Made by a program: the position numbers and the translations under genes
DNA from: Patescibacteria group bacterium
GTDB lineage: Bacteria > Patescibacteriota > Patescibacteriia > UBA9934 > GWF2-40-263
Assembly (NCBI GenBank): GCA_018814025.1
Contig: JAHJAM010000007.1
Span: 1-32,602 of the forward strand
Reading direction: 5' to 3'
DNA length: 32,602 nt
Shown: positions 1 to 32,602 of the stretch, in pieces
How positions within the stretch are numbered: position 1 is the first letter of the stretch
Layout of the letters: each line of letters starts with the position of its first letter
The notes under the pieces: model-generated
Database searches by the model: none
Told to the model about the DNA's origin: nothing
What the model saw: the letters and a program-made list of their open reading frames with translations, nothing else

Positions 1-263
1 ACCTGGCCCTCGAGGAGGTAGTGGCCTTCGGGACACTTGGCCTCATCTCCGGGGGAAAACTCCGTTCCGCTTCGGCGGGATTGAAGAGCCGCGCTCTTCG
101 TTGTTCTTTTCAGGATTTGACCGTTTGGCCGTGCTCGGGCCGGAATTGACCCTCCAAGGCCGGGTAGTAAAGAAAAGCCCTAAAAAGGCACTCCAAAAAT
201 TCTTTGCTACTTTTCAGCACTTGTGTCCGGGAAACTGGGCTGAACAAAGCTGAAAAAACAACA
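1..263 (+). repeat. CRISPR leader, copy 1 (left-truncated by window)
   Basis: This segment matches 3697-3948 base for base, apart from an 11-nt insertion at 131-141. It ends exactly where the first repeat of array 1 begins, as copy 2 does for array 2, so it is read as a leader. It holds a 7-bp hairpin (GAAGAGC/GCTCTTC around 84-99) and a repeat-complementary segment at 94-123. Its true left end and promoter lie outside the window. Near identity of the leaders beside diverged repeats suggests recent duplication or gene conversion of the leader, or selection on its RNA. Confidence 0.75.
94..123 (+). ncRNA. Candidate anti-repeat (tracrRNA-like), leader copy 1
   Basis: TTTGACCG at 116-123 is the exact complement of the first 8 nt of both CRISPR repeats (CGGTCAAA). 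The GGA just upstream can pair with the TCC of either repeat after a 2-3 nt bulge. Farther upstream, TTGTT can pair with AACAA of the array 2 repeat. A second, weaker match (CCGGAATTGACC) lies at 140-151. If transcribed rightward, this would act as a tracrRNA-like segment. The alternative is a decayed inverted repeat copy with no function. Confidence 0.5.
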
Positions 264-408
264 CGGTCAAAAAGTCCTAAGGACAGAGAGTAGTCACCGA
301 GAGAAACTGATACGCTTCAAAGACGCTGACGGTCAAAAAGTCCTAAGGACAGAGAGTAGTCACAGGTGGATTTACATAATTGCTTTTTCCCCACGGTCAA
401 AAAGTCCT
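264..408 (+). CRISPR. CRISPR array 1: two full repeats, two spacers, truncated end repeat
   Basis: Identical 34-nt repeats lie at 264-297 and 330-363. They begin CGGTCAAAAAGTCC and end AGAGAGTAGTCAC. A third copy at 394-408 keeps only the first 15 nt and then runs into a T-rich tract. Spacers are 298-329 (32 nt) and 364-393 (30 nt), unrelated to each other. The degenerate copy at the end away from the leader gives the orientation leader to array, left to right. The repeat contains a GTCC/GGAC stem with a 3-nt loop. A weak hairpin (ACGAC 424-428, GTCGT 451-455, then T residues) could end the transcript inside the 3' end of convergent cas1. I saw no spacer match inside the window. Confidence 0.88.
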
Positions 409-435
409 TTCTTTTTTTCTCGACGACTCATTGCC

Positions 436-1188
436 TCAACAAGCTTTGGGTCGTTTTTTCTTTGTATGAGACCAAGAGTGTTGGTAAGGAATGTATATTT
501 GTTTGGATTTTAAAGCTCGCAAGTAGCTGTTGATTTCGTTTTTCATTATTTCATCAAGATTGGAAAAACCTGACTTGTATGGAAAACATTTGGACCGATA
601 TTCTGAAATTTCAGCGATTATTTTTTTGGTTGTCACACTTTGGGTTTTGCGTCTGATAAATATCGGCAAGATAGCCGCATCAATGAATGGCTGGCGGAAG
701 AGTTCCTGCAGGTCATAAACCAGAGCCTCTTTTTTATCATGCGGTTCATGAAGTATGCCAATCGAAGGATCTAGGCCACAATTTTTGACCGCGGTTCGGA
801 TGAAATTAGCGAGCATTGTGTAGCCAATATTCAAGCTTTGATTAAATGGGTCTTTGGCTTGCGGATAATCCCTTTGCCAATTGGGTTGTCGAATGATTAG
901 GGCAATAGCCCGCCAGTATTGTCTGGTGGCGGCTGCTTCGATCAGCAATATTTTTCTGCGATTATCAGCAACCGTTAATTTACTGTTTTGTTTTTTGATT
1001 CCGAAGATTATTTTTTGCAGCTTTTGGGCCAAAGTAGGCGATTCTTTAAGACGATAAGGCAGATAAAAATTGACTAATTTAAGCATGTTTTGGCATTTGC
1101 TTTGAATCAGCAATTTAGCGCTTTGTAGTGATTTGTCCGATTGCCAGTAAAGAGCTTGGAGGTAAATTCGGGATATAGGTCTTGACAT
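436..1188 (-). CDS. cas1: Compact CRISPR integrase Cas1 lacking the N-terminal beta domain
   Basis: This 250-residue protein carries the Cas1 catalytic core. E84 sits in IEAAATRQYW, H147 in GILHEPH and D159 in LVYDLQELFR, and DPFNQSLNIGY matches the family motif before the histidine. Cas1 joins new spacers to the leader end of the array. Canonical Cas1 has an N-terminal beta-sandwich dimerisation domain. Here only about 20 residues precede the helix that normally follows it, so that domain is essentially absent. Compact Cas1 of this kind is known from type V-C and V-D systems, which also lack Cas2; no cas2 is visible here. The gene is convergent with array 1 and divergent from the Cas12 operon. 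Its base composition is AT-richer than the neighbouring Cas12 genes, suggesting a different origin. The start codon overlaps the -35 box of the divergent promoter. Confidence 0.85.
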   Translation of the reverse strand: MSRPISRIYLQALYWQSDKSLQSAKLLIQSKCQNMLKLVNFYLPYRLKESPTLAQKLQKIIFGIKKQNSKLTVADNRRKILLIEAAATRQYWRAIALIIRQPNWQRDYPQAKDPFNQSLNIGYTMLANFIRTAVKNCGLDPSIGILHEPHDKKEALVYDLQELFRQPFIDAAILPIFIRRKTQSVTTKKIIAEISEYRSKCFPYKSGFSNLDEIMKNEINSYLRALKSKQIYIPYQHSWSHTKKKRPKAC

Positions 1189-1210
1189 AATCGTGTTTTT
1201 CTGCTAAATT
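1182..1210 (+). promoter_or_regulatory. Promoter of the Cas12 operon
   Basis: TTGACA at 1182-1187 is followed by a 17-bp spacer and TAAATT at 1205-1210, putting transcription start near 1217, about 50 nt before the first gene. The -35 box overlaps the start codon of divergent cas1, so the two units share control DNA. Confidence 0.65.
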
Positions 1211-1219
1211 AAGCGGTCA

Positions 1220-1264
1220 TTTGTCATGGTGACAAAAGGCGTGAACCTTCACAAAAGAGGTGAA
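1220..1264 (+). promoter_or_regulatory. Operator-like palindrome and ribosome-site switch upstream of the Cas12 operon
   Basis: TTTGTCA (1220-1226) and TGACAAA (1230-1236) form a perfect palindrome with a 3-bp centre in the divergent cas1/cas12 gap, suiting a repressor site or a small hairpin. Just downstream, GTGAA (1241-1245), TTCAC (1248-1252) and GTGAA (1260-1264) allow two exclusive stems. The last GTGAA overlaps the Shine-Dalgarno GAGGTG, so pairing with it would mask translation of the 101-residue protein. Confidence 0.4.
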
Positions 1265-1266
1265 AA

Positions 1267-1572
1267 ATGGGCGAGAAAAAGAGGCCCAAGCGGCCGCGGC
1301 CGGCCAAGCGCCGAACGCTGCCGCCGGATGCCAAGTCTTTGGTCGAGATGATCGGGACTCTCTCCTGCAAGCTGGCCCGCAAGGCTGAGCATCTGCAGCG
1401 GGAGGCGCACGACTACAAGTCGCGCAGCGGTTTTCGGATTATGTTTGAGCAGCGGGCCGCGGCTTTCCGCCGTTTGGCCGAGCTGGACGCGGCGCAAGCC
1501 GCGGAGCTGGCCGAGGCTCTGGGATTCCAGATCGACGCTACACTTCACGACCTGACCCCGGAGGCAAAATGA
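1267..1572 (+). CDS. Small basic helical protein coupled to Cas12-like effector
   Basis: I do not recognise this 101-residue protein. Its first 16 residues are highly basic and proline-rich (KKRPKRPRPAKRR), suggesting nucleic-acid contact. The rest (about 20-90) is predicted helical and alanine-, leucine- and arginine-rich, ending in an acidic helix. GAGGTG stands 4 nt before the ATG. The stop overlaps the start of the next gene as ATGA, so translation is coupled and the two products are probably made in similar amounts. This and the shared GC-rich composition suggest it works with the Cas12-like protein, as a subunit, RNA chaperone or regulator. It might also be a detached N-terminal piece of an ancestral larger effector. 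No enzyme motif is visible. Confidence 0.75.
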   Translation: MGEKKRPKRPRPAKRRTLPPDAKSLVEMIGTLSCKLARKAEHLQREAHDYKSRSGFRIMFEQRAAAFRRLAELDAAQAAELAEALGFQIDATLHDLTPEAK

Positions 1573-3539
1573 GTTGGTACAACGAGTCCGCGGCCGGCGA
1601 TCAAACCGGTTATGTGGTGGTGGAAGCCAAGCTGGGCGCTTCGCGTGCTAACAAGCCGCTTCCCACTTGGAAGCGTCAGGTACTCGCGCGGCTTTCGGCC
1701 ATGGTGAGCAATGCCCTGCGGCAGACCATGCAGATGATCGAAAGGTCGCTGACTGTGGTCATGGAGAACGAGAAGTTTGAGACCCAGACGGTGGCCGGAG
1801 TGTGGCGGCCTGATGGCGCATGGTTCGTGCGGAGCGCGGCGCTTAAGTTCCGGGTCAATCCGGAGCAGGCCGAGCGTATCCGCAACCTGCTCGCGCAGGA
1901 AGCCAAGCCCTACGGCTACACCAATGCCTATCGCTTCACGGGTCTGGATCAGGATGCAGAGGGTTTTATCGCTTTGGCCGAGATTGCCAAAGGCGAGTGG
2001 AACGAGAAGAACGGTAAACGGCGCCATGTGCTGTCCGTGATTCAGTCCACGACCGGGTTGCAGCAGCTAATTGCGACTTATCTGCAGCCGCCATTTCTGA
2101 TGGCCCTGCCGCGCGCTTTGCGCGCGGGCGTGGCTCAGGAAGCGGCCCAGCAGACCACGAGTTATCTGGGTCAGCTGGATTCGGCTAAGGTCAAGGGTGA
2201 GACGGCTTTTCCAACCATGGAGGACCGCGACCCGGAGCGCCGCCAGGCCGCCTATAACTCGGCTTTTGAAGCGCTGATCGCGGATGTCCGACCGCTTAAC
2301 CATTGCCGAGCTCGTGATAAGGATCCGGGCAAGTATAAGCCGGATGACCCGCGCGGCGATCGACTGATCGTGGATGACGAACGCTGGTTCGCGGTTACGA
2401 CCACGCCGGATCCGCATCCGATTCCGCTGTTTTTCGTGAAAGGCGATTCGGTGCGGGTGGAGTTGACTGAGCTCTCTTTCCCGGTCGGGGTTTCCAAGAA
2501 GAACCGGCACCGTGGACGACTTGCGCCGAGCGAGCGCGTGCTCGCGGATCGGCCCGAGCGTGTACGCGCCAAGGGTGACACCAAGGCGCGGATGTTTTCG
2601 GCCTTGCTGCCGGTGCTGGATACGCAGGACGAGGAAATTGTCCGAATCCTGGCTGAGCGCGATCAGCGCAAGCAGGAGTCCAAGAGCCAGGGCCGGCAGA
2701 TGGCTGGCGACAAGATCACTTTGCCGCTGGTCGGATCGGTGAAGAATCGAGACACGGATTTGCGCCTGCCCATGAGCTTTGACCGCGCGCGCTTCGAGCG
2801 TCTGTTGTCGCGGAATGATCTGCAGGTGGCCTGGGCGCGGCTAGTCAACAAGCGTGGGGACTGGTTTATCCAGCTCACCTTGCGCGTGCCTTACGCCAAA
2901 CCGCAGGGTTTGCGCCGCGTGCTGGGTGTTTCCTTCGGCCTCAACGCGATCATGAGCTGGTCGCTTCTGGACGAGGCCGGCCAGACTATCGAAGCGGGTG
3001 CGCTCGCGCCCAATCCCCAGATCAAGGCCTTTCTTGACCGCAAACTCAACCTGGAATGGGATCAAGCCAAGGGGCGCTGGGTGGGCGGCAAAAGCTTTGA
3101 TCGGGAATTGGAGAGCATTGCTCATCGCGTGGCCAACCAAGCCGTGGAGCTGGCGCGCACACATCAGGCCGTGCTCTGCGCCCATGACATCCAGTGGGTG
3201 GCCAAGTCCGGGCCGGATTCCAAGTTGAACGTCCTATTCACGGCTTGGAACTACGGGCAGATGCGCCGCTACCTCGAGTACAAGGCGCCGCTCTCCGGTC
3301 TGGGTGTTCCTTTGTTTACGGGTGATTACATCGTCCGCATGACCTGTCCCCAGTGCGGCGCGATTCGTGAGGCTAAAGAAAAGCCGGAAACGGCTAAGAC
3401 CTGGCGCACCAATGGCGTGTTGCATTGCCGGGCGTGCGGGTTCGAAGGCGAACTCACAGGCGCGCAGGACGCAAAGCGTGTGGCCGAGCATGGTCTTGGT
3501 CTGGCACGCAAAGCGTGGGCCAAGGAGAAGGTCGAATAG
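1569..3539 (+). CDS. Cas12-like effector with degenerate RuvC site (candidate new type V subtype)
   Basis: This 656-residue protein has the C-terminal architecture shared by Cas12 and TnpB. A beta-rich WED-like end (about 370-447) is followed by RuvC-I around VLGVSFGLN (451-459), RuvC-II around VLCAHDIQW (535-543), a four-cysteine zinc finger (C593, C596, C620, C623) and RuvC-III around residues 628-645. In active members RuvC-I carries Asp, RuvC-II Glu and RuvC-III Asp. By my alignment these positions are S455, H539 and G631; D540 and D634 lie close by but out of register. The frame is open, and the TnpB-like fold signals on both sides of each change are good, so a sequencing error is unlikely. 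The N-terminal 370 residues would be the REC part; I see no known family there. Length is near that of Cas12k and Cas12m, which also bind rather than cut DNA. GGAGG precedes the start. The GC-rich composition suggests transfer. Confidence 0.8.
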   Translation: MSWYNESAAGDQTGYVVVEAKLGASRANKPLPTWKRQVLARLSAMVSNALRQTMQMIERSLTVVMENEKFETQTVAGVWRPDGAWFVRSAALKFRVNPEQAERIRNLLAQEAKPYGYTNAYRFTGLDQDAEGFIALAEIAKGEWNEKNGKRRHVLSVIQSTTGLQQLIATYLQPPFLMALPRALRAGVAQEAAQQTTSYLGQLDSAKVKGETAFPTMEDRDPERRQAAYNSAFEALIADVRPLNHCRARDKDPGKYKPDDPRGDRLIVDDERWFAVTTTPDPHPIPLFFVKGDSVRVELTELSFPVGVSKKNRHRGRLAPSERVLADRPERVRAKGDTKARMFSALLPVLDTQDEEIVRILAERDQRKQESKSQGRQMAGDKITLPLVGSVKNRDTDLRLPMSFDRARFERLLSRNDLQVAWARLVNKRGDWFIQLTLRVPYAKPQGLRRVLGVSFGLNAIMSWSLLDEAGQTIEAGALAPNPQIKAFLDRKLNLEWDQAKGRWVGGKSFDRELESIAHRVANQAVELARTHQAVLCAHDIQWVAKSGPDSKLNVLFTAWNYGQMRRYLEYKAPLSGLGVPLFTGDYIVRMTCPQCGAIREAKEKPETAKTWRTNGVLHCRACGFEGELTGAQDAKRVAEHGLGLARKAWAKEKVE

Positions 3540-3559
3540 TTATTTGTAATGAACTTCTG

Positions 3560-3593
3560 ACGGGCATGAGAGAAATCTTGTGCCCGTTTTTTT
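3560..3593 (+). terminator. Rho-independent terminator of the Cas12 operon
   Basis: ACGGGCA (3560-3566) pairs perfectly with TGCCCGT (3581-3587), followed by a run of T to 3593. It begins 20 nt after the effector stop codon and separates the operon from the array 2 transcript. Confidence 0.85.
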
Positions 3594-3606
3594 ATTCGTC
3601 CGTCTC

Positions 3607-3635
3607 TTGACATATTCTTTATTCAATGTTATCTT
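3607..3635 (+). promoter_or_regulatory. Promoter for leader 2 and CRISPR array 2
   Basis: TTGACA at 3607-3612, a 17-bp spacer and TATCTT at 3630-3635 place the start near 3642. With the terminator at 4109-4133 this gives an RNA of about 490 nt containing the entire conserved leader followed by the array. The leader would therefore be transcribed, not only a docking site for Cas1. Confidence 0.65.
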
Positions 3636-3696
3636 TTTCAGTCGCTCGGGAAACCAAGCGATCCAGGTTCCTGACTTTGGTCGGGGATTAGTGACA

Positions 3697-3948
3697 ACCT
3701 GGCCCTCGAGGAGGTAGTGGCCTTCGGGACACTTGGCCTCATCTCCGGGGGAAAACTCCGTTCCGCTTCGGCGGGATTGAAGAGCCGCGCTCTTCGTTGT
3801 TCTTTTCAGGATTTGACCGTTTGGCCGGAATTGACCCTCCAAGGCCGGGTAGTAAAGAAAAGCCCTAAAAAGGCACTCCAAAAATTCTTTGCTACTTTTC
3901 AGCACTTGTGTCCGGGAAACTGGGCTGAACAAAGCTGAAAAAACAACA
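3697..3948 (+). repeat. CRISPR leader, copy 2
   Basis: This 252-bp copy matches positions 1-263 except that it lacks the 11 nt at 131-141. It ends exactly at the first repeat of array 2. Upstream of 3697 the shared boundary cannot be set because copy 1 begins at the window edge. It contains the same GAAGAGC/GCTCTTC hairpin and repeat-complementary segment. A 143-residue minus-strand frame crosses it, but I do not consider that coding. Confidence 0.8.
3790..3819 (+). ncRNA. Candidate anti-repeat (tracrRNA-like), leader copy 2
   Basis: TTTGACCG at 3812-3819 is the exact complement of the repeat's first 8 nt, and GGA at 3809-3811 complements its TCC after a 2-nt bulge. TTGTT at 3796-3800 complements AACAA of the array 2 repeat, and CTC at 3790-3792 its GAG. 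A second, shorter repeat-complementary stretch (CCGGAATTGACC) is at 3825-3836. It lies on the same predicted transcript as array 2, 130 nt upstream of the first repeat, so pairing in cis would form a natural single-guide-like fold. Known tracrRNA-dependent type V effectors include Cas12b, Cas12e, Cas12f and Cas12k. Confidence 0.55.
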
Positions 3949-4090
3949 CGGTCAAAAATCCGGAAAAACAAGGAGTGGTCACTGTGGCTTCTTCTTGGCC
4001 AACCACGCGCTTCCGGTCAAAAATCCGGAAAAACAAGGAGTGGTCACTGAGCGAGATTAAAAAAGCCGAACGCTTTTCGGTCAAAAATCC
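3949..4090 (+). CRISPR. CRISPR array 2: two full repeats, two spacers, truncated end repeat
   Basis: Identical 34-nt repeats lie at 3949-3982 and 4014-4047. They begin CGGTCAAAAATCCGG and end CAAGGAGTGGTCAC. A third copy at 4078-4090 keeps 13 nt. Spacers are 3983-4013 (31 nt) and 4048-4077 (30 nt). Layout and repeat length equal those of array 1, but the repeats agree at only 25 of 34 positions, mainly the first ten and last five. The 3' end (AGTGGTCAC) resembles, from memory, the GAAGTGGCAC end of Cas12b repeats, which would place the spacer on the 3' side of the handle. That is typical of type V. Confidence 0.87.
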
Positions 4091-4108
4091 TCCCTCTCTT
4101 TTCTTCTG

Positions 4109-4133
4109 ACAGTCCCAATCGGGGCTGTTTTTT
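4109..4133 (+). terminator. Terminator of CRISPR array 2 transcript
   Basis: ACAGTCCC (4109-4116) pairs with GGGGCTGT (4121-4128) with one G-T wobble and a 4-nt loop, followed by T residues. It lies 19 nt after the truncated last repeat, and its T tract overlaps the stop codon of the convergent gene. Confidence 0.8.
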
Positions 4134-4377
4134 ATTCCGTATACAATTCAACCAACCGCCATTCCAATAATTCCGTATCTAGGCGCAGTTTGAAAAAATT
4201 AGTCTCATCGCTCACGGAAAAGAAGAAGAGGCGTTTGGCCCCTTCGGTGGCGGTGTGAATTAAATTTACCTGCTTGATTTCATACTCCCGTTGATCCCAG
4301 CGCAGTTTCTTTGGTCGAACACGATTATCGGAAAAGGAAACTATGACATCAACGGGATCATTAAGGAGTTGATGCAT
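4132..4377 (-). CDS. Conserved small hypothetical protein
   Basis: This 81-residue protein has no named function that I know. It is mostly beta-strand by pattern (VDVIVSF, EYEIKQVNLIH, KRLFFFSVS, FFKLRLD, EWRLVELY), consistent with a small barrel-like domain. Proteins of this style, with an RPKKLRW-type segment followed by a conserved FFFSVSDE-type strand, recur as unnamed proteins in Patescibacteria, from memory. It begins 3 nt after the stop of the 53-residue gene upstream, so the two form an operon. Its stop abuts the array 2 terminator, marking the boundary between CRISPR locus and chromosome. Confidence 0.7.
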   Translation of the reverse strand: MHQLLNDPVDVIVSFSDNRVRPKKLRWDQREYEIKQVNLIHTATEGAKRLFFFSVSDETNFFKLRLDTELLEWRLVELYTE

Positions 4378-4380
4378 AGT

Positions 4381-4542
4381 TTAGGTGTTTAATTGTGGAA
4401 GGAGACTACGAGTCAGGCGTTTGAGGTTGCGACGAGAAACGCGGTTTTTCATGCGGCGGACGCCGGCGCTGAATAAGCGTTCGCGGCGCTTGGGCAAAAA
4501 ATCGATGGTGAAGGTGCGGTAGCGCAAGGTGGTGGTAGACAT
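4381..4542 (-). CDS. Small basic protein, 53 residues
   Basis: This short frame translates to a strongly basic protein: it starts MSTTTLRYRTFTIDFLPKRR and continues through KNRVSRRNLKRLTRSLL. Eleven arginines and four lysines in 53 residues suggest nucleic-acid or ribosome binding. Support comes from position: its stop is 3 nt before the start of the 81-residue gene on the same strand, and intergenic DNA lies only upstream. The Shine-Dalgarno is weak. I do not recognise the family. It could be a chance frame, but operon-like spacing and sensible composition argue for a gene. Confidence 0.5.
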   Translation of the reverse strand: MSTTTLRYRTFTIDFLPKRRERLFSAGVRRMKNRVSRRNLKRLTRSLLPQLNT

Positions 4543-4730
4543 AGTAAGTAGTAGGAAGGTTTAATAGTAGGTAGGGATCTGGTGGGATCGGGAACAGGAT
4601 CAAGGAACGAATGGAATCGGCGATCACGAGCTAGACAAGCAGAGGAGGAGTCCGCTGGTCCGCGGCGATCGGACCCCATTCATTCTTTGGGCCCGTTTTG
4701 ACAAAGGCGCTGGCTAGGGTTAATTGGCGA

Positions 4731-4759
4731 TTGACCCCGGCCAGACCTTTTCTTATAAT
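4731..4759 (+). promoter_or_regulatory. Strong promoter of a candidate small RNA
   Basis: TTGACC at 4731-4736, a 17-bp spacer and a perfect TATAAT at 4754-4759 predict a start near 4766. No coding frame follows before the terminator. A weaker TTGACA box also lies upstream at 4698-4703. Confidence 0.75.
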
Positions 4760-4764
4760 TAAAG

Positions 4765-4857
4765 AACCGTATCGCGAACAGAATCGTCTGTTAGCGTGAA
4801 CCGGTATCTGCGAAAAACACTGTATATGTCTTGCCGGACGAGCAGTGTTTTTCTTTT
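4765..4857 (+). ncRNA. Candidate structured small RNA
   Basis: The predicted transcript of about 93 nt has two stem-loops. The first is nested: ACCG (4766-4769) with CGGT (4802-4805), CGC (4773-4775) with GCG (4794-4796), and AACAGA (4777-4782) with TCTGTT (4787-4792) around an ATCG loop. The second is a perfect 10-bp terminator, AAAAACACTG (4813-4822) with CAGTGTTTTT (4843-4852), followed by more T. It has no reading frame of note. It resembles no RNA class I can name; the size and strong promoter fit a stand-alone regulatory RNA. It is convergent with lexA. Confidence 0.6.
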
Positions 4858-4909
4858 TGCTAGTGATAGATCGGGTGATCCCATTCCTGACCTATCCTCG
4901 GCGTGAGAT

Positions 4910-5527
4910 TTAAACCGGTTGAAATTTGCGAATTACGGCCCTGACCACTCCTTGGACTATGCAGTCCTTCACATAGATTGGATCCATGGTGGAGTTGGCG
5001 GGTTGGAGGCGGATTTGGTTCGATTCGCGATAAAATCGTTTCAGGGTAGCAAAAGCATTATCCAAAAGGGCCACGATGACTTCGCCGTTTTTGGGCGAGG
5101 GGTTGCGTTCGATAACCACATAGTCGCCGTCGAGAATCCCGTCTTCGATCATGGACTGGCCTTTCACGCGCAGAACGAATGAGTTGGCGCCGTCGATGAC
5201 GAATTCGGTGGGCACGGCCATGGTTTCATTTTGTTCCACGGCCTCGATGGGTTCACCGGCCGTAATGAGGCCGGCTAAGGGCAGGAGAATGGATGGGGTG
5301 GCGGGCTGGGCTTCGGCAGTTAATTCCACGGAGCGAGCCTCGCCATCTTCACCCATGGTGAGGAAGCCTTTTTCCGTCAGGGTTTTAATGTGCTGGTGCA
5401 CGGTGGCCGGGGAGGAAAGGCTGAAGTGGTCCGCGATTTCGCGGTAGCTGGGCGCATAACCGTGGTCCGTGATGTATTCACGAATGAAGTCCAGGATCTC
5501 GGCTTGCTTTTTGGTTAAGGTAGGCAT
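4910..5527 (-). CDS. lexA: LexA SOS-response repressor
   Basis: This 205-residue protein has the LexA layout. A winged helix-turn-helix covers about 1-65 (YAPSYREIADHFSLSSPATVH) and an S24 self-cleavage domain about 85-200. The scissile bond is A90-G91 in ITAGEP, the nucleophile S125 in KGQSMIEDGI and the general base K163 in ATLKRF. LexA represses DNA-damage genes until RecA-stimulated autocleavage. Length matches the family. It stands alone with its own promoter. An inverted GTTCG/CGAAC site overlaps the predicted -10, indicating autoregulation. All key residues are present. Confidence 0.95.
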   Translation of the reverse strand: MPTLTKKQAEILDFIREYITDHGYAPSYREIADHFSLSSPATVHQHIKTLTEKGFLTMGEDGEARSVELTAEAQPATPSILLPLAGLITAGEPIEAVEQNETMAVPTEFVIDGANSFVLRVKGQSMIEDGILDGDYVVIERNPSPKNGEVIVALLDNAFATLKRFYRESNQIRLQPANSTMDPIYVKDCIVQGVVRAVIRKFQPV

Positions 5528-5551
5528 ATGAGTAATGATTAGTGTTTGGTA

Positions 5552-5589
5552 TTTGTTCGTATTGTAAACCGAACAAAAAGCGAACGCAA
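5552..5589 (-). promoter_or_regulatory. lexA promoter with overlapping operator
   Basis: On the minus strand TTGCGT (5589-5584) and TACAAT (5566-5561) are separated by 17 bp. TTTGTTCG (5552-5559) and CGAACAAA (5570-5577) form a perfect inverted repeat with a 10-bp centre spanning the -10, and a further CGAAC lies at 5581-5585. Gram-positive SOS boxes have CGAAC-N4-GTTCG; here the arms are outward-facing with N10, so the operator geometry may be lineage-specific. Confidence 0.6.
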
Positions 5590-5618
5590 GCCTTAACTGT
5601 GGATAACTCTAAAATACC

Positions 5619-5697
5619 GCGTCATTCTTAGGCCGAAAGGCCGAAGAATCTCTCGTCCTGACGATTGGAGATCCTTCGCTGTCGCTCAGGATGACGC
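5619..5697. repeat. REP-like inverted repeat element 1
   Basis: The element has ends GCGTCAT (5619-5625) and ATGACGC (5691-5697) and contains internal palindromes such as GGCC-GAAA-GGCC. It belongs to the widespread GTCAT...ATGAC class of intergenic palindromic repeats. No gene is seen in this gap. Confidence 0.6.
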
Positions 5698-5760
5698 ATA
5701 ATGAAGGGTGGTTGAAGTAATGTGGTTCCTTTGCTAAGGTTCGAACTATTATTATTTAAT

Positions 5761-5897
5761 CGTCATTGCGAGGAAGGAGTCATAAGTAGACTGACGAAGC
5801 AATCTTTCAGTAGCCGTCATCCTCCGGCTAAGCCGGACGGGAATGACGCTGAGATGAGAGATTGCTTCGCTCGATGAACCACTCGCTCGCAATGACG
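5761..5897. repeat. REP-like inverted repeat element 2, abutting metK
   Basis: CGTCATTGCGAG (5761-5772) and CTCGCAATGACG (5886-5897) are perfect 12-bp terminal inverted repeats. Inside lies a second palindromic unit bounded by CGTCAT (5815-5820) and ATGACG, with a CCGGC/GCCGG hairpin. The right end is 2 nt before the metK ATG, leaving no room for a Shine-Dalgarno. Elements of this kind are non-coding and may be mobilised by REP-type transposases; none is in the window. Confidence 0.7.
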
Positions 5898-5899
5898 GA

Positions 5900-6943
5900 A
5901 TGAATATGAAAAAGGCAGTTGAATCAGTCACGGCCGGACATCCGGATAAAGTTTGCGATCAAATTGCGGATGCAATTGTGGATGAGTTTTTGCGCCGAGA
6001 TACTAAAGCGCGCGTGGATCTAAACGTTTTAGGCTCGCAAGGCATGTTGATGATCGGCGGGGAGGTTGATTCCAGTGCGGATTTTGATCTGGCCGAGCTG
6101 GCCAAGAAGGTTTATAAAGAAATCGGCTATCAAGATGAGATTGAAGTTTTTGTTAATATTGATCAGCGCAATCCCAAAGTTAAAACCGGCGCCCATGATT
6201 CAGTGGTGGTGAATGGCTATGCCACGCGCGAAACGCGCGAGTTTTTGCCGCGGGCCCTGATCTACGCGCACAACATTGCTCGGCGCATGGATGATTTGCG
6301 CCAAACCGATCCAACTTTTTCTTGGCTGCAACCGGATGGCAAAGTGCAGTTGGTGATTGAAAAAGATAAAATTCTTTCGGCCATGGTTTTGGCCTCGCAC
6401 AGTCCGGACATCGAGACCAAAGAAGTTCAGGCCGCGATTTTAGATCGGATTTTATCGCCGATTATCGGCGAGGATGCGGTCCAGCTGTTCATCAATCCCA
6501 TCGGCCAGTTTACGATCTGCGGTTTTCAAGCCGATTCCGGAGCCAACGGCCGCAAGCTGGCCGTGGATACTTACGGCGGTTTGATTCCGCATGGCGACAG
6601 CGCTTTATCCGGTAAAGATCCTTATAAGGCGGCGCGCTGCGGATCATACATGGCCCGCTACGCGGCGCGATATTTAGTGGAACAGGGATTAGCCGAATCC
6701 GCGATTATTAATGCGGCTTACATCATTGGCCGGGCCGAGCCCGTGCATTTGGAAGCGCGCGGGGTGGGTGAGAAATCACGCGGTACGAAAATGGATTTAA
6801 CTGAAGTGGTGAAAAGTCAGTTTGATTTCCGGCCGGAAGCGATTGTGGAAAGGCTGGATTTAGCTAAACCTTTATATCGCCACACCGCGACTTATGGCCA
6901 TTTTGGACGATTAGGCTTTCCCTGGGAGGAATCAGTGAAGTAA
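5900..6943 (+). CDS. metK: S-adenosylmethionine synthetase, short divergent form
   Basis: The enzyme makes SAM from methionine and ATP. The 347-residue protein carries GHPDKVCDQIADA (residues 13-25), the WLQPDGKVQL segment, and YGGLIPHGDSALSGKDPYKAAR, the counterpart of the GGGAFSGKD phosphate-binding loop. It is about 35 residues shorter than E. coli MetK. The flexible active-site loop usually reading GAGDQG is replaced by GAHDSVVVNGYA, an unusual change, though the following GYAT is kept. ESVTAGHPDK starts soon after the chosen ATG, so the N-terminus is complete. No ribosome site is present because a REP-like repeat ends 2 nt upstream; ATG at 5906 is an alternative start. A terminator follows directly. 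Confidence 0.92.
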   Translation: MNMKKAVESVTAGHPDKVCDQIADAIVDEFLRRDTKARVDLNVLGSQGMLMIGGEVDSSADFDLAELAKKVYKEIGYQDEIEVFVNIDQRNPKVKTGAHDSVVVNGYATRETREFLPRALIYAHNIARRMDDLRQTDPTFSWLQPDGKVQLVIEKDKILSAMVLASHSPDIETKEVQAAILDRILSPIIGEDAVQLFINPIGQFTICGFQADSGANGRKLAVDTYGGLIPHGDSALSGKDPYKAARCGSYMARYAARYLVEQGLAESAIINAAYIIGRAEPVHLEARGVGEKSRGTKMDLTEVVKSQFDFRPEAIVERLDLAKPLYRHTATYGHFGRLGFPWEESVK

Positions 6944-6967
6944 AACTCGGTATTCGCCGAGTTTTTT
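6944..6967 (+). terminator. metK terminator
   Basis: AACTCGG (6944-6950) pairs with CCGAGTT (6957-6963), then a T run. It directly follows the metK stop codon. Confidence 0.85.
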
Positions 6968-6975
6968 GGTATAAT
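6967..6975 (+). promoter_or_regulatory. Extended -10 promoter of a leaderless gene
   Basis: TGG-TATAAT (-10 box 6970-6975) is followed by exactly 9 nt and the ATG at 6985. With a start about 7-10 nt past the -10 box, the mRNA would begin at or next to the start codon. No good -35 exists, as that position lies in the terminator. Confidence 0.6.
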
Positions 6976-6984
6976 AAACGCAGT

Positions 6985-7224
6985 ATGATTTTTTACTGGT
7001 TGATTTTTGCCATTGCCATCACTCTGATTGGCACGGTGATGATTTGCGTTTTAGAACAAGACGAAGAAGACTTCAGCGAGGAAGTCAGTTTTGAGGACCG
7101 CACCCTGCACCAGCGGGCGTCTTTAACCGTGGCCGAATGCGCGGCCAATGCGGACTGCCGGCTGGAACACGAGGCCGCGGTCAAGCGCTTCGAAGCTTAC
7201 GTTAAGAATAAAAAGAAGAAGTAA
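6985..7224 (+). CDS. Small single-pass membrane protein
   Basis: This 79-residue protein starts with a membrane helix (residues 2-22, IFYWLIFAIAITLIGTVMICVL). An acidic stretch follows (EQDEEDFSEEVSFED), then a basic C-terminal helix ending KNKKKK. The family is not recognised. A -10 box 9 nt upstream suggests a leaderless message. It lies 4 nt before the next gene and probably forms an operon with it. The two cysteines around residues 52 and 57 (ECAANADC) are spaced for a possible disulfide or metal site. Confidence 0.7.
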   Translation: MIFYWLIFAIAITLIGTVMICVLEQDEEDFSEEVSFEDRTLHQRASLTVAECAANADCRLEHEAAVKRFEAYVKNKKKK

Positions 7225-7228
7225 ACAC

Positions 7229-7960
7229 ATGAGGGGGATGATCAAACAAAAGACCGTACTCAGGCTGGTGATCATTTTGGTGGTGGCCGGCACTTCAGTG
7301 GCGTTATTTTCTTTGGCGCCGGAAGCCGTGCGCTTGCGCTCGGCGGACGGGTGTTTTGTTTTGTCGGGCGAGATCGGGTCGGGCAGCGAAGCGGCTTTCA
7401 GCGAACGGTTGGATTTGGCCGGACCTTTCAGCCTGATGATCGGTCCGGTTTATGAAATTGATTTTGGCAGTAATTTTTTGCCCGGACCTTTTCATTTAAC
7501 ACTTTGCGTCCAGCCGGAGTGGGGGGCGGTTAATGAATTGGCGATTTACGCTTATGACGAAGAACTGTCGGCTTGGCGCTTGATGCCCAGCGTGGCTGAT
7601 CCGCTGGATCTGACTTTAGCCACGGAAATTCGCACGCCGTTTAGTTTGTGGGCCGTGGGCCGCAAACAAAAGTTTGATCAACCAGCCATCCATGAGAGTC
7701 TGTTAAGCGAGCTTTTGGCCTGGCCGCCGGCGGAAGCCGTGGGTTATCGAGTGTATTCGTCGTTCGCGGCCGTGGATGGCGATTTCGTGCTGGTGAATGG
7801 TCGAGGGCAGCGGGGCGGTTGCAGCGGGGTCTATTTTTCAGGCCCAGACCAAGCCATAACTTCAGTGGAAAGAGCCACGGAGGGCGGGGTTTATCGTTTG
7901 AGCGTGATTTGGGAAATGGGTGGGGGGTGTATGGAGGGAGAAGAGATAAGCGCTGATTAG
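7229..7960 (+). CDS. Secreted or membrane-anchored protein of unknown function
   Basis: This 243-residue protein has an N-terminal hydrophobic helix (about 8-28, VLRLVIILVVAGTSVALFSLAP), serving as signal or anchor. The rest is beta-rich and extracytoplasmic by inference: about 40-140 looks like one beta-sandwich-like module (FHLTLCVQPEWGAVNELAIYAYDEEL), and the end has cysteines at RGGCSG and GGGCME. The start at 7229 puts the methionine just before the signal helix, with a weak AAGAAG ribosome site; M at 7238 is an alternative. No known domain is recognised. It is co-directional with and 4 nt after the small membrane protein. Confidence 0.7.
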   Translation: MRGMIKQKTVLRLVIILVVAGTSVALFSLAPEAVRLRSADGCFVLSGEIGSGSEAAFSERLDLAGPFSLMIGPVYEIDFGSNFLPGPFHLTLCVQPEWGAVNELAIYAYDEELSAWRLMPSVADPLDLTLATEIRTPFSLWAVGRKQKFDQPAIHESLLSELLAWPPAEAVGYRVYSSFAAVDGDFVLVNGRGQRGGCSGVYFSGPDQAITSVERATEGGVYRLSVIWEMGGGCMEGEEISAD

Positions 7961-7988
7961 CTGGGGATAAGTCGAAAAAACAATAATT

Positions 7989-8105
7989 TGTTATAATCAA
8001 TTAAGTTACAAACATAATTTGTTCCTTGTCAGTGCGGCGAGCTGCCGACCAATCGCGATCGGGTCAGGAGCTTACGGCATTTGGAGGAATCCGGCGAAGC
8101 CGGAT
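7989..8105 (+). promoter_or_regulatory. Promoter and structured 5' leader
   Basis: TGT-TATAAT (-10 at 7992-7997) starts a leader of about 115 nt before the gene at 8119. The leader can form CGGC/GCCG near 8036-8048, GACC/GGTC near 8047-8066, and a perfect 7-bp hairpin ATCCGGC (8089-8095) with GCCGGAT (8099-8105) just before the ribosome site area. There is no T tract, so it is a translation-level structure rather than a terminator. Confidence 0.45.
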
Positions 8106-8118
8106 AAAAAATAGAAAT

Positions 8119-8502
8119 ATGCCTGCGAAAAAAACTGCAGCCGCCAAAGGCGGGAAAAGTCCGAAGAAAAAAACTCAAACAAAAAAGCCTTCAGGCACCT
8201 GCAGCGTCTGCAGCGCCGGGGTCAAGCCGTTAATGGCCACATGCGATGACTGCGGTCCTCAAGCCATGTTGAAGATGGCGGATGAACCAATGCCCGGACC
8301 GAAAATTGAAACCGTTCAATCATGCAATAATTGCGATCATGTGCCGGGCCGGGTGAATGCCGTAATTGGCTTGCTGGCCGTGGTGATCGTGGTTTTGGCG
8401 GTGACGGTTTTGGCTTCGGTGATGATTATCAGTTCGCAAGCTTTCCAGATTGAAGCCTTTAATTCAGCCGGAGGAATAATTGACAACCTTGTCAGAAAAT
8501 AA
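8119..8502 (+). CDS. Zinc-ribbon membrane protein
   Basis: The 127-residue protein starts with a lysine-rich low-complexity tail (residues 1-30, AKKTAAAKGGKSPKKKTQTKK). A four-cysteine zinc ribbon follows (CSVC at about 34-37, CDDC near 49-52), then a CNNC pair near 72-75, and one transmembrane helix (about 85-112, VIGLLAVVIVVLAVTVLASVMII). The short C-terminus would be outside the cell. An upstream in-frame start at 8026 would add 31 residues read from the structured leader, so I chose the ATG at 8119. It lies 2 nt before the cyclophilin gene. Function unknown. Confidence 0.65.
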   Translation: MPAKKTAAAKGGKSPKKKTQTKKPSGTCSVCSAGVKPLMATCDDCGPQAMLKMADEPMPGPKIETVQSCNNCDHVPGRVNAVIGLLAVVIVVLAVTVLASVMIISSQAFQIEAFNSAGGIIDNLVRK

Positions 8503-8504
8503 GT

Positions 8505-9128
8505 ATGAAGAAGATATTCCTGGTGGCGGCCGTGCTGGTGTTAGCCGGTTTGGGCTGCCAAAAAGATGGGGGATTAATTAAGTCAGTGAAACCGATTCCG
8601 GCTCCAGAACCGGCGCCGGTGACTCCCATTAACGTGGAGGAACAACAAGCGAAAATTATGGAATCAAAATACACTTTCCCAGGCGTTTTATCGGCTGAGC
8701 AAATTGAAGACAAGAAAGTTCGGATCACCACGGATAAAGGCGATATCGTGTTTGAGCTTTTCGCGGACACCGCGCCCATGGCCGTTTCCAACTTTGTTTA
8801 TTTAACCGGCGAGGGTTATTACGACGGCGTTTCTTTTCATCGCCGCGAAGAAGGTTTCGTGATTCAAGGCGGCGATCCCAATGGCAATGGCACGGGCGGA
8901 CCCGGCTATTCATTTGAAGATGAGTTAACCGATGATTACGGTTATGAACGCGGCATCGTGGCCATGGCCAATCGCGGGCCCAACACCAACGGTTCCCAGT
9001 TCTTCATCATGCTCGGCGATACGCCGTTACCAAAAGCTTATACGGTTTTCGGTCGAGTGTTAGAAGGGATGGAGGTAGTGGATCAGATCCAGGTGGGTGA
9101 TGTGATGAGTAAGGTGAGTGTTGAGTAA
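8505..9128 (+). CDS. Cyclophilin-type peptidyl-prolyl isomerase, lipoprotein
   Basis: The 207-residue protein begins with a lipoprotein signal (MKKIFLVAAVLVLAGLGC, lipobox LAGLGC with C18), so it is probably anchored on the outer face of the membrane. A linker of about 40 residues rich in proline and glutamate precedes a cyclophilin domain (about 70-200). Family motifs are GDIVFELFADTAPMAVSNFV, YDGVSFHR, FVIQGGDPNGNGTGGPGY and GPNTNGSQFFI. The Arg in SFHR and the FxxQGGD and SQFF segments form the isomerase site, so it is likely active in folding exported proteins. A terminator follows. Confidence 0.92.
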   Translation: MKKIFLVAAVLVLAGLGCQKDGGLIKSVKPIPAPEPAPVTPINVEEQQAKIMESKYTFPGVLSAEQIEDKKVRITTDKGDIVFELFADTAPMAVSNFVYLTGEGYYDGVSFHRREEGFVIQGGDPNGNGTGGPGYSFEDELTDDYGYERGIVAMANRGPNTNGSQFFIMLGDTPLPKAYTVFGRVLEGMEVVDQIQVGDVMSKVSVE

Positions 9129-9250
9129 AAAGTAGAAAGGAAGAAAGTAGATAGTAGAAAGAATACTCCCTCGGGTTACTCCTGGGGAGTTTTTGATTGT
9201 TCTCGTCCACTTTCTACTTTTTATTCTTACCTCTCTACTTTCTACTTCAA
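9127..9250. repeat. Purine-rich AGTAGAAAG low-complexity repeat with inverted partner and terminator
   Basis: AGTAGAAAG-like units at 9130-9162 are followed by a terminator and then by reverse-complement units (CTTTCTACTTTT and similar) at 9212-9247. The same unit recurs at 12843-12872. The arrangement is compatible with a small inverted-repeat element. ACTCCC (9165-9170) with GGGAGT (9185-9190) and T residues would terminate the cyclophilin mRNA. Confidence 0.5.
9165..9194 (+). terminator. Cyclophilin gene terminator
   Basis: ACTCCC at 9165-9170 pairs with GGGAGT at 9185-9190, followed by four T. It lies 37 nt after the stop codon. Confidence 0.65.
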
Positions 9251-9282
9251 TATTTCGCTAAAATCAGGTAAACTTAACGCAC

Positions 9283-10539
9283 ATGGAACTGTCGGAGCTT
9301 GATCAAAAAGAATCAAAACAAACTAAAATGTTGGCCGCGCTGTTGATATTTATCGTGGCGGCCGTGCTTTTGAATTGGCTGGTTTTATTCCGCCCTAAGT
9401 CAAAGGTGGTGATTCATAATCCGGTTTATCCGGATTTGGCGGCTGAAGCCGCGGCGGCGCAAGAATTGGAACCAGAGATTGTGCATCAGGTATTGCCGGA
9501 TGAAGTGCGCGGGATTTATTGGACCGCGACCACGGCCGGGGGCAGCCGCGGCGACCAGCTGTTGGATTACATGACGCAAATGAGTTTGAACGCGGCGGTC
9601 ATCGATTTAAAAATGGATAACGGACAATTGGCTTTCGCACCTCTTAATCAGGCCATGCGCCATTATGTCATGACCAAGCCGGCGATTGCCGATTTAGATG
9701 CTTTGACCAAGAAATTGCATGAGCGGGGAATTTACGCGATTGCCCGCATTGCCGTGTTCCGCGACAGCGCTTTTGCGCGCGGCAATCCGCAACTGGCCAT
9801 GAAATGGCCGGGCGGAAGTTTGTGGACGGATAAAACCGGCGCGGCTTGGGTGGATCCGGCCACGCCGCACGCGGCCAATTACGCCATTGATTTGGGCAAG
9901 GAAGCGTACGCGCGCGGGTTTGATGAAGTGCAATTTGATTATGTGCGCTTTGCTTCAGACGGCTCCATCAGCTCGATCCGGTATCCGGTTTATGATTTTT
10001 CGAAAACCAAAATTGAAGTGATGCAGGAATTTTTCGCGCGCGTGGGCGGGGCGCTGAAAGAGGAAGCAATTCCGGTTTCCTTTGATGTTTTCGGCATGAC
10101 TTTTTGGAGCAATCATGACTATAACATCGGCCAGCGGCTGGTGGATGTGTGGCCAAACGCGGATTTTGTCAGCCCCATGCCGTACCCGTCGCATTATCCC
10201 AATGGTTTTAACGGTTATGCCAATCCCGCGCTTTATCCTTATGAAATCGTAAAAAGCACTTTGGACAAGGGGGCAGAGATGCTGGAAACCGAATTGGGAA
10301 TGTTTGAAGAAACTTCGCGTCCGACATTCCGGCCGTGGCTGCAGGATTTTGACATCGGCGCGGTTTACACGGCCGCGCGCATCGAGGCGGAAATTGCGGC
10401 CGCGCGCGACGCGGGCTGTTCGGGTTGGATTCTTTGGAACGCGCGCAATGTTTATGAACCGGCGGATTACTTAATAGGGGTAGGTAGGGAAGAAGTAGGT
10501 AGGGAAGATGATGGAGACTTGACATCGGCTTCGGAATAA
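9283..10539 (+). CDS. DUF4015 putative glycoside hydrolase, membrane-anchored
   Basis: This 418-residue protein has an N-terminal membrane anchor (about 16-36, MLAALLIFIVAAVLLNWLVLF) and a TIM-barrel domain of the DUF4015 glycosidase-like family (about 78-395). Recognisable segments are the opening GIYWTATTAGG, AAVIDLKMDNGQ, GIYAIARIAVFRD, the acidic FDEVQFDYVRFASDG, PVSFDVFGMTFW, DFVSPMPYPSHYP and GWILWNARNVY. FDEVQFDYVRF would carry active-site acids. It probably acts on cell-surface polysaccharide; the substrate is unknown. The C-terminal tail contains VGREEVGRED (residues 400-409), encoded by a 30-nt repeat also found in the C39-like peptidase gene, so the tail may be extended by a repeat insertion. 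A TAAACT box 8 nt before the ATG suggests a leaderless message. Confidence 0.85.
   Translation: MELSELDQKESKQTKMLAALLIFIVAAVLLNWLVLFRPKSKVVIHNPVYPDLAAEAAAAQELEPEIVHQVLPDEVRGIYWTATTAGGSRGDQLLDYMTQMSLNAAVIDLKMDNGQLAFAPLNQAMRHYVMTKPAIADLDALTKKLHERGIYAIARIAVFRDSAFARGNPQLAMKWPGGSLWTDKTGAAWVDPATPHAANYAIDLGKEAYARGFDEVQFDYVRFASDGSISSIRYPVYDFSKTKIEVMQEFFARVGGALKEEAIPVSFDVFGMTFWSNHDYNIGQRLVDVWPNADFVSPMPYPSHYPNGFNGYANPALYPYEIVKSTLDKGAEMLETELGMFEETSRPTFRPWLQDFDIGAVYTAARIEAEIAAARDAGCSGWILWNARNVYEPADYLIGVGREEVGREDDGDLTSASE
10480..10509 (+). repeat. 30-nt in-frame repeat, copy A
   Basis: Two tandem units starting GTAGGTAGGGAAGA encode VGREEVGRED at the end of the DUF4015 protein. The identical 30 nt occur at 13032-13061 in an unrelated gene, in the same reading frame. 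Partial units (GTAGGTAGGGA) occur in intergenic DNA at 4567-4577 and 30966-30976. Confidence 0.8.
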
Positions 10540-10580
10540 GATAAGAAAATATATCGTTCATTACCGTCTGGGAGGTTCAA

Positions 10581-10769
10581 ATGGATGAGCAGAACGTAGT
10601 TTATGTAGATGATCCTTATCAAGCAGCTTTGAAACATAAAGACCAGGCCGGTGAAATTTGCGTGGGCAATTTCCACCTGGATCTGGTTTCGATCATTTGT
10701 CTCAATTGCGGCAAAGAGTTCCGCCAACGGCGTAAAACATCAGTTGGCAAAAAAACGGAGGAACGATGA
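10581..10769 (+). CDS. Zinc-ribbon microprotein A
   Basis: This 62-residue protein is preceded by GGGAGG 6 nt before its ATG. The N-terminal half has MDEQNVVYVDDPYQAALKH; the C-terminal half has GNFHLDLVSIICLNCGKEFRQRR with one CLNC pair. It is paralogous to the next gene: both share M-x-E, Y-x-x-D, QA, GNF and C-x-x-C-G in the same order. One CxxC alone gives half a zinc site, so dimerisation through zinc is possible. The stop overlaps the next start as ATGA. The family is not recognised; a regulator or adaptor role is possible. Confidence 0.7.
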   Translation: MDEQNVVYVDDPYQAALKHKDQAGEICVGNFHLDLVSIICLNCGKEFRQRRKTSVGKKTEER

Positions 10770-10966
10770 ACGAGAAGGATCCGATTTACGCGGAAGACTT
10801 TCATCAAGCCTCGGACGCGCATTTACTCAACAATCCGGCTTGCAAAGGGAATTTCCTTTATGCTGGCGATAAATGTGTCTGCCAGCACTGCGGCCAGGTC
10901 TGGCGCAAGCCTTCGGCCATCCGCGACGTGTATCGCGAGCGCGATGCGCAGCGCCAGTCATCATAG
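10766..10966 (+). CDS. Zinc-ribbon microprotein B, paralogue of A
   Basis: This 66-residue protein overlaps microprotein A by ATGA and has its own GGAGG. It repeats the A pattern (MNEKDPIYAEDFHQA, then GNFLYAGDKCVCQHCGQVWRK) but has an added cysteine, giving CVCQHC. Tandem duplication followed by coupled translation suggests the two act together, perhaps as a heterodimer sharing a zinc ion. The C-terminal tail is polar and basic. A strong terminator follows the stop. Function unknown. Confidence 0.7.
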   Translation: MNEKDPIYAEDFHQASDAHLLNNPACKGNFLYAGDKCVCQHCGQVWRKPSAIRDVYRERDAQRQSS

Positions 10967-10981
10967 CCCGACTTTTCATTC

Positions 10982-11007
10982 GACGTCTCACCAGAGGCGT
11001 CTTTTTT
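10982..11007 (+). terminator. Terminator after the microprotein pair
   Basis: GACGTCTC (10982-10989) pairs with GAGGCGTC (10994-11001) with one mismatch around an ACCA loop, followed by six T. Confidence 0.85.
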
Positions 11008-11008
11008 G

Positions 11009-11017
11009 TGCTATAAT
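11009..11017 (+). promoter_or_regulatory. Extended -10 promoter of a leaderless gene
   Basis: TGC-TATAAT (-10 at 11012-11017) is followed by exactly 9 nt and the ATG at 11027. There is no recognisable -35 and no ribosome site, which fits a leaderless message. Confidence 0.6.
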
Positions 11018-11026
11018 ATCCACACT

Positions 11027-11329
11027 ATGTTTGGGAGGAAGAAACAAGGATTATTTCAGCCCTGGGAAATGGGCTTAGCCGGCGGTTTAATCGCGGGCAC
11101 AGTGACGGCAATCGCGGTTTTCGTGCCTTTGGTTACGCAAAGCAACTACGGCATGGCTTATTTGCAGATTTTGTTTAGCATCTACCCGGGCTTTGAATCC
11201 GTGAGTTTGATGGGGGTGGTGATCGGATTTATCTACAGCTTTCTTGACGGCTTCATCGGTTTTTACGCCTTTGGCTGGCTGTATAATTTGTTGACTCGGA
11301 AACGGAAGAAAAAGTGGTTTAGGAAGTAA
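11027..11329 (+). CDS. Small two-helix membrane protein
   Basis: This 100-residue protein has two hydrophobic segments (about 16-38, GLAGGLIAGTVTAIAVFVPLV, and 62-90, LMGVVIGFIYSFLDGFIGFYAFGWLYNLL) and a basic tail (RKRKKKWFRK). The start at 11027 is chosen because a -10 box lies 9 nt upstream; a TTG at 11006 would fall inside the promoter and terminator. The second helix (GFIYSFLDGFIG) resembles small glycine-rich membrane proteins found widely without assigned function. It is transcribed alone. Confidence 0.7.
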   Translation: MFGRKKQGLFQPWEMGLAGGLIAGTVTAIAVFVPLVTQSNYGMAYLQILFSIYPGFESVSLMGVVIGFIYSFLDGFIGFYAFGWLYNLLTRKRKKKWFRK

Positions 11330-11409
11330 AGGTTGAAAATCCGGCGGGGTCGGACCCGGCTTTGCCGGGCTACAGGTTGTAAATGATTTGACGCAAGTTG
11401 GAAACAAAT

Positions 11410-11439
11410 CGGGACTTGTTCCCGGTTTTTTGTTATACT
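11410..11439 (+). promoter_or_regulatory. Terminator hairpin followed by extended -10 promoter
   Basis: CGGGA (11410-11414) with TCCCG (11420-11424) and a T run forms a terminator. TGT-TATACT (-10 at 11434-11439) follows at once, 12 nt before the ATG at 11452, so the next mRNA has almost no leader. Confidence 0.55.
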
Positions 11440-11451
11440 ACCAGGCAGAAT

Positions 11452-12846
11452 ATGCCTCGATTAATTACGGAGAAAACTTTTTATCAGTACCTAAAATGCC
11501 CGCATTGGGTCTATTTTTCGGCGCAAGGCGGAGACAAGAAGCACGAAGCTTTGATGGACAAGCTGATTGACGGGGGATTGATCGAGGAAAAAGAACGGGA
11601 GCTGATTTCGGATCGAAAAGAATTAGTGGAGGTCACGGCCGAGGATCCGGAGCAAGCTTTTTATCAAACTTTGGAATACATGCGCGAAGGCCGGCAAACA
11701 ATTTATCACGGAGTGTTAATCGACAAGCATTGGGTGGGCCATCCGGATATTTTGGAAAAAGTTGAAGGCAAATCAAAGTTCGGCGATTATTATTACGTGG
11801 CCGCGGACATCAAGAATACCCGCCACATCTATGACGAGCATAAGTTTCAAGGCTGTTTTTACGCCGAGCTCTTGGGTTTGCTGCAAGGGGCTAAGCCCAG
11901 GCAGGGTTATGTGATTACGCCGGATAACAGCGTGCTGGAATATTTGATTGAAGAATTTGAAGGGCATTATCACTTAACTTTGGATGCGATTGAACGAGTG
12001 GTGGCCGGCCAAGAGCCGCCGCATTTTATGACTTCGGGCTGCAAGCAATCGCCGTGGTATTCGGAGTGTCGCAGTTTGAGCGAATCTTGCGCGGATCTTT
12101 CCATGCTGAATCGAGTTTGGCGCCAAGAAGTGGCGCGGCTGAAAAAAGCCGGCTATGAAACCATTGAATCGCTGGCGGATAAATCCGTGGCGCATTTGAT
12201 CAAACAAGTGCCGGACGTGGCGGAATGGCGCTTGGAAATCATGCGCGATCAAGCTTTGGCTTTGCGCGATAATCGCTACATCATCCGCCAAAGCGTGGAT
12301 TTGCCGGAAGCGGATACGGAGCTGTATTTTGACATTGAGAGCGACCCGTTGCGAGATTTTATTTATCTGTTTGGCGTTTACGAGGTTTCCCAGGATAAGC
12401 AAGAATATCACGCTTTCATGGCGAATTATACGGATAAAGAAGATGAAATGTGGGCCGAGTTTGCGGAGTTTATGGCCAGCCACATTGATTGTCCGGTTTA
12501 CCATTATGGCAGTTACGAGCGGGACGTGGTCAGCCGGTTTGCGGCCAAGTACGGGTGTTCGGATCTGGTGCGCGAGGCTTTGGAGCGGAATTTAATCGAT
12601 GTTTTGGAATTGATTCGGCCGGCCGTGATTTTTCCGTTAAGTTTTTATTCGCTGAAAGATATCGGGGCTTACGTCGGCTACCATTGGCGGGCGGAAGACG
12701 CTTCGGGCGCCAATTCCGTGCTTTGGTTTGAAGATTGGCTGCGCACCAAGAGCGATGATCTCAAGAAAAAGATTTTAGAATATAATGAAGACGATGTGAT
12801 CGCCACTTATAAAGTTCAGCGCTGGCTGAGGGAGAAGGCAACGTAG
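11452..12846 (+). CDS. TM0106-family RecB-like nuclease with DEDD exonuclease-type domain
   Basis: The 464-residue protein combines two nuclease-like halves. The N-terminal half (about 1-215) is PD-(D/E)xK-like, with GHPD (D99) and AADIKNT (D119, K121). C16 and C197, C206, C213 form a bracket like the iron-sulfur staple of Cas4 and AddB. The C-terminal half (about 285-464) is RNase H-like, with LYFDIESDP (D294, E296) and YNEDDVIATY (D448). This arrangement matches the TM0106 family, presumed to act in DNA repair or processing. The start at 11452 is chosen over 11398 because the earlier start lies before the promoter. Despite the Cas4-like features it is 7 kb from the CRISPR locus and need not be linked to it. 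Confidence 0.85.
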   Translation: MPRLITEKTFYQYLKCPHWVYFSAQGGDKKHEALMDKLIDGGLIEEKERELISDRKELVEVTAEDPEQAFYQTLEYMREGRQTIYHGVLIDKHWVGHPDILEKVEGKSKFGDYYYVAADIKNTRHIYDEHKFQGCFYAELLGLLQGAKPRQGYVITPDNSVLEYLIEEFEGHYHLTLDAIERVVAGQEPPHFMTSGCKQSPWYSECRSLSESCADLSMLNRVWRQEVARLKKAGYETIESLADKSVAHLIKQVPDVAEWRLEIMRDQALALRDNRYIIRQSVDLPEADTELYFDIESDPLRDFIYLFGVYEVSQDKQEYHAFMANYTDKEDEMWAEFAEFMASHIDCPVYHYGSYERDVVSRFAAKYGCSDLVREALERNLIDVLELIRPAVIFPLSFYSLKDIGAYVGYHWRAEDASGANSVLWFEDWLRTKSDDLKKKILEYNEDDVIATYKVQRWLREKAT

Positions 12847-12872
12847 AAAGTAGAGAGTAGAGAGTAGAAAGG
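12843..12872. repeat. Purine-rich AGTAGAGAG repeat tract
   Basis: Tandem AGTAGA(A/G)AG units fill the gap after the nuclease gene and match those at 9130-9162 in kind. No terminator is seen here. Confidence 0.5.
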
Positions 12873-12887
12873 GAATTCACTTACCTT

Positions 12888-13757
12888 ATGAAAATGAGAA
12901 CCAAAATAATTTTGTTGATCTGCTTGGTCGCCTTGGGCGCGCTTTTGATTAGCAAGCGCGTGCAAATTATGGAGGTGGTGCAGGGCTGGCAGCAGCCGGC
13001 GTTGCCGGCGGCAGTGTCGTATGAGGAAATAGTAGGTAGGGAAGAAGTAGGTAGGGAAGATAAAATAATCAAAGAACCAAAGCCGGTGGATATCAATTTG
13101 AATTTGCCGGAAGCAGGAGAGGAGCAAGAAGAGCTAAAGACTGACGATACAGAGCTAGAGGAGCTATCTGACGGTTGGCCGGCGCAAATGAATTTGGCTG
13201 TGCCGTTTACGCCGCAAGCGCCGTTCTCGAATTGGGATTTGCCGTTTCAGGAAGCGTGCGAGGAGGCTTCGGTTTATATGGTGCATGAGTACTATCAAGG
13301 CACGCCGGGCGGACGAATTGGGGCCGAAGCGGCGGAACAGGCTTTGCTGAAGATCGTGGAATACGAAAATGCTTTATTCGGCGATTATTTGGATACGAGC
13401 GCAGCGCAGACCGCGATTTTGGTTGAGCAGATGTATGGTTATGGGCGCGTGGATTTGCTTGCCAATCCGACAGTGGAACAAATTAAAGAACAAATCGCGG
13501 CCGGCCGGCCCGTGATTGTGCCCGCGGCCGGACAGCAGTTGCATAATCCCTATTTCACTCAACCCGGACCGCTCTATCACATGCTGGTGATTCGCGGCTA
13601 CACGGAAAAGGGGTTTATCACCAATGATCCGGGAACGCGGCACGGAGAAGGCTATTTTTACCCGTTTGAGACCTTAATGAGCGCCCTGCACGACTGGAAT
13701 GGCGGGGACGTGGACAATGGCCAGAAAATTATTTTAATAATTTATCCTGAAAATTAA
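12888..13757 (+). CDS. Membrane-anchored C39-like cysteine peptidase
   Basis: This 289-residue protein has an N-terminal anchor (about 5-22, TKIILLICLVALGALLIS), an acidic linker (about 40-98) and a C39-like peptidase domain (about 100-285). Catalytic residues are C124 in QEACEEAS, H231 in YHMLVIRGY and N246-D247 in TNDPGTR. Typical family segments are MNLAVPFTPQAPFSNW and AAGRPVIVPA. It would act outside the cell on peptides or peptidoglycan. The linker contains VGREEVGRED (residues 49-58) from the 30-nt repeat shared with the DUF4015 gene, so an insertion was tolerated in the linker. It lies 9 nt before the holin-like gene. Confidence 0.85.
   Translation: MKMRTKIILLICLVALGALLISKRVQIMEVVQGWQQPALPAAVSYEEIVGREEVGREDKIIKEPKPVDINLNLPEAGEEQEELKTDDTELEELSDGWPAQMNLAVPFTPQAPFSNWDLPFQEACEEASVYMVHEYYQGTPGGRIGAEAAEQALLKIVEYENALFGDYLDTSAAQTAILVEQMYGYGRVDLLANPTVEQIKEQIAAGRPVIVPAAGQQLHNPYFTQPGPLYHMLVIRGYTEKGFITNDPGTRHGEGYFYPFETLMSALHDWNGGDVDNGQKIILIIYPEN
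13032..13061 (+). repeat. 30-nt in-frame repeat, copy B
   Basis: The 30 nt are identical to 10480-10509 and are read in the same frame, giving VGREEVGRED in the linker of the C39-like peptidase. Confidence 0.8.
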
Positions 13758-13766
13758 ATCATCATT

Positions 13767-14117
13767 ATGTATATCATTTTTCGCTGGGTGATTAACGCGG
13801 TGGCTCTGCTGTTAATCGCTTACTTGGTGCCGGGTTTTGCCGTGCTGTCTTTTTATAGCGCGTTAATCGCAGCTTTGGTGCTGGGTCTGGTGAACGCCTT
13901 GGTGCGGCCGTTTTTATTAATTATCACTTTCCCGATCACGGTCGTGACTTTAGGTCTGTTCATCTTTGTGGTTAACGCTTTGATGATCTGGTTGGTTTCC
14001 ACCATGGTCAAGGGTTTTGAAGTGTCCGGTTTCGTGCCGGCTTTGTTAGTGGCTTTGCTGTTGTGGGCCGTGAGTCTGGCTACCAATTGGTTAATCGATC
14101 GAGCCAAGGAAAGTTAA
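13767..14117 (+). CDS. Four-helix phage-holin-family (PF04020 type) membrane protein
   Basis: This 116-residue protein has four hydrophobic segments (about 3-22, 26-48, 54-78, 90-110) and the family signature LVNALVRPFLLIITFPITVVTLGLF. It belongs to the small membrane proteins named after phage holins but common on bacterial chromosomes, usually of unknown role. Its position between a cell-surface peptidase and pyrH, in a tightly packed run, gives no phage context. The start is supported by a short gap to the upstream gene. Confidence 0.88.
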   Translation: MYIIFRWVINAVALLLIAYLVPGFAVLSFYSALIAALVLGLVNALVRPFLLIITFPITVVTLGLFIFVVNALMIWLVSTMVKGFEVSGFVPALLVALLLWAVSLATNWLIDRAKES

Positions 14118-14119
14118 AT

Positions 14120-14830
14120 ATGAAACAACATCAATTACAAATGAAACCCGGAACCATCGTGTTATCCGTGGGCGGGTCTTTGGTGGTGCCCAACGGACAA
14201 ATTGATGTTAAGTTTTTGCGCGGATTTAAGAAATTGATTGAAGCTCAGGTGAAAAAGGGTTGGCATTTTGTAATTGTGGTGGGCGGCGGCGGAACCGCGC
14301 GGCATTATCAGCAAGCCGCCAAACAAGTGGGAAAATTGTCAGCCGAGGATTTGGATTGGCTGGGCATCCACTCCACCAGGTTAAACGGGCATTTGATCAG
14401 AACGATTTTTCGGCAGATCGCGCATTTGGAGATGTTTAATGATCCGCGCAAAGTTCCCAAGAAGTGGCAAGGCAAAGTTTTAGTGGCGGCGGGCTGGCGC
14501 CCGGGCTGGAGTACGGATTATGTGGCCACCATGATCGCCAAGCGTTTGGGAGCCAAGCTGGTAGTGAATTTATCCAATATTGATTATTTGTACACGGCGG
14601 ATCCGAATCAGGATCAGACCGCTAAACCCATCCGGGCGATTGATTGGCCGGCTTTTCGCAAAATGGTGGGGAATAAGTGGGATCCGGGCATGAATGCGCC
14701 GTTTGACCCCGTGGCCTCGAAATTGGCAGCTTCAGCCAAAATGAGCGTGATTTTAGCGAATGGGAAGAAATTGGCTAATTTGGAGAAGATGTTGCTGGGG
14801 CGAGATTACTCGGGGACCGTGATTTCTTGA
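14120..14830 (+). CDS. pyrH: UMP kinase (amino-acid kinase family)
   Basis: This 236-residue protein phosphorylates UMP to UDP. It shows the amino-acid kinase fold: IVLSVGGSLVV (phosphate loop, about 12-22), FVIVVGGGGTARHYQ, LDWLGIHSTRLNG, VLVAAGWRPGWSTDYVA and NLSNIDYLYTADPNQD. It is closer in style to the archaeal-type short UMP kinases often seen in Patescibacteria. An upstream in-frame start at 14063 would overlap the holin-like gene by 55 nt; AAGGAAA supports the ATG at 14120. The stop codon overlaps the -35 box of the rplJ promoter. Confidence 0.85.
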   Translation: MKQHQLQMKPGTIVLSVGGSLVVPNGQIDVKFLRGFKKLIEAQVKKGWHFVIVVGGGGTARHYQQAAKQVGKLSAEDLDWLGIHSTRLNGHLIRTIFRQIAHLEMFNDPRKVPKKWQGKVLVAAGWRPGWSTDYVATMIAKRLGAKLVVNLSNIDYLYTADPNQDQTAKPIRAIDWPAFRKMVGNKWDPGMNAPFDPVASKLAASAKMSVILANGKKLANLEKMLLGRDYSGTVIS

Positions 14831-14855
14831 CAACTTTGAGAGATTTTATTAGTAT
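14827..14855 (+). promoter_or_regulatory. rplJL promoter
   Basis: TTGACA (14827-14832), a 17-bp spacer and TAGTAT (14850-14855) predict a start near 14862 and a leader of about 145 nt before rplJ. Confidence 0.75.
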
Positions 14856-14875
14856 TTAGACACAATTCAATGATC

Positions 14876-14972
14876 GCAGAAAACGGGTTCCGCCAGGGTA
14901 AGTCCCGTCGAGGTCAACAATCAGGCAAAGCTGATTGAATTCGTTTTCTGCGGTGATTTTCACCGCATTTTT
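14876..14972 (+). promoter_or_regulatory. L10-type ribosomal protein leader with attenuator
   Basis: GCAGAAAACG (14876-14885) pairs with CGTTTTCTGC (14941-14950), enclosing two hairpins: ACGGG/CCCGT and CAATCAG/CTGATTG. GTCGAGGT between them resembles the conserved part of L10 leaders. TGCGGTG (14948-14954) with CACCGCA (14960-14966) and six T forms a terminator whose 5' arm overlaps the closing stem by 3 nt. The two structures therefore compete. Known L10 leaders bind L10-L12 for feedback control; here termination may be added. Confidence 0.65.
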
Positions 14973-15006
14973 TATTCGGGAGCAAATCCCTAAAAGGTCG
15001 AACAAT

Positions 15007-15528
15007 ATGCCAAAGACAAAACAACAAAAAGAGCAGATGGTCGACGAACTGGCGGAAAAACTGAGTCGGATCAAATCCGCAGTTTTTACCCGGGTTTCCG
15101 GTTATACCATGGAGGACGCCGATGCTTTGCGCACCAAAGGCCGCGAACAGGGAGTGGAATTAGCCATTACCAAAAAAACCCTTTTAGTGCGAGCCTTGGA
15201 AAAGGCCGGGGTCAAGCTGGATATTAATCAGCTGACCGGCAGCGTTTTGACCTCGCTGGGCTATGAAGATGAAGTCAGTCCGGCGAAAATTATGGCTGAT
15301 TATGCCAAAGGCCGTGAAGGAGTCGAATTGATCGGCGGAATTTTAGAAGGAGCTTATGTGGAATCCGATTCCGTGAAAGCTTTGTCTCAACTTCCGGGCA
15401 AACAAGAATTGCTGGCCCAATTGGTCGGCAGCCTCAATGCACCGACTTCCGGCTTCGTCAATGTACTGGCTGGCAACTTCCGCAAATTAGTCTATGCCTT
15501 AAACGCGATTAAAGACGCGAAGGCCTAA
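15007..15528 (+). CDS. rplJ: 50S ribosomal protein L10
   Basis: This 173-residue protein is the base of the ribosomal stalk. The N-terminal domain binds 23S rRNA and the C-terminal helix (about 140-173) binds L7/L12 dimers. Family segments are LSRIKSAVFTRVSGYTMEDADALR, AITKKTLLVRALE and GFVNVLAGNFRKLVYALNAI. ATG at 15007 fits the usual N-terminus; an upstream in-frame start at 14935 lies in the leader. It is followed after 25 nt by rplL, the usual pair. Confidence 0.95.
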   Translation: MPKTKQQKEQMVDELAEKLSRIKSAVFTRVSGYTMEDADALRTKGREQGVELAITKKTLLVRALEKAGVKLDINQLTGSVLTSLGYEDEVSPAKIMADYAKGREGVELIGGILEGAYVESDSVKALSQLPGKQELLAQLVGSLNAPTSGFVNVLAGNFRKLVYALNAIKDAKA

Positions 15529-15553
15529 TTAATCAAATAATCTCAATACAAAT

Positions 15554-15964
15554 ATGTCCGACGAAGAAAAGACCCCGGTTGAAGTACCGGAAAAGTTCAA
15601 AAAGTTAGTTGAAGAAATCGAGAAAATGTCCGTGTTGGATTTGGCCGAATTGGTCAAGGTCCTTGAGGACAAGTTCGGCGTGAGCGCCTCGGCTCCGGCC
15701 ATGATGATGGCTGGTCCGGCCGCCGGCGGCGACGCTGGGGCGGCTGAGGAAAAAACTTCCTTTGACGTGGAATTGACCACTTCAGGCGACAATAAAATCG
15801 CGGTCATCAAAGTGGTGCGCGAAATTACCGGTTTGGGCTTGAAAGAAGCCAAAGGGATCGCTGACAGCGCTCCGAGTGTCTTTAAAGAAGGCGTGAAGAA
15901 AGAAGAGGCTGAAGAGATCAAGAAAAAGATTGAAGCCGCGGGCGGCAGCGTGACCTTGAAGTAA
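15554..15964 (+). CDS. rplL: 50S ribosomal protein L7/L12
   Basis: This 136-residue stalk protein has an N-terminal dimerisation helix region (about 10-45, [29 protein letters not shown]), an alanine/glycine hinge (about 46-68) and the C-terminal factor-binding domain ([31 protein letters not shown]). It recruits translation factors to the ribosome. The N-terminus is some ten residues longer than in E. coli. A strong terminator follows. Confidence 0.96.
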
Positions 15965-15974
15965 GATCGTATTA

Positions 15975-16002
15975 AAAATACCCCGCTGAGGCGGGGTATT
16001 TT
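15975..16002. terminator. Bidirectional terminator between rplL and the convergent gene
   Basis: AAAATACCCCGC (15975-15986) pairs perfectly with GCGGGGTATTTT (15991-16002). A and T runs flank both sides, so it can serve both strands. Confidence 0.9.
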
Positions 16003-16004
16003 GT

Positions 16005-18179
16005 TTAGTGGCTTAAGTCAGCGGCATAGAGGGCTTGGTCGGTGAGCAGGTAGATTGTTCGGTTGGTTTCGTCGATTTGGAAGTCTCGCAGATTATTTAA
16101 GGTTTCGAAGTAATACTGGGAGATGAATTGGCCGCTTTCTTTTTGATAGACGATAACTCGCTTGCCCAGCGGTTCCAGCACATATAAGTAATCGCTATTG
16201 ACGTCAGTCCAAATTTTGGTGGCTTTGGAAATGGCCGGTTCCACTAAATCAGCTTCCCAGCCGATTTCACTGCTCCGAGCGAAGCGAATAATCTGCCCAT
16301 CTTCCTTGAGCACAAAAATTGTTCCATCAATGGCGACACTGGCCGCGTTTTGTAAATTGGTGCTTTTGGATTTGATCCATTGTGTTGGGCCGGAATAATT
16401 TTGGCCGGAGCGGGAGAGGCGGATAATTTGTCCGTCGTTGGCTTGATTATCGATTTGCAGCAAATACAAGTTGTCGCCGTAAAGTTTCAGATCCAGCCAT
16501 TGATTATTTTCAGCCGGGGCCAAATCCGTGATGCGCAAAGTTTTTTGGGCCGGATTAAATTCGGAAATTCCGGGTCGGTTATCTAAAATTAAAATGCCGC
16601 TATCATCATGAGCACTGGCGAGGGGGATGCCGATCGTGCCGGCAGTGGTTTCAACTAATTCCAGTTTTTTTTCGGCTAGGTTGGCCGCGTATACTTCTTT
16701 GTTGTTGGTAAACAGGTAAAGCTGGCCGTTAAAAAAACTGAAAGTTTGAGCGCGGATGAAATCCTCATAAGCTGAGAAATTAGCGATGAGCGGCGGTTCC
16801 GGGATTTTTACGATATGACGGAGCTGATCCAATGCGCCATTGATTTCTTGTTTCATTTGTTCGGATCGATCGATTTGCTCGACGGTTTCCTGAGGCAGAT
16901 TTTGAACTAAAGTTTGAGCTTGCAGATAAAAACCGCGAGCTTGGTTTTCGTCTTTATAGATCATGGCTGCGGCGCCTTGTTCAATGAGCGAGTTAATTTC
17001 CTGAATTTGATTCTGGAAATTTTCCACTTCTTGGGTTTCGACTTTGGTTTGGCTCAGGAAATAAATGCTAACCGCCAGAATGATTAATACGCTCAACGCA
17101 GCGAAGATGAGGTATTTCGCGGATCTGGGAAATGATTTTTTGTCTGGTTGCATATGGTCCAGGGCATGAACGGCTCTTTGCTTGACGGCGCTGATTTTTT
17201 CACCGGCTCGGGTTGAACGATGACTCAGGTGGCCTTTAATTTTGGTGATGAGATAATGACGAGCCAGCCACAGACCGGCTTGCCTCAAGCGAGAAAATAT
17301 TTTTTGCCGCAGCGGAGTTTGATTCTCTTTTTGACCATTGAATTTTTTCAATTGGCTTTTGAGCAAACTGATCAGCCCGCCCGGCTTTTGATCTTTAAGC
17401 AATTTGGCGGTTTGAGCTTGAGTCGCTTCCAGATGTTCGATGGAGTGCTGCGGCAAGGCTACGCTGCGGACGCCGGACGCGTTTAGTTTGGTTTGAGTGT
17501 CTTGCGCCTGAAGCACCAAGACGCTGAGCGCCGTGTCGTGGGAAAAGTATTGCCGGATTTTGGTGGCCGCGCTTTCCGCGGGCAGGGTAGTCAGAATTTC
17601 GTGCAATTCATCATTGGAAATGGTTGGACTAAGCGGGTGGCTGGCCAAGCAGAAAATATCGCCGGTGGCCAAGTCGCCATCGAGAATCACGGAAAAGGTT
17701 TTTTCCCAGGTCGGGAGCGCTTGTTCAGTGTTGATGTTGCGGGCCAGATTAAAAATTTGGTAACGCTGAGATTCGGTTCGATGTAGAAAAATCGTGCTTA
17801 ATTCTCCGGTTCCGGACAAATACATTTCTTGTTCACAGGCTAGGCCGACCACCGCGTGGAAGTCTTCGATGGGGAAATGCCAAGCGCCGGCGCGGATTTG
17901 CTCGGTAAGTTGTTGGTTGAGATTGGCCAAGAACTGTTCAAAAGTATGTTGGGCATTGCTGTCTTGCTCAAATGCCGGCGCCAGCCGATTGGCCTGGCTG
18001 GTTAAAATGCGACAGATATTGCGCAATTCGCGGGCGTGCTTTTTTTCGACCTTGGCTAAGGCAAAAATATACCCATTTCTTTTCCGAAATGGCAGAAGAA
18101 TCAAGCAAGAACGAAATTTGGCATCGTTTTCTTGGTCTTGGTATTGACCGGCTTTCAGGATAAATGCGGGAGGTTTCAT
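16005..18179 (-). CDS. Large single-pass membrane protein with PP2C-like N-terminus and beta-propeller-like C-terminus
   Basis: The 724-residue protein has three parts. Residues 1-230 resemble a degenerate PP2C phosphatase-like domain: LDGDLATGDIFCLASHPLSPTISNDELHEIL matches the stretch before the C-terminal helix in that family, but the metal-binding aspartates are not evident, so activity is doubtful. A basic juxtamembrane region (280-350) precedes a transmembrane helix (about 356-376, YLIFAALSVLIILAVSIYFLS). A coiled coil (380-445) then leads to a C-terminal repeat region (460-724) of beta-strand blades such as NLYLLQID, TIFVLKEDGQIIRF, DYLYVLEPLGKRVIVYQ and RTIYLLTDQALYAADL. This suggests an extracytoplasmic sensor with an inside relay. 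Function is not established. Confidence 0.75.
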   Translation of the reverse strand: MKPPAFILKAGQYQDQENDAKFRSCLILLPFRKRNGYIFALAKVEKKHARELRNICRILTSQANRLAPAFEQDSNAQHTFEQFLANLNQQLTEQIRAGAWHFPIEDFHAVVGLACEQEMYLSGTGELSTIFLHRTESQRYQIFNLARNINTEQALPTWEKTFSVILDGDLATGDIFCLASHPLSPTISNDELHEILTTLPAESAATKIRQYFSHDTALSVLVLQAQDTQTKLNASGVRSVALPQHSIEHLEATQAQTAKLLKDQKPGGLISLLKSQLKKFNGQKENQTPLRQKIFSRLRQAGLWLARHYLITKIKGHLSHRSTRAGEKISAVKQRAVHALDHMQPDKKSFPRSAKYLIFAALSVLIILAVSIYFLSQTKVETQEVENFQNQIQEINSLIEQGAAAMIYKDENQARGFYLQAQTLVQNLPQETVEQIDRSEQMKQEINGALDQLRHIVKIPEPPLIANFSAYEDFIRAQTFSFFNGQLYLFTNNKEVYAANLAEKKLELVETTAGTIGIPLASAHDDSGILILDNRPGISEFNPAQKTLRITDLAPAENNQWLDLKLYGDNLYLLQIDNQANDGQIIRLSRSGQNYSGPTQWIKSKSTNLQNAASVAIDGTIFVLKEDGQIIRFARSSEIGWEADLVEPAISKATKIWTDVNSDYLYVLEPLGKRVIVYQKESGQFISQYYFETLNNLRDFQIDETNRTIYLLTDQALYAADLSH

Positions 18180-18224
18180 ACGAAATTGGGATTTGCCAGA
18201 TCTTTATGGCTTGTGTACATTATA

Positions 18225-18296
18225 CCCAGTAGCACAACTTCTTCAAGCAGATAACGAAGTTGTTCAACTGGGCAGGCCTGAGCACTTTTTGAGTGC
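18225..18296 (+). promoter_or_regulatory. Tandem hairpins in the leader of the winged-helix gene
   Basis: CCCAGT (18225-18230) pairs with ACTGGG (18267-18272), and inside it CAACTTC pairs with GAAGTTG, each arm perfect. A second hairpin GCACT (18282-18286) with AGTGC (18292-18296) follows. The first can be either an RNA hairpin or a repressor palindrome in the divergent gap. AGGAGG (18321-18326) stands free downstream. Confidence 0.45.
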
Positions 18297-18335
18297 AACT
18301 ACCCGAATTAATCTTCAATCAGGAGGCTGGTTTCT

Positions 18336-18941
18336 GTGGAACACGCTGATTTCAAATTAGAACAGTTATTTGGCTCAAAGACTCGAGCCCGGCTTTTGGG
18401 TTTGTTTCTGCAATATCCGGAAAAACCTTTTTTCGTCCGGGAATTAACTAGGAAAATTGATGCTCAACTCAATTCCGTGCGTCGAGAATTGCAGAATTTA
18501 ATGGATTTGGGTTTGGTGATCGAGAATCCGGGCGAGGCTTTGGCAGTTCGGGGCAATTCTTTGGCTGATAAGAAGAAGTATTATATCGTGAATCGCGGCT
18601 TCGTCTTGTTTGATGATTTAAAATCATTATTTAAGAAGATGCAAATATTAGTTAAGAATAATTTGGTTCAAGAAATCGACGAAAAAGGCAATATCTCGTA
18701 TTTCGTCTTCACCGGACGCTTTGTCGACAACAAGGATACGCAGACCGACTTGTTAATCATCGGAGACATTGACCAAAAGATTTTGCAAAAAGTGGTTAGC
18801 CAGTTTGAGACCGAACTAGGGCATGAAATTAATTATACCTTGATGCCGAAAGAAGAATTTTTGTATCGCCAGCAAGTGACTGATCGATTTCTCATGTCGA
18901 TTTTAAACGGGGAAAAAATGGTGACCATCGATCGGCTATAA
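18336..18941 (+). CDS. Winged-helix regulator with nucleotidyltransferase-like C-terminal domain
   Basis: This 201-residue protein starts with GTG, 9 nt after AGGAGG. Residues 5-75 are a winged helix-turn-helix (LFGSKTRARLLGLFLQYPEKPFFVRELTRKIDAQLNSVRRELQNLMDLGLV). Residues 115-180 resemble a minimal nucleotidyltransferase domain (FVFTGRFVDNKDTQTDLLIIGDID) with a D-x-x-x-x-x-D-x-D-like acidic pattern but without a clear GS motif, so it may be catalytically inactive. Such fusions are common in Patescibacteria and archaea. It lies 1 nt before tsaB in the same direction. Targets unknown; autoregulation through the upstream palindrome is possible. Confidence 0.8.
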   Translation: MEHADFKLEQLFGSKTRARLLGLFLQYPEKPFFVRELTRKIDAQLNSVRRELQNLMDLGLVIENPGEALAVRGNSLADKKKYYIVNRGFVLFDDLKSLFKKMQILVKNNLVQEIDEKGNISYFVFTGRFVDNKDTQTDLLIIGDIDQKILQKVVSQFETELGHEINYTLMPKEEFLYRQQVTDRFLMSILNGEKMVTIDRL

Positions 18942-18942
18942 T

Positions 18943-19347
18943 ATGAAGACTTTGCTGATAGCGGCTCAAGATATCAAATCAATCACTTTGGCCTGGATTG
19001 AAAATGGCGTCCTTCGTTATCAGAAGGACGTTTCTGTTGAACCGGACAATTATTTGCTAGCTTTACAGGATTTTTTAAAAGAAACCGGGCTTGATCTATC
19101 CGAGATCGAATCAATGGCCGTGGTGGTTGGGCCGGGTTCTTTTACGGCCAGTCGTGTGAGCGTGACTTTGGCCAACGCTCTGGCCTGGGCTTTGGGTCGA
19201 CCGATTGTCGGCTTGGAAAATGAGGCGCGACTGTCTGTTCCGGAACTGATTAAGCAAGTTGATTTTGCGGCCCTAGATTTTCAAGCGCCGCCAGTCTTGC
19301 CGGTTTATAATCGAGAGCCGAACATCACCCTGAAACGCGAGGCTTGA
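18943..19347 (+). CDS. tsaB: TsaB-like tRNA threonylcarbamoyladenosine protein, short form
   Basis: TsaB is the inactive ASKHA partner that helps TsaD place the t6A modification at position 37 of ANN-decoding tRNAs. The 134-residue protein keeps the N-terminal ASKHA lobe: MKTLLIAAQDIKSITLAW, then VVVGPGSFTASRVSVTLANALAWALGRPIVGL, where others have GPGSFTGLR. It lacks the second lobe and is much shorter than E. coli TsaB (about 230). The final VLPVYNREPNIT resembles the normal family end (PLYLRxP), so this is an internally shortened form, not a truncation. Confidence 0.75.
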   Translation: MKTLLIAAQDIKSITLAWIENGVLRYQKDVSVEPDNYLLALQDFLKETGLDLSEIESMAVVVGPGSFTASRVSVTLANALAWALGRPIVGLENEARLSVPELIKQVDFAALDFQAPPVLPVYNREPNITLKREA

Positions 19348-19402
19348 TCTGAGTGAAAATATTTTAATAATTTAATTTTAAGTAAATTTAAATCAAATAT
19401 TT

Positions 19403-20080
19403 ATGCCGACCATTGACATTCTCCAAGGTTCCGTGCTCGAACTTTGGGCCAGCATTATTCTGGCTTTGCCCAATATTTTGGGTGCGTTAATTATTTTTGT
19501 TCTCGGTCTGATCGTGGCCGTGGTTTTGAGCCGGGTCGTGATCAAAGTTATTCATCTGCTGCACATCGATGATCTGGCCATGAAGTTTGAACTCAAACAA
19601 ACTTTTGACCGAGTCGGAATTCGCTTGAACGTGGGCGAGTTTCTGGGCTGGATCATTAAATGGTTTTTTATCATTGTGGCCTTGGTGGCCGCGACTGATA
19701 TCCTGGGCTGGGATCAGGTCACGGATTATTTGAAGCAAGTGGTCTTATATATTCCGAATGTCATCATCTCAGTCATTATTTTGTTGGCTGGAATTCTCTT
19801 AGCAAATTTTGTGCGCAACATCGTGAAATCAGCGGTGGAAGCGGCAAAATTGACTTCAGCGGATTTTCTTTCCGGGATCGCCAAATGGTCAATTTTGATC
19901 TTTTCTTTCATGGCCGCGCTGGTCCAGCTGCAGATTGCTCCGGATTTGATCCGGGTGCTTTTTACCGGCTTAGTGGCCATGCTGGCTTTGGCCGGGGGCT
20001 TGGCCTTCGGCTTGGGCGGCCGGGAGCATGCGGCTCGGTTCTTGAATCGGCTGCGCAATGATATTTCCAGCGATCGATAA
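19403..20080 (+). CDS. MscS-like conserved transmembrane-helix protein
   Basis: This 225-residue protein has four to five hydrophobic segments and the repeated helix pattern of the 'conserved TM helix' family related to small-conductance mechanosensitive channels. Examples are ALPNILGALIIFVLGLIVAVVLSRVVIKVI and YIPNVIISVIILLAGILLANFVRNIVKSAV, two copies of one motif. The end (ALAGGLAFGLGGREHAARFL) resembles the pore-lining glycine/alanine helix of MscS. The cytoplasmic beta domain of full MscS is absent. It may form a small channel or scaffold. A terminator follows. Confidence 0.85.
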   Translation: MPTIDILQGSVLELWASIILALPNILGALIIFVLGLIVAVVLSRVVIKVIHLLHIDDLAMKFELKQTFDRVGIRLNVGEFLGWIIKWFFIIVALVAATDILGWDQVTDYLKQVVLYIPNVIISVIILLAGILLANFVRNIVKSAVEAAKLTSADFLSGIAKWSILIFSFMAALVQLQIAPDLIRVLFTGLVAMLALAGGLAFGLGGREHAARFLNRLRNDISSDR

Positions 20081-20084
20081 ACCT

Positions 20085-20110
20085 AAAACCCCGCGACCGC
20101 GGGGTTTTTT
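20085..20110 (+). terminator. Terminator after the MscS-like gene
   Basis: CCCCGC (20089-20094) pairs with GCGGGG (20099-20104), preceded by A and followed by six T. Confidence 0.88.
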
Positions 20111-20129
20111 GATTGGCCGGGCTGAATCC

Positions 20130-20158
20130 TTGAAATATATGGGTTTTTGTGATAGCCT
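20130..20158 (+). promoter_or_regulatory. Promoter of a leaderless glycosyltransferase gene
   Basis: TTGAAA (20130-20135), a 17-bp spacer and TAGCCT (20153-20158) stand exactly 9 nt before the ATG at 20168. There is no ribosome site. Confidence 0.55.
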
Positions 20159-20167
20159 TGGCCCAAT

Positions 20168-21664
20168 ATGAAGTTGAAAGATTTAACTTATCGGTACGGA
20201 AAAATGCGTTTTTGGGAGATGTTGCCCGGCATCTTGGCTTGGTCAACTTTTCTCTTGGCTTTGCTGTTTTCTGTGTTCAAACCCTATTGGGCCATAATTT
20301 TTATTATTATTTTTGATTTGTATTGGTTATTCCGGGTGATCTACTTCATTATTTTTCTGTTCGTTTCTTGGCGGGCTTATCGTCGAACCATCAAGATCAA
20401 TTGGCAAGCCAAGCTTGAGAATTTGCCGCGAGCGCAGCGGATTCATCATTTAATTTTCTTGCCGACTTATCAAGAAGATTACGAAATCGTCAAAACGACT
20501 TTTACGGCCATTAAAAATTCAGCCTTTCCCAATGATCGGATTTTCATCGTCTTGGGCGGGGAGGAACGAGATGAAACTAACTTCCGCCGGATTGCGGATC
20601 GGATGCAAAGCGAGTTTGCCGGCACCTTTAAGAAAATTATGATCTGCCAGCACCCGAAAGATTTGGCGGATGAAATTCCGGGCAAGGGTTCGAATTTGAA
20701 TTGGTCCGGACATCGCGCCGCGGAAATTTTGAGCCGGGAATATCCGGAGATTGCGGATGAAGATCTGGTGGTTTCGTCTTTCGACGTGGATACCATCGCG
20801 CACGCTCAGTATTATTCTTATCTGACCTACTTGTACTGCACGGTCGAACGACCGGAACGATGTTCTTATCAGCCAGTGGCTTTGTTTTCTAATAATATCT
20901 GGACCGCGCCAGCTTTGGTGCGCATCGCGGCGTTTGGAACGACTTTTTGGCTGATGGGCGAATTATCCCGCCCGGAACGGCTTTGGACTTTTTCTTCCCA
21001 TTCCATGCCCTGGAAAATGCTTAAGGATGTTGATTTTTGGCAAAAGAATATCGTGTCCGAGGACTCGCGAATATTTATGCAAGCCTTTGTTGAATATAGC
21101 GGCGATTATCGGGTGATTCCGATGTATTTACCGGTTTCCATGGATACGGTCACGGGCCGCAATTTCTGGGAGTACGTGGTGGCTTTGTACAAGCAGCAGC
21201 GCCGCTGGGCCTGGGGCGTGGAGCATTTGCCCATCATGGTTGAGGCATTCAATCGCGATCAAAACATGCCGGCTCGGCTCAAACGCAAGTATATCTTCAA
21301 TCACATTGAAGGCATGTTTACTTGGGCCACGGCGCCGATTTTGATTTTCGTTTTGGGTTGGCTGCCTTTGCGCCTGGCTTATGAATCGCAGGCCTTAGTC
21401 CAGGCCGCGCCTTTTACTCTTCAGGCGTTGATGCAACTGGCCATGGCCGGCGTGTTTGTTTCCGGATTTTTAGCCATGACTTTGCTGCCGCCGCGGCCGG
21501 CGCAAGTGAAGAAATGGACTTGGCTGGTTATGGTTTTGCAATGGGCCTTGCTGCCGATTACCTTTATCGTGTTCGGAGCGATTCCGGCAATTGATGCGCA
21601 AACTCGTTTGATGATTGGTAAGTATTTGGGATTTAACGTCACCAAGAAAACCCGCCAACCTTAA
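20168..21664 (+). CDS. Membrane GT2-family glycosyltransferase (cellulose-synthase-like topology)
   Basis: The 498-residue protein has two N-terminal membrane helices (about 20-65), a large cytoplasmic GT-A domain (90-380) and three or four C-terminal helices (390-480). Catalytic motifs of processive GT2 enzymes are present: FDVDT (DxD, near 210), SEDSRI (near 300) and QQRRWAWG (QxxRW, near 345). It probably polymerises or transfers sugars across the membrane for a surface polysaccharide. The acceptor is unknown. The downstream small secreted-protein gene may be in the same unit. Confidence 0.85.
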   Translation: MKLKDLTYRYGKMRFWEMLPGILAWSTFLLALLFSVFKPYWAIIFIIIFDLYWLFRVIYFIIFLFVSWRAYRRTIKINWQAKLENLPRAQRIHHLIFLPTYQEDYEIVKTTFTAIKNSAFPNDRIFIVLGGEERDETNFRRIADRMQSEFAGTFKKIMICQHPKDLADEIPGKGSNLNWSGHRAAEILSREYPEIADEDLVVSSFDVDTIAHAQYYSYLTYLYCTVERPERCSYQPVALFSNNIWTAPALVRIAAFGTTFWLMGELSRPERLWTFSSHSMPWKMLKDVDFWQKNIVSEDSRIFMQAFVEYSGDYRVIPMYLPVSMDTVTGRNFWEYVVALYKQQRRWAWGVEHLPIMVEAFNRDQNMPARLKRKYIFNHIEGMFTWATAPILIFVLGWLPLRLAYESQALVQAAPFTLQALMQLAMAGVFVSGFLAMTLLPPRPAQVKKWTWLVMVLQWALLPITFIVFGAIPAIDAQTRLMIGKYLGFNVTKKTRQP

Positions 21665-21698
21665 GGGCCAAGATGTTCTTTGCCAAAGGAGTCAGGTC

Positions 21699-22175
21699 AT
21701 GACCGCAATTCTGTTGATGGCGCACATGGTTTTGGCGCAACAGCCGGTGATCCGGTATGAGTCGGCCGAGCCAATGATACCGGAGAACACTTGTTACGAG
21801 ATTCGAGTGTTTTCCAATTCCAAGGAGATTACCCGACAAGCCGGACTTTACAGCCGCGAGCTTTACGGAGCTCTGGAACAAGGATTGTCTGAATTCGCTC
21901 AGTTCAATTGCTATTTTGCCTTAAAAGAGCGGAACGAAGACAAGATTAAGTATCGACTGGAAGCCAAGCTGTATATGCTTGATTTCGAACGAGCTTCGAA
22001 ACTTCAAGTTGATGCGATTGATCACCTTGAGAAGCACACCATGGTTTCCGAAATCCGCTGGCTGTCTAAAACCCAAGGAGCGAATTTAGGCGATTTAGCC
22101 CTGATCAAAAAAGAGACCAAACTGGCTCAGGTACTGCTTTTGCAGAAGCTGTGCCGGTCCCGAACTTGCCGATAA
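21699..22175 (+). CDS. Small secreted protein of unknown function
   Basis: This 158-residue protein starts at ATG 21699 with AAAGGAG 8 nt upstream. The upstream in-frame start at 21615 would overlap the glycosyltransferase. A short signal-like stretch (MTAILLMAHMVLAQQ) is followed by a soluble mixed alpha/beta region with four cysteines (C at about 32, 71, 152, 157). It resembles no family I know. Co-orientation and 34-nt spacing to the upstream gene suggest co-transcription. A good terminator ends it. Confidence 0.65.
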   Translation: MTAILLMAHMVLAQQPVIRYESAEPMIPENTCYEIRVFSNSKEITRQAGLYSRELYGALEQGLSEFAQFNCYFALKERNEDKIKYRLEAKLYMLDFERASKLQVDAIDHLEKHTMVSEIRWLSKTQGANLGDLALIKKETKLAQVLLLQKLCRSRTCR

Positions 22176-22183
22176 CTGGCACG

Positions 22184-22209
22184 AGCGCGATTTTCGATCG
22201 CGCTTTTTT
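22184..22209 (+). terminator. Terminator after the small secreted-protein gene
   Basis: AGCGCGAT (22184-22191) pairs perfectly with ATCGCGCT (22197-22204), followed by a T run. Confidence 0.9.
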
Positions 22210-22250
22210 GTTGAATACAATAATTATTCATTGAAACCAGACCAGAAGAT

Positions 22251-22279
22251 TTGATGCCCGGACTTGGGCGGGGTATACT
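22251..22279 (+). promoter_or_regulatory. Promoter that decides a leaderless start
   Basis: TTGATG (22251-22256), 17 bp, TATACT (22274-22279). The second ATG (22289) is 9 nt downstream, as in other leaderless genes here. The first ATG (22283) is only 3 nt away and probably lies upstream of the mRNA start. Confidence 0.6.
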
Positions 22280-22288
22280 TTCATGGCT

Positions 22289-23338
22289 ATGTATCCTCGC
22301 CTTTCAATCAACATTGTAACCTGGAACAGCATGGATTTTTTGCCGGATCTTTTGCGCTCCATTTTTCAACAAACCTATCGCGATTTTTCCGTGCTGGTTA
22401 TTGATAATGCGTCGACCGATGGAGTGGAGGAATATTTGCGCCGGGAATATCCGCAAGTGACTTTTCTGCGCAACATGCGGAATCGCGGATTTGCTTATGC
22501 GCACAACCAAGGCATTCGCTATGCGATCGAACATTGGTCAGAAAATGATTATTCGGATCGGTTCGTGCTGGTCACGAATCCGGATGTGATTCTGGCGCCG
22601 GATTATTTGGCGCGCGTCATGGCTTTGGTCACCGAAGAACCGACCGTGGGTTCATACGGCGGAAAATTACTTAGAGCTTTCGGCGAGAATCTGCTGGACG
22701 AGGCTTTGAAGGAAACAGTGCGGTCGGATCATTTGGATTCTACGGGCCTGCATGCCAGCCGTTCGAGAATTTTCACGGATCGCGGAGCCGGGGAAATGGA
22801 CACCAAGCAATACGATCATCAGCGCAAGGTCTTTGGCATTTCCGGGGCACTGGCTTTGTATCGGGCTTCGGCTTTAAAGGATGTTGGTTTGGATGACGAG
22901 TATTTTGACAATGATTTTTTCGCTTATAAAGAAGACGTGGATTTGGCTTGGCGGCTGCAAACCGCTGGCTGGCAAGCCCGCTATGTGCCTGAGGCCAAGG
23001 CCTATCATTATCGAGGAATGTATGGGGCGGAAAAAGCCGGCATCTGGCAAAAAATCGCTAATCGCAGGAAAAAATCTGTATCACGAAATTATTATTCCAC
23101 GAGAAATCAATTGGCGGTTTTAATCAAGAATCAGGACCTGGTCGGTTATTTTTTGGCTGGGCCGTGGATCGCGGCTCACGAGGCGGGCCGGTTTGTTTAC
23201 GTGTTATTTTTAGAACCAAAATCTTTGAAAGCCTATGGGGAAATTTTTTTCAGCTGGCCGAGATTTTGGGCCAAGCGGCGTCGGATTTTTAAGAAGCGCC
23301 GAATTCCCGGACGGGAAATCAGGCATTGGTTCGTATGA
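22289..23338 (+). CDS. GT2-family glycosyltransferase (rhamnosyltransferase-like)
   Basis: This 349-residue protein has the GT-A fold: LSINIVTWNSMDFLPDLLRSI, VLVIDNASTDG, NRGFAYAHNQGI and LVTNPDV (the DxD-like nucleotide site), then DEYFDNDFFAYKEDVDLAWRLQTAGW, which holds the ED motif of rhamnosyltransferase-type GT2 enzymes. The basic C-terminal region (FWAKRRRIFKKRR) may bind the membrane. I chose 22289 over 22283 because of the promoter spacing. The stop overlaps the next gene's start by ATGA, so two GT2 enzymes are made together, probably for one polysaccharide. Confidence 0.87.
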   Translation: MYPRLSINIVTWNSMDFLPDLLRSIFQQTYRDFSVLVIDNASTDGVEEYLRREYPQVTFLRNMRNRGFAYAHNQGIRYAIEHWSENDYSDRFVLVTNPDVILAPDYLARVMALVTEEPTVGSYGGKLLRAFGENLLDEALKETVRSDHLDSTGLHASRSRIFTDRGAGEMDTKQYDHQRKVFGISGALALYRASALKDVGLDDEYFDNDFFAYKEDVDLAWRLQTAGWQARYVPEAKAYHYRGMYGAEKAGIWQKIANRRKKSVSRNYYSTRNQLAVLIKNQDLVGYFLAGPWIAAHEAGRFVYVLFLEPKSLKAYGEIFFSWPRFWAKRRRIFKKRRIPGREIRHWFV

Positions 23339-24186
23339 TTGATTTATCGATTTTGATCGTTCACTACAATACGCCGGGCCTGTTGCGACAAACTTTGAAA
23401 GGTCTTAGGCAATCAGCGCCGCAATTAAAATACGAAATAATCGTGGTTGATAATAATCCCCAACAGCCGGTAGCAGAGCGGCTGCGTTTAGAATTCCCGG
23501 AAGTCAAGGTAATAGTCAATCAACAAAATGTCGGTTTTGGACGCGGTATGAATCAAGCTATGATTCAAGCTGAAGGCCGGTATTCATTAATTTTCAATCC
23601 GGATATCGCGCTTTTTGCCGGCACTTTGGAAAAACTGCTGGCCTACATGGATGAGCATCCGGAAATCGGCATGCTGGGTCCGCAATTGAATCATCCGGAC
23701 GGCTCGCTGCAGTACAGCTGCTATCGCTTCATGAAGCCTTCCACGATTCTTTACCGCCGCTTGCCGTTCATGACTCTTTGGCCCAAGGCCAAAAAAGCTG
23801 TGGCCGAGTATTTGATGGAAGATTGGGATCATGAACAGACTCGGGCCGTGGATTATTTATTGGGGGCGGTGATGCTGGTGCGGCGCGAAGCCATTGAACA
23901 AGTGGGCGGGTTTGATCCGAATTATTTCGTGTATTTCGAAGATCAGGATTTGTGCCGGCGCTTTTGGCTGGCCGGCTGGCCCGTGGTTTATTATCCGGAG
24001 GCTAAAGTGGTGCATTATCATCGCCGGGAAACCGCGGCCGGCAATTTTTTGTCCCAATTGCTCAATCCGCTGACAAGAATTCAAATGAAAAGTGCGCTAT
24101 ACTACTATAAGAAGTATCAAGGGCAAGAGAACCCGCGTTTGAATTATCAGCAAAATTTCGATTATGACCGAATTTCATTATCCTGA
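23335..24186 (+). CDS. GT2-family glycosyltransferase, second of a coupled pair
   Basis: This 283-residue protein has LSILIVHYNTPGLLRQTLKGL, IIVVDNNP, NVGFGRGMNQAM, LIFNPDI and DYLLGAVMLVRREAIEQVGGFDPNYFVYFEDQDLCRRFWLAGW, the rhamnosyltransferase-like GT2 pattern. It starts within the stop of the upstream gene (ATGA). Its own end overlaps the DUF4012 gene by 23 nt, showing a tight operon. It likely adds the next sugar to the same lipid-linked chain as its partner. Confidence 0.88.
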   Translation: MIDLSILIVHYNTPGLLRQTLKGLRQSAPQLKYEIIVVDNNPQQPVAERLRLEFPEVKVIVNQQNVGFGRGMNQAMIQAEGRYSLIFNPDIALFAGTLEKLLAYMDEHPEIGMLGPQLNHPDGSLQYSCYRFMKPSTILYRRLPFMTLWPKAKKAVAEYLMEDWDHEQTRAVDYLLGAVMLVRREAIEQVGGFDPNYFVYFEDQDLCRRFWLAGWPVVYYPEAKVVHYHRRETAAGNFLSQLLNPLTRIQMKSALYYYKKYQGQENPRLNYQQNFDYDRISLS

Positions 24187-26188
24187 TTACCAGCCAGAGC
24201 CAGTGATCGAGCCAAAAAGCCGGCCTAATCGGCGTAATTTATGGTTGGGACTAGCTTTGGCTACCATTGTCTTGGTGGTTTTGGGCGGGATTTTGGCCGT
24301 GGCCGCTGGCCAGGTTTTATCTTCGGCTTACGAAGGCAAAGCGGCTCTGGAGCGGGCGCGCGCGGAAGCGCTGGATTTGAATTTTGAAGCCGCGGAAGAA
24401 TATTTGTATTTGGCGGATCAGGAATTCGCCAAAGCGGATCGAGGGTTTTTAGTCTTGAACACCATAAGTTTCATTCCTTGGGTGGGTTCGCAGATTGAAG
24501 CCGCGGATGTCATGTTGAAATCCGGGCGGGAAGTGATCGCGGCTTTGATTGAGATTGTGGATCTGGGCGGCGAGCTCATGCGCTTATCCGGTCTTTCAGC
24601 GACTGATTTGGAGGAGATGCTGGGCGGCTTGGAGCCGAGCATGACTTTCGATGATTTACCTTCGGAAACCAAACGGGCCATTTTATTGCGCTTCAGCTCT
24701 TCGGCTGCGGAGCTGGAATTACTGCAAAATAAATTAGCCATCGCGCAGGAAGAATTAGCCCGGCTGCCCAAGGATGAATTAGTCAGTCCGATCTTGATTG
24801 CGCTGGAACCGGTTACGGAACAGTTGGCAGTTTTTGAATCAACCTTGCGGATCATGGCTATCGCTTCAAGCTTGTTGCCGGAATTCGCGGGCTTAGATCA
24901 AGAAAGCACTCATCTGCTTCTGTTTCTGAATAACGGTGAATTGCGGCCCGGCGGCGGCTTCATCGGCACCTATGGAATTTTAAAAATGAAGGATGCGGAT
25001 ATCGTCAGTTTAGAAACTAAGGATGTTTATAATTTAGATAACCCGGCCAGTCCATATCTGACGCAAATGGCGCCGGAGCCGCTGCAGCGCTACAACGCGG
25101 CGGACAAGTGGTTCTTCCGCGATGCGAATTGGTCCCCGGATTTTGGGGTCAGTTCCCGCCAAGCTTTGGAACTGTTTAATGAAGAAGTCCGCGCTTTGCC
25201 GCCGGCGGTTCAGAATCAGGTGCAAATGCCGGTTTCGATCCAACACGTAATTGGTTTTACCCCGACTTTTGCTTCCGAATTATTGCGTTTAACCGGTCCG
25301 ATTGCCGTGGGCGGACAGACCTTCACACCGGAAAATGTCTTTGATTTATTGGAATATCAGGTGGAATTCGGCTATGCGGAACAAGGGATTCCTTTGACGC
25401 AGCGAAAAGAGATTTTGGCGGACTTGGTGGCGGAGATGAAAGTCCGCTTGCTGTCTTTGCCTTTGGCGGAATGGTCGCGCCTAATCGAGGTCAGCCAGGA
25501 AGCTTGGCGCACCAAGCAACTGGTTATGTACAGCGAAGAGCAAGCTTTGGAAGATGTTTTAACGCGCGTGGGCTGGGGCGGCCGAATGGTACCTTGGGCC
25601 GGGGATCAACAATTGGTGGTTGATGCCAATATGGGCAGCTTGAAATCCGATCGGGTGGTGAAGCGAACCGTGAAGTACGAAATTTTTCAAAATAGCGACG
25701 GCCAATATCTTGGACGAACCACGATCAAGTATGATCATCAAGGCAATTTTGATTATCAAACCACGCGCTATCGAACTTACACGCGCTTGTATCTGCCTTT
25801 GGGCAGCGAATGGTTGAAAACCAAAGGAGCGCTGGTTGATGATCAGTTGCGAAATCCCAAGGGCGAATCAGGCACGGTGGAGGTGGGCGAGGATTTAGGC
25901 TTTACCACTTTCGGCGCCTTCATCGCCATCGAACCGGGTGCGACCGGCGAATTAGTTTTTGAATATCGATTAGCGCCGTCCGTCGTGCGCGCCATTGAGG
26001 CGCATCGTTATCAATTGTCGTGGCTCAAGCAGATCGGGACCGCGAATTATCCATTGACGCTGGACTTAGATTTTGATAAAAAGGTGACTAGCGCCATGCC
26101 CGCGGAAGCGGCCGAAGGCTGGGGCGATGATGTTTATCACTTGAATACATTTTTAGATCAAGATTTGATTTTTAATGTTTCGTTATAA
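24164..26188 (+). CDS. DUF4012 membrane-anchored surface protein
   Basis: The 674-residue protein has a short cytoplasmic tail, one membrane helix (about 27-52, LWLGLALATIVLVVLGGILAVAAGQV) and a large outside part. Residues 55-225 are helical. The DUF4012 domain follows, with LLLFLNNGELRPGGGFIGTYG, DKWFFRDANWSPDF and TGPIAVGGQTFTPENV. The NNGELRPGGGFIG segment is the family hallmark. DUF4012 proteins often sit in polysaccharide loci of Gram-positive bacteria and Patescibacteria, and the fold is related to LytR-CpsA-Psr-type phosphotransferases by some accounts; a role in attaching glycopolymers is inference. It overlaps the upstream GT2 gene. Confidence 0.87.
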   Translation: MTEFHYPDYQPEPVIEPKSRPNRRNLWLGLALATIVLVVLGGILAVAAGQVLSSAYEGKAALERARAEALDLNFEAAEEYLYLADQEFAKADRGFLVLNTISFIPWVGSQIEAADVMLKSGREVIAALIEIVDLGGELMRLSGLSATDLEEMLGGLEPSMTFDDLPSETKRAILLRFSSSAAELELLQNKLAIAQEELARLPKDELVSPILIALEPVTEQLAVFESTLRIMAIASSLLPEFAGLDQESTHLLLFLNNGELRPGGGFIGTYGILKMKDADIVSLETKDVYNLDNPASPYLTQMAPEPLQRYNAADKWFFRDANWSPDFGVSSRQALELFNEEVRALPPAVQNQVQMPVSIQHVIGFTPTFASELLRLTGPIAVGGQTFTPENVFDLLEYQVEFGYAEQGIPLTQRKEILADLVAEMKVRLLSLPLAEWSRLIEVSQEAWRTKQLVMYSEEQALEDVLTRVGWGGRMVPWAGDQQLVVDANMGSLKSDRVVKRTVKYEIFQNSDGQYLGRTTIKYDHQGNFDYQTTRYRTYTRLYLPLGSEWLKTKGALVDDQLRNPKGESGTVEVGEDLGFTTFGAFIAIEPGATGELVFEYRLAPSVVRAIEAHRYQLSWLKQIGTANYPLTLDLDFDKKVTSAMPAEAAEGWGDDVYHLNTFLDQDLIFNVSL

Positions 26189-26189
26189 T
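26184..26189 (+). promoter_or_regulatory. Candidate -10 box for mreB
   Basis: TATAAT overlaps the stop region of the DUF4012 gene. A Shine-Dalgarno-like AAAGGAGG lies near 26201-26208 but about 50 nt from the mreB start, so it does not serve that ATG directly. The intervening leader has no frame of note. Confidence 0.4.
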
Positions 26190-26256
26190 CACGTGCTCGG
26201 AAAGGAGGCCTAAAGCACACAAGAGGCATTTCGTTTAAAGTTGAAACCCACCGGGT

Positions 26257-27261
26257 ATGTTTAATAAAAAGATCGGTATCGATCTTGGTACAACCACTGT
26301 TTTAGTTTATGTCCCGAAACGGGGCATTATTATTCATGAGCCGTCCGTGGTGGCCGTTTCGCAAGCGGATAAAAAGGTATTAGCCGTGGGCAAGGAAGCC
26401 AAAGACATGCTGGGCCGAACGCCGGATACCATCGTGGCGCGCCGGCCATTGAAAGACGGCGTGATTGCGGATTATCGAACCACCGAGGCCATGCTGCGGT
26501 ATTTTATCAATAAGGCTTTGGGCGGGGTGCGGATTTTCAGGCCGGAAGTGATGGTGGCCGTGCCCGGCGGCATTACTTCCACGGAGCGCCGGGCCGTGGT
26601 GGATGCCACATTGGCGGCCGGGGCCAAAGCCGCTTATATCATCAAAGAACCGATCGTGGCCGCGATCGGCGCCAATATCCCGATCGGTTCGCCTTCCGGC
26701 CACATGATTATCGATATTGGCGGCGGCACTTCAGAAATGGCCGTGATTTCTTTGGGCGGCATTGTGGCTTCGGAATCCGTGCGCATCGGCGGGGTAAAAA
26801 TCGATCAAGCAATTTCCGAATATATTCGCCGCAAATATGGTTTGGCCATTGGCGAGCGAACGGCTGAAGATATCAAAATTCAAATCGGCTCGGCCATGTA
26901 TATGCCGGAAAAGCTGGCCATGGAAATTAAAGGCCGAGACATGATTACCGGCTTGCCCAAGCTGATTGAAGTCACTTCGGATGATGTGACGGACGCGATT
27001 CAAAACGAATTAGAAGGGATTATCGCCACGGTGAAAGAAGTATTAAACAAAACTCCGCCGGAACTATCGGCCGATGTGATGGACAAGGGGATTGTGCTTT
27101 CCGGGGGTACGGCCATGCTGCGCAACTTGGACAATTTGATTTCCGAATCCACGGGCGTGCCGACTTTTGTGGCCGAGGACCCGCAGCAGTGCGTGGTTAA
27201 AGGCACGGGCATTGCCTTGGATAACCTGGAAGCTTATAAGAAGAGTATTTTCGTTGGCTAA
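26257..27261 (+). CDS. mreB: Rod-shape protein MreB
   Basis: This 334-residue actin homologue assembles membrane-bound filaments that guide cell-wall synthesis. Motifs are IGIDLGTTTVLVYV (phosphate 1), IVARRPLKDGVIADY, AVPGGITSTERRAV, KEPIVAAIGANIPI (connect), MIIDIGGGTSEMAVISLGG (phosphate 2) and GIVLSGGTAMLRNLD (adenosine). Length is typical. It sits between surface-glycan genes, which fits a cell-envelope locus; mreC and mreD are not seen. The GT4 gene starts 1 nt after its stop. Confidence 0.96.
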   Translation: MFNKKIGIDLGTTTVLVYVPKRGIIIHEPSVVAVSQADKKVLAVGKEAKDMLGRTPDTIVARRPLKDGVIADYRTTEAMLRYFINKALGGVRIFRPEVMVAVPGGITSTERRAVVDATLAAGAKAAYIIKEPIVAAIGANIPIGSPSGHMIIDIGGGTSEMAVISLGGIVASESVRIGGVKIDQAISEYIRRKYGLAIGERTAEDIKIQIGSAMYMPEKLAMEIKGRDMITGLPKLIEVTSDDVTDAIQNELEGIIATVKEVLNKTPPELSADVMDKGIVLSGGTAMLRNLDNLISESTGVPTFVAEDPQQCVVKGTGIALDNLEAYKKSIFVG

Positions 27262-27262
27262 T

Positions 27263-28384
27263 ATGAAAATAATCGGCCTGGACGCGTCGTCAGCCAATAA
27301 AAATGAAAGGACCGGAGTTGAATGGTATGCGTACCATCTGATCCAGAACCTGAAAAAACACGCGCTCAAAGAAAATGAACGCGTGCTTTTGTATTCGCCG
27401 GCCGAATTGCGCGGAGCGTTGAATGATTTGCCAAACGGCTGGCAGGCGCAAATTTTAAATTGGCCGTTCGCCCGGGGCTGGATGCAAGGCCGAGTCAGCT
27501 GGGAAATGTTCAAAAACAAACCTGATTTGTTATTCGTACCGGCCCAGAGCTTGCCCAGAATCTTGGGCAAAAAGACCGTGACCACCATTCATGATTTAGG
27601 TTTTCGACATTATCCTGAGTGGTATGAGGCGGGCGCGCGCCACCGCTTAGAATTGGCCACGCAAGATGCCATTAACCGCGCGGATCAGATCATCACGGTT
27701 TCCGAAGCCACGCGCCAGGACCTGTTGGCCAGTTATCCGATCCGGCCGGAAAAAATCAGCGTGACGCCTTTGGCCTATGATCTGGGGGTTTTTAAAACCC
27801 TGCCCACTCAAGACATTCAAGCCGCGCGCGCGGAATATCAAATCAATCATCCTTACTTTATGTTTGTCGGCCGGCTGGAAGCTAAGAAAAATATTCTGAC
27901 TTTGCTTAAGGCGTTTGATGAATTTTCCGCGCACACGGCCTCGGAATATAATTTAGTGCTGGCGGGTTCGCCCGGGTTTGGTTATGCCGAAATTCACCAA
28001 GCGATTGAACGGTCGCCGAACAAACATTTGATTAAGCGGCCGGGTTATCTGCCCGGCCAGCAAACCGCGGCCCTGCTGAACGCGGCCGCGGGCTTTTGCT
28101 TTCCTTCTTGGTTTGAGGGTTTCGGCTTGCCGAATTTGGAAGCCATGGCCTGCGGGACGCCTTTGATCGTCTCGGATATTCCGGCGCATCGAGAGGTGGT
28201 GCTGAACGCGGCGCTGTTTGTGGCGCCGGACGATTCGGCCGGCTGGGCCCGGGCCATGGGCCGTTTGGCCAGCAATCCGCATCTGGCCAATCAGTTGGCG
28301 GAACGGGGTCGAGAACGGGCCAGGGATTTTTCTTGGGCCCAGACCGCGGAGCAGACCTGGGGAATTTTCAGAAATTTGTTATAA
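27263..28384 (+). CDS. GT4-family glycosyltransferase
   Basis: This 373-residue protein has the GT-B fold of GT4 enzymes: an N-terminal acceptor half (MKIIGLDASSANKNERTGVEWYAYHL), the middle TTIHDLGFRHYPEWY and ITVSEATRQDL, then the donor half FMFVGRLEAKKNILTLLKAF and FPSWFEGFGLPNLEAMACGTPLIVSDIPAHREV with the E-x7-E-type motif. It transfers a sugar from a nucleotide donor in the cytoplasm. An upstream in-frame start at 27167 lies inside mreB; ATG 27263 gives the normal N-terminus. It probably belongs to the polysaccharide operon. Confidence 0.9.
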   Translation: MKIIGLDASSANKNERTGVEWYAYHLIQNLKKHALKENERVLLYSPAELRGALNDLPNGWQAQILNWPFARGWMQGRVSWEMFKNKPDLLFVPAQSLPRILGKKTVTTIHDLGFRHYPEWYEAGARHRLELATQDAINRADQIITVSEATRQDLLASYPIRPEKISVTPLAYDLGVFKTLPTQDIQAARAEYQINHPYFMFVGRLEAKKNILTLLKAFDEFSAHTASEYNLVLAGSPGFGYAEIHQAIERSPNKHLIKRPGYLPGQQTAALLNAAAGFCFPSWFEGFGLPNLEAMACGTPLIVSDIPAHREVVLNAALFVAPDDSAGWARAMGRLASNPHLANQLAERGRERARDFSWAQTAEQTWGIFRNLL

Positions 28385-28385
28385 T
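28377..28385 (+). promoter_or_regulatory. Extended -10 promoter of the trmB-like gene
   Basis: TGT-TATAAT (-10 at 28380-28385) overlaps the end of the GT4 gene and predicts a leader of about 22 nt before the ATG at 28414. No clear -35. Confidence 0.5.
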
Positions 28386-28413
28386 GTAATAACAAGAATT
28401 TAATTTCATTTTT

Positions 28414-29187
28414 ATGAATGAGTTAGCGCGCGAGTTATTGCATTTCGGCTTATCGGAAAAAGAAGCCGCGGTTTATTTGGCGGCTTTGGAAATGGGACCT
28501 TCACCAGTGCAGGATATTTCTCATAAGGCTAAAGTTAACCGAGCCACGACTTATGTGATGATTGAAGCTCTGACCAATCGAGGTTTGATGAGCACTTATG
28601 TCAAAGGCAAGAAACGGTTTTATGCCGCGGAAACTCCGGATCGTTTGCGAACGATTTTGCGCATGCAGCAAAAAGAGCTTGAAGAAAAAGAAAATGAATT
28701 GGGTGAAGTCCTGCCCCTGCTGCTGGCTCTTTATAATGCCGAAGGCGCTAAGCCGCAGATTCGCTATTTGGAAGGGTCGGAGGGTTTACAGACCGTGCGT
28801 CAGACTTTCAACAAGCTGGAAGGCGAGTTTATTCAAATTGTGCCTTATGATGATTTGAAAGCGTTTGAGGAAATCATGGCCCAGCAATCGGAACATTTAA
28901 AAGAATTGGCTGAGCAGAACGCCTCTTATCGAGCTTTGCTGGTCATGAAAGATCCCAAAGTTGAAAATATTCCCAAAGCGCTAAATGGCGAAGCGCGAGT
29001 GATTCCGGCTGATAAGTTTCCGATTCACTCGGAAATCACGGTCCGAGGCAATCATATTTTGCTTTATTCTTTTAAGTCCGCGATTCTCTCCGTGGTGATT
29101 GTCAGTCAAGAAATTGCTGATGCGATTCGAGCGCTGTTTGATATGGCTTGGCTGGGTACGGAAAATTATCCCAGCAAGAAACAATGA
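28414..29187 (+). CDS. TrmB-family transcriptional regulator
   Basis: This 257-residue protein has a winged helix at 5-75 (LLHFGLSEKEAAVYLAALEMGPSPVQDISHKAKVNRATTYVMIEAL), a coiled coil (about 80-110, RMQQKELEEKENELGEVLPLL) and a C-terminal effector-like region (120-250, IRYLEGSEGLQTVRQTF). This is the TrmB architecture, known in archaea for sugar-responsive control and common in Patescibacteria. Location after a glycan operon suggests control of sugar metabolism or transport, but no target site could be shown. The stop is followed by two hairpins, the second a terminator. Confidence 0.87.
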   Translation: MNELARELLHFGLSEKEAAVYLAALEMGPSPVQDISHKAKVNRATTYVMIEALTNRGLMSTYVKGKKRFYAAETPDRLRTILRMQQKELEEKENELGEVLPLLLALYNAEGAKPQIRYLEGSEGLQTVRQTFNKLEGEFIQIVPYDDLKAFEEIMAQQSEHLKELAEQNASYRALLVMKDPKVENIPKALNGEARVIPADKFPIHSEITVRGNHILLYSFKSAILSVVIVSQEIADAIRALFDMAWLGTENYPSKKQ

Positions 29188-29197
29188 TAAAAAAATA

Positions 29198-29236
29198 GCT
29201 CGCAGGGGTCTCTGGTTAGAGTCCACTCCTGCGAGC
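29198..29236 (+). other. tRNA-minihelix-like hairpin in the trmB 3' region
   Basis: GCTCGCAGG (29198-29206) pairs perfectly with CCTGCGAGC (29228-29236), and inside it CTCT pairs with AGAG around GGTT. The right half reads like a tRNA T-arm and acceptor end (GGTTAGAGTCC, ending GCCA), but no D or anticodon arm exists, so it is not a tRNA gene. It could be a remnant of a tRNA or an mRNA 3'-end structure. Confidence 0.45.
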
Positions 29237-29248
29237 CAGCTAAGGGAG

Positions 29249-29270
29249 CGCACCGGTTGGTGCGTTTTTT
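29249..29270 (+). terminator. Terminator of the trmB-like gene
   Basis: CGCACC (29249-29254) pairs with GGTGCG (29259-29264) around GGTT, then six T. Confidence 0.9.
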
Positions 29271-29276
29271 ATTTTG

Positions 29277-29435
29277 TCATCCACCGCCAAGACCGCAGTG
29301 CATGTTGGGTTTGATGGCGAAGATGTTGTTGTGGAACGGATGGGTGTCTTTTGACGCTTGAATTGGCTTCAGATCATCGGTGGTCGATTCAAAGTCGTGA
29401 GCACTAAGATTGGGGTTGATGATTAGGAAAAACAT
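29277..29435 (-). CDS. Small protein behind a structured leader
   Basis: This 52-residue protein (start MFFLIINPNLSAHDFESTTD, end NMHCGLGGG) has no recognised family. Support comes from upstream DNA: a good minus-strand promoter, a leader of about 110 nt, and GAGG 5 nt before this ATG. An adjacent ATG at 29438 is an alternative start. A short hydrophobic beginning is followed by a polar middle with several histidines. A single cysteine before GLGGG at the end may matter, as in small processed peptides, but this is speculation. It is convergent with the trmB-like gene. A chance frame cannot be excluded. Confidence 0.45.
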   Translation of the reverse strand: MFFLIINPNLSAHDFESTTDDLKPIQASKDTHPFHNNIFAIKPNMHCGLGGG

Positions 29436-29438
29436 CAT

Positions 29439-29546
29439 TGCCTCGCTTTGAGGCCTCGGACGGAACACACTATGTGCGCCATCACTCCGGCCTCGGGAAT
29501 CCGGGCCAGTCCTGTACTGGCCTGGGCCGCTGCTTTGAAGAAGCGA
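29439..29546 (-). promoter_or_regulatory. Candidate riboswitch-like leader with switchable ribosome site
   Basis: Read on the minus strand, GAGGC (29444-29440), containing the Shine-Dalgarno, can pair with GCCTC (29454-29450), masking it. The same region as GGCCTC (29455-29450) can instead pair with GAGGCC (29494-29489), enclosing a hairpin made by GATGG (29483-29479) with CCGTC (29463-29459) and CACA with TGTG. That would free the ribosome site. A separate strong hairpin GGCCAGT/ACTGGCC (29522-29504) lies upstream. Two exclusive stems sharing one strand is the classic riboswitch expression platform. I cannot name the aptamer class. Confidence 0.5.
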
Positions 29547-29552
29547 CTGAGA

Positions 29553-29581
29553 AATATATCAGGATTGAGGGGATTTGTCAA
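29553..29581 (-). promoter_or_regulatory. Minus-strand promoter of the structured leader
   Basis: On the minus strand TTGACA (29581-29576), a 17-bp spacer and TATATT (29558-29553), with TGA directly before the -10, form a near-consensus promoter. It starts near 29546 and reads left through the structured leader. Confidence 0.75.
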
Positions 29582-29718
29582 GGGTTTTGGCTAAGATGAC
29601 GGAAAATACGGATAAATATGGGAAAATATCCGAATAGTCCGTGTTTGTTCTTGATAACAGCCTTTGATTGATATTTAGCCTATTTTTAGCGATATTTCCG
29701 GGTGGTGTCTGGATACCC

Positions 29719-29747
29719 TTGACAAAATGGATTTCCCGTGGTAGCTT
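29719..29747 (+). promoter_or_regulatory. Plus-strand promoter of a short transcript
   Basis: TTGACA (29719-29724), 17 bp and TAGCTT (29742-29747) predict a start near 29754. The unit ends at the terminator at 29853-29894. Confidence 0.6.
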
Positions 29748-29753
29748 ATGCCG

Positions 29754-29894
29754 TTCTGCCGGAACTCCGGGAGAGCACCTCGGGTTAATACCCGCGGATA
29801 TGGGGAAAGAAGAGGAGAGAGTCATGGCCCCCATGCTGGCTATGTGAAGTAAAAGACCTGTTCGCGTCCTTCATTGGATCGTTCAGGTCTTTTT
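29754..29894 (+). ncRNA. Short transcript with a 7-codon ORF and terminator
   Basis: The predicted RNA of about 140 nt has hairpins CCGG/CCGG (near 29759-29770) and CGGGT/ACCCG (near 29780-29794). A strong AGAGGAG then precedes ATG at 29824, giving the peptide MAPMLAM with stop at 29845-29847. AAGACCTG (29853-29860) pairs with CAGGTCTT (29884-29891) and T residues end it. CTCC or CCTC in the upstream hairpins could pair with the ribosome site. No plus-strand gene follows, so it is not an attenuator of a neighbour. It may be a dual-function small RNA, or just a tiny-peptide gene. Confidence 0.5.
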
Positions 29895-29927
29895 ATTTGA
29901 AGACAAAAATTGTTCATAAAACAAATC

Positions 29928-30115
29928 CACCCTTGAATCCTGCCTTAGGCGACTGCTACGAGAGCAGGTCCCAAGACAAGATTCAAGGGTGAATTGTTAG
30001 GACGGTTTGAGGCGTCCAATCCTCTGGGGAAAGAGGTTGTGGAATTTTCATTCCACACTCTTGGCCATGAAGGTTTCATGAGCAAGAGTGTGGCGGGGAG
30101 TCAGAACGACTCCCC
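29928..30115. ncRNA. Run of six perfect hairpins, candidate structured RNA
   Basis: Six stems follow one another: CACCCTTGAATC (29928) with GATTCAAGGGTG (ends 29991); GGACG/CGTCC (30000-30017); CCTCT/AGAGG (30021-30036); GTGGAAT/ATTCCAC (30039-30056); CACACTCTTG (30054-30063) with CAAGAGTGTG (30083-30092) plus inner CATGA/TCATG; and GGGGAGT/ACTCCCC (30095-30115). Stems four and five share 3 nt and are partly exclusive. No coding frame is credible. It could be a plus-strand RNA or the 3' region of the minus-strand gene ending at 30144; on the minus strand the last hairpin is followed by a T-rich stretch. Confidence 0.55.
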
Positions 30116-30143
30116 GAGAGGTGGGAAAAGAACAGGTGCCAGG

Positions 30144-30851
30144 CTAGCGCATGGTGCCGCTGACGCTCTGGTGCGCCATGGCCCTGGCCTTATTCCGTGC
30201 CTTCTTCTCCAGGATCGCTTGCTGCCTGGCCGCGATCTTGGCCTGGCGCTCCGCGATCTTGGCGCGGACCGCCTCCTTTCTGGCCGCGATCTTGGCCTGG
30301 CGAGCGTTCAGTGGGCTCAGCGGAGCCGGACCAGGCTCGGGAGTGGCCGAACGCGCATCTTGGTGCGCTTGTTTGGCATCCTTCTTAACCTGCTTTTTCT
30401 CCGCGGCCCGGATCTTTTTCGCGAAAGCCGCGTGGATGGCCTTGGACTTGGCGTCCTCGTCGCCGCCCTGGGCCGCACGCAACTTCGCCTGTTCCTCCTT
30501 GATGATGGCCTTGTATTGGTCCTCTTCGACCTTCAACATGGCCGCCTCGAGCTTTTTTTTGTCCGCCAGCTTCTTGCCGACGGTTGCCCCCCACGTCTTC
30601 TTGAAGAAGGGCTTGATCAGCAGAGGGATGGGGCCGATCGGGCAGGTGAGGAACCACCATTTGAAGATCGATACCTTGATCTTCGGGAGGAGTGGGACCA
30701 GGTTGAAAACCGTTTTCAGGAAAGCCAGAAGGCCGGCTGCGAATAAAGTGCCCATGATCCACTGGGCCCAGTAGTCGGTCCAGGAGTCCGAGGACCCGAA
30801 CATTCCCTTGGTCACCAGCCACGAAAATAACATTCGCAGATAACCCATCAT
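30144..30851 (-). CDS. Membrane protein with long basic coiled-coil tail
   Basis: This 235-residue protein has hydrophobic segments at about 28-55 (WAQWIMGTLFAAGLLAFLKTVFNLVPLLP) and 62-82 (IFKWWFLTCPIGPIPLLIKPFF). An alanine-, lysine- and arginine-rich coiled coil then runs from 90 to 235 with internal repeats (RQAKIAAR appears twice, with KEAVRAKIAE between). The tail would lie in the cytoplasm and could bind nucleic acid or other proteins. GGAGG lies 3-6 nt before two adjacent ATG codons (30851 or 30848). A TATAAT at 30918-30913 provides its own promoter. GC-rich, unlike the genes to the left. No known family. Confidence 0.7.
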   Translation of the reverse strand: MMGYLRMLFSWLVTKGMFGSSDSWTDYWAQWIMGTLFAAGLLAFLKTVFNLVPLLPKIKVSIFKWWFLTCPIGPIPLLIKPFFKKTWGATVGKKLADKKKLEAAMLKVEEDQYKAIIKEEQAKLRAAQGGDEDAKSKAIHAAFAKKIRAAEKKQVKKDAKQAHQDARSATPEPGPAPLSPLNARQAKIAARKEAVRAKIAERQAKIAARQQAILEKKARNKARAMAHQSVSGTMR

Positions 30852-30867
30852 TATCCTCCGGTTGGTA

Positions 30868-30962
30868 AACAGGCTTTCGGCCTGTTGTTTGTTTTTCCAG
30901 GTTCAGACGACAATTATATCATCGTCTCAATTTTGGACCCCATCGTCAGGACGACGATGGGG
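30868..30962 (-). promoter_or_regulatory. Promoter and hairpins between two minus-strand genes
   Basis: On the minus strand, TGA-TATAAT (-10 at 30918-30913) lies 62 nt before the membrane-protein gene. A perfect 10-bp hairpin CCCCATCGTC/GACGATGGGG (30938-30962) lies upstream, after the previous gene, without a T tract. A 7-bp hairpin AACAGGC/GCCTGTT (30868-30886) is in the new leader; on the plus strand it is followed by a T-rich run. Confidence 0.5.
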
Positions 30963-30987
30963 ATAGTAGGTAGGGAAAGGGGGGGGT

Positions 30988-31662
30988 TCAGCTGGACAGG
31001 CAGGCGGCCAGGCGGGCCATGACCTTCTGGTTGAGGTCGTCGATGACCTTGCCGTAGAGGGCGGGTCGTCCGTTGCTGTCGCGATCGCGCAGGCGAACCT
31101 TGCCAACCGCGGCCATGAGCTCCATGCCGAGCGTGGGCGCGCTCTTGGCATCCCAGCTCTCGATGAAGCGCTCGACGCTGCGGCCGAACGGCTCGTAGCG
31201 GACGGTGCCGTCCTTGATGTTGCCCGGGTCCAGCTTGACCAGCTGGGCCGGGACGTTGAACTTCTCGCCCCACGTGATGAGGAAGCGGGAGGTGTCGGTG
31301 AACTGCCCGTGCTCTTCGTCGGCCTGGCTCTGGACCAGCTGGTCGGTCAGCTCCTGGGCCTTCTTGAGCGCGGCGTCCAGGGTGGCCTCCATGTTGCCGG
31401 TGCGGAGCAGTTCGCACCCGACGGTGCTGACCACGATCCTGAAGATCGCGCCGCGGTCGATGCTCTTGCCCTTGCGGCTCTCGATCTGGGGCGCGGGGGC
31501 GGGCTTGGCGTCCTGGGGCAGGCCCTGCACGCCGTTGAAGACGTTGGTGGCGCCTTCGGTGGGCAGGATGCCGCCGGACTGGACCGGGGCCTTCTTGGCG
31601 CGGGGCTTGCGGGCGGGGGTGGCGGGCTCGGTCTGCGAATTGGTCTTGCTCTCGGTAGCCAT
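30988..31662 (-). CDS. Hypothetical GC-rich protein
   Basis: This 224-residue protein starts at ATG 31662 with GGAGG 6 nt upstream; the longer in-frame extension to 31821 runs through the intergenic hairpin and is discarded. Residues 1-75 are low-complexity and basic/proline-rich (ATPARKPRAKKAP, AKPAPAPQIESRKGK), probably disordered. Residues 80-224 form a compact mostly helical domain (GAIFRIVVSTVGCELLRTGNMEATLDAALKKAQELTDQL). No known family or motif. Context is a run of unknown minus-strand genes. Shadow frames on the other strand are a by-product of high GC. Confidence 0.65.
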   Translation of the reverse strand: MATESKTNSQTEPATPARKPRAKKAPVQSGGILPTEGATNVFNGVQGLPQDAKPAPAPQIESRKGKSIDRGAIFRIVVSTVGCELLRTGNMEATLDAALKKAQELTDQLVQSQADEEHGQFTDTSRFLITWGEKFNVPAQLVKLDPGNIKDGTVRYEPFGRSVERFIESWDAKSAPTLGMELMAAVGKVRLRDRDSNGRPALYGKVIDDLNQKVMARLAACLSS

Positions 31663-31717
31663 CTGTAACCTCCGTGGTTGGCGTTGTGGATGTGCTGGTC
31701 CTGTTCGGTAATTTCCG

Positions 31718-31756
31718 TCCAGGAGTCTGGTGGCGTGGACCAACAGGCTTCTGGAC
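31718..31756 (-). other. Intergenic hairpin between small minus-strand genes
   Basis: GTCCAGGAG (31718-31726) can pair with CTTCTGGAC (31748-31756) with one wobble or mismatch. It lies between the 45-residue gene and the 224-residue gene and has no T tract. Confidence 0.35.
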
Positions 31757-31765
31757 GAATGCCAA

Positions 31766-31903
31766 TTAACGATCGTTTGTTTGTTGTTCCTGATACATCT
31801 TGACCAAACTTTCCGGATCAACAGTCTTCCAATCCAAACCGTTTTGCACGGCGTATTGGCGAGCCTCGATCAAGAGTTCAAAGGGAATATTGTTGAGAGT
31901 CAT
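31766..31903 (-). CDS. Small protein, 45 residues
   Basis: The short frame encodes MTLNNIPFELLIEARQYAVQ followed by NGLDWKTVDPESLVKMYQEQ and a polar end. The composition is that of a real soluble protein: two amphipathic helices separated by a turn (NGLDWKTVDPES). The ribosome site is weak. It follows a hairpin repeat that also precedes the next gene upstream, so both may share a control element. Family unknown; an HTH-like or UBA-like mini-domain is possible from the helix-turn-helix pattern, without proof. Confidence 0.5.
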   Translation of the reverse strand: MTLNNIPFELLIEARQYAVQNGLDWKTVDPESLVKMYQEQQTNDR

Positions 31904-31948
31904 AAGATGTTTCCAGTATCAGATGACGAGTTAACCTCTTCATCTCAT

Positions 31949-31985
31949 ATCTGATCCCCACCGCTTCGGAAGAAGTGCGGTGGGG
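31949..31985 (-). repeat. 37-nt hairpin repeat, copy 1
   Basis: This segment matches 32389-32425 at 36 of 37 positions. CCCCACCGC (31956-31964) pairs perfectly with GCGGTGGGG (31977-31985), with a 12-nt loop. It lies 46 nt upstream of the 45-residue gene on the minus strand and just past the stop of the 118-residue gene. Confidence 0.75.
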
Positions 31986-31998
31986 TTAGTAGGAGAAG

Positions 31999-32355
31999 TT
32001 ACGCGGGAGTATCAAACAGGATGTGTGAAAGCTGAACCCAGACTTCCAGATTTCTTTCACTGTCCCGATTTCGTTTTTTTGGATTATTGGAACGCTCACA
32101 CCTCTCTTTCTCTTTGATTTCGGCGCGGATGAGTCTGTCGTAACAGTCTTCATACGGATAAATTCTTTCCGCCTTAGCGAAATCCCTGCGGCGCCGGGCG
32201 AACTGCAGGAGCTCGTGACTCCTGACTTTGTGGCCAAGAGTCTGGTTCATGACACAAATCGACGGCACCCAGAGCTGGCGCCTCTGTTTGTGAATGTTGT
32301 CCACTTTCCACTCCTTTTGGTTGGGCTTGTTTGGTTCTGGATAAAAGATGTTCAT
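31999..32355 (-). CDS. Hypothetical protein, 118 residues
   Basis: The protein begins MNIFYPEPNKPNQKEWKVDN and has a charged helical centre (RSHELLQFARRRRDFAKAERIYPYEDCYDRLIRAEIKEKERCE). It then has a basic linker (NNPKKRNRDSERN) and a hydrophobic end. It is rich in Arg, Lys and Glu. No family is recognised. The start has only a weak ribosome site, and other frames overlap it (31986-32237, 32174-32401), so the call rests on length and composition. It lies between two copies of the hairpin repeat. Confidence 0.5.
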   Translation of the reverse strand: MNIFYPEPNKPNQKEWKVDNIHKQRRQLWVPSICVMNQTLGHKVRSHELLQFARRRRDFAKAERIYPYEDCYDRLIRAEIKEKERCERSNNPKKRNRDSERNLEVWVQLSHILFDTPA

Positions 32356-32388
32356 CCAGATCTGAAACGGTGAAATTCGCCGTCTCGG

Positions 32389-32425
32389 ATCTGATCCCCA
32401 CCGCTTAGGAAGAAGTGCGGTGGGG
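32389..32425 (-). repeat. 37-nt hairpin repeat, copy 2
   Basis: CCCCACCGC (32396-32404) pairs with GCGGTGGGG (32417-32425). The loop differs from copy 1 by one base. It lies 34 nt upstream of the 118-residue gene and 20 nt after the stop of the right-edge gene. Confidence 0.75.
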
Positions 32426-32445
32426 AAGTTGAAGGTGGAAAAGGA

Positions 32446-32602
32446 CTAGCGGGCGGCAGCGTTCTTGAAGGCGCTACCGTAGCTGAAGCGGCCGCGGGAG
32501 CGCAGGCGCAGCATCTCGAGGCGCTGGCGCTGCTCCTTCTCGGCCTTGATCTGCTCGGCCTGGGCGGTGGCGCAGGCGGCGCGTTCGGCCTCGATGACGC
32601 GC
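32446..32602 (-). CDS. C-terminal part of a coiled-coil-like protein (runs off the window)
   Basis: Only the last 51 codons are visible, read from the right edge to the TAG at 32446-32448. They encode an alanine-, glutamate- and arginine-rich helix (VIEAERAACATAQAEQIKAE, then KEQRQRLEMLRLRSRGR) ending FSYGSAFKNAAAR. The helix has heptad-like spacing, suggesting a coiled coil. Composition is GC-rich like the other minus-strand genes here. Function unknown. Confidence 0.55.
   Translation of the reverse strand, partial: RVIEAERAACATAQAEQIKAEKEQRQRLEMLRLRSRGRFSYGSAFKNAAAR

Follow-up and report, generated by a model that had tools for sequence, protein, structure and literature searches.

IstR-1/tisB and SymR/symE are SOS-linked antisense RNAs of Escherichia coli, and GadY, from the same organism, lies between gadX and gadW. 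In PMC5415839, GadY is listed as cis-encoded with induced cleavage and as Hfq-requiring. The RNA considered here, predicted in a window of 32,602 nucleotides (the whole stretch of DNA analysed, contig C56), resembles GadY in being about 100 nt long, in having its own promoter, and in lying antisense in the gap of a presumed operon, convergent with the upstream gene. It differs from GadY in that a sequence-invariant apical hairpin is kept in the Uhrbacteria RNA, and no sequence relation between the two was found (no Rfam match). It appears most GadY-like in layout and is not a member by sequence. With IstR-1/tisB and SymR/symE it shares the layout of a small antisense RNA beside apparently SOS-controlled genes, with a promoter of its own that lacks a LexA box. 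However, the Uhrbacteria RNA starts 27 to 275 nt upstream of a small open reading frame (smORF) and leaves the smORF start uncovered (distances from 10 homologs, with G006, G007, and G017 left out). The smORF is found downstream of lexA, on the lexA strand, in all 13 genomes that carry the RNA (bearers) and in 14 of the 16 non-bearers examined; since it is kept in the latter, a role as a toxin that needs the small RNA as its antitoxin seems unlikely.

The RNA also resembles the bacterial intergenic RNAs with an intrinsic terminator that are collected in Rfam, but it matches none of these families. The initial annotation had been able to assign it to no known RNA class, in agreement with our search of Rfam release 15, which gave zero matches at gathering scores and, up to an E-value of 10, one chance match elsewhere and nothing plausible. 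In the open-access literature, we found neither a description of this RNA nor any paper on an Uhrbacteria small RNA. The SOS network of Patescibacteria has reportedly been studied by Sanchez-Osuna, Barbe and Erill in 2017, and to our knowledge small RNAs have seldom been reported from these bacteria. With its covariation, fixed promoter, and strict link to lexA, this locus allows RNA control of the DNA-damage response to be tested in tiny uncultured bacteria, a lineage with very small genomes; a covariance model (R2) fit for deposition is now at hand. The element is very probably a real, previously undescribed regulatory RNA.

Organization of the locus

The window belongs to a genome of 978,017 bases (98.9% complete), whose nearest lexA relatives are mostly Candidatus Uhrbacteria. 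The features of the locus are collected in Table 1. The promoter proposed by the initial annotation matches 11 of 12 consensus letters, the two arms of the terminator stem are indeed perfectly complementary over 10 bp, with a T run directly after them, and a nested hairpin (P1 to P3) is present on the 5' side; the description of the element as stand-alone thus holds in the sense of a predicted promoter and terminator of its own. The RNA would be about 92 nt long, its ends being placed by the promoter position and the T run. A further hairpin (P5), absent from the initial annotation, sits in the 20 nt separating the P4 arms. In the window sequence, the fold of the whole RNA is unusual compared with chance (z-score -5.15), and P1 retains only 4 of its 6 pairs.

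Table 1. Positions, in the window, of the predicted small RNA, its parts, and the neighboring genes.
Feature	Position	Strand	Remarks
Sigma-70-type promoter TTGACC-17-TATAAT	4731-4759	+	-35 TTGACC 4731-4736, -10 TATAAT 4754-4759
Small RNA (predicted)	4763-4856	+	Covariance models R1/R2; start about 4763-4767, end about 4853-4858
5' hairpin P1-P2-P3	4766-4805	+	Pairs covary; all 13 homologs have a negative fold z on the strand of the RNA
P1	4766-4769 / 4802-4805	+	ACCG/CGGT
P2		+	TCGCG/CGTGA, between P1 and P3
P3	4777-4782 / 4787-4792	+	AACAGA/TCTGTT
Terminator hairpin P4 + T run	4813-4858	+	Covarying pairs
P4 arms	4813-4822 / 4843-4852	+	AAAAACACTG and CAGTGTTTTT, perfect 10-bp inverted repeat
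T run	4853-4858	+	CTTTTT, directly 3' of P4
Apical hairpin P5	4828-4839	+	GTCTTGCCGGAC; most conserved stretch of the small RNA
lexA	4910-5527	-	TIGR00498 E 1e-56, above cut-off; Pfam S24 + LexA_DNA_bind
smORF, 53 aa	4381-4542	-	Conserved downstream of lexA
81-aa ORF	4132-4377	-	Third gene of the presumed lexA operon

Because promoter-like sites in the window's own region are no commoner than chance (3 observed against 2.9 expected from shuffles), the single genome constitutes weak evidence. Two rival readings are a DNA element and a tiny coding gene. The element is palindromic, and in the window the RNA begins at a GAAC-N8-GAAC pair, as might be seen in a DNA repeat, an uptake sequence, or an operator. 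However, GTCTTGCCGGAC has only one exact copy in the 978,017-base genome, and a DNA repeat or uptake sequence was rejected on this ground; the GAAC-N8-GAAC pair occurs in 1 of the 13 homologs, and the letters of the stems change while their pairs are kept. A DNA element of any of these kinds is thus highly improbable. The probability of a tiny coding gene is slighter still. A frame reading NTG TCT TGC CGG ACN, or M/L-SCRT, can be found in most homologs, but it is lost in G004, G016, and G018, and its synonymous sites vary no more than the remaining ones. As stated in the initial annotation, no ORF is contained in the element: the frames of 22 to 36 codons starting from GTG or ATG all overrun the terminator and none is conserved across the homologs, so a small peptide was rejected.

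Homologs in the family and their distribution

The window's family (Uhrbacteria, Patescibacteria) was sampled with 42 genomes. A DNA search of these genomes gave matches mainly to the P4/P5 part, and the 3' sides of lexA in relatives display a matching layout antisense to lexA. Nine such sequences (alignment A2) were used to build the covariance model R1, which finds the RNA in 12 family genomes at E ≤ 2.2e-5, including G007 and G018, neither of which was in the model or had been seen before. A thirteenth, G017, has an E-value of 0.024 with R1 and was accepted on synteny and on its R2 score (6.4e-6), which is not independent, as R2 contains G017. The window's own genome is matched at 3.1e-13 and 3.9e-12 by R1 and R2, with the window being a row of both models. 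Further R1 matches in the family with E-values above 0.02 were dropped (G013, G033 twice, G034, and G036, together with second matches in G005, G018, G021, and, twice, G029).

The covariance model thus places the RNA in 13 of the 42 family genomes, distributed over genera g1, g4, g5, g6 (2/2), g10 (1/2), g11, g12, g14 (2/6), g16 (2/2), and g17 (1/2). A search of the order (72 genomes, 30 of them outside the family) yielded no accepted RNA beyond these 13: the match in G064 (E 0.002) is a terminator directly after a coding region and not the small RNA, and the match in G033 (E 0.09) was not accepted. In a class sample of 380 genomes, the five matches were all family members; searches of more than 40 genomes were run with stricter filters, which weak relatives may escape. 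A filter-free model search of the lexA loci of 17 RNA-less genomes gave nothing below E 0.19, and phage records gave zero matches.

A lexA gene was found in 38 of the 42 family genomes, and 25 of these 38 have no accepted copy of the RNA, so that the RNA is dispensable. The four others (G019, G020, G035, and G036, with G035 and G036 being 81% and 56% complete) show neither lexA nor an accepted RNA. On a LexA tree of 29 genomes, the presence of the RNA needs at least 5 changes, 3 of which are forced by well-supported branches. G030 was counted as a remnant: its 5' hairpin is recognizable after lexA (L128/L163), while a good -10 box and the terminator hairpin with P4 and the P5 sequence GTCTTGCCGGAC are gone. 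A fainter, more decayed apparent trace is seen by eye after lexA in G003 (L173). We read this as an old gene that was lost repeatedly.

Structure conservation and strand

The 13 sequences were aligned by fitting them to the R1 structure (alignment A4), a procedure biased toward that structure; 91.4% of the cells are paired in this alignment, compared with 73.6% in shuffles and 39-53% in slid versions, and changes on both sides occur at 22 of 31 pairs, compared with 13.3 ± 2.0 in shuffles. These double changes affect 8 of the 11 pairs of helix 3 of the alignment (the P4 terminator helix) and, outside the terminator, 3 of the 6 pairs of P1 and all 10 pairs of P2/P3. Folding each sequence individually, without the model structure, gives the two-hairpin form in 13 of 13, the first hairpin being shorter in G017 and G018. 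The initial annotation had named conservation of the hairpin with covariation in related genomes as a check, and the hairpin is kept with covariation in the 13 bearers, contrary to the refuting case that it had named, a hairpin not conserved in relatives.

A bidirectional terminator, or a structure in the lexA 3' UTR acting on the lexA strand with no separate RNA, would be compatible with the symmetrical P4 arms, whose A/T ends on both sides imply that lexA transcripts may end there too, and with the other lexA-strand hairpins present at the same place in RNA-less relatives. However, the first hairpin covaries although it lies outside the terminator, and its stability is largely a property of the RNA strand: there, all 13 sequences give z-scores between -2.87 and -5.24, against -1.62 to +0.92 on the reverse strand in 11 of 13. 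The exceptions are G016 (-2.13) and the window, whose 5' hairpin folds about equally well on the reverse strand (-3.36). Many of the kept pairs are G-U on the RNA strand. The promoter is also at a fixed offset, with a -10 box (TACAAT or TATAAT) starting 9 nt before position 1 of the model in 12 of 13 homologs (CGCAAT in G021). This box lies outside the covariance model. For 12 of the 13 homologs, no more than 10% of random places reach a promoter score as high as the best one found. Together, these observations make a terminator or 3' UTR structure without a separate RNA improbable.

We consider the conservation and covariation in 12 further genomes to be decisive for the reality of the small RNA. 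On this comparative evidence, we are highly confident that the element represents a new RNA family and a real gene, confined to one Uhrbacteria family, of about 92 nt, with its own promoter, a 5' hairpin, and a terminator hairpin.

Genomic context and a possible cis-acting mechanism

In all 13 bearers, the RNA lies between lexA and the smORF, antisense to the lexA strand and convergent with lexA, and 0 to 220 nt separate its end from the stop codon of lexA. The distance from the end of the RNA match to this stop is no more than about 4 nt in G004, G005, G018, and G021, so that a lexA 3' UTR, if any, must overlap the RNA. An 82-aa ORF follows lexA in 11 of 13 bearers (81 aa in the window). The initial annotation had placed the RNA between lexA and the CRISPR side of the window. 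The lexA side stands, while the CRISPR side is incidental, as the relatives have lexA, the smORF, the 82-aa ORF, and often dinB here. In the window, the CRISPR locus occupies the place that dinB has in relatives. The dinB gene codes for Pol IV (PF00817, E 9.6e-39 in L036) and lies within about 1.5 kb of lexA, which is where the loci examined end, in 5 of 13 bearers, compared with 13 of 16 non-bearers examined. In the RNA-less genomes G001 and G009, lexA and the smORF are separated by 30 and 53 nt, gaps that fit with an operon. The series lexA, smORF, 82-aa ORF, and dinB looks like an SOS operon, with co-transcription suggested by the spacing. The smORF codes for a small basic protein (MSTTTLRY...) kept in most family genomes examined. 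Neither it nor the 81/82-aa ORF has a Pfam or NCBIfam match, and the smORF is a candidate for an SOS protein of a kind not known before.

The lexA promoters of the family carry GTTC-N7-GTTC, with 31 such pairs in 36 upstream regions. None of the 13 bearers has such a pair less than 150 nt away from where the RNA starts, making LexA control of the small RNA unlikely, and the RNA is probably not SOS-induced. As the 3' end of the RNA abuts or overlaps any lexA 3' UTR and the smORF follows on the same strand, any RNA reading through from lexA would be perfectly complementary to the small RNA. In the mechanism that we favor, the small RNA would be made from its own promoter, free of LexA control, and would pair in cis with lexA-operon RNA reading through the lexA-smORF gap. 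Cleavage of the RNase III type, or polymerase collision, could then separate the lexA mRNA from the downstream genes, whose expression would be limited unless SOS induction outruns the small RNA. Cis pairing is favored by the strict synteny with lexA. Control of dinB cannot be the general purpose, because dinB is near in the minority of bearers noted above and in most of the non-bearers. Taken jointly, the identity as a small RNA and this cis-antisense mechanism have a probability of roughly 0.4 in our estimate.

A second conserved element is located on the lexA strand (window 4866-4905, minus strand), where it forms a hairpin whose apical loop contains GGGAUC(A). It follows the lexA stop in loci L148, L149, L151, L152, L157, L160, L161, and L162. 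Eight genomes without the small RNA have it in a long form, with a hairpin of some 70 nt (z -6.0 to -8.1); in 8 of the 13 bearers, GGGATC is found at the same place with at most a short hairpin. Two RNA elements thus seem to alternate at one place. That the antisense RNA in a lexA-smORF-dinB operon sets the repressor:repair ratio, alternating across the family with the sense-strand GGGAUCA-loop hairpin, is a doubtful proposition that we would hold only tentatively; it would be the first case of SOS control by a small RNA to be described in Patescibacteria.

The conserved apical hairpin

The near invariance of GUCUUGCCGGAC and of the AAAGCYGCC/GGURGU arms is not explained by pure cis pairing, in which both strands would change together. 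In P5, GUCUUGC is constant in 12 of 13 sequences, with variants of the hairpin in G017 (GUCUUGCCAGAC), G018 (GUCUUGCUGGAC), and G016 (GUCUUGCGGAC) and loss in G004, the one that departs, while the surrounding stem varies freely; the 5' arms are nearly constant too. An invariant P5 favors a constant partner. The RNA could accordingly be trans-acting or protein-binding, with the invariant apical hairpin GUCUUGCCGGAC as its working part and the adjacency to lexA merely inherited. The exact complement of the conserved 10-mer occurs 22 times in nine bearer genomes (own antisense excluded), compared with 10 times for the reversed pattern. However, among the 22 sites, 21 were readable; these are scattered, mostly within reading frames, and no gene is recognizably hit twice, so that exact 10-mer complements in 9 of the 13 bearer genomes reveal no recurrent trans target of the loop; a protein partner is therefore as likely as an RNA partner. 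A trans or protein-binding role also does not predict the strict lexA synteny in 13 of 13. We regard it as a serious possibility, with perhaps one chance in three of being correct.

The CRISPR neighborhood

In the window, a CRISPR array is about 650 bp away from the small RNA and a Cas12f-like gene 1.2 kb away, a position that could suit a tracrRNA or another RNA of the adjoining Cas12f-type locus. However, its pairing with either repeat is no better than with shuffled repeats (z +0.73 and +0.67), so the anti-repeat pairing with the crRNA repeat expected of a type V-F tracrRNA fails, whereas the repeats find far better partners in the two leader blocks (E -28.4 to -30.1, z -1.5 to -2.75). In the five bearer relatives with listed ORFs, no Cas gene was recognized by eye, and dinB or other genes take this place. 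We give a CRISPR-related function next to no credence, and the cis-antisense RNA remains our preferred reading.

The CRISPR locus has several features of its own. Two very short arrays with differing repeats (1-430 and 3698-4090) are each preceded by a near-identical leader, about 250 bp long and able to pair with the repeats. These leaders are a duplicated tracrRNA-like block flanking the Cas12f-like gene and a cas1 fragment. The Cas12f-like protein (1569-3539, plus strand; PADLOC Cas12f, E 1.7e-49) has 656 aa, which is large for the Cas12f group. Its gene is overlapped by 4 nt by a 101-aa ORF (1267-1572, plus strand) with a sub-threshold ribosomal S15-like match. At the 3' end of lexA (4942-4954), TGACCACTCCTTG is a 13-nt exact complement of the second CRISPR repeat, probably by chance since it encodes the conserved LexA residues QGVVR.

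Follow-up and report, generated by a model that had tools for sequence, protein, structure and literature searches.

Translational coupling between a short leader open reading frame (ORF) and its downstream gene has been proven for ORF27 and iraD of E. coli, where CsrA binds the ORF27 initiation region in the iraD leader (PMC5574718). ORF27 has its own Shine-Dalgarno (SD) sequence, its stop overlaps the gene start and a structure hides the SD of the gene, with coupling by hairpin opening and/or restart. In the erm attenuators (ermB/ermBL, PMC8274638; ermC), alternative stems around a leader-peptide ORF hide or free a downstream initiation site, and control there depends on stalling that a drug induces at the leader peptide, which is conserved (PMC8274638). 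In M. tuberculosis ppe2, a true B12 riboswitch and an upstream ORF coexist in one structured, switching leader with an AUGA stop-start overlap (PMC11260477).

The locus described here shares elements with each of these systems. It lies in a window (the whole stretch of DNA analysed, 32,602 nucleotides) that is an entire contig of a 978-kb genome, the closest named relatives of which are Candidatus Uhrbacteria (Patescibacteria). To our knowledge, almost nothing is known about gene control and small peptides in Patescibacteria. The features of the locus are as follows.

29553–29581, minus strand: promoter of the extended -10 type, TTGACA-17-TGATATATT; same type and place in most Uhrbacteria homologues
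29528–29545, minus strand: 5'-terminal leader hairpin, weak in the window and strong in many homologues
29501–29525, minus strand: second leader hairpin (CCAGGCCAGTACAGGACTGGCCCGG), from fold prediction
29489–29494, minus strand: arm A, GAGGCC, probable SD of the upstream ORF (SD1), 8 nt from its ATG
29450–29455, minus strand: arm B, GGCCTC, anti-SD; its alternative partners are arm A and, for the GCCTC part, arm C
29440–29444, minus strand: arm C, GAGGC, SD of the micropeptide ORF (SD2)
29435–29482, minus strand: upstream ORF of 15 codons, MAHIVCSVRGLKARQ and a stop; the stop TGA (29437–29435) overlaps the micropeptide start codons
29277–29438, minus strand: ORF of the micropeptide; the first ATG (29438) gives 53 aa and the second (29435) 52 aa, with C-terminus AIKPNMHCGLGGG
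29189–29236, minus strand: probable intrinsic terminator (GCTCGCAGG...CCTGCGAGC TATTTTTTT) at the end of the micropeptide message, from direct reading and folding
28414–29187, plus strand: TrmB-type HTH regulator gene (Pfam PF01978, E 3.8e-12)

As in iraD, the gene is preceded by a short ORF with its own SD, a stop overlapping the gene start and a predicted structure hiding the gene SD; the two differ in that CsrA is the regulator in iraD, that the anti-SD of the window also pairs with SD1, and that iraD is a normal-sized gene. The leader-peptide ORF and the alternative stems recall erm, but the leader peptides of the window family are not conserved, SD1 is itself one of the pairing arms, and the product is a micropeptide. 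The stop-start overlap in a structured, switching leader is shared with ppe2, whereas the B12 aptamer recognisable there has no recognisable counterpart in the window.

A preliminary description of this DNA, made from the sequence alone, had reported a near-consensus minus-strand promoter and a folded leader in which GGCCTC pairs either with GAGGCC upstream or with the SD-bearing GAGGC downstream, and had judged the logic to fit ligand-controlled translation, as in a candidate riboswitch. The promoter (TTGACA at 29581–29576, a 17-nt spacer with TG, TATATT at 29558–29553) carries 11 of 12 consensus bases and is the only such site in the window, where 0.02 were expected; like those of the family it is of the extended -10 type and lies 250–500 nt from the TrmB stop, and transcription is predicted to start at ~29546. 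The 99-nt leader folds with a z-score of -3.7, and none of 200 dinucleotide shuffles folded as well. Two near-equal states are predicted, one with A:B paired at -52.2 and one with B:C paired at -48.8 kcal/mol (a gap of 3.4), and with A:B as the preferred fold SD2 is partly accessible (unpaired with a mean probability of 0.30). Among 3000 shuffled leaders in which the last 14 nt, containing the SD, were kept fixed, an SD hairpin alone arose with P 0.044, and a hairpin together with an equally good alternative partner in ~0.5% (P 0.0047). The predicted folds thus contain mutually exclusive structures at an expression signal, as a riboswitch would, and the promoter match, the fold score, the two states and the shuffle test together therefore confirm the structural observation of the preliminary description.

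What that description missed is that arms B and C lie inside the 15-codon upstream ORF, that arm A is the probable SD of this ORF, and that its stop overlaps the ATG of the micropeptide. The SD spacing is 8 nt, and a comparable overlap arose in 6.7% of shuffles. The micropeptide starts at ATGATG (29438/29435) and its ORF ends at 29277. The predicted hairpin GCCTC-AAAGC-GAGGC, which holds SD2, falls within codons 10–14 of the upstream ORF, so that a ribosome on this ORF would traverse it. SD pairing is available in this host, since its own 16S rRNA has the 3' end ...GGATCACCTCCTT, given also as CACCTCCTT, containing the anti-SD CCTCC.

Our preferred reading, to which we assign a probability of about 0.58, is that the leader controls the micropeptide by translational coupling or attenuation through the upstream ORF, and not by chemical sensing. 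SD1 (arm A) would start the upstream ORF; this ORF contains the anti-SD (arm B) and, towards its end, SD2 (arm C), which would serve the micropeptide. With A:B paired, SD1 would be hidden and the inner stem would hide the upstream start, leaving SD2 free; with B:C paired, SD2 would be hidden. A ribosome that translates the upstream ORF, pauses on it or terminates there could decide which pairing stands, and it could open both pairings and restart at the overlapping micropeptide ATG. If ribosomes on the upstream ORF set both pairing and restart in this way, micropeptide output would follow upstream-ORF translation. The sequences, the two predicted folds of near-equal energy, the return of the layout in homologues and the selection on the micropeptide are what the analysis shows; transcription, translation of the upstream ORF, its coupling to the micropeptide and any signal acting on that coupling are inferred. 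The weakest link is the putative translation of the upstream ORF, the peptides of which vary between lineages and are not conserved.

The micropeptide itself belongs to a TrmB-linked family that was previously undescribed and is the new part of this work. Homologues were found by collecting TrmB orthologues and reading their convergent flank, the TrmB-type gene being the marker of the locus across the family. In the window this gene is convergent (tail-to-tail) with the micropeptide ORF, and a stand-alone small gene stands in the same relation to it in 25 of the 31 Uhrbacteria loci with flank, a count in which atypical members, L060 and L063 among them, are included; at L064, L065, L075, L076, L078 and L082 the micropeptide gene is absent or another small ORF is present. 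Every typical member combines a TTGAC-17-TGnTA promoter with a leader of 51–172 nt, an SD, an ORF of ~27–54 aa and usually a terminator. Its peptide has a variable body and a C-terminus (for example RPHMHCGAGS, QPCCHCPGGS or CPCYICPGGS) that usually follows the pattern ..P..HC..GG/GS, as does AIKPNMHCGLGGG in the window. A strict rule of C..G[GSA] before the stop was satisfied at 18 of the 31 loci on the convergent strand and at none on the other strand, with 0.05 in shuffles. Homologue pairs show pN/pS of 0.27–0.59 and an excess of third-position changes, that is, purifying selection. Together, these comparisons indicate that the micropeptide gene is real and conserved.

Profile searches of the micropeptide against Pfam, NCBIfam and PHROGs gave no match above the curated cut-off, and a DNA search with 29230–29600 against 73 genomes from the order, and against plasmids and phages, returned only short chance matches, mainly promoter or coding scraps. 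The peptide alone as query gave weak matches, of which the sole syntenic one (G033) lies at the same locus position; a match on a viral contig (L048) appeared to be due to chance. A peptide profile (A1) searched against 381 genomes of the class found no new member, because its strong matches were in Uhrbacteria only and all were already rows of the alignment. A type I toxin was rejected, as the peptides are not hydrophobic. Genes for RiPPs and signalling peptides are short and encode a variable N-terminal part and a conserved C-terminal Cys with Gly-Gly or Gly-Ser. The micropeptide is likewise short, with a variable N-terminal part and a C-terminal Cys plus Gly-Gly/Gly-Ser, and one thought is that it may be a processed signal or a RiPP; it differs in that none of the neighbouring genes was recognised as serving maturation or export. 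Double-glycine export through a C39 peptidase was rejected, since none was found in 9 of the 11 genomes searched, the window's own among them. A strongly promoted micropeptide kept beside TrmB across reduced (~1 Mb) genomes likely matters to the cells, and it offers defined targets in the pairing of regulator and peptide and in the leader, the switching of which is testable in E. coli reporters.

Similar ORF ends occur by eye at TrmB loci of distant Patescibacteria (TEHCGGEGG in L115, AYCCAGG in L124, QPHMHCPACG in L130, and ANC[GD]EGG in L123 and L126, with a second copy further upstream), and a profile (A3) built from some of the distant peptides retrieved L164, which ends in RPVANCGCGA and again adjoins a TrmB gene. 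The strict C-terminal rule matches 2 of 17 distant loci only, and these resemblances no more than hint at similar peptides in other Patescibacteria families. We consider it doubtful, if conceivable, that a family of TrmB-linked micropeptides with a variable body and a C-terminal [R/K/Q]P...C..GG extends Patescibacteria-wide, its members acting as RiPPs, dual-function RNAs or processed signals and each having a two-ORF attenuator that evolves fast and under which synthesis of the upstream peptide and that of the micropeptide would almost exclude one another. L123 and L126 each carry two micropeptide ORFs in succession at a single TrmB locus; the first has a hydrophobic N-terminus, and the second has a promoter to itself. 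At a TrmB locus of another Patescibacteria lineage (L131), minimal ORFs (MGV, MGTGC) with good SDs occupy the micropeptide position.

The leaders of the homologues fall into 15 short (51–78 nt) and 10 long (98–172 nt) ones. Under a strict rule, none of the 15 short leaders has an SD hairpin or an alternative arm. A hairpin of 5–7 bp with a 5–7-nt loop, of which the SD forms the 3' arm, is present in six of the ten long leaders (window, L061, L067, L069, L073, L105); homologues with an SD hairpin are L053, L055, L061, L067, L069, L073 and L105. The arms differ by leader (CTCCGG/CCGGAG, CTCTCCG/CGGAGAG, CCTCCA/TGGAGG, CCCTCT/AGAGGG, CTCCGA/TCGGAG, GCCTC/GAGGC). The anti-SD arm has a strict Watson-Crick upstream partner in five of the six, the partner in L067 requiring wobble or mismatch; no strict 5-bp SD hairpin is present in L054 or L056, and none of L054–L056 and L067 has an alternative partner under the strict rule. 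In the L054–L056 clade a longer hairpin also holds the start codon, and one-sided changes appear by eye to preserve its pairs. Since leaders of different genera are not alignable, per-leader shuffle tests were used in place of formal covariation analysis; hairpin plus alternative, combined over 8 lineages, gave P 4.5e-8, or 7e-7 without the window. The competing states were 0–3.4 kcal/mol apart in all six leaders tested. A hairpin at the predicted transcript start also recurs in homologue leaders (e.g. L080, L077, L054) with changing stems (TCGTTTCC..GGAGACGA, CTCTTCC..GGAAGAG; combined P ~3e-7), and is perhaps an mRNA stabiliser.

The upstream partner of the anti-SD is the SD before the upstream ORF, as GAGG-8 nt-ATG in the window and GGAG-6 nt-GTG in L105; GGAGG precedes the upstream ATG in L067 and L073, and GGAG precedes it in L061. 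The order SD1, anti-SD, SD2 is thus often re-created in long leaders with unrelated sequences. An SD-preceded upstream ORF overlaps the micropeptide start by 1–8 nt in the window, L054–L056, L061, L067 and L105; the upstream ORF of L073 is in frame, and L069 has no acceptable overlapping ORF. Upstream ORFs of long leaders span 15–22 codons, and changes in that of L054–L056 showed no coding bias in a by-eye reading. Mutually exclusive pairing at the SD arises anew in leaders that are unrelated although their genes are homologous, which makes translational control of the micropeptide likely. This control appears to be driven by ribosomes, since the segment that switches is at the same time an upstream ORF that follows an SD and overlaps the gene start.

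The SD hairpin could also act with the upstream ORF playing no part, either as an RNA thermometer or by being opened by a protein (for example the convergent TrmB, or a CsrA-type GGA-binder) or an sRNA. Recurrence of the SD hairpin with changed sequence in long-leader homologues and the plentiful GGA motifs in the window leader are compatible with such ligand-free structural control, and the ORF overlap could partly arise by chance, being expected at 1–4 nt in 4–12% of shuffled leaders and in any acceptable arrangement in 5–28%. However, upstream ORFs with both an SD and a start-stop overlap are found in five of seven independent long-leader lineages (L072 excluded) and in none of the short leaders, and we therefore consider this explanation unlikely. 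Still somewhat less probable is an alternative pairing that has no regulatory role: in a two-ORF leader any anti-SD would pair with SD1 as well as SD2, and the strong promoter would simply express the gene. Two purine-rich SDs automatically share one complement, and short-leader homologues dispense with the pairing, yet anti-SD and SD hairpins are re-created above chance in several lineages and the two states have near-equal energies.

A riboswitch is unlikely, and an aptamer formed by the A:B-closed domain (29494–29450), with a ligand choosing between A:B and B:C, strikes us as quite improbable: the domain is compact and stable, its pairing at the SD is mutually exclusive and riboswitches are known to coexist with upstream ORFs in M. 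tuberculosis metE and ppe2 (PMC11260477), but Rfam gave no match at the gathering score, neither sequence nor shape between the arms is conserved among homologues, and 15 homologues of the gene with leaders of 51–78 nt lack the stems. Of the ligand-controlled translation first proposed, the mutually exclusive SD pairing is thus supported and the ligand control is not; at least 15 short-leader homologues have neither stem, which for this part of the family is what the preliminary description said would refute its reading. The aptamer is normally the most conserved part of a riboswitch, and the inter-arm region here could not be aligned among homologues. At E<=10, Rfam matches below the gathering score were chance matches and none was credible; miRNA matches at 29918–30001 fall on an inverted repeat and were discarded. 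Nothing found in the locus points to a ligand, and leaders of the form SD1, anti-SD, SD2 can mimic a riboswitch on paper.

A second small transcript, which lies just upstream and is divergent (29719–29896, plus strand), has a promoter TTGACA-17-TAGCTT, a hairpin CCGGAACTCCGG, the motif GGAGAGAGT before a 7-codon ORF (MAPMLAM) and then a terminator. GGAGAGAGT is found in the upstream flank of about half of the homologues, and GG[AT]ACTCC recurs near a divergent promoter in L060, L063 and L081. A search for tRNA and tmRNA genes found none. At the other end of the window, a Cas12f-like protein of 656 aa (1569–3539, plus strand; PADLOC Cas12f E 1.7e-49; Pfam TNB domain E 8e-5, below cut-off) is surrounded by duplicated long blocks (1–131/3697–3827) and flanked by pairs of 36-nt direct repeats at 65–66 nt spacing (264–365 and 3949–4049), which may be a pair of mini CRISPR arrays. 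Strong inverted repeats follow one another in series at 29918–30130 (TTCACCCTTGAATC...GATTCAAGGGTGGA; CCACACTCTTG...CAAGAGTGTGG; GGGGAGTC...GACTCCCC), where they separate the small genes from a membrane-protein ORF.
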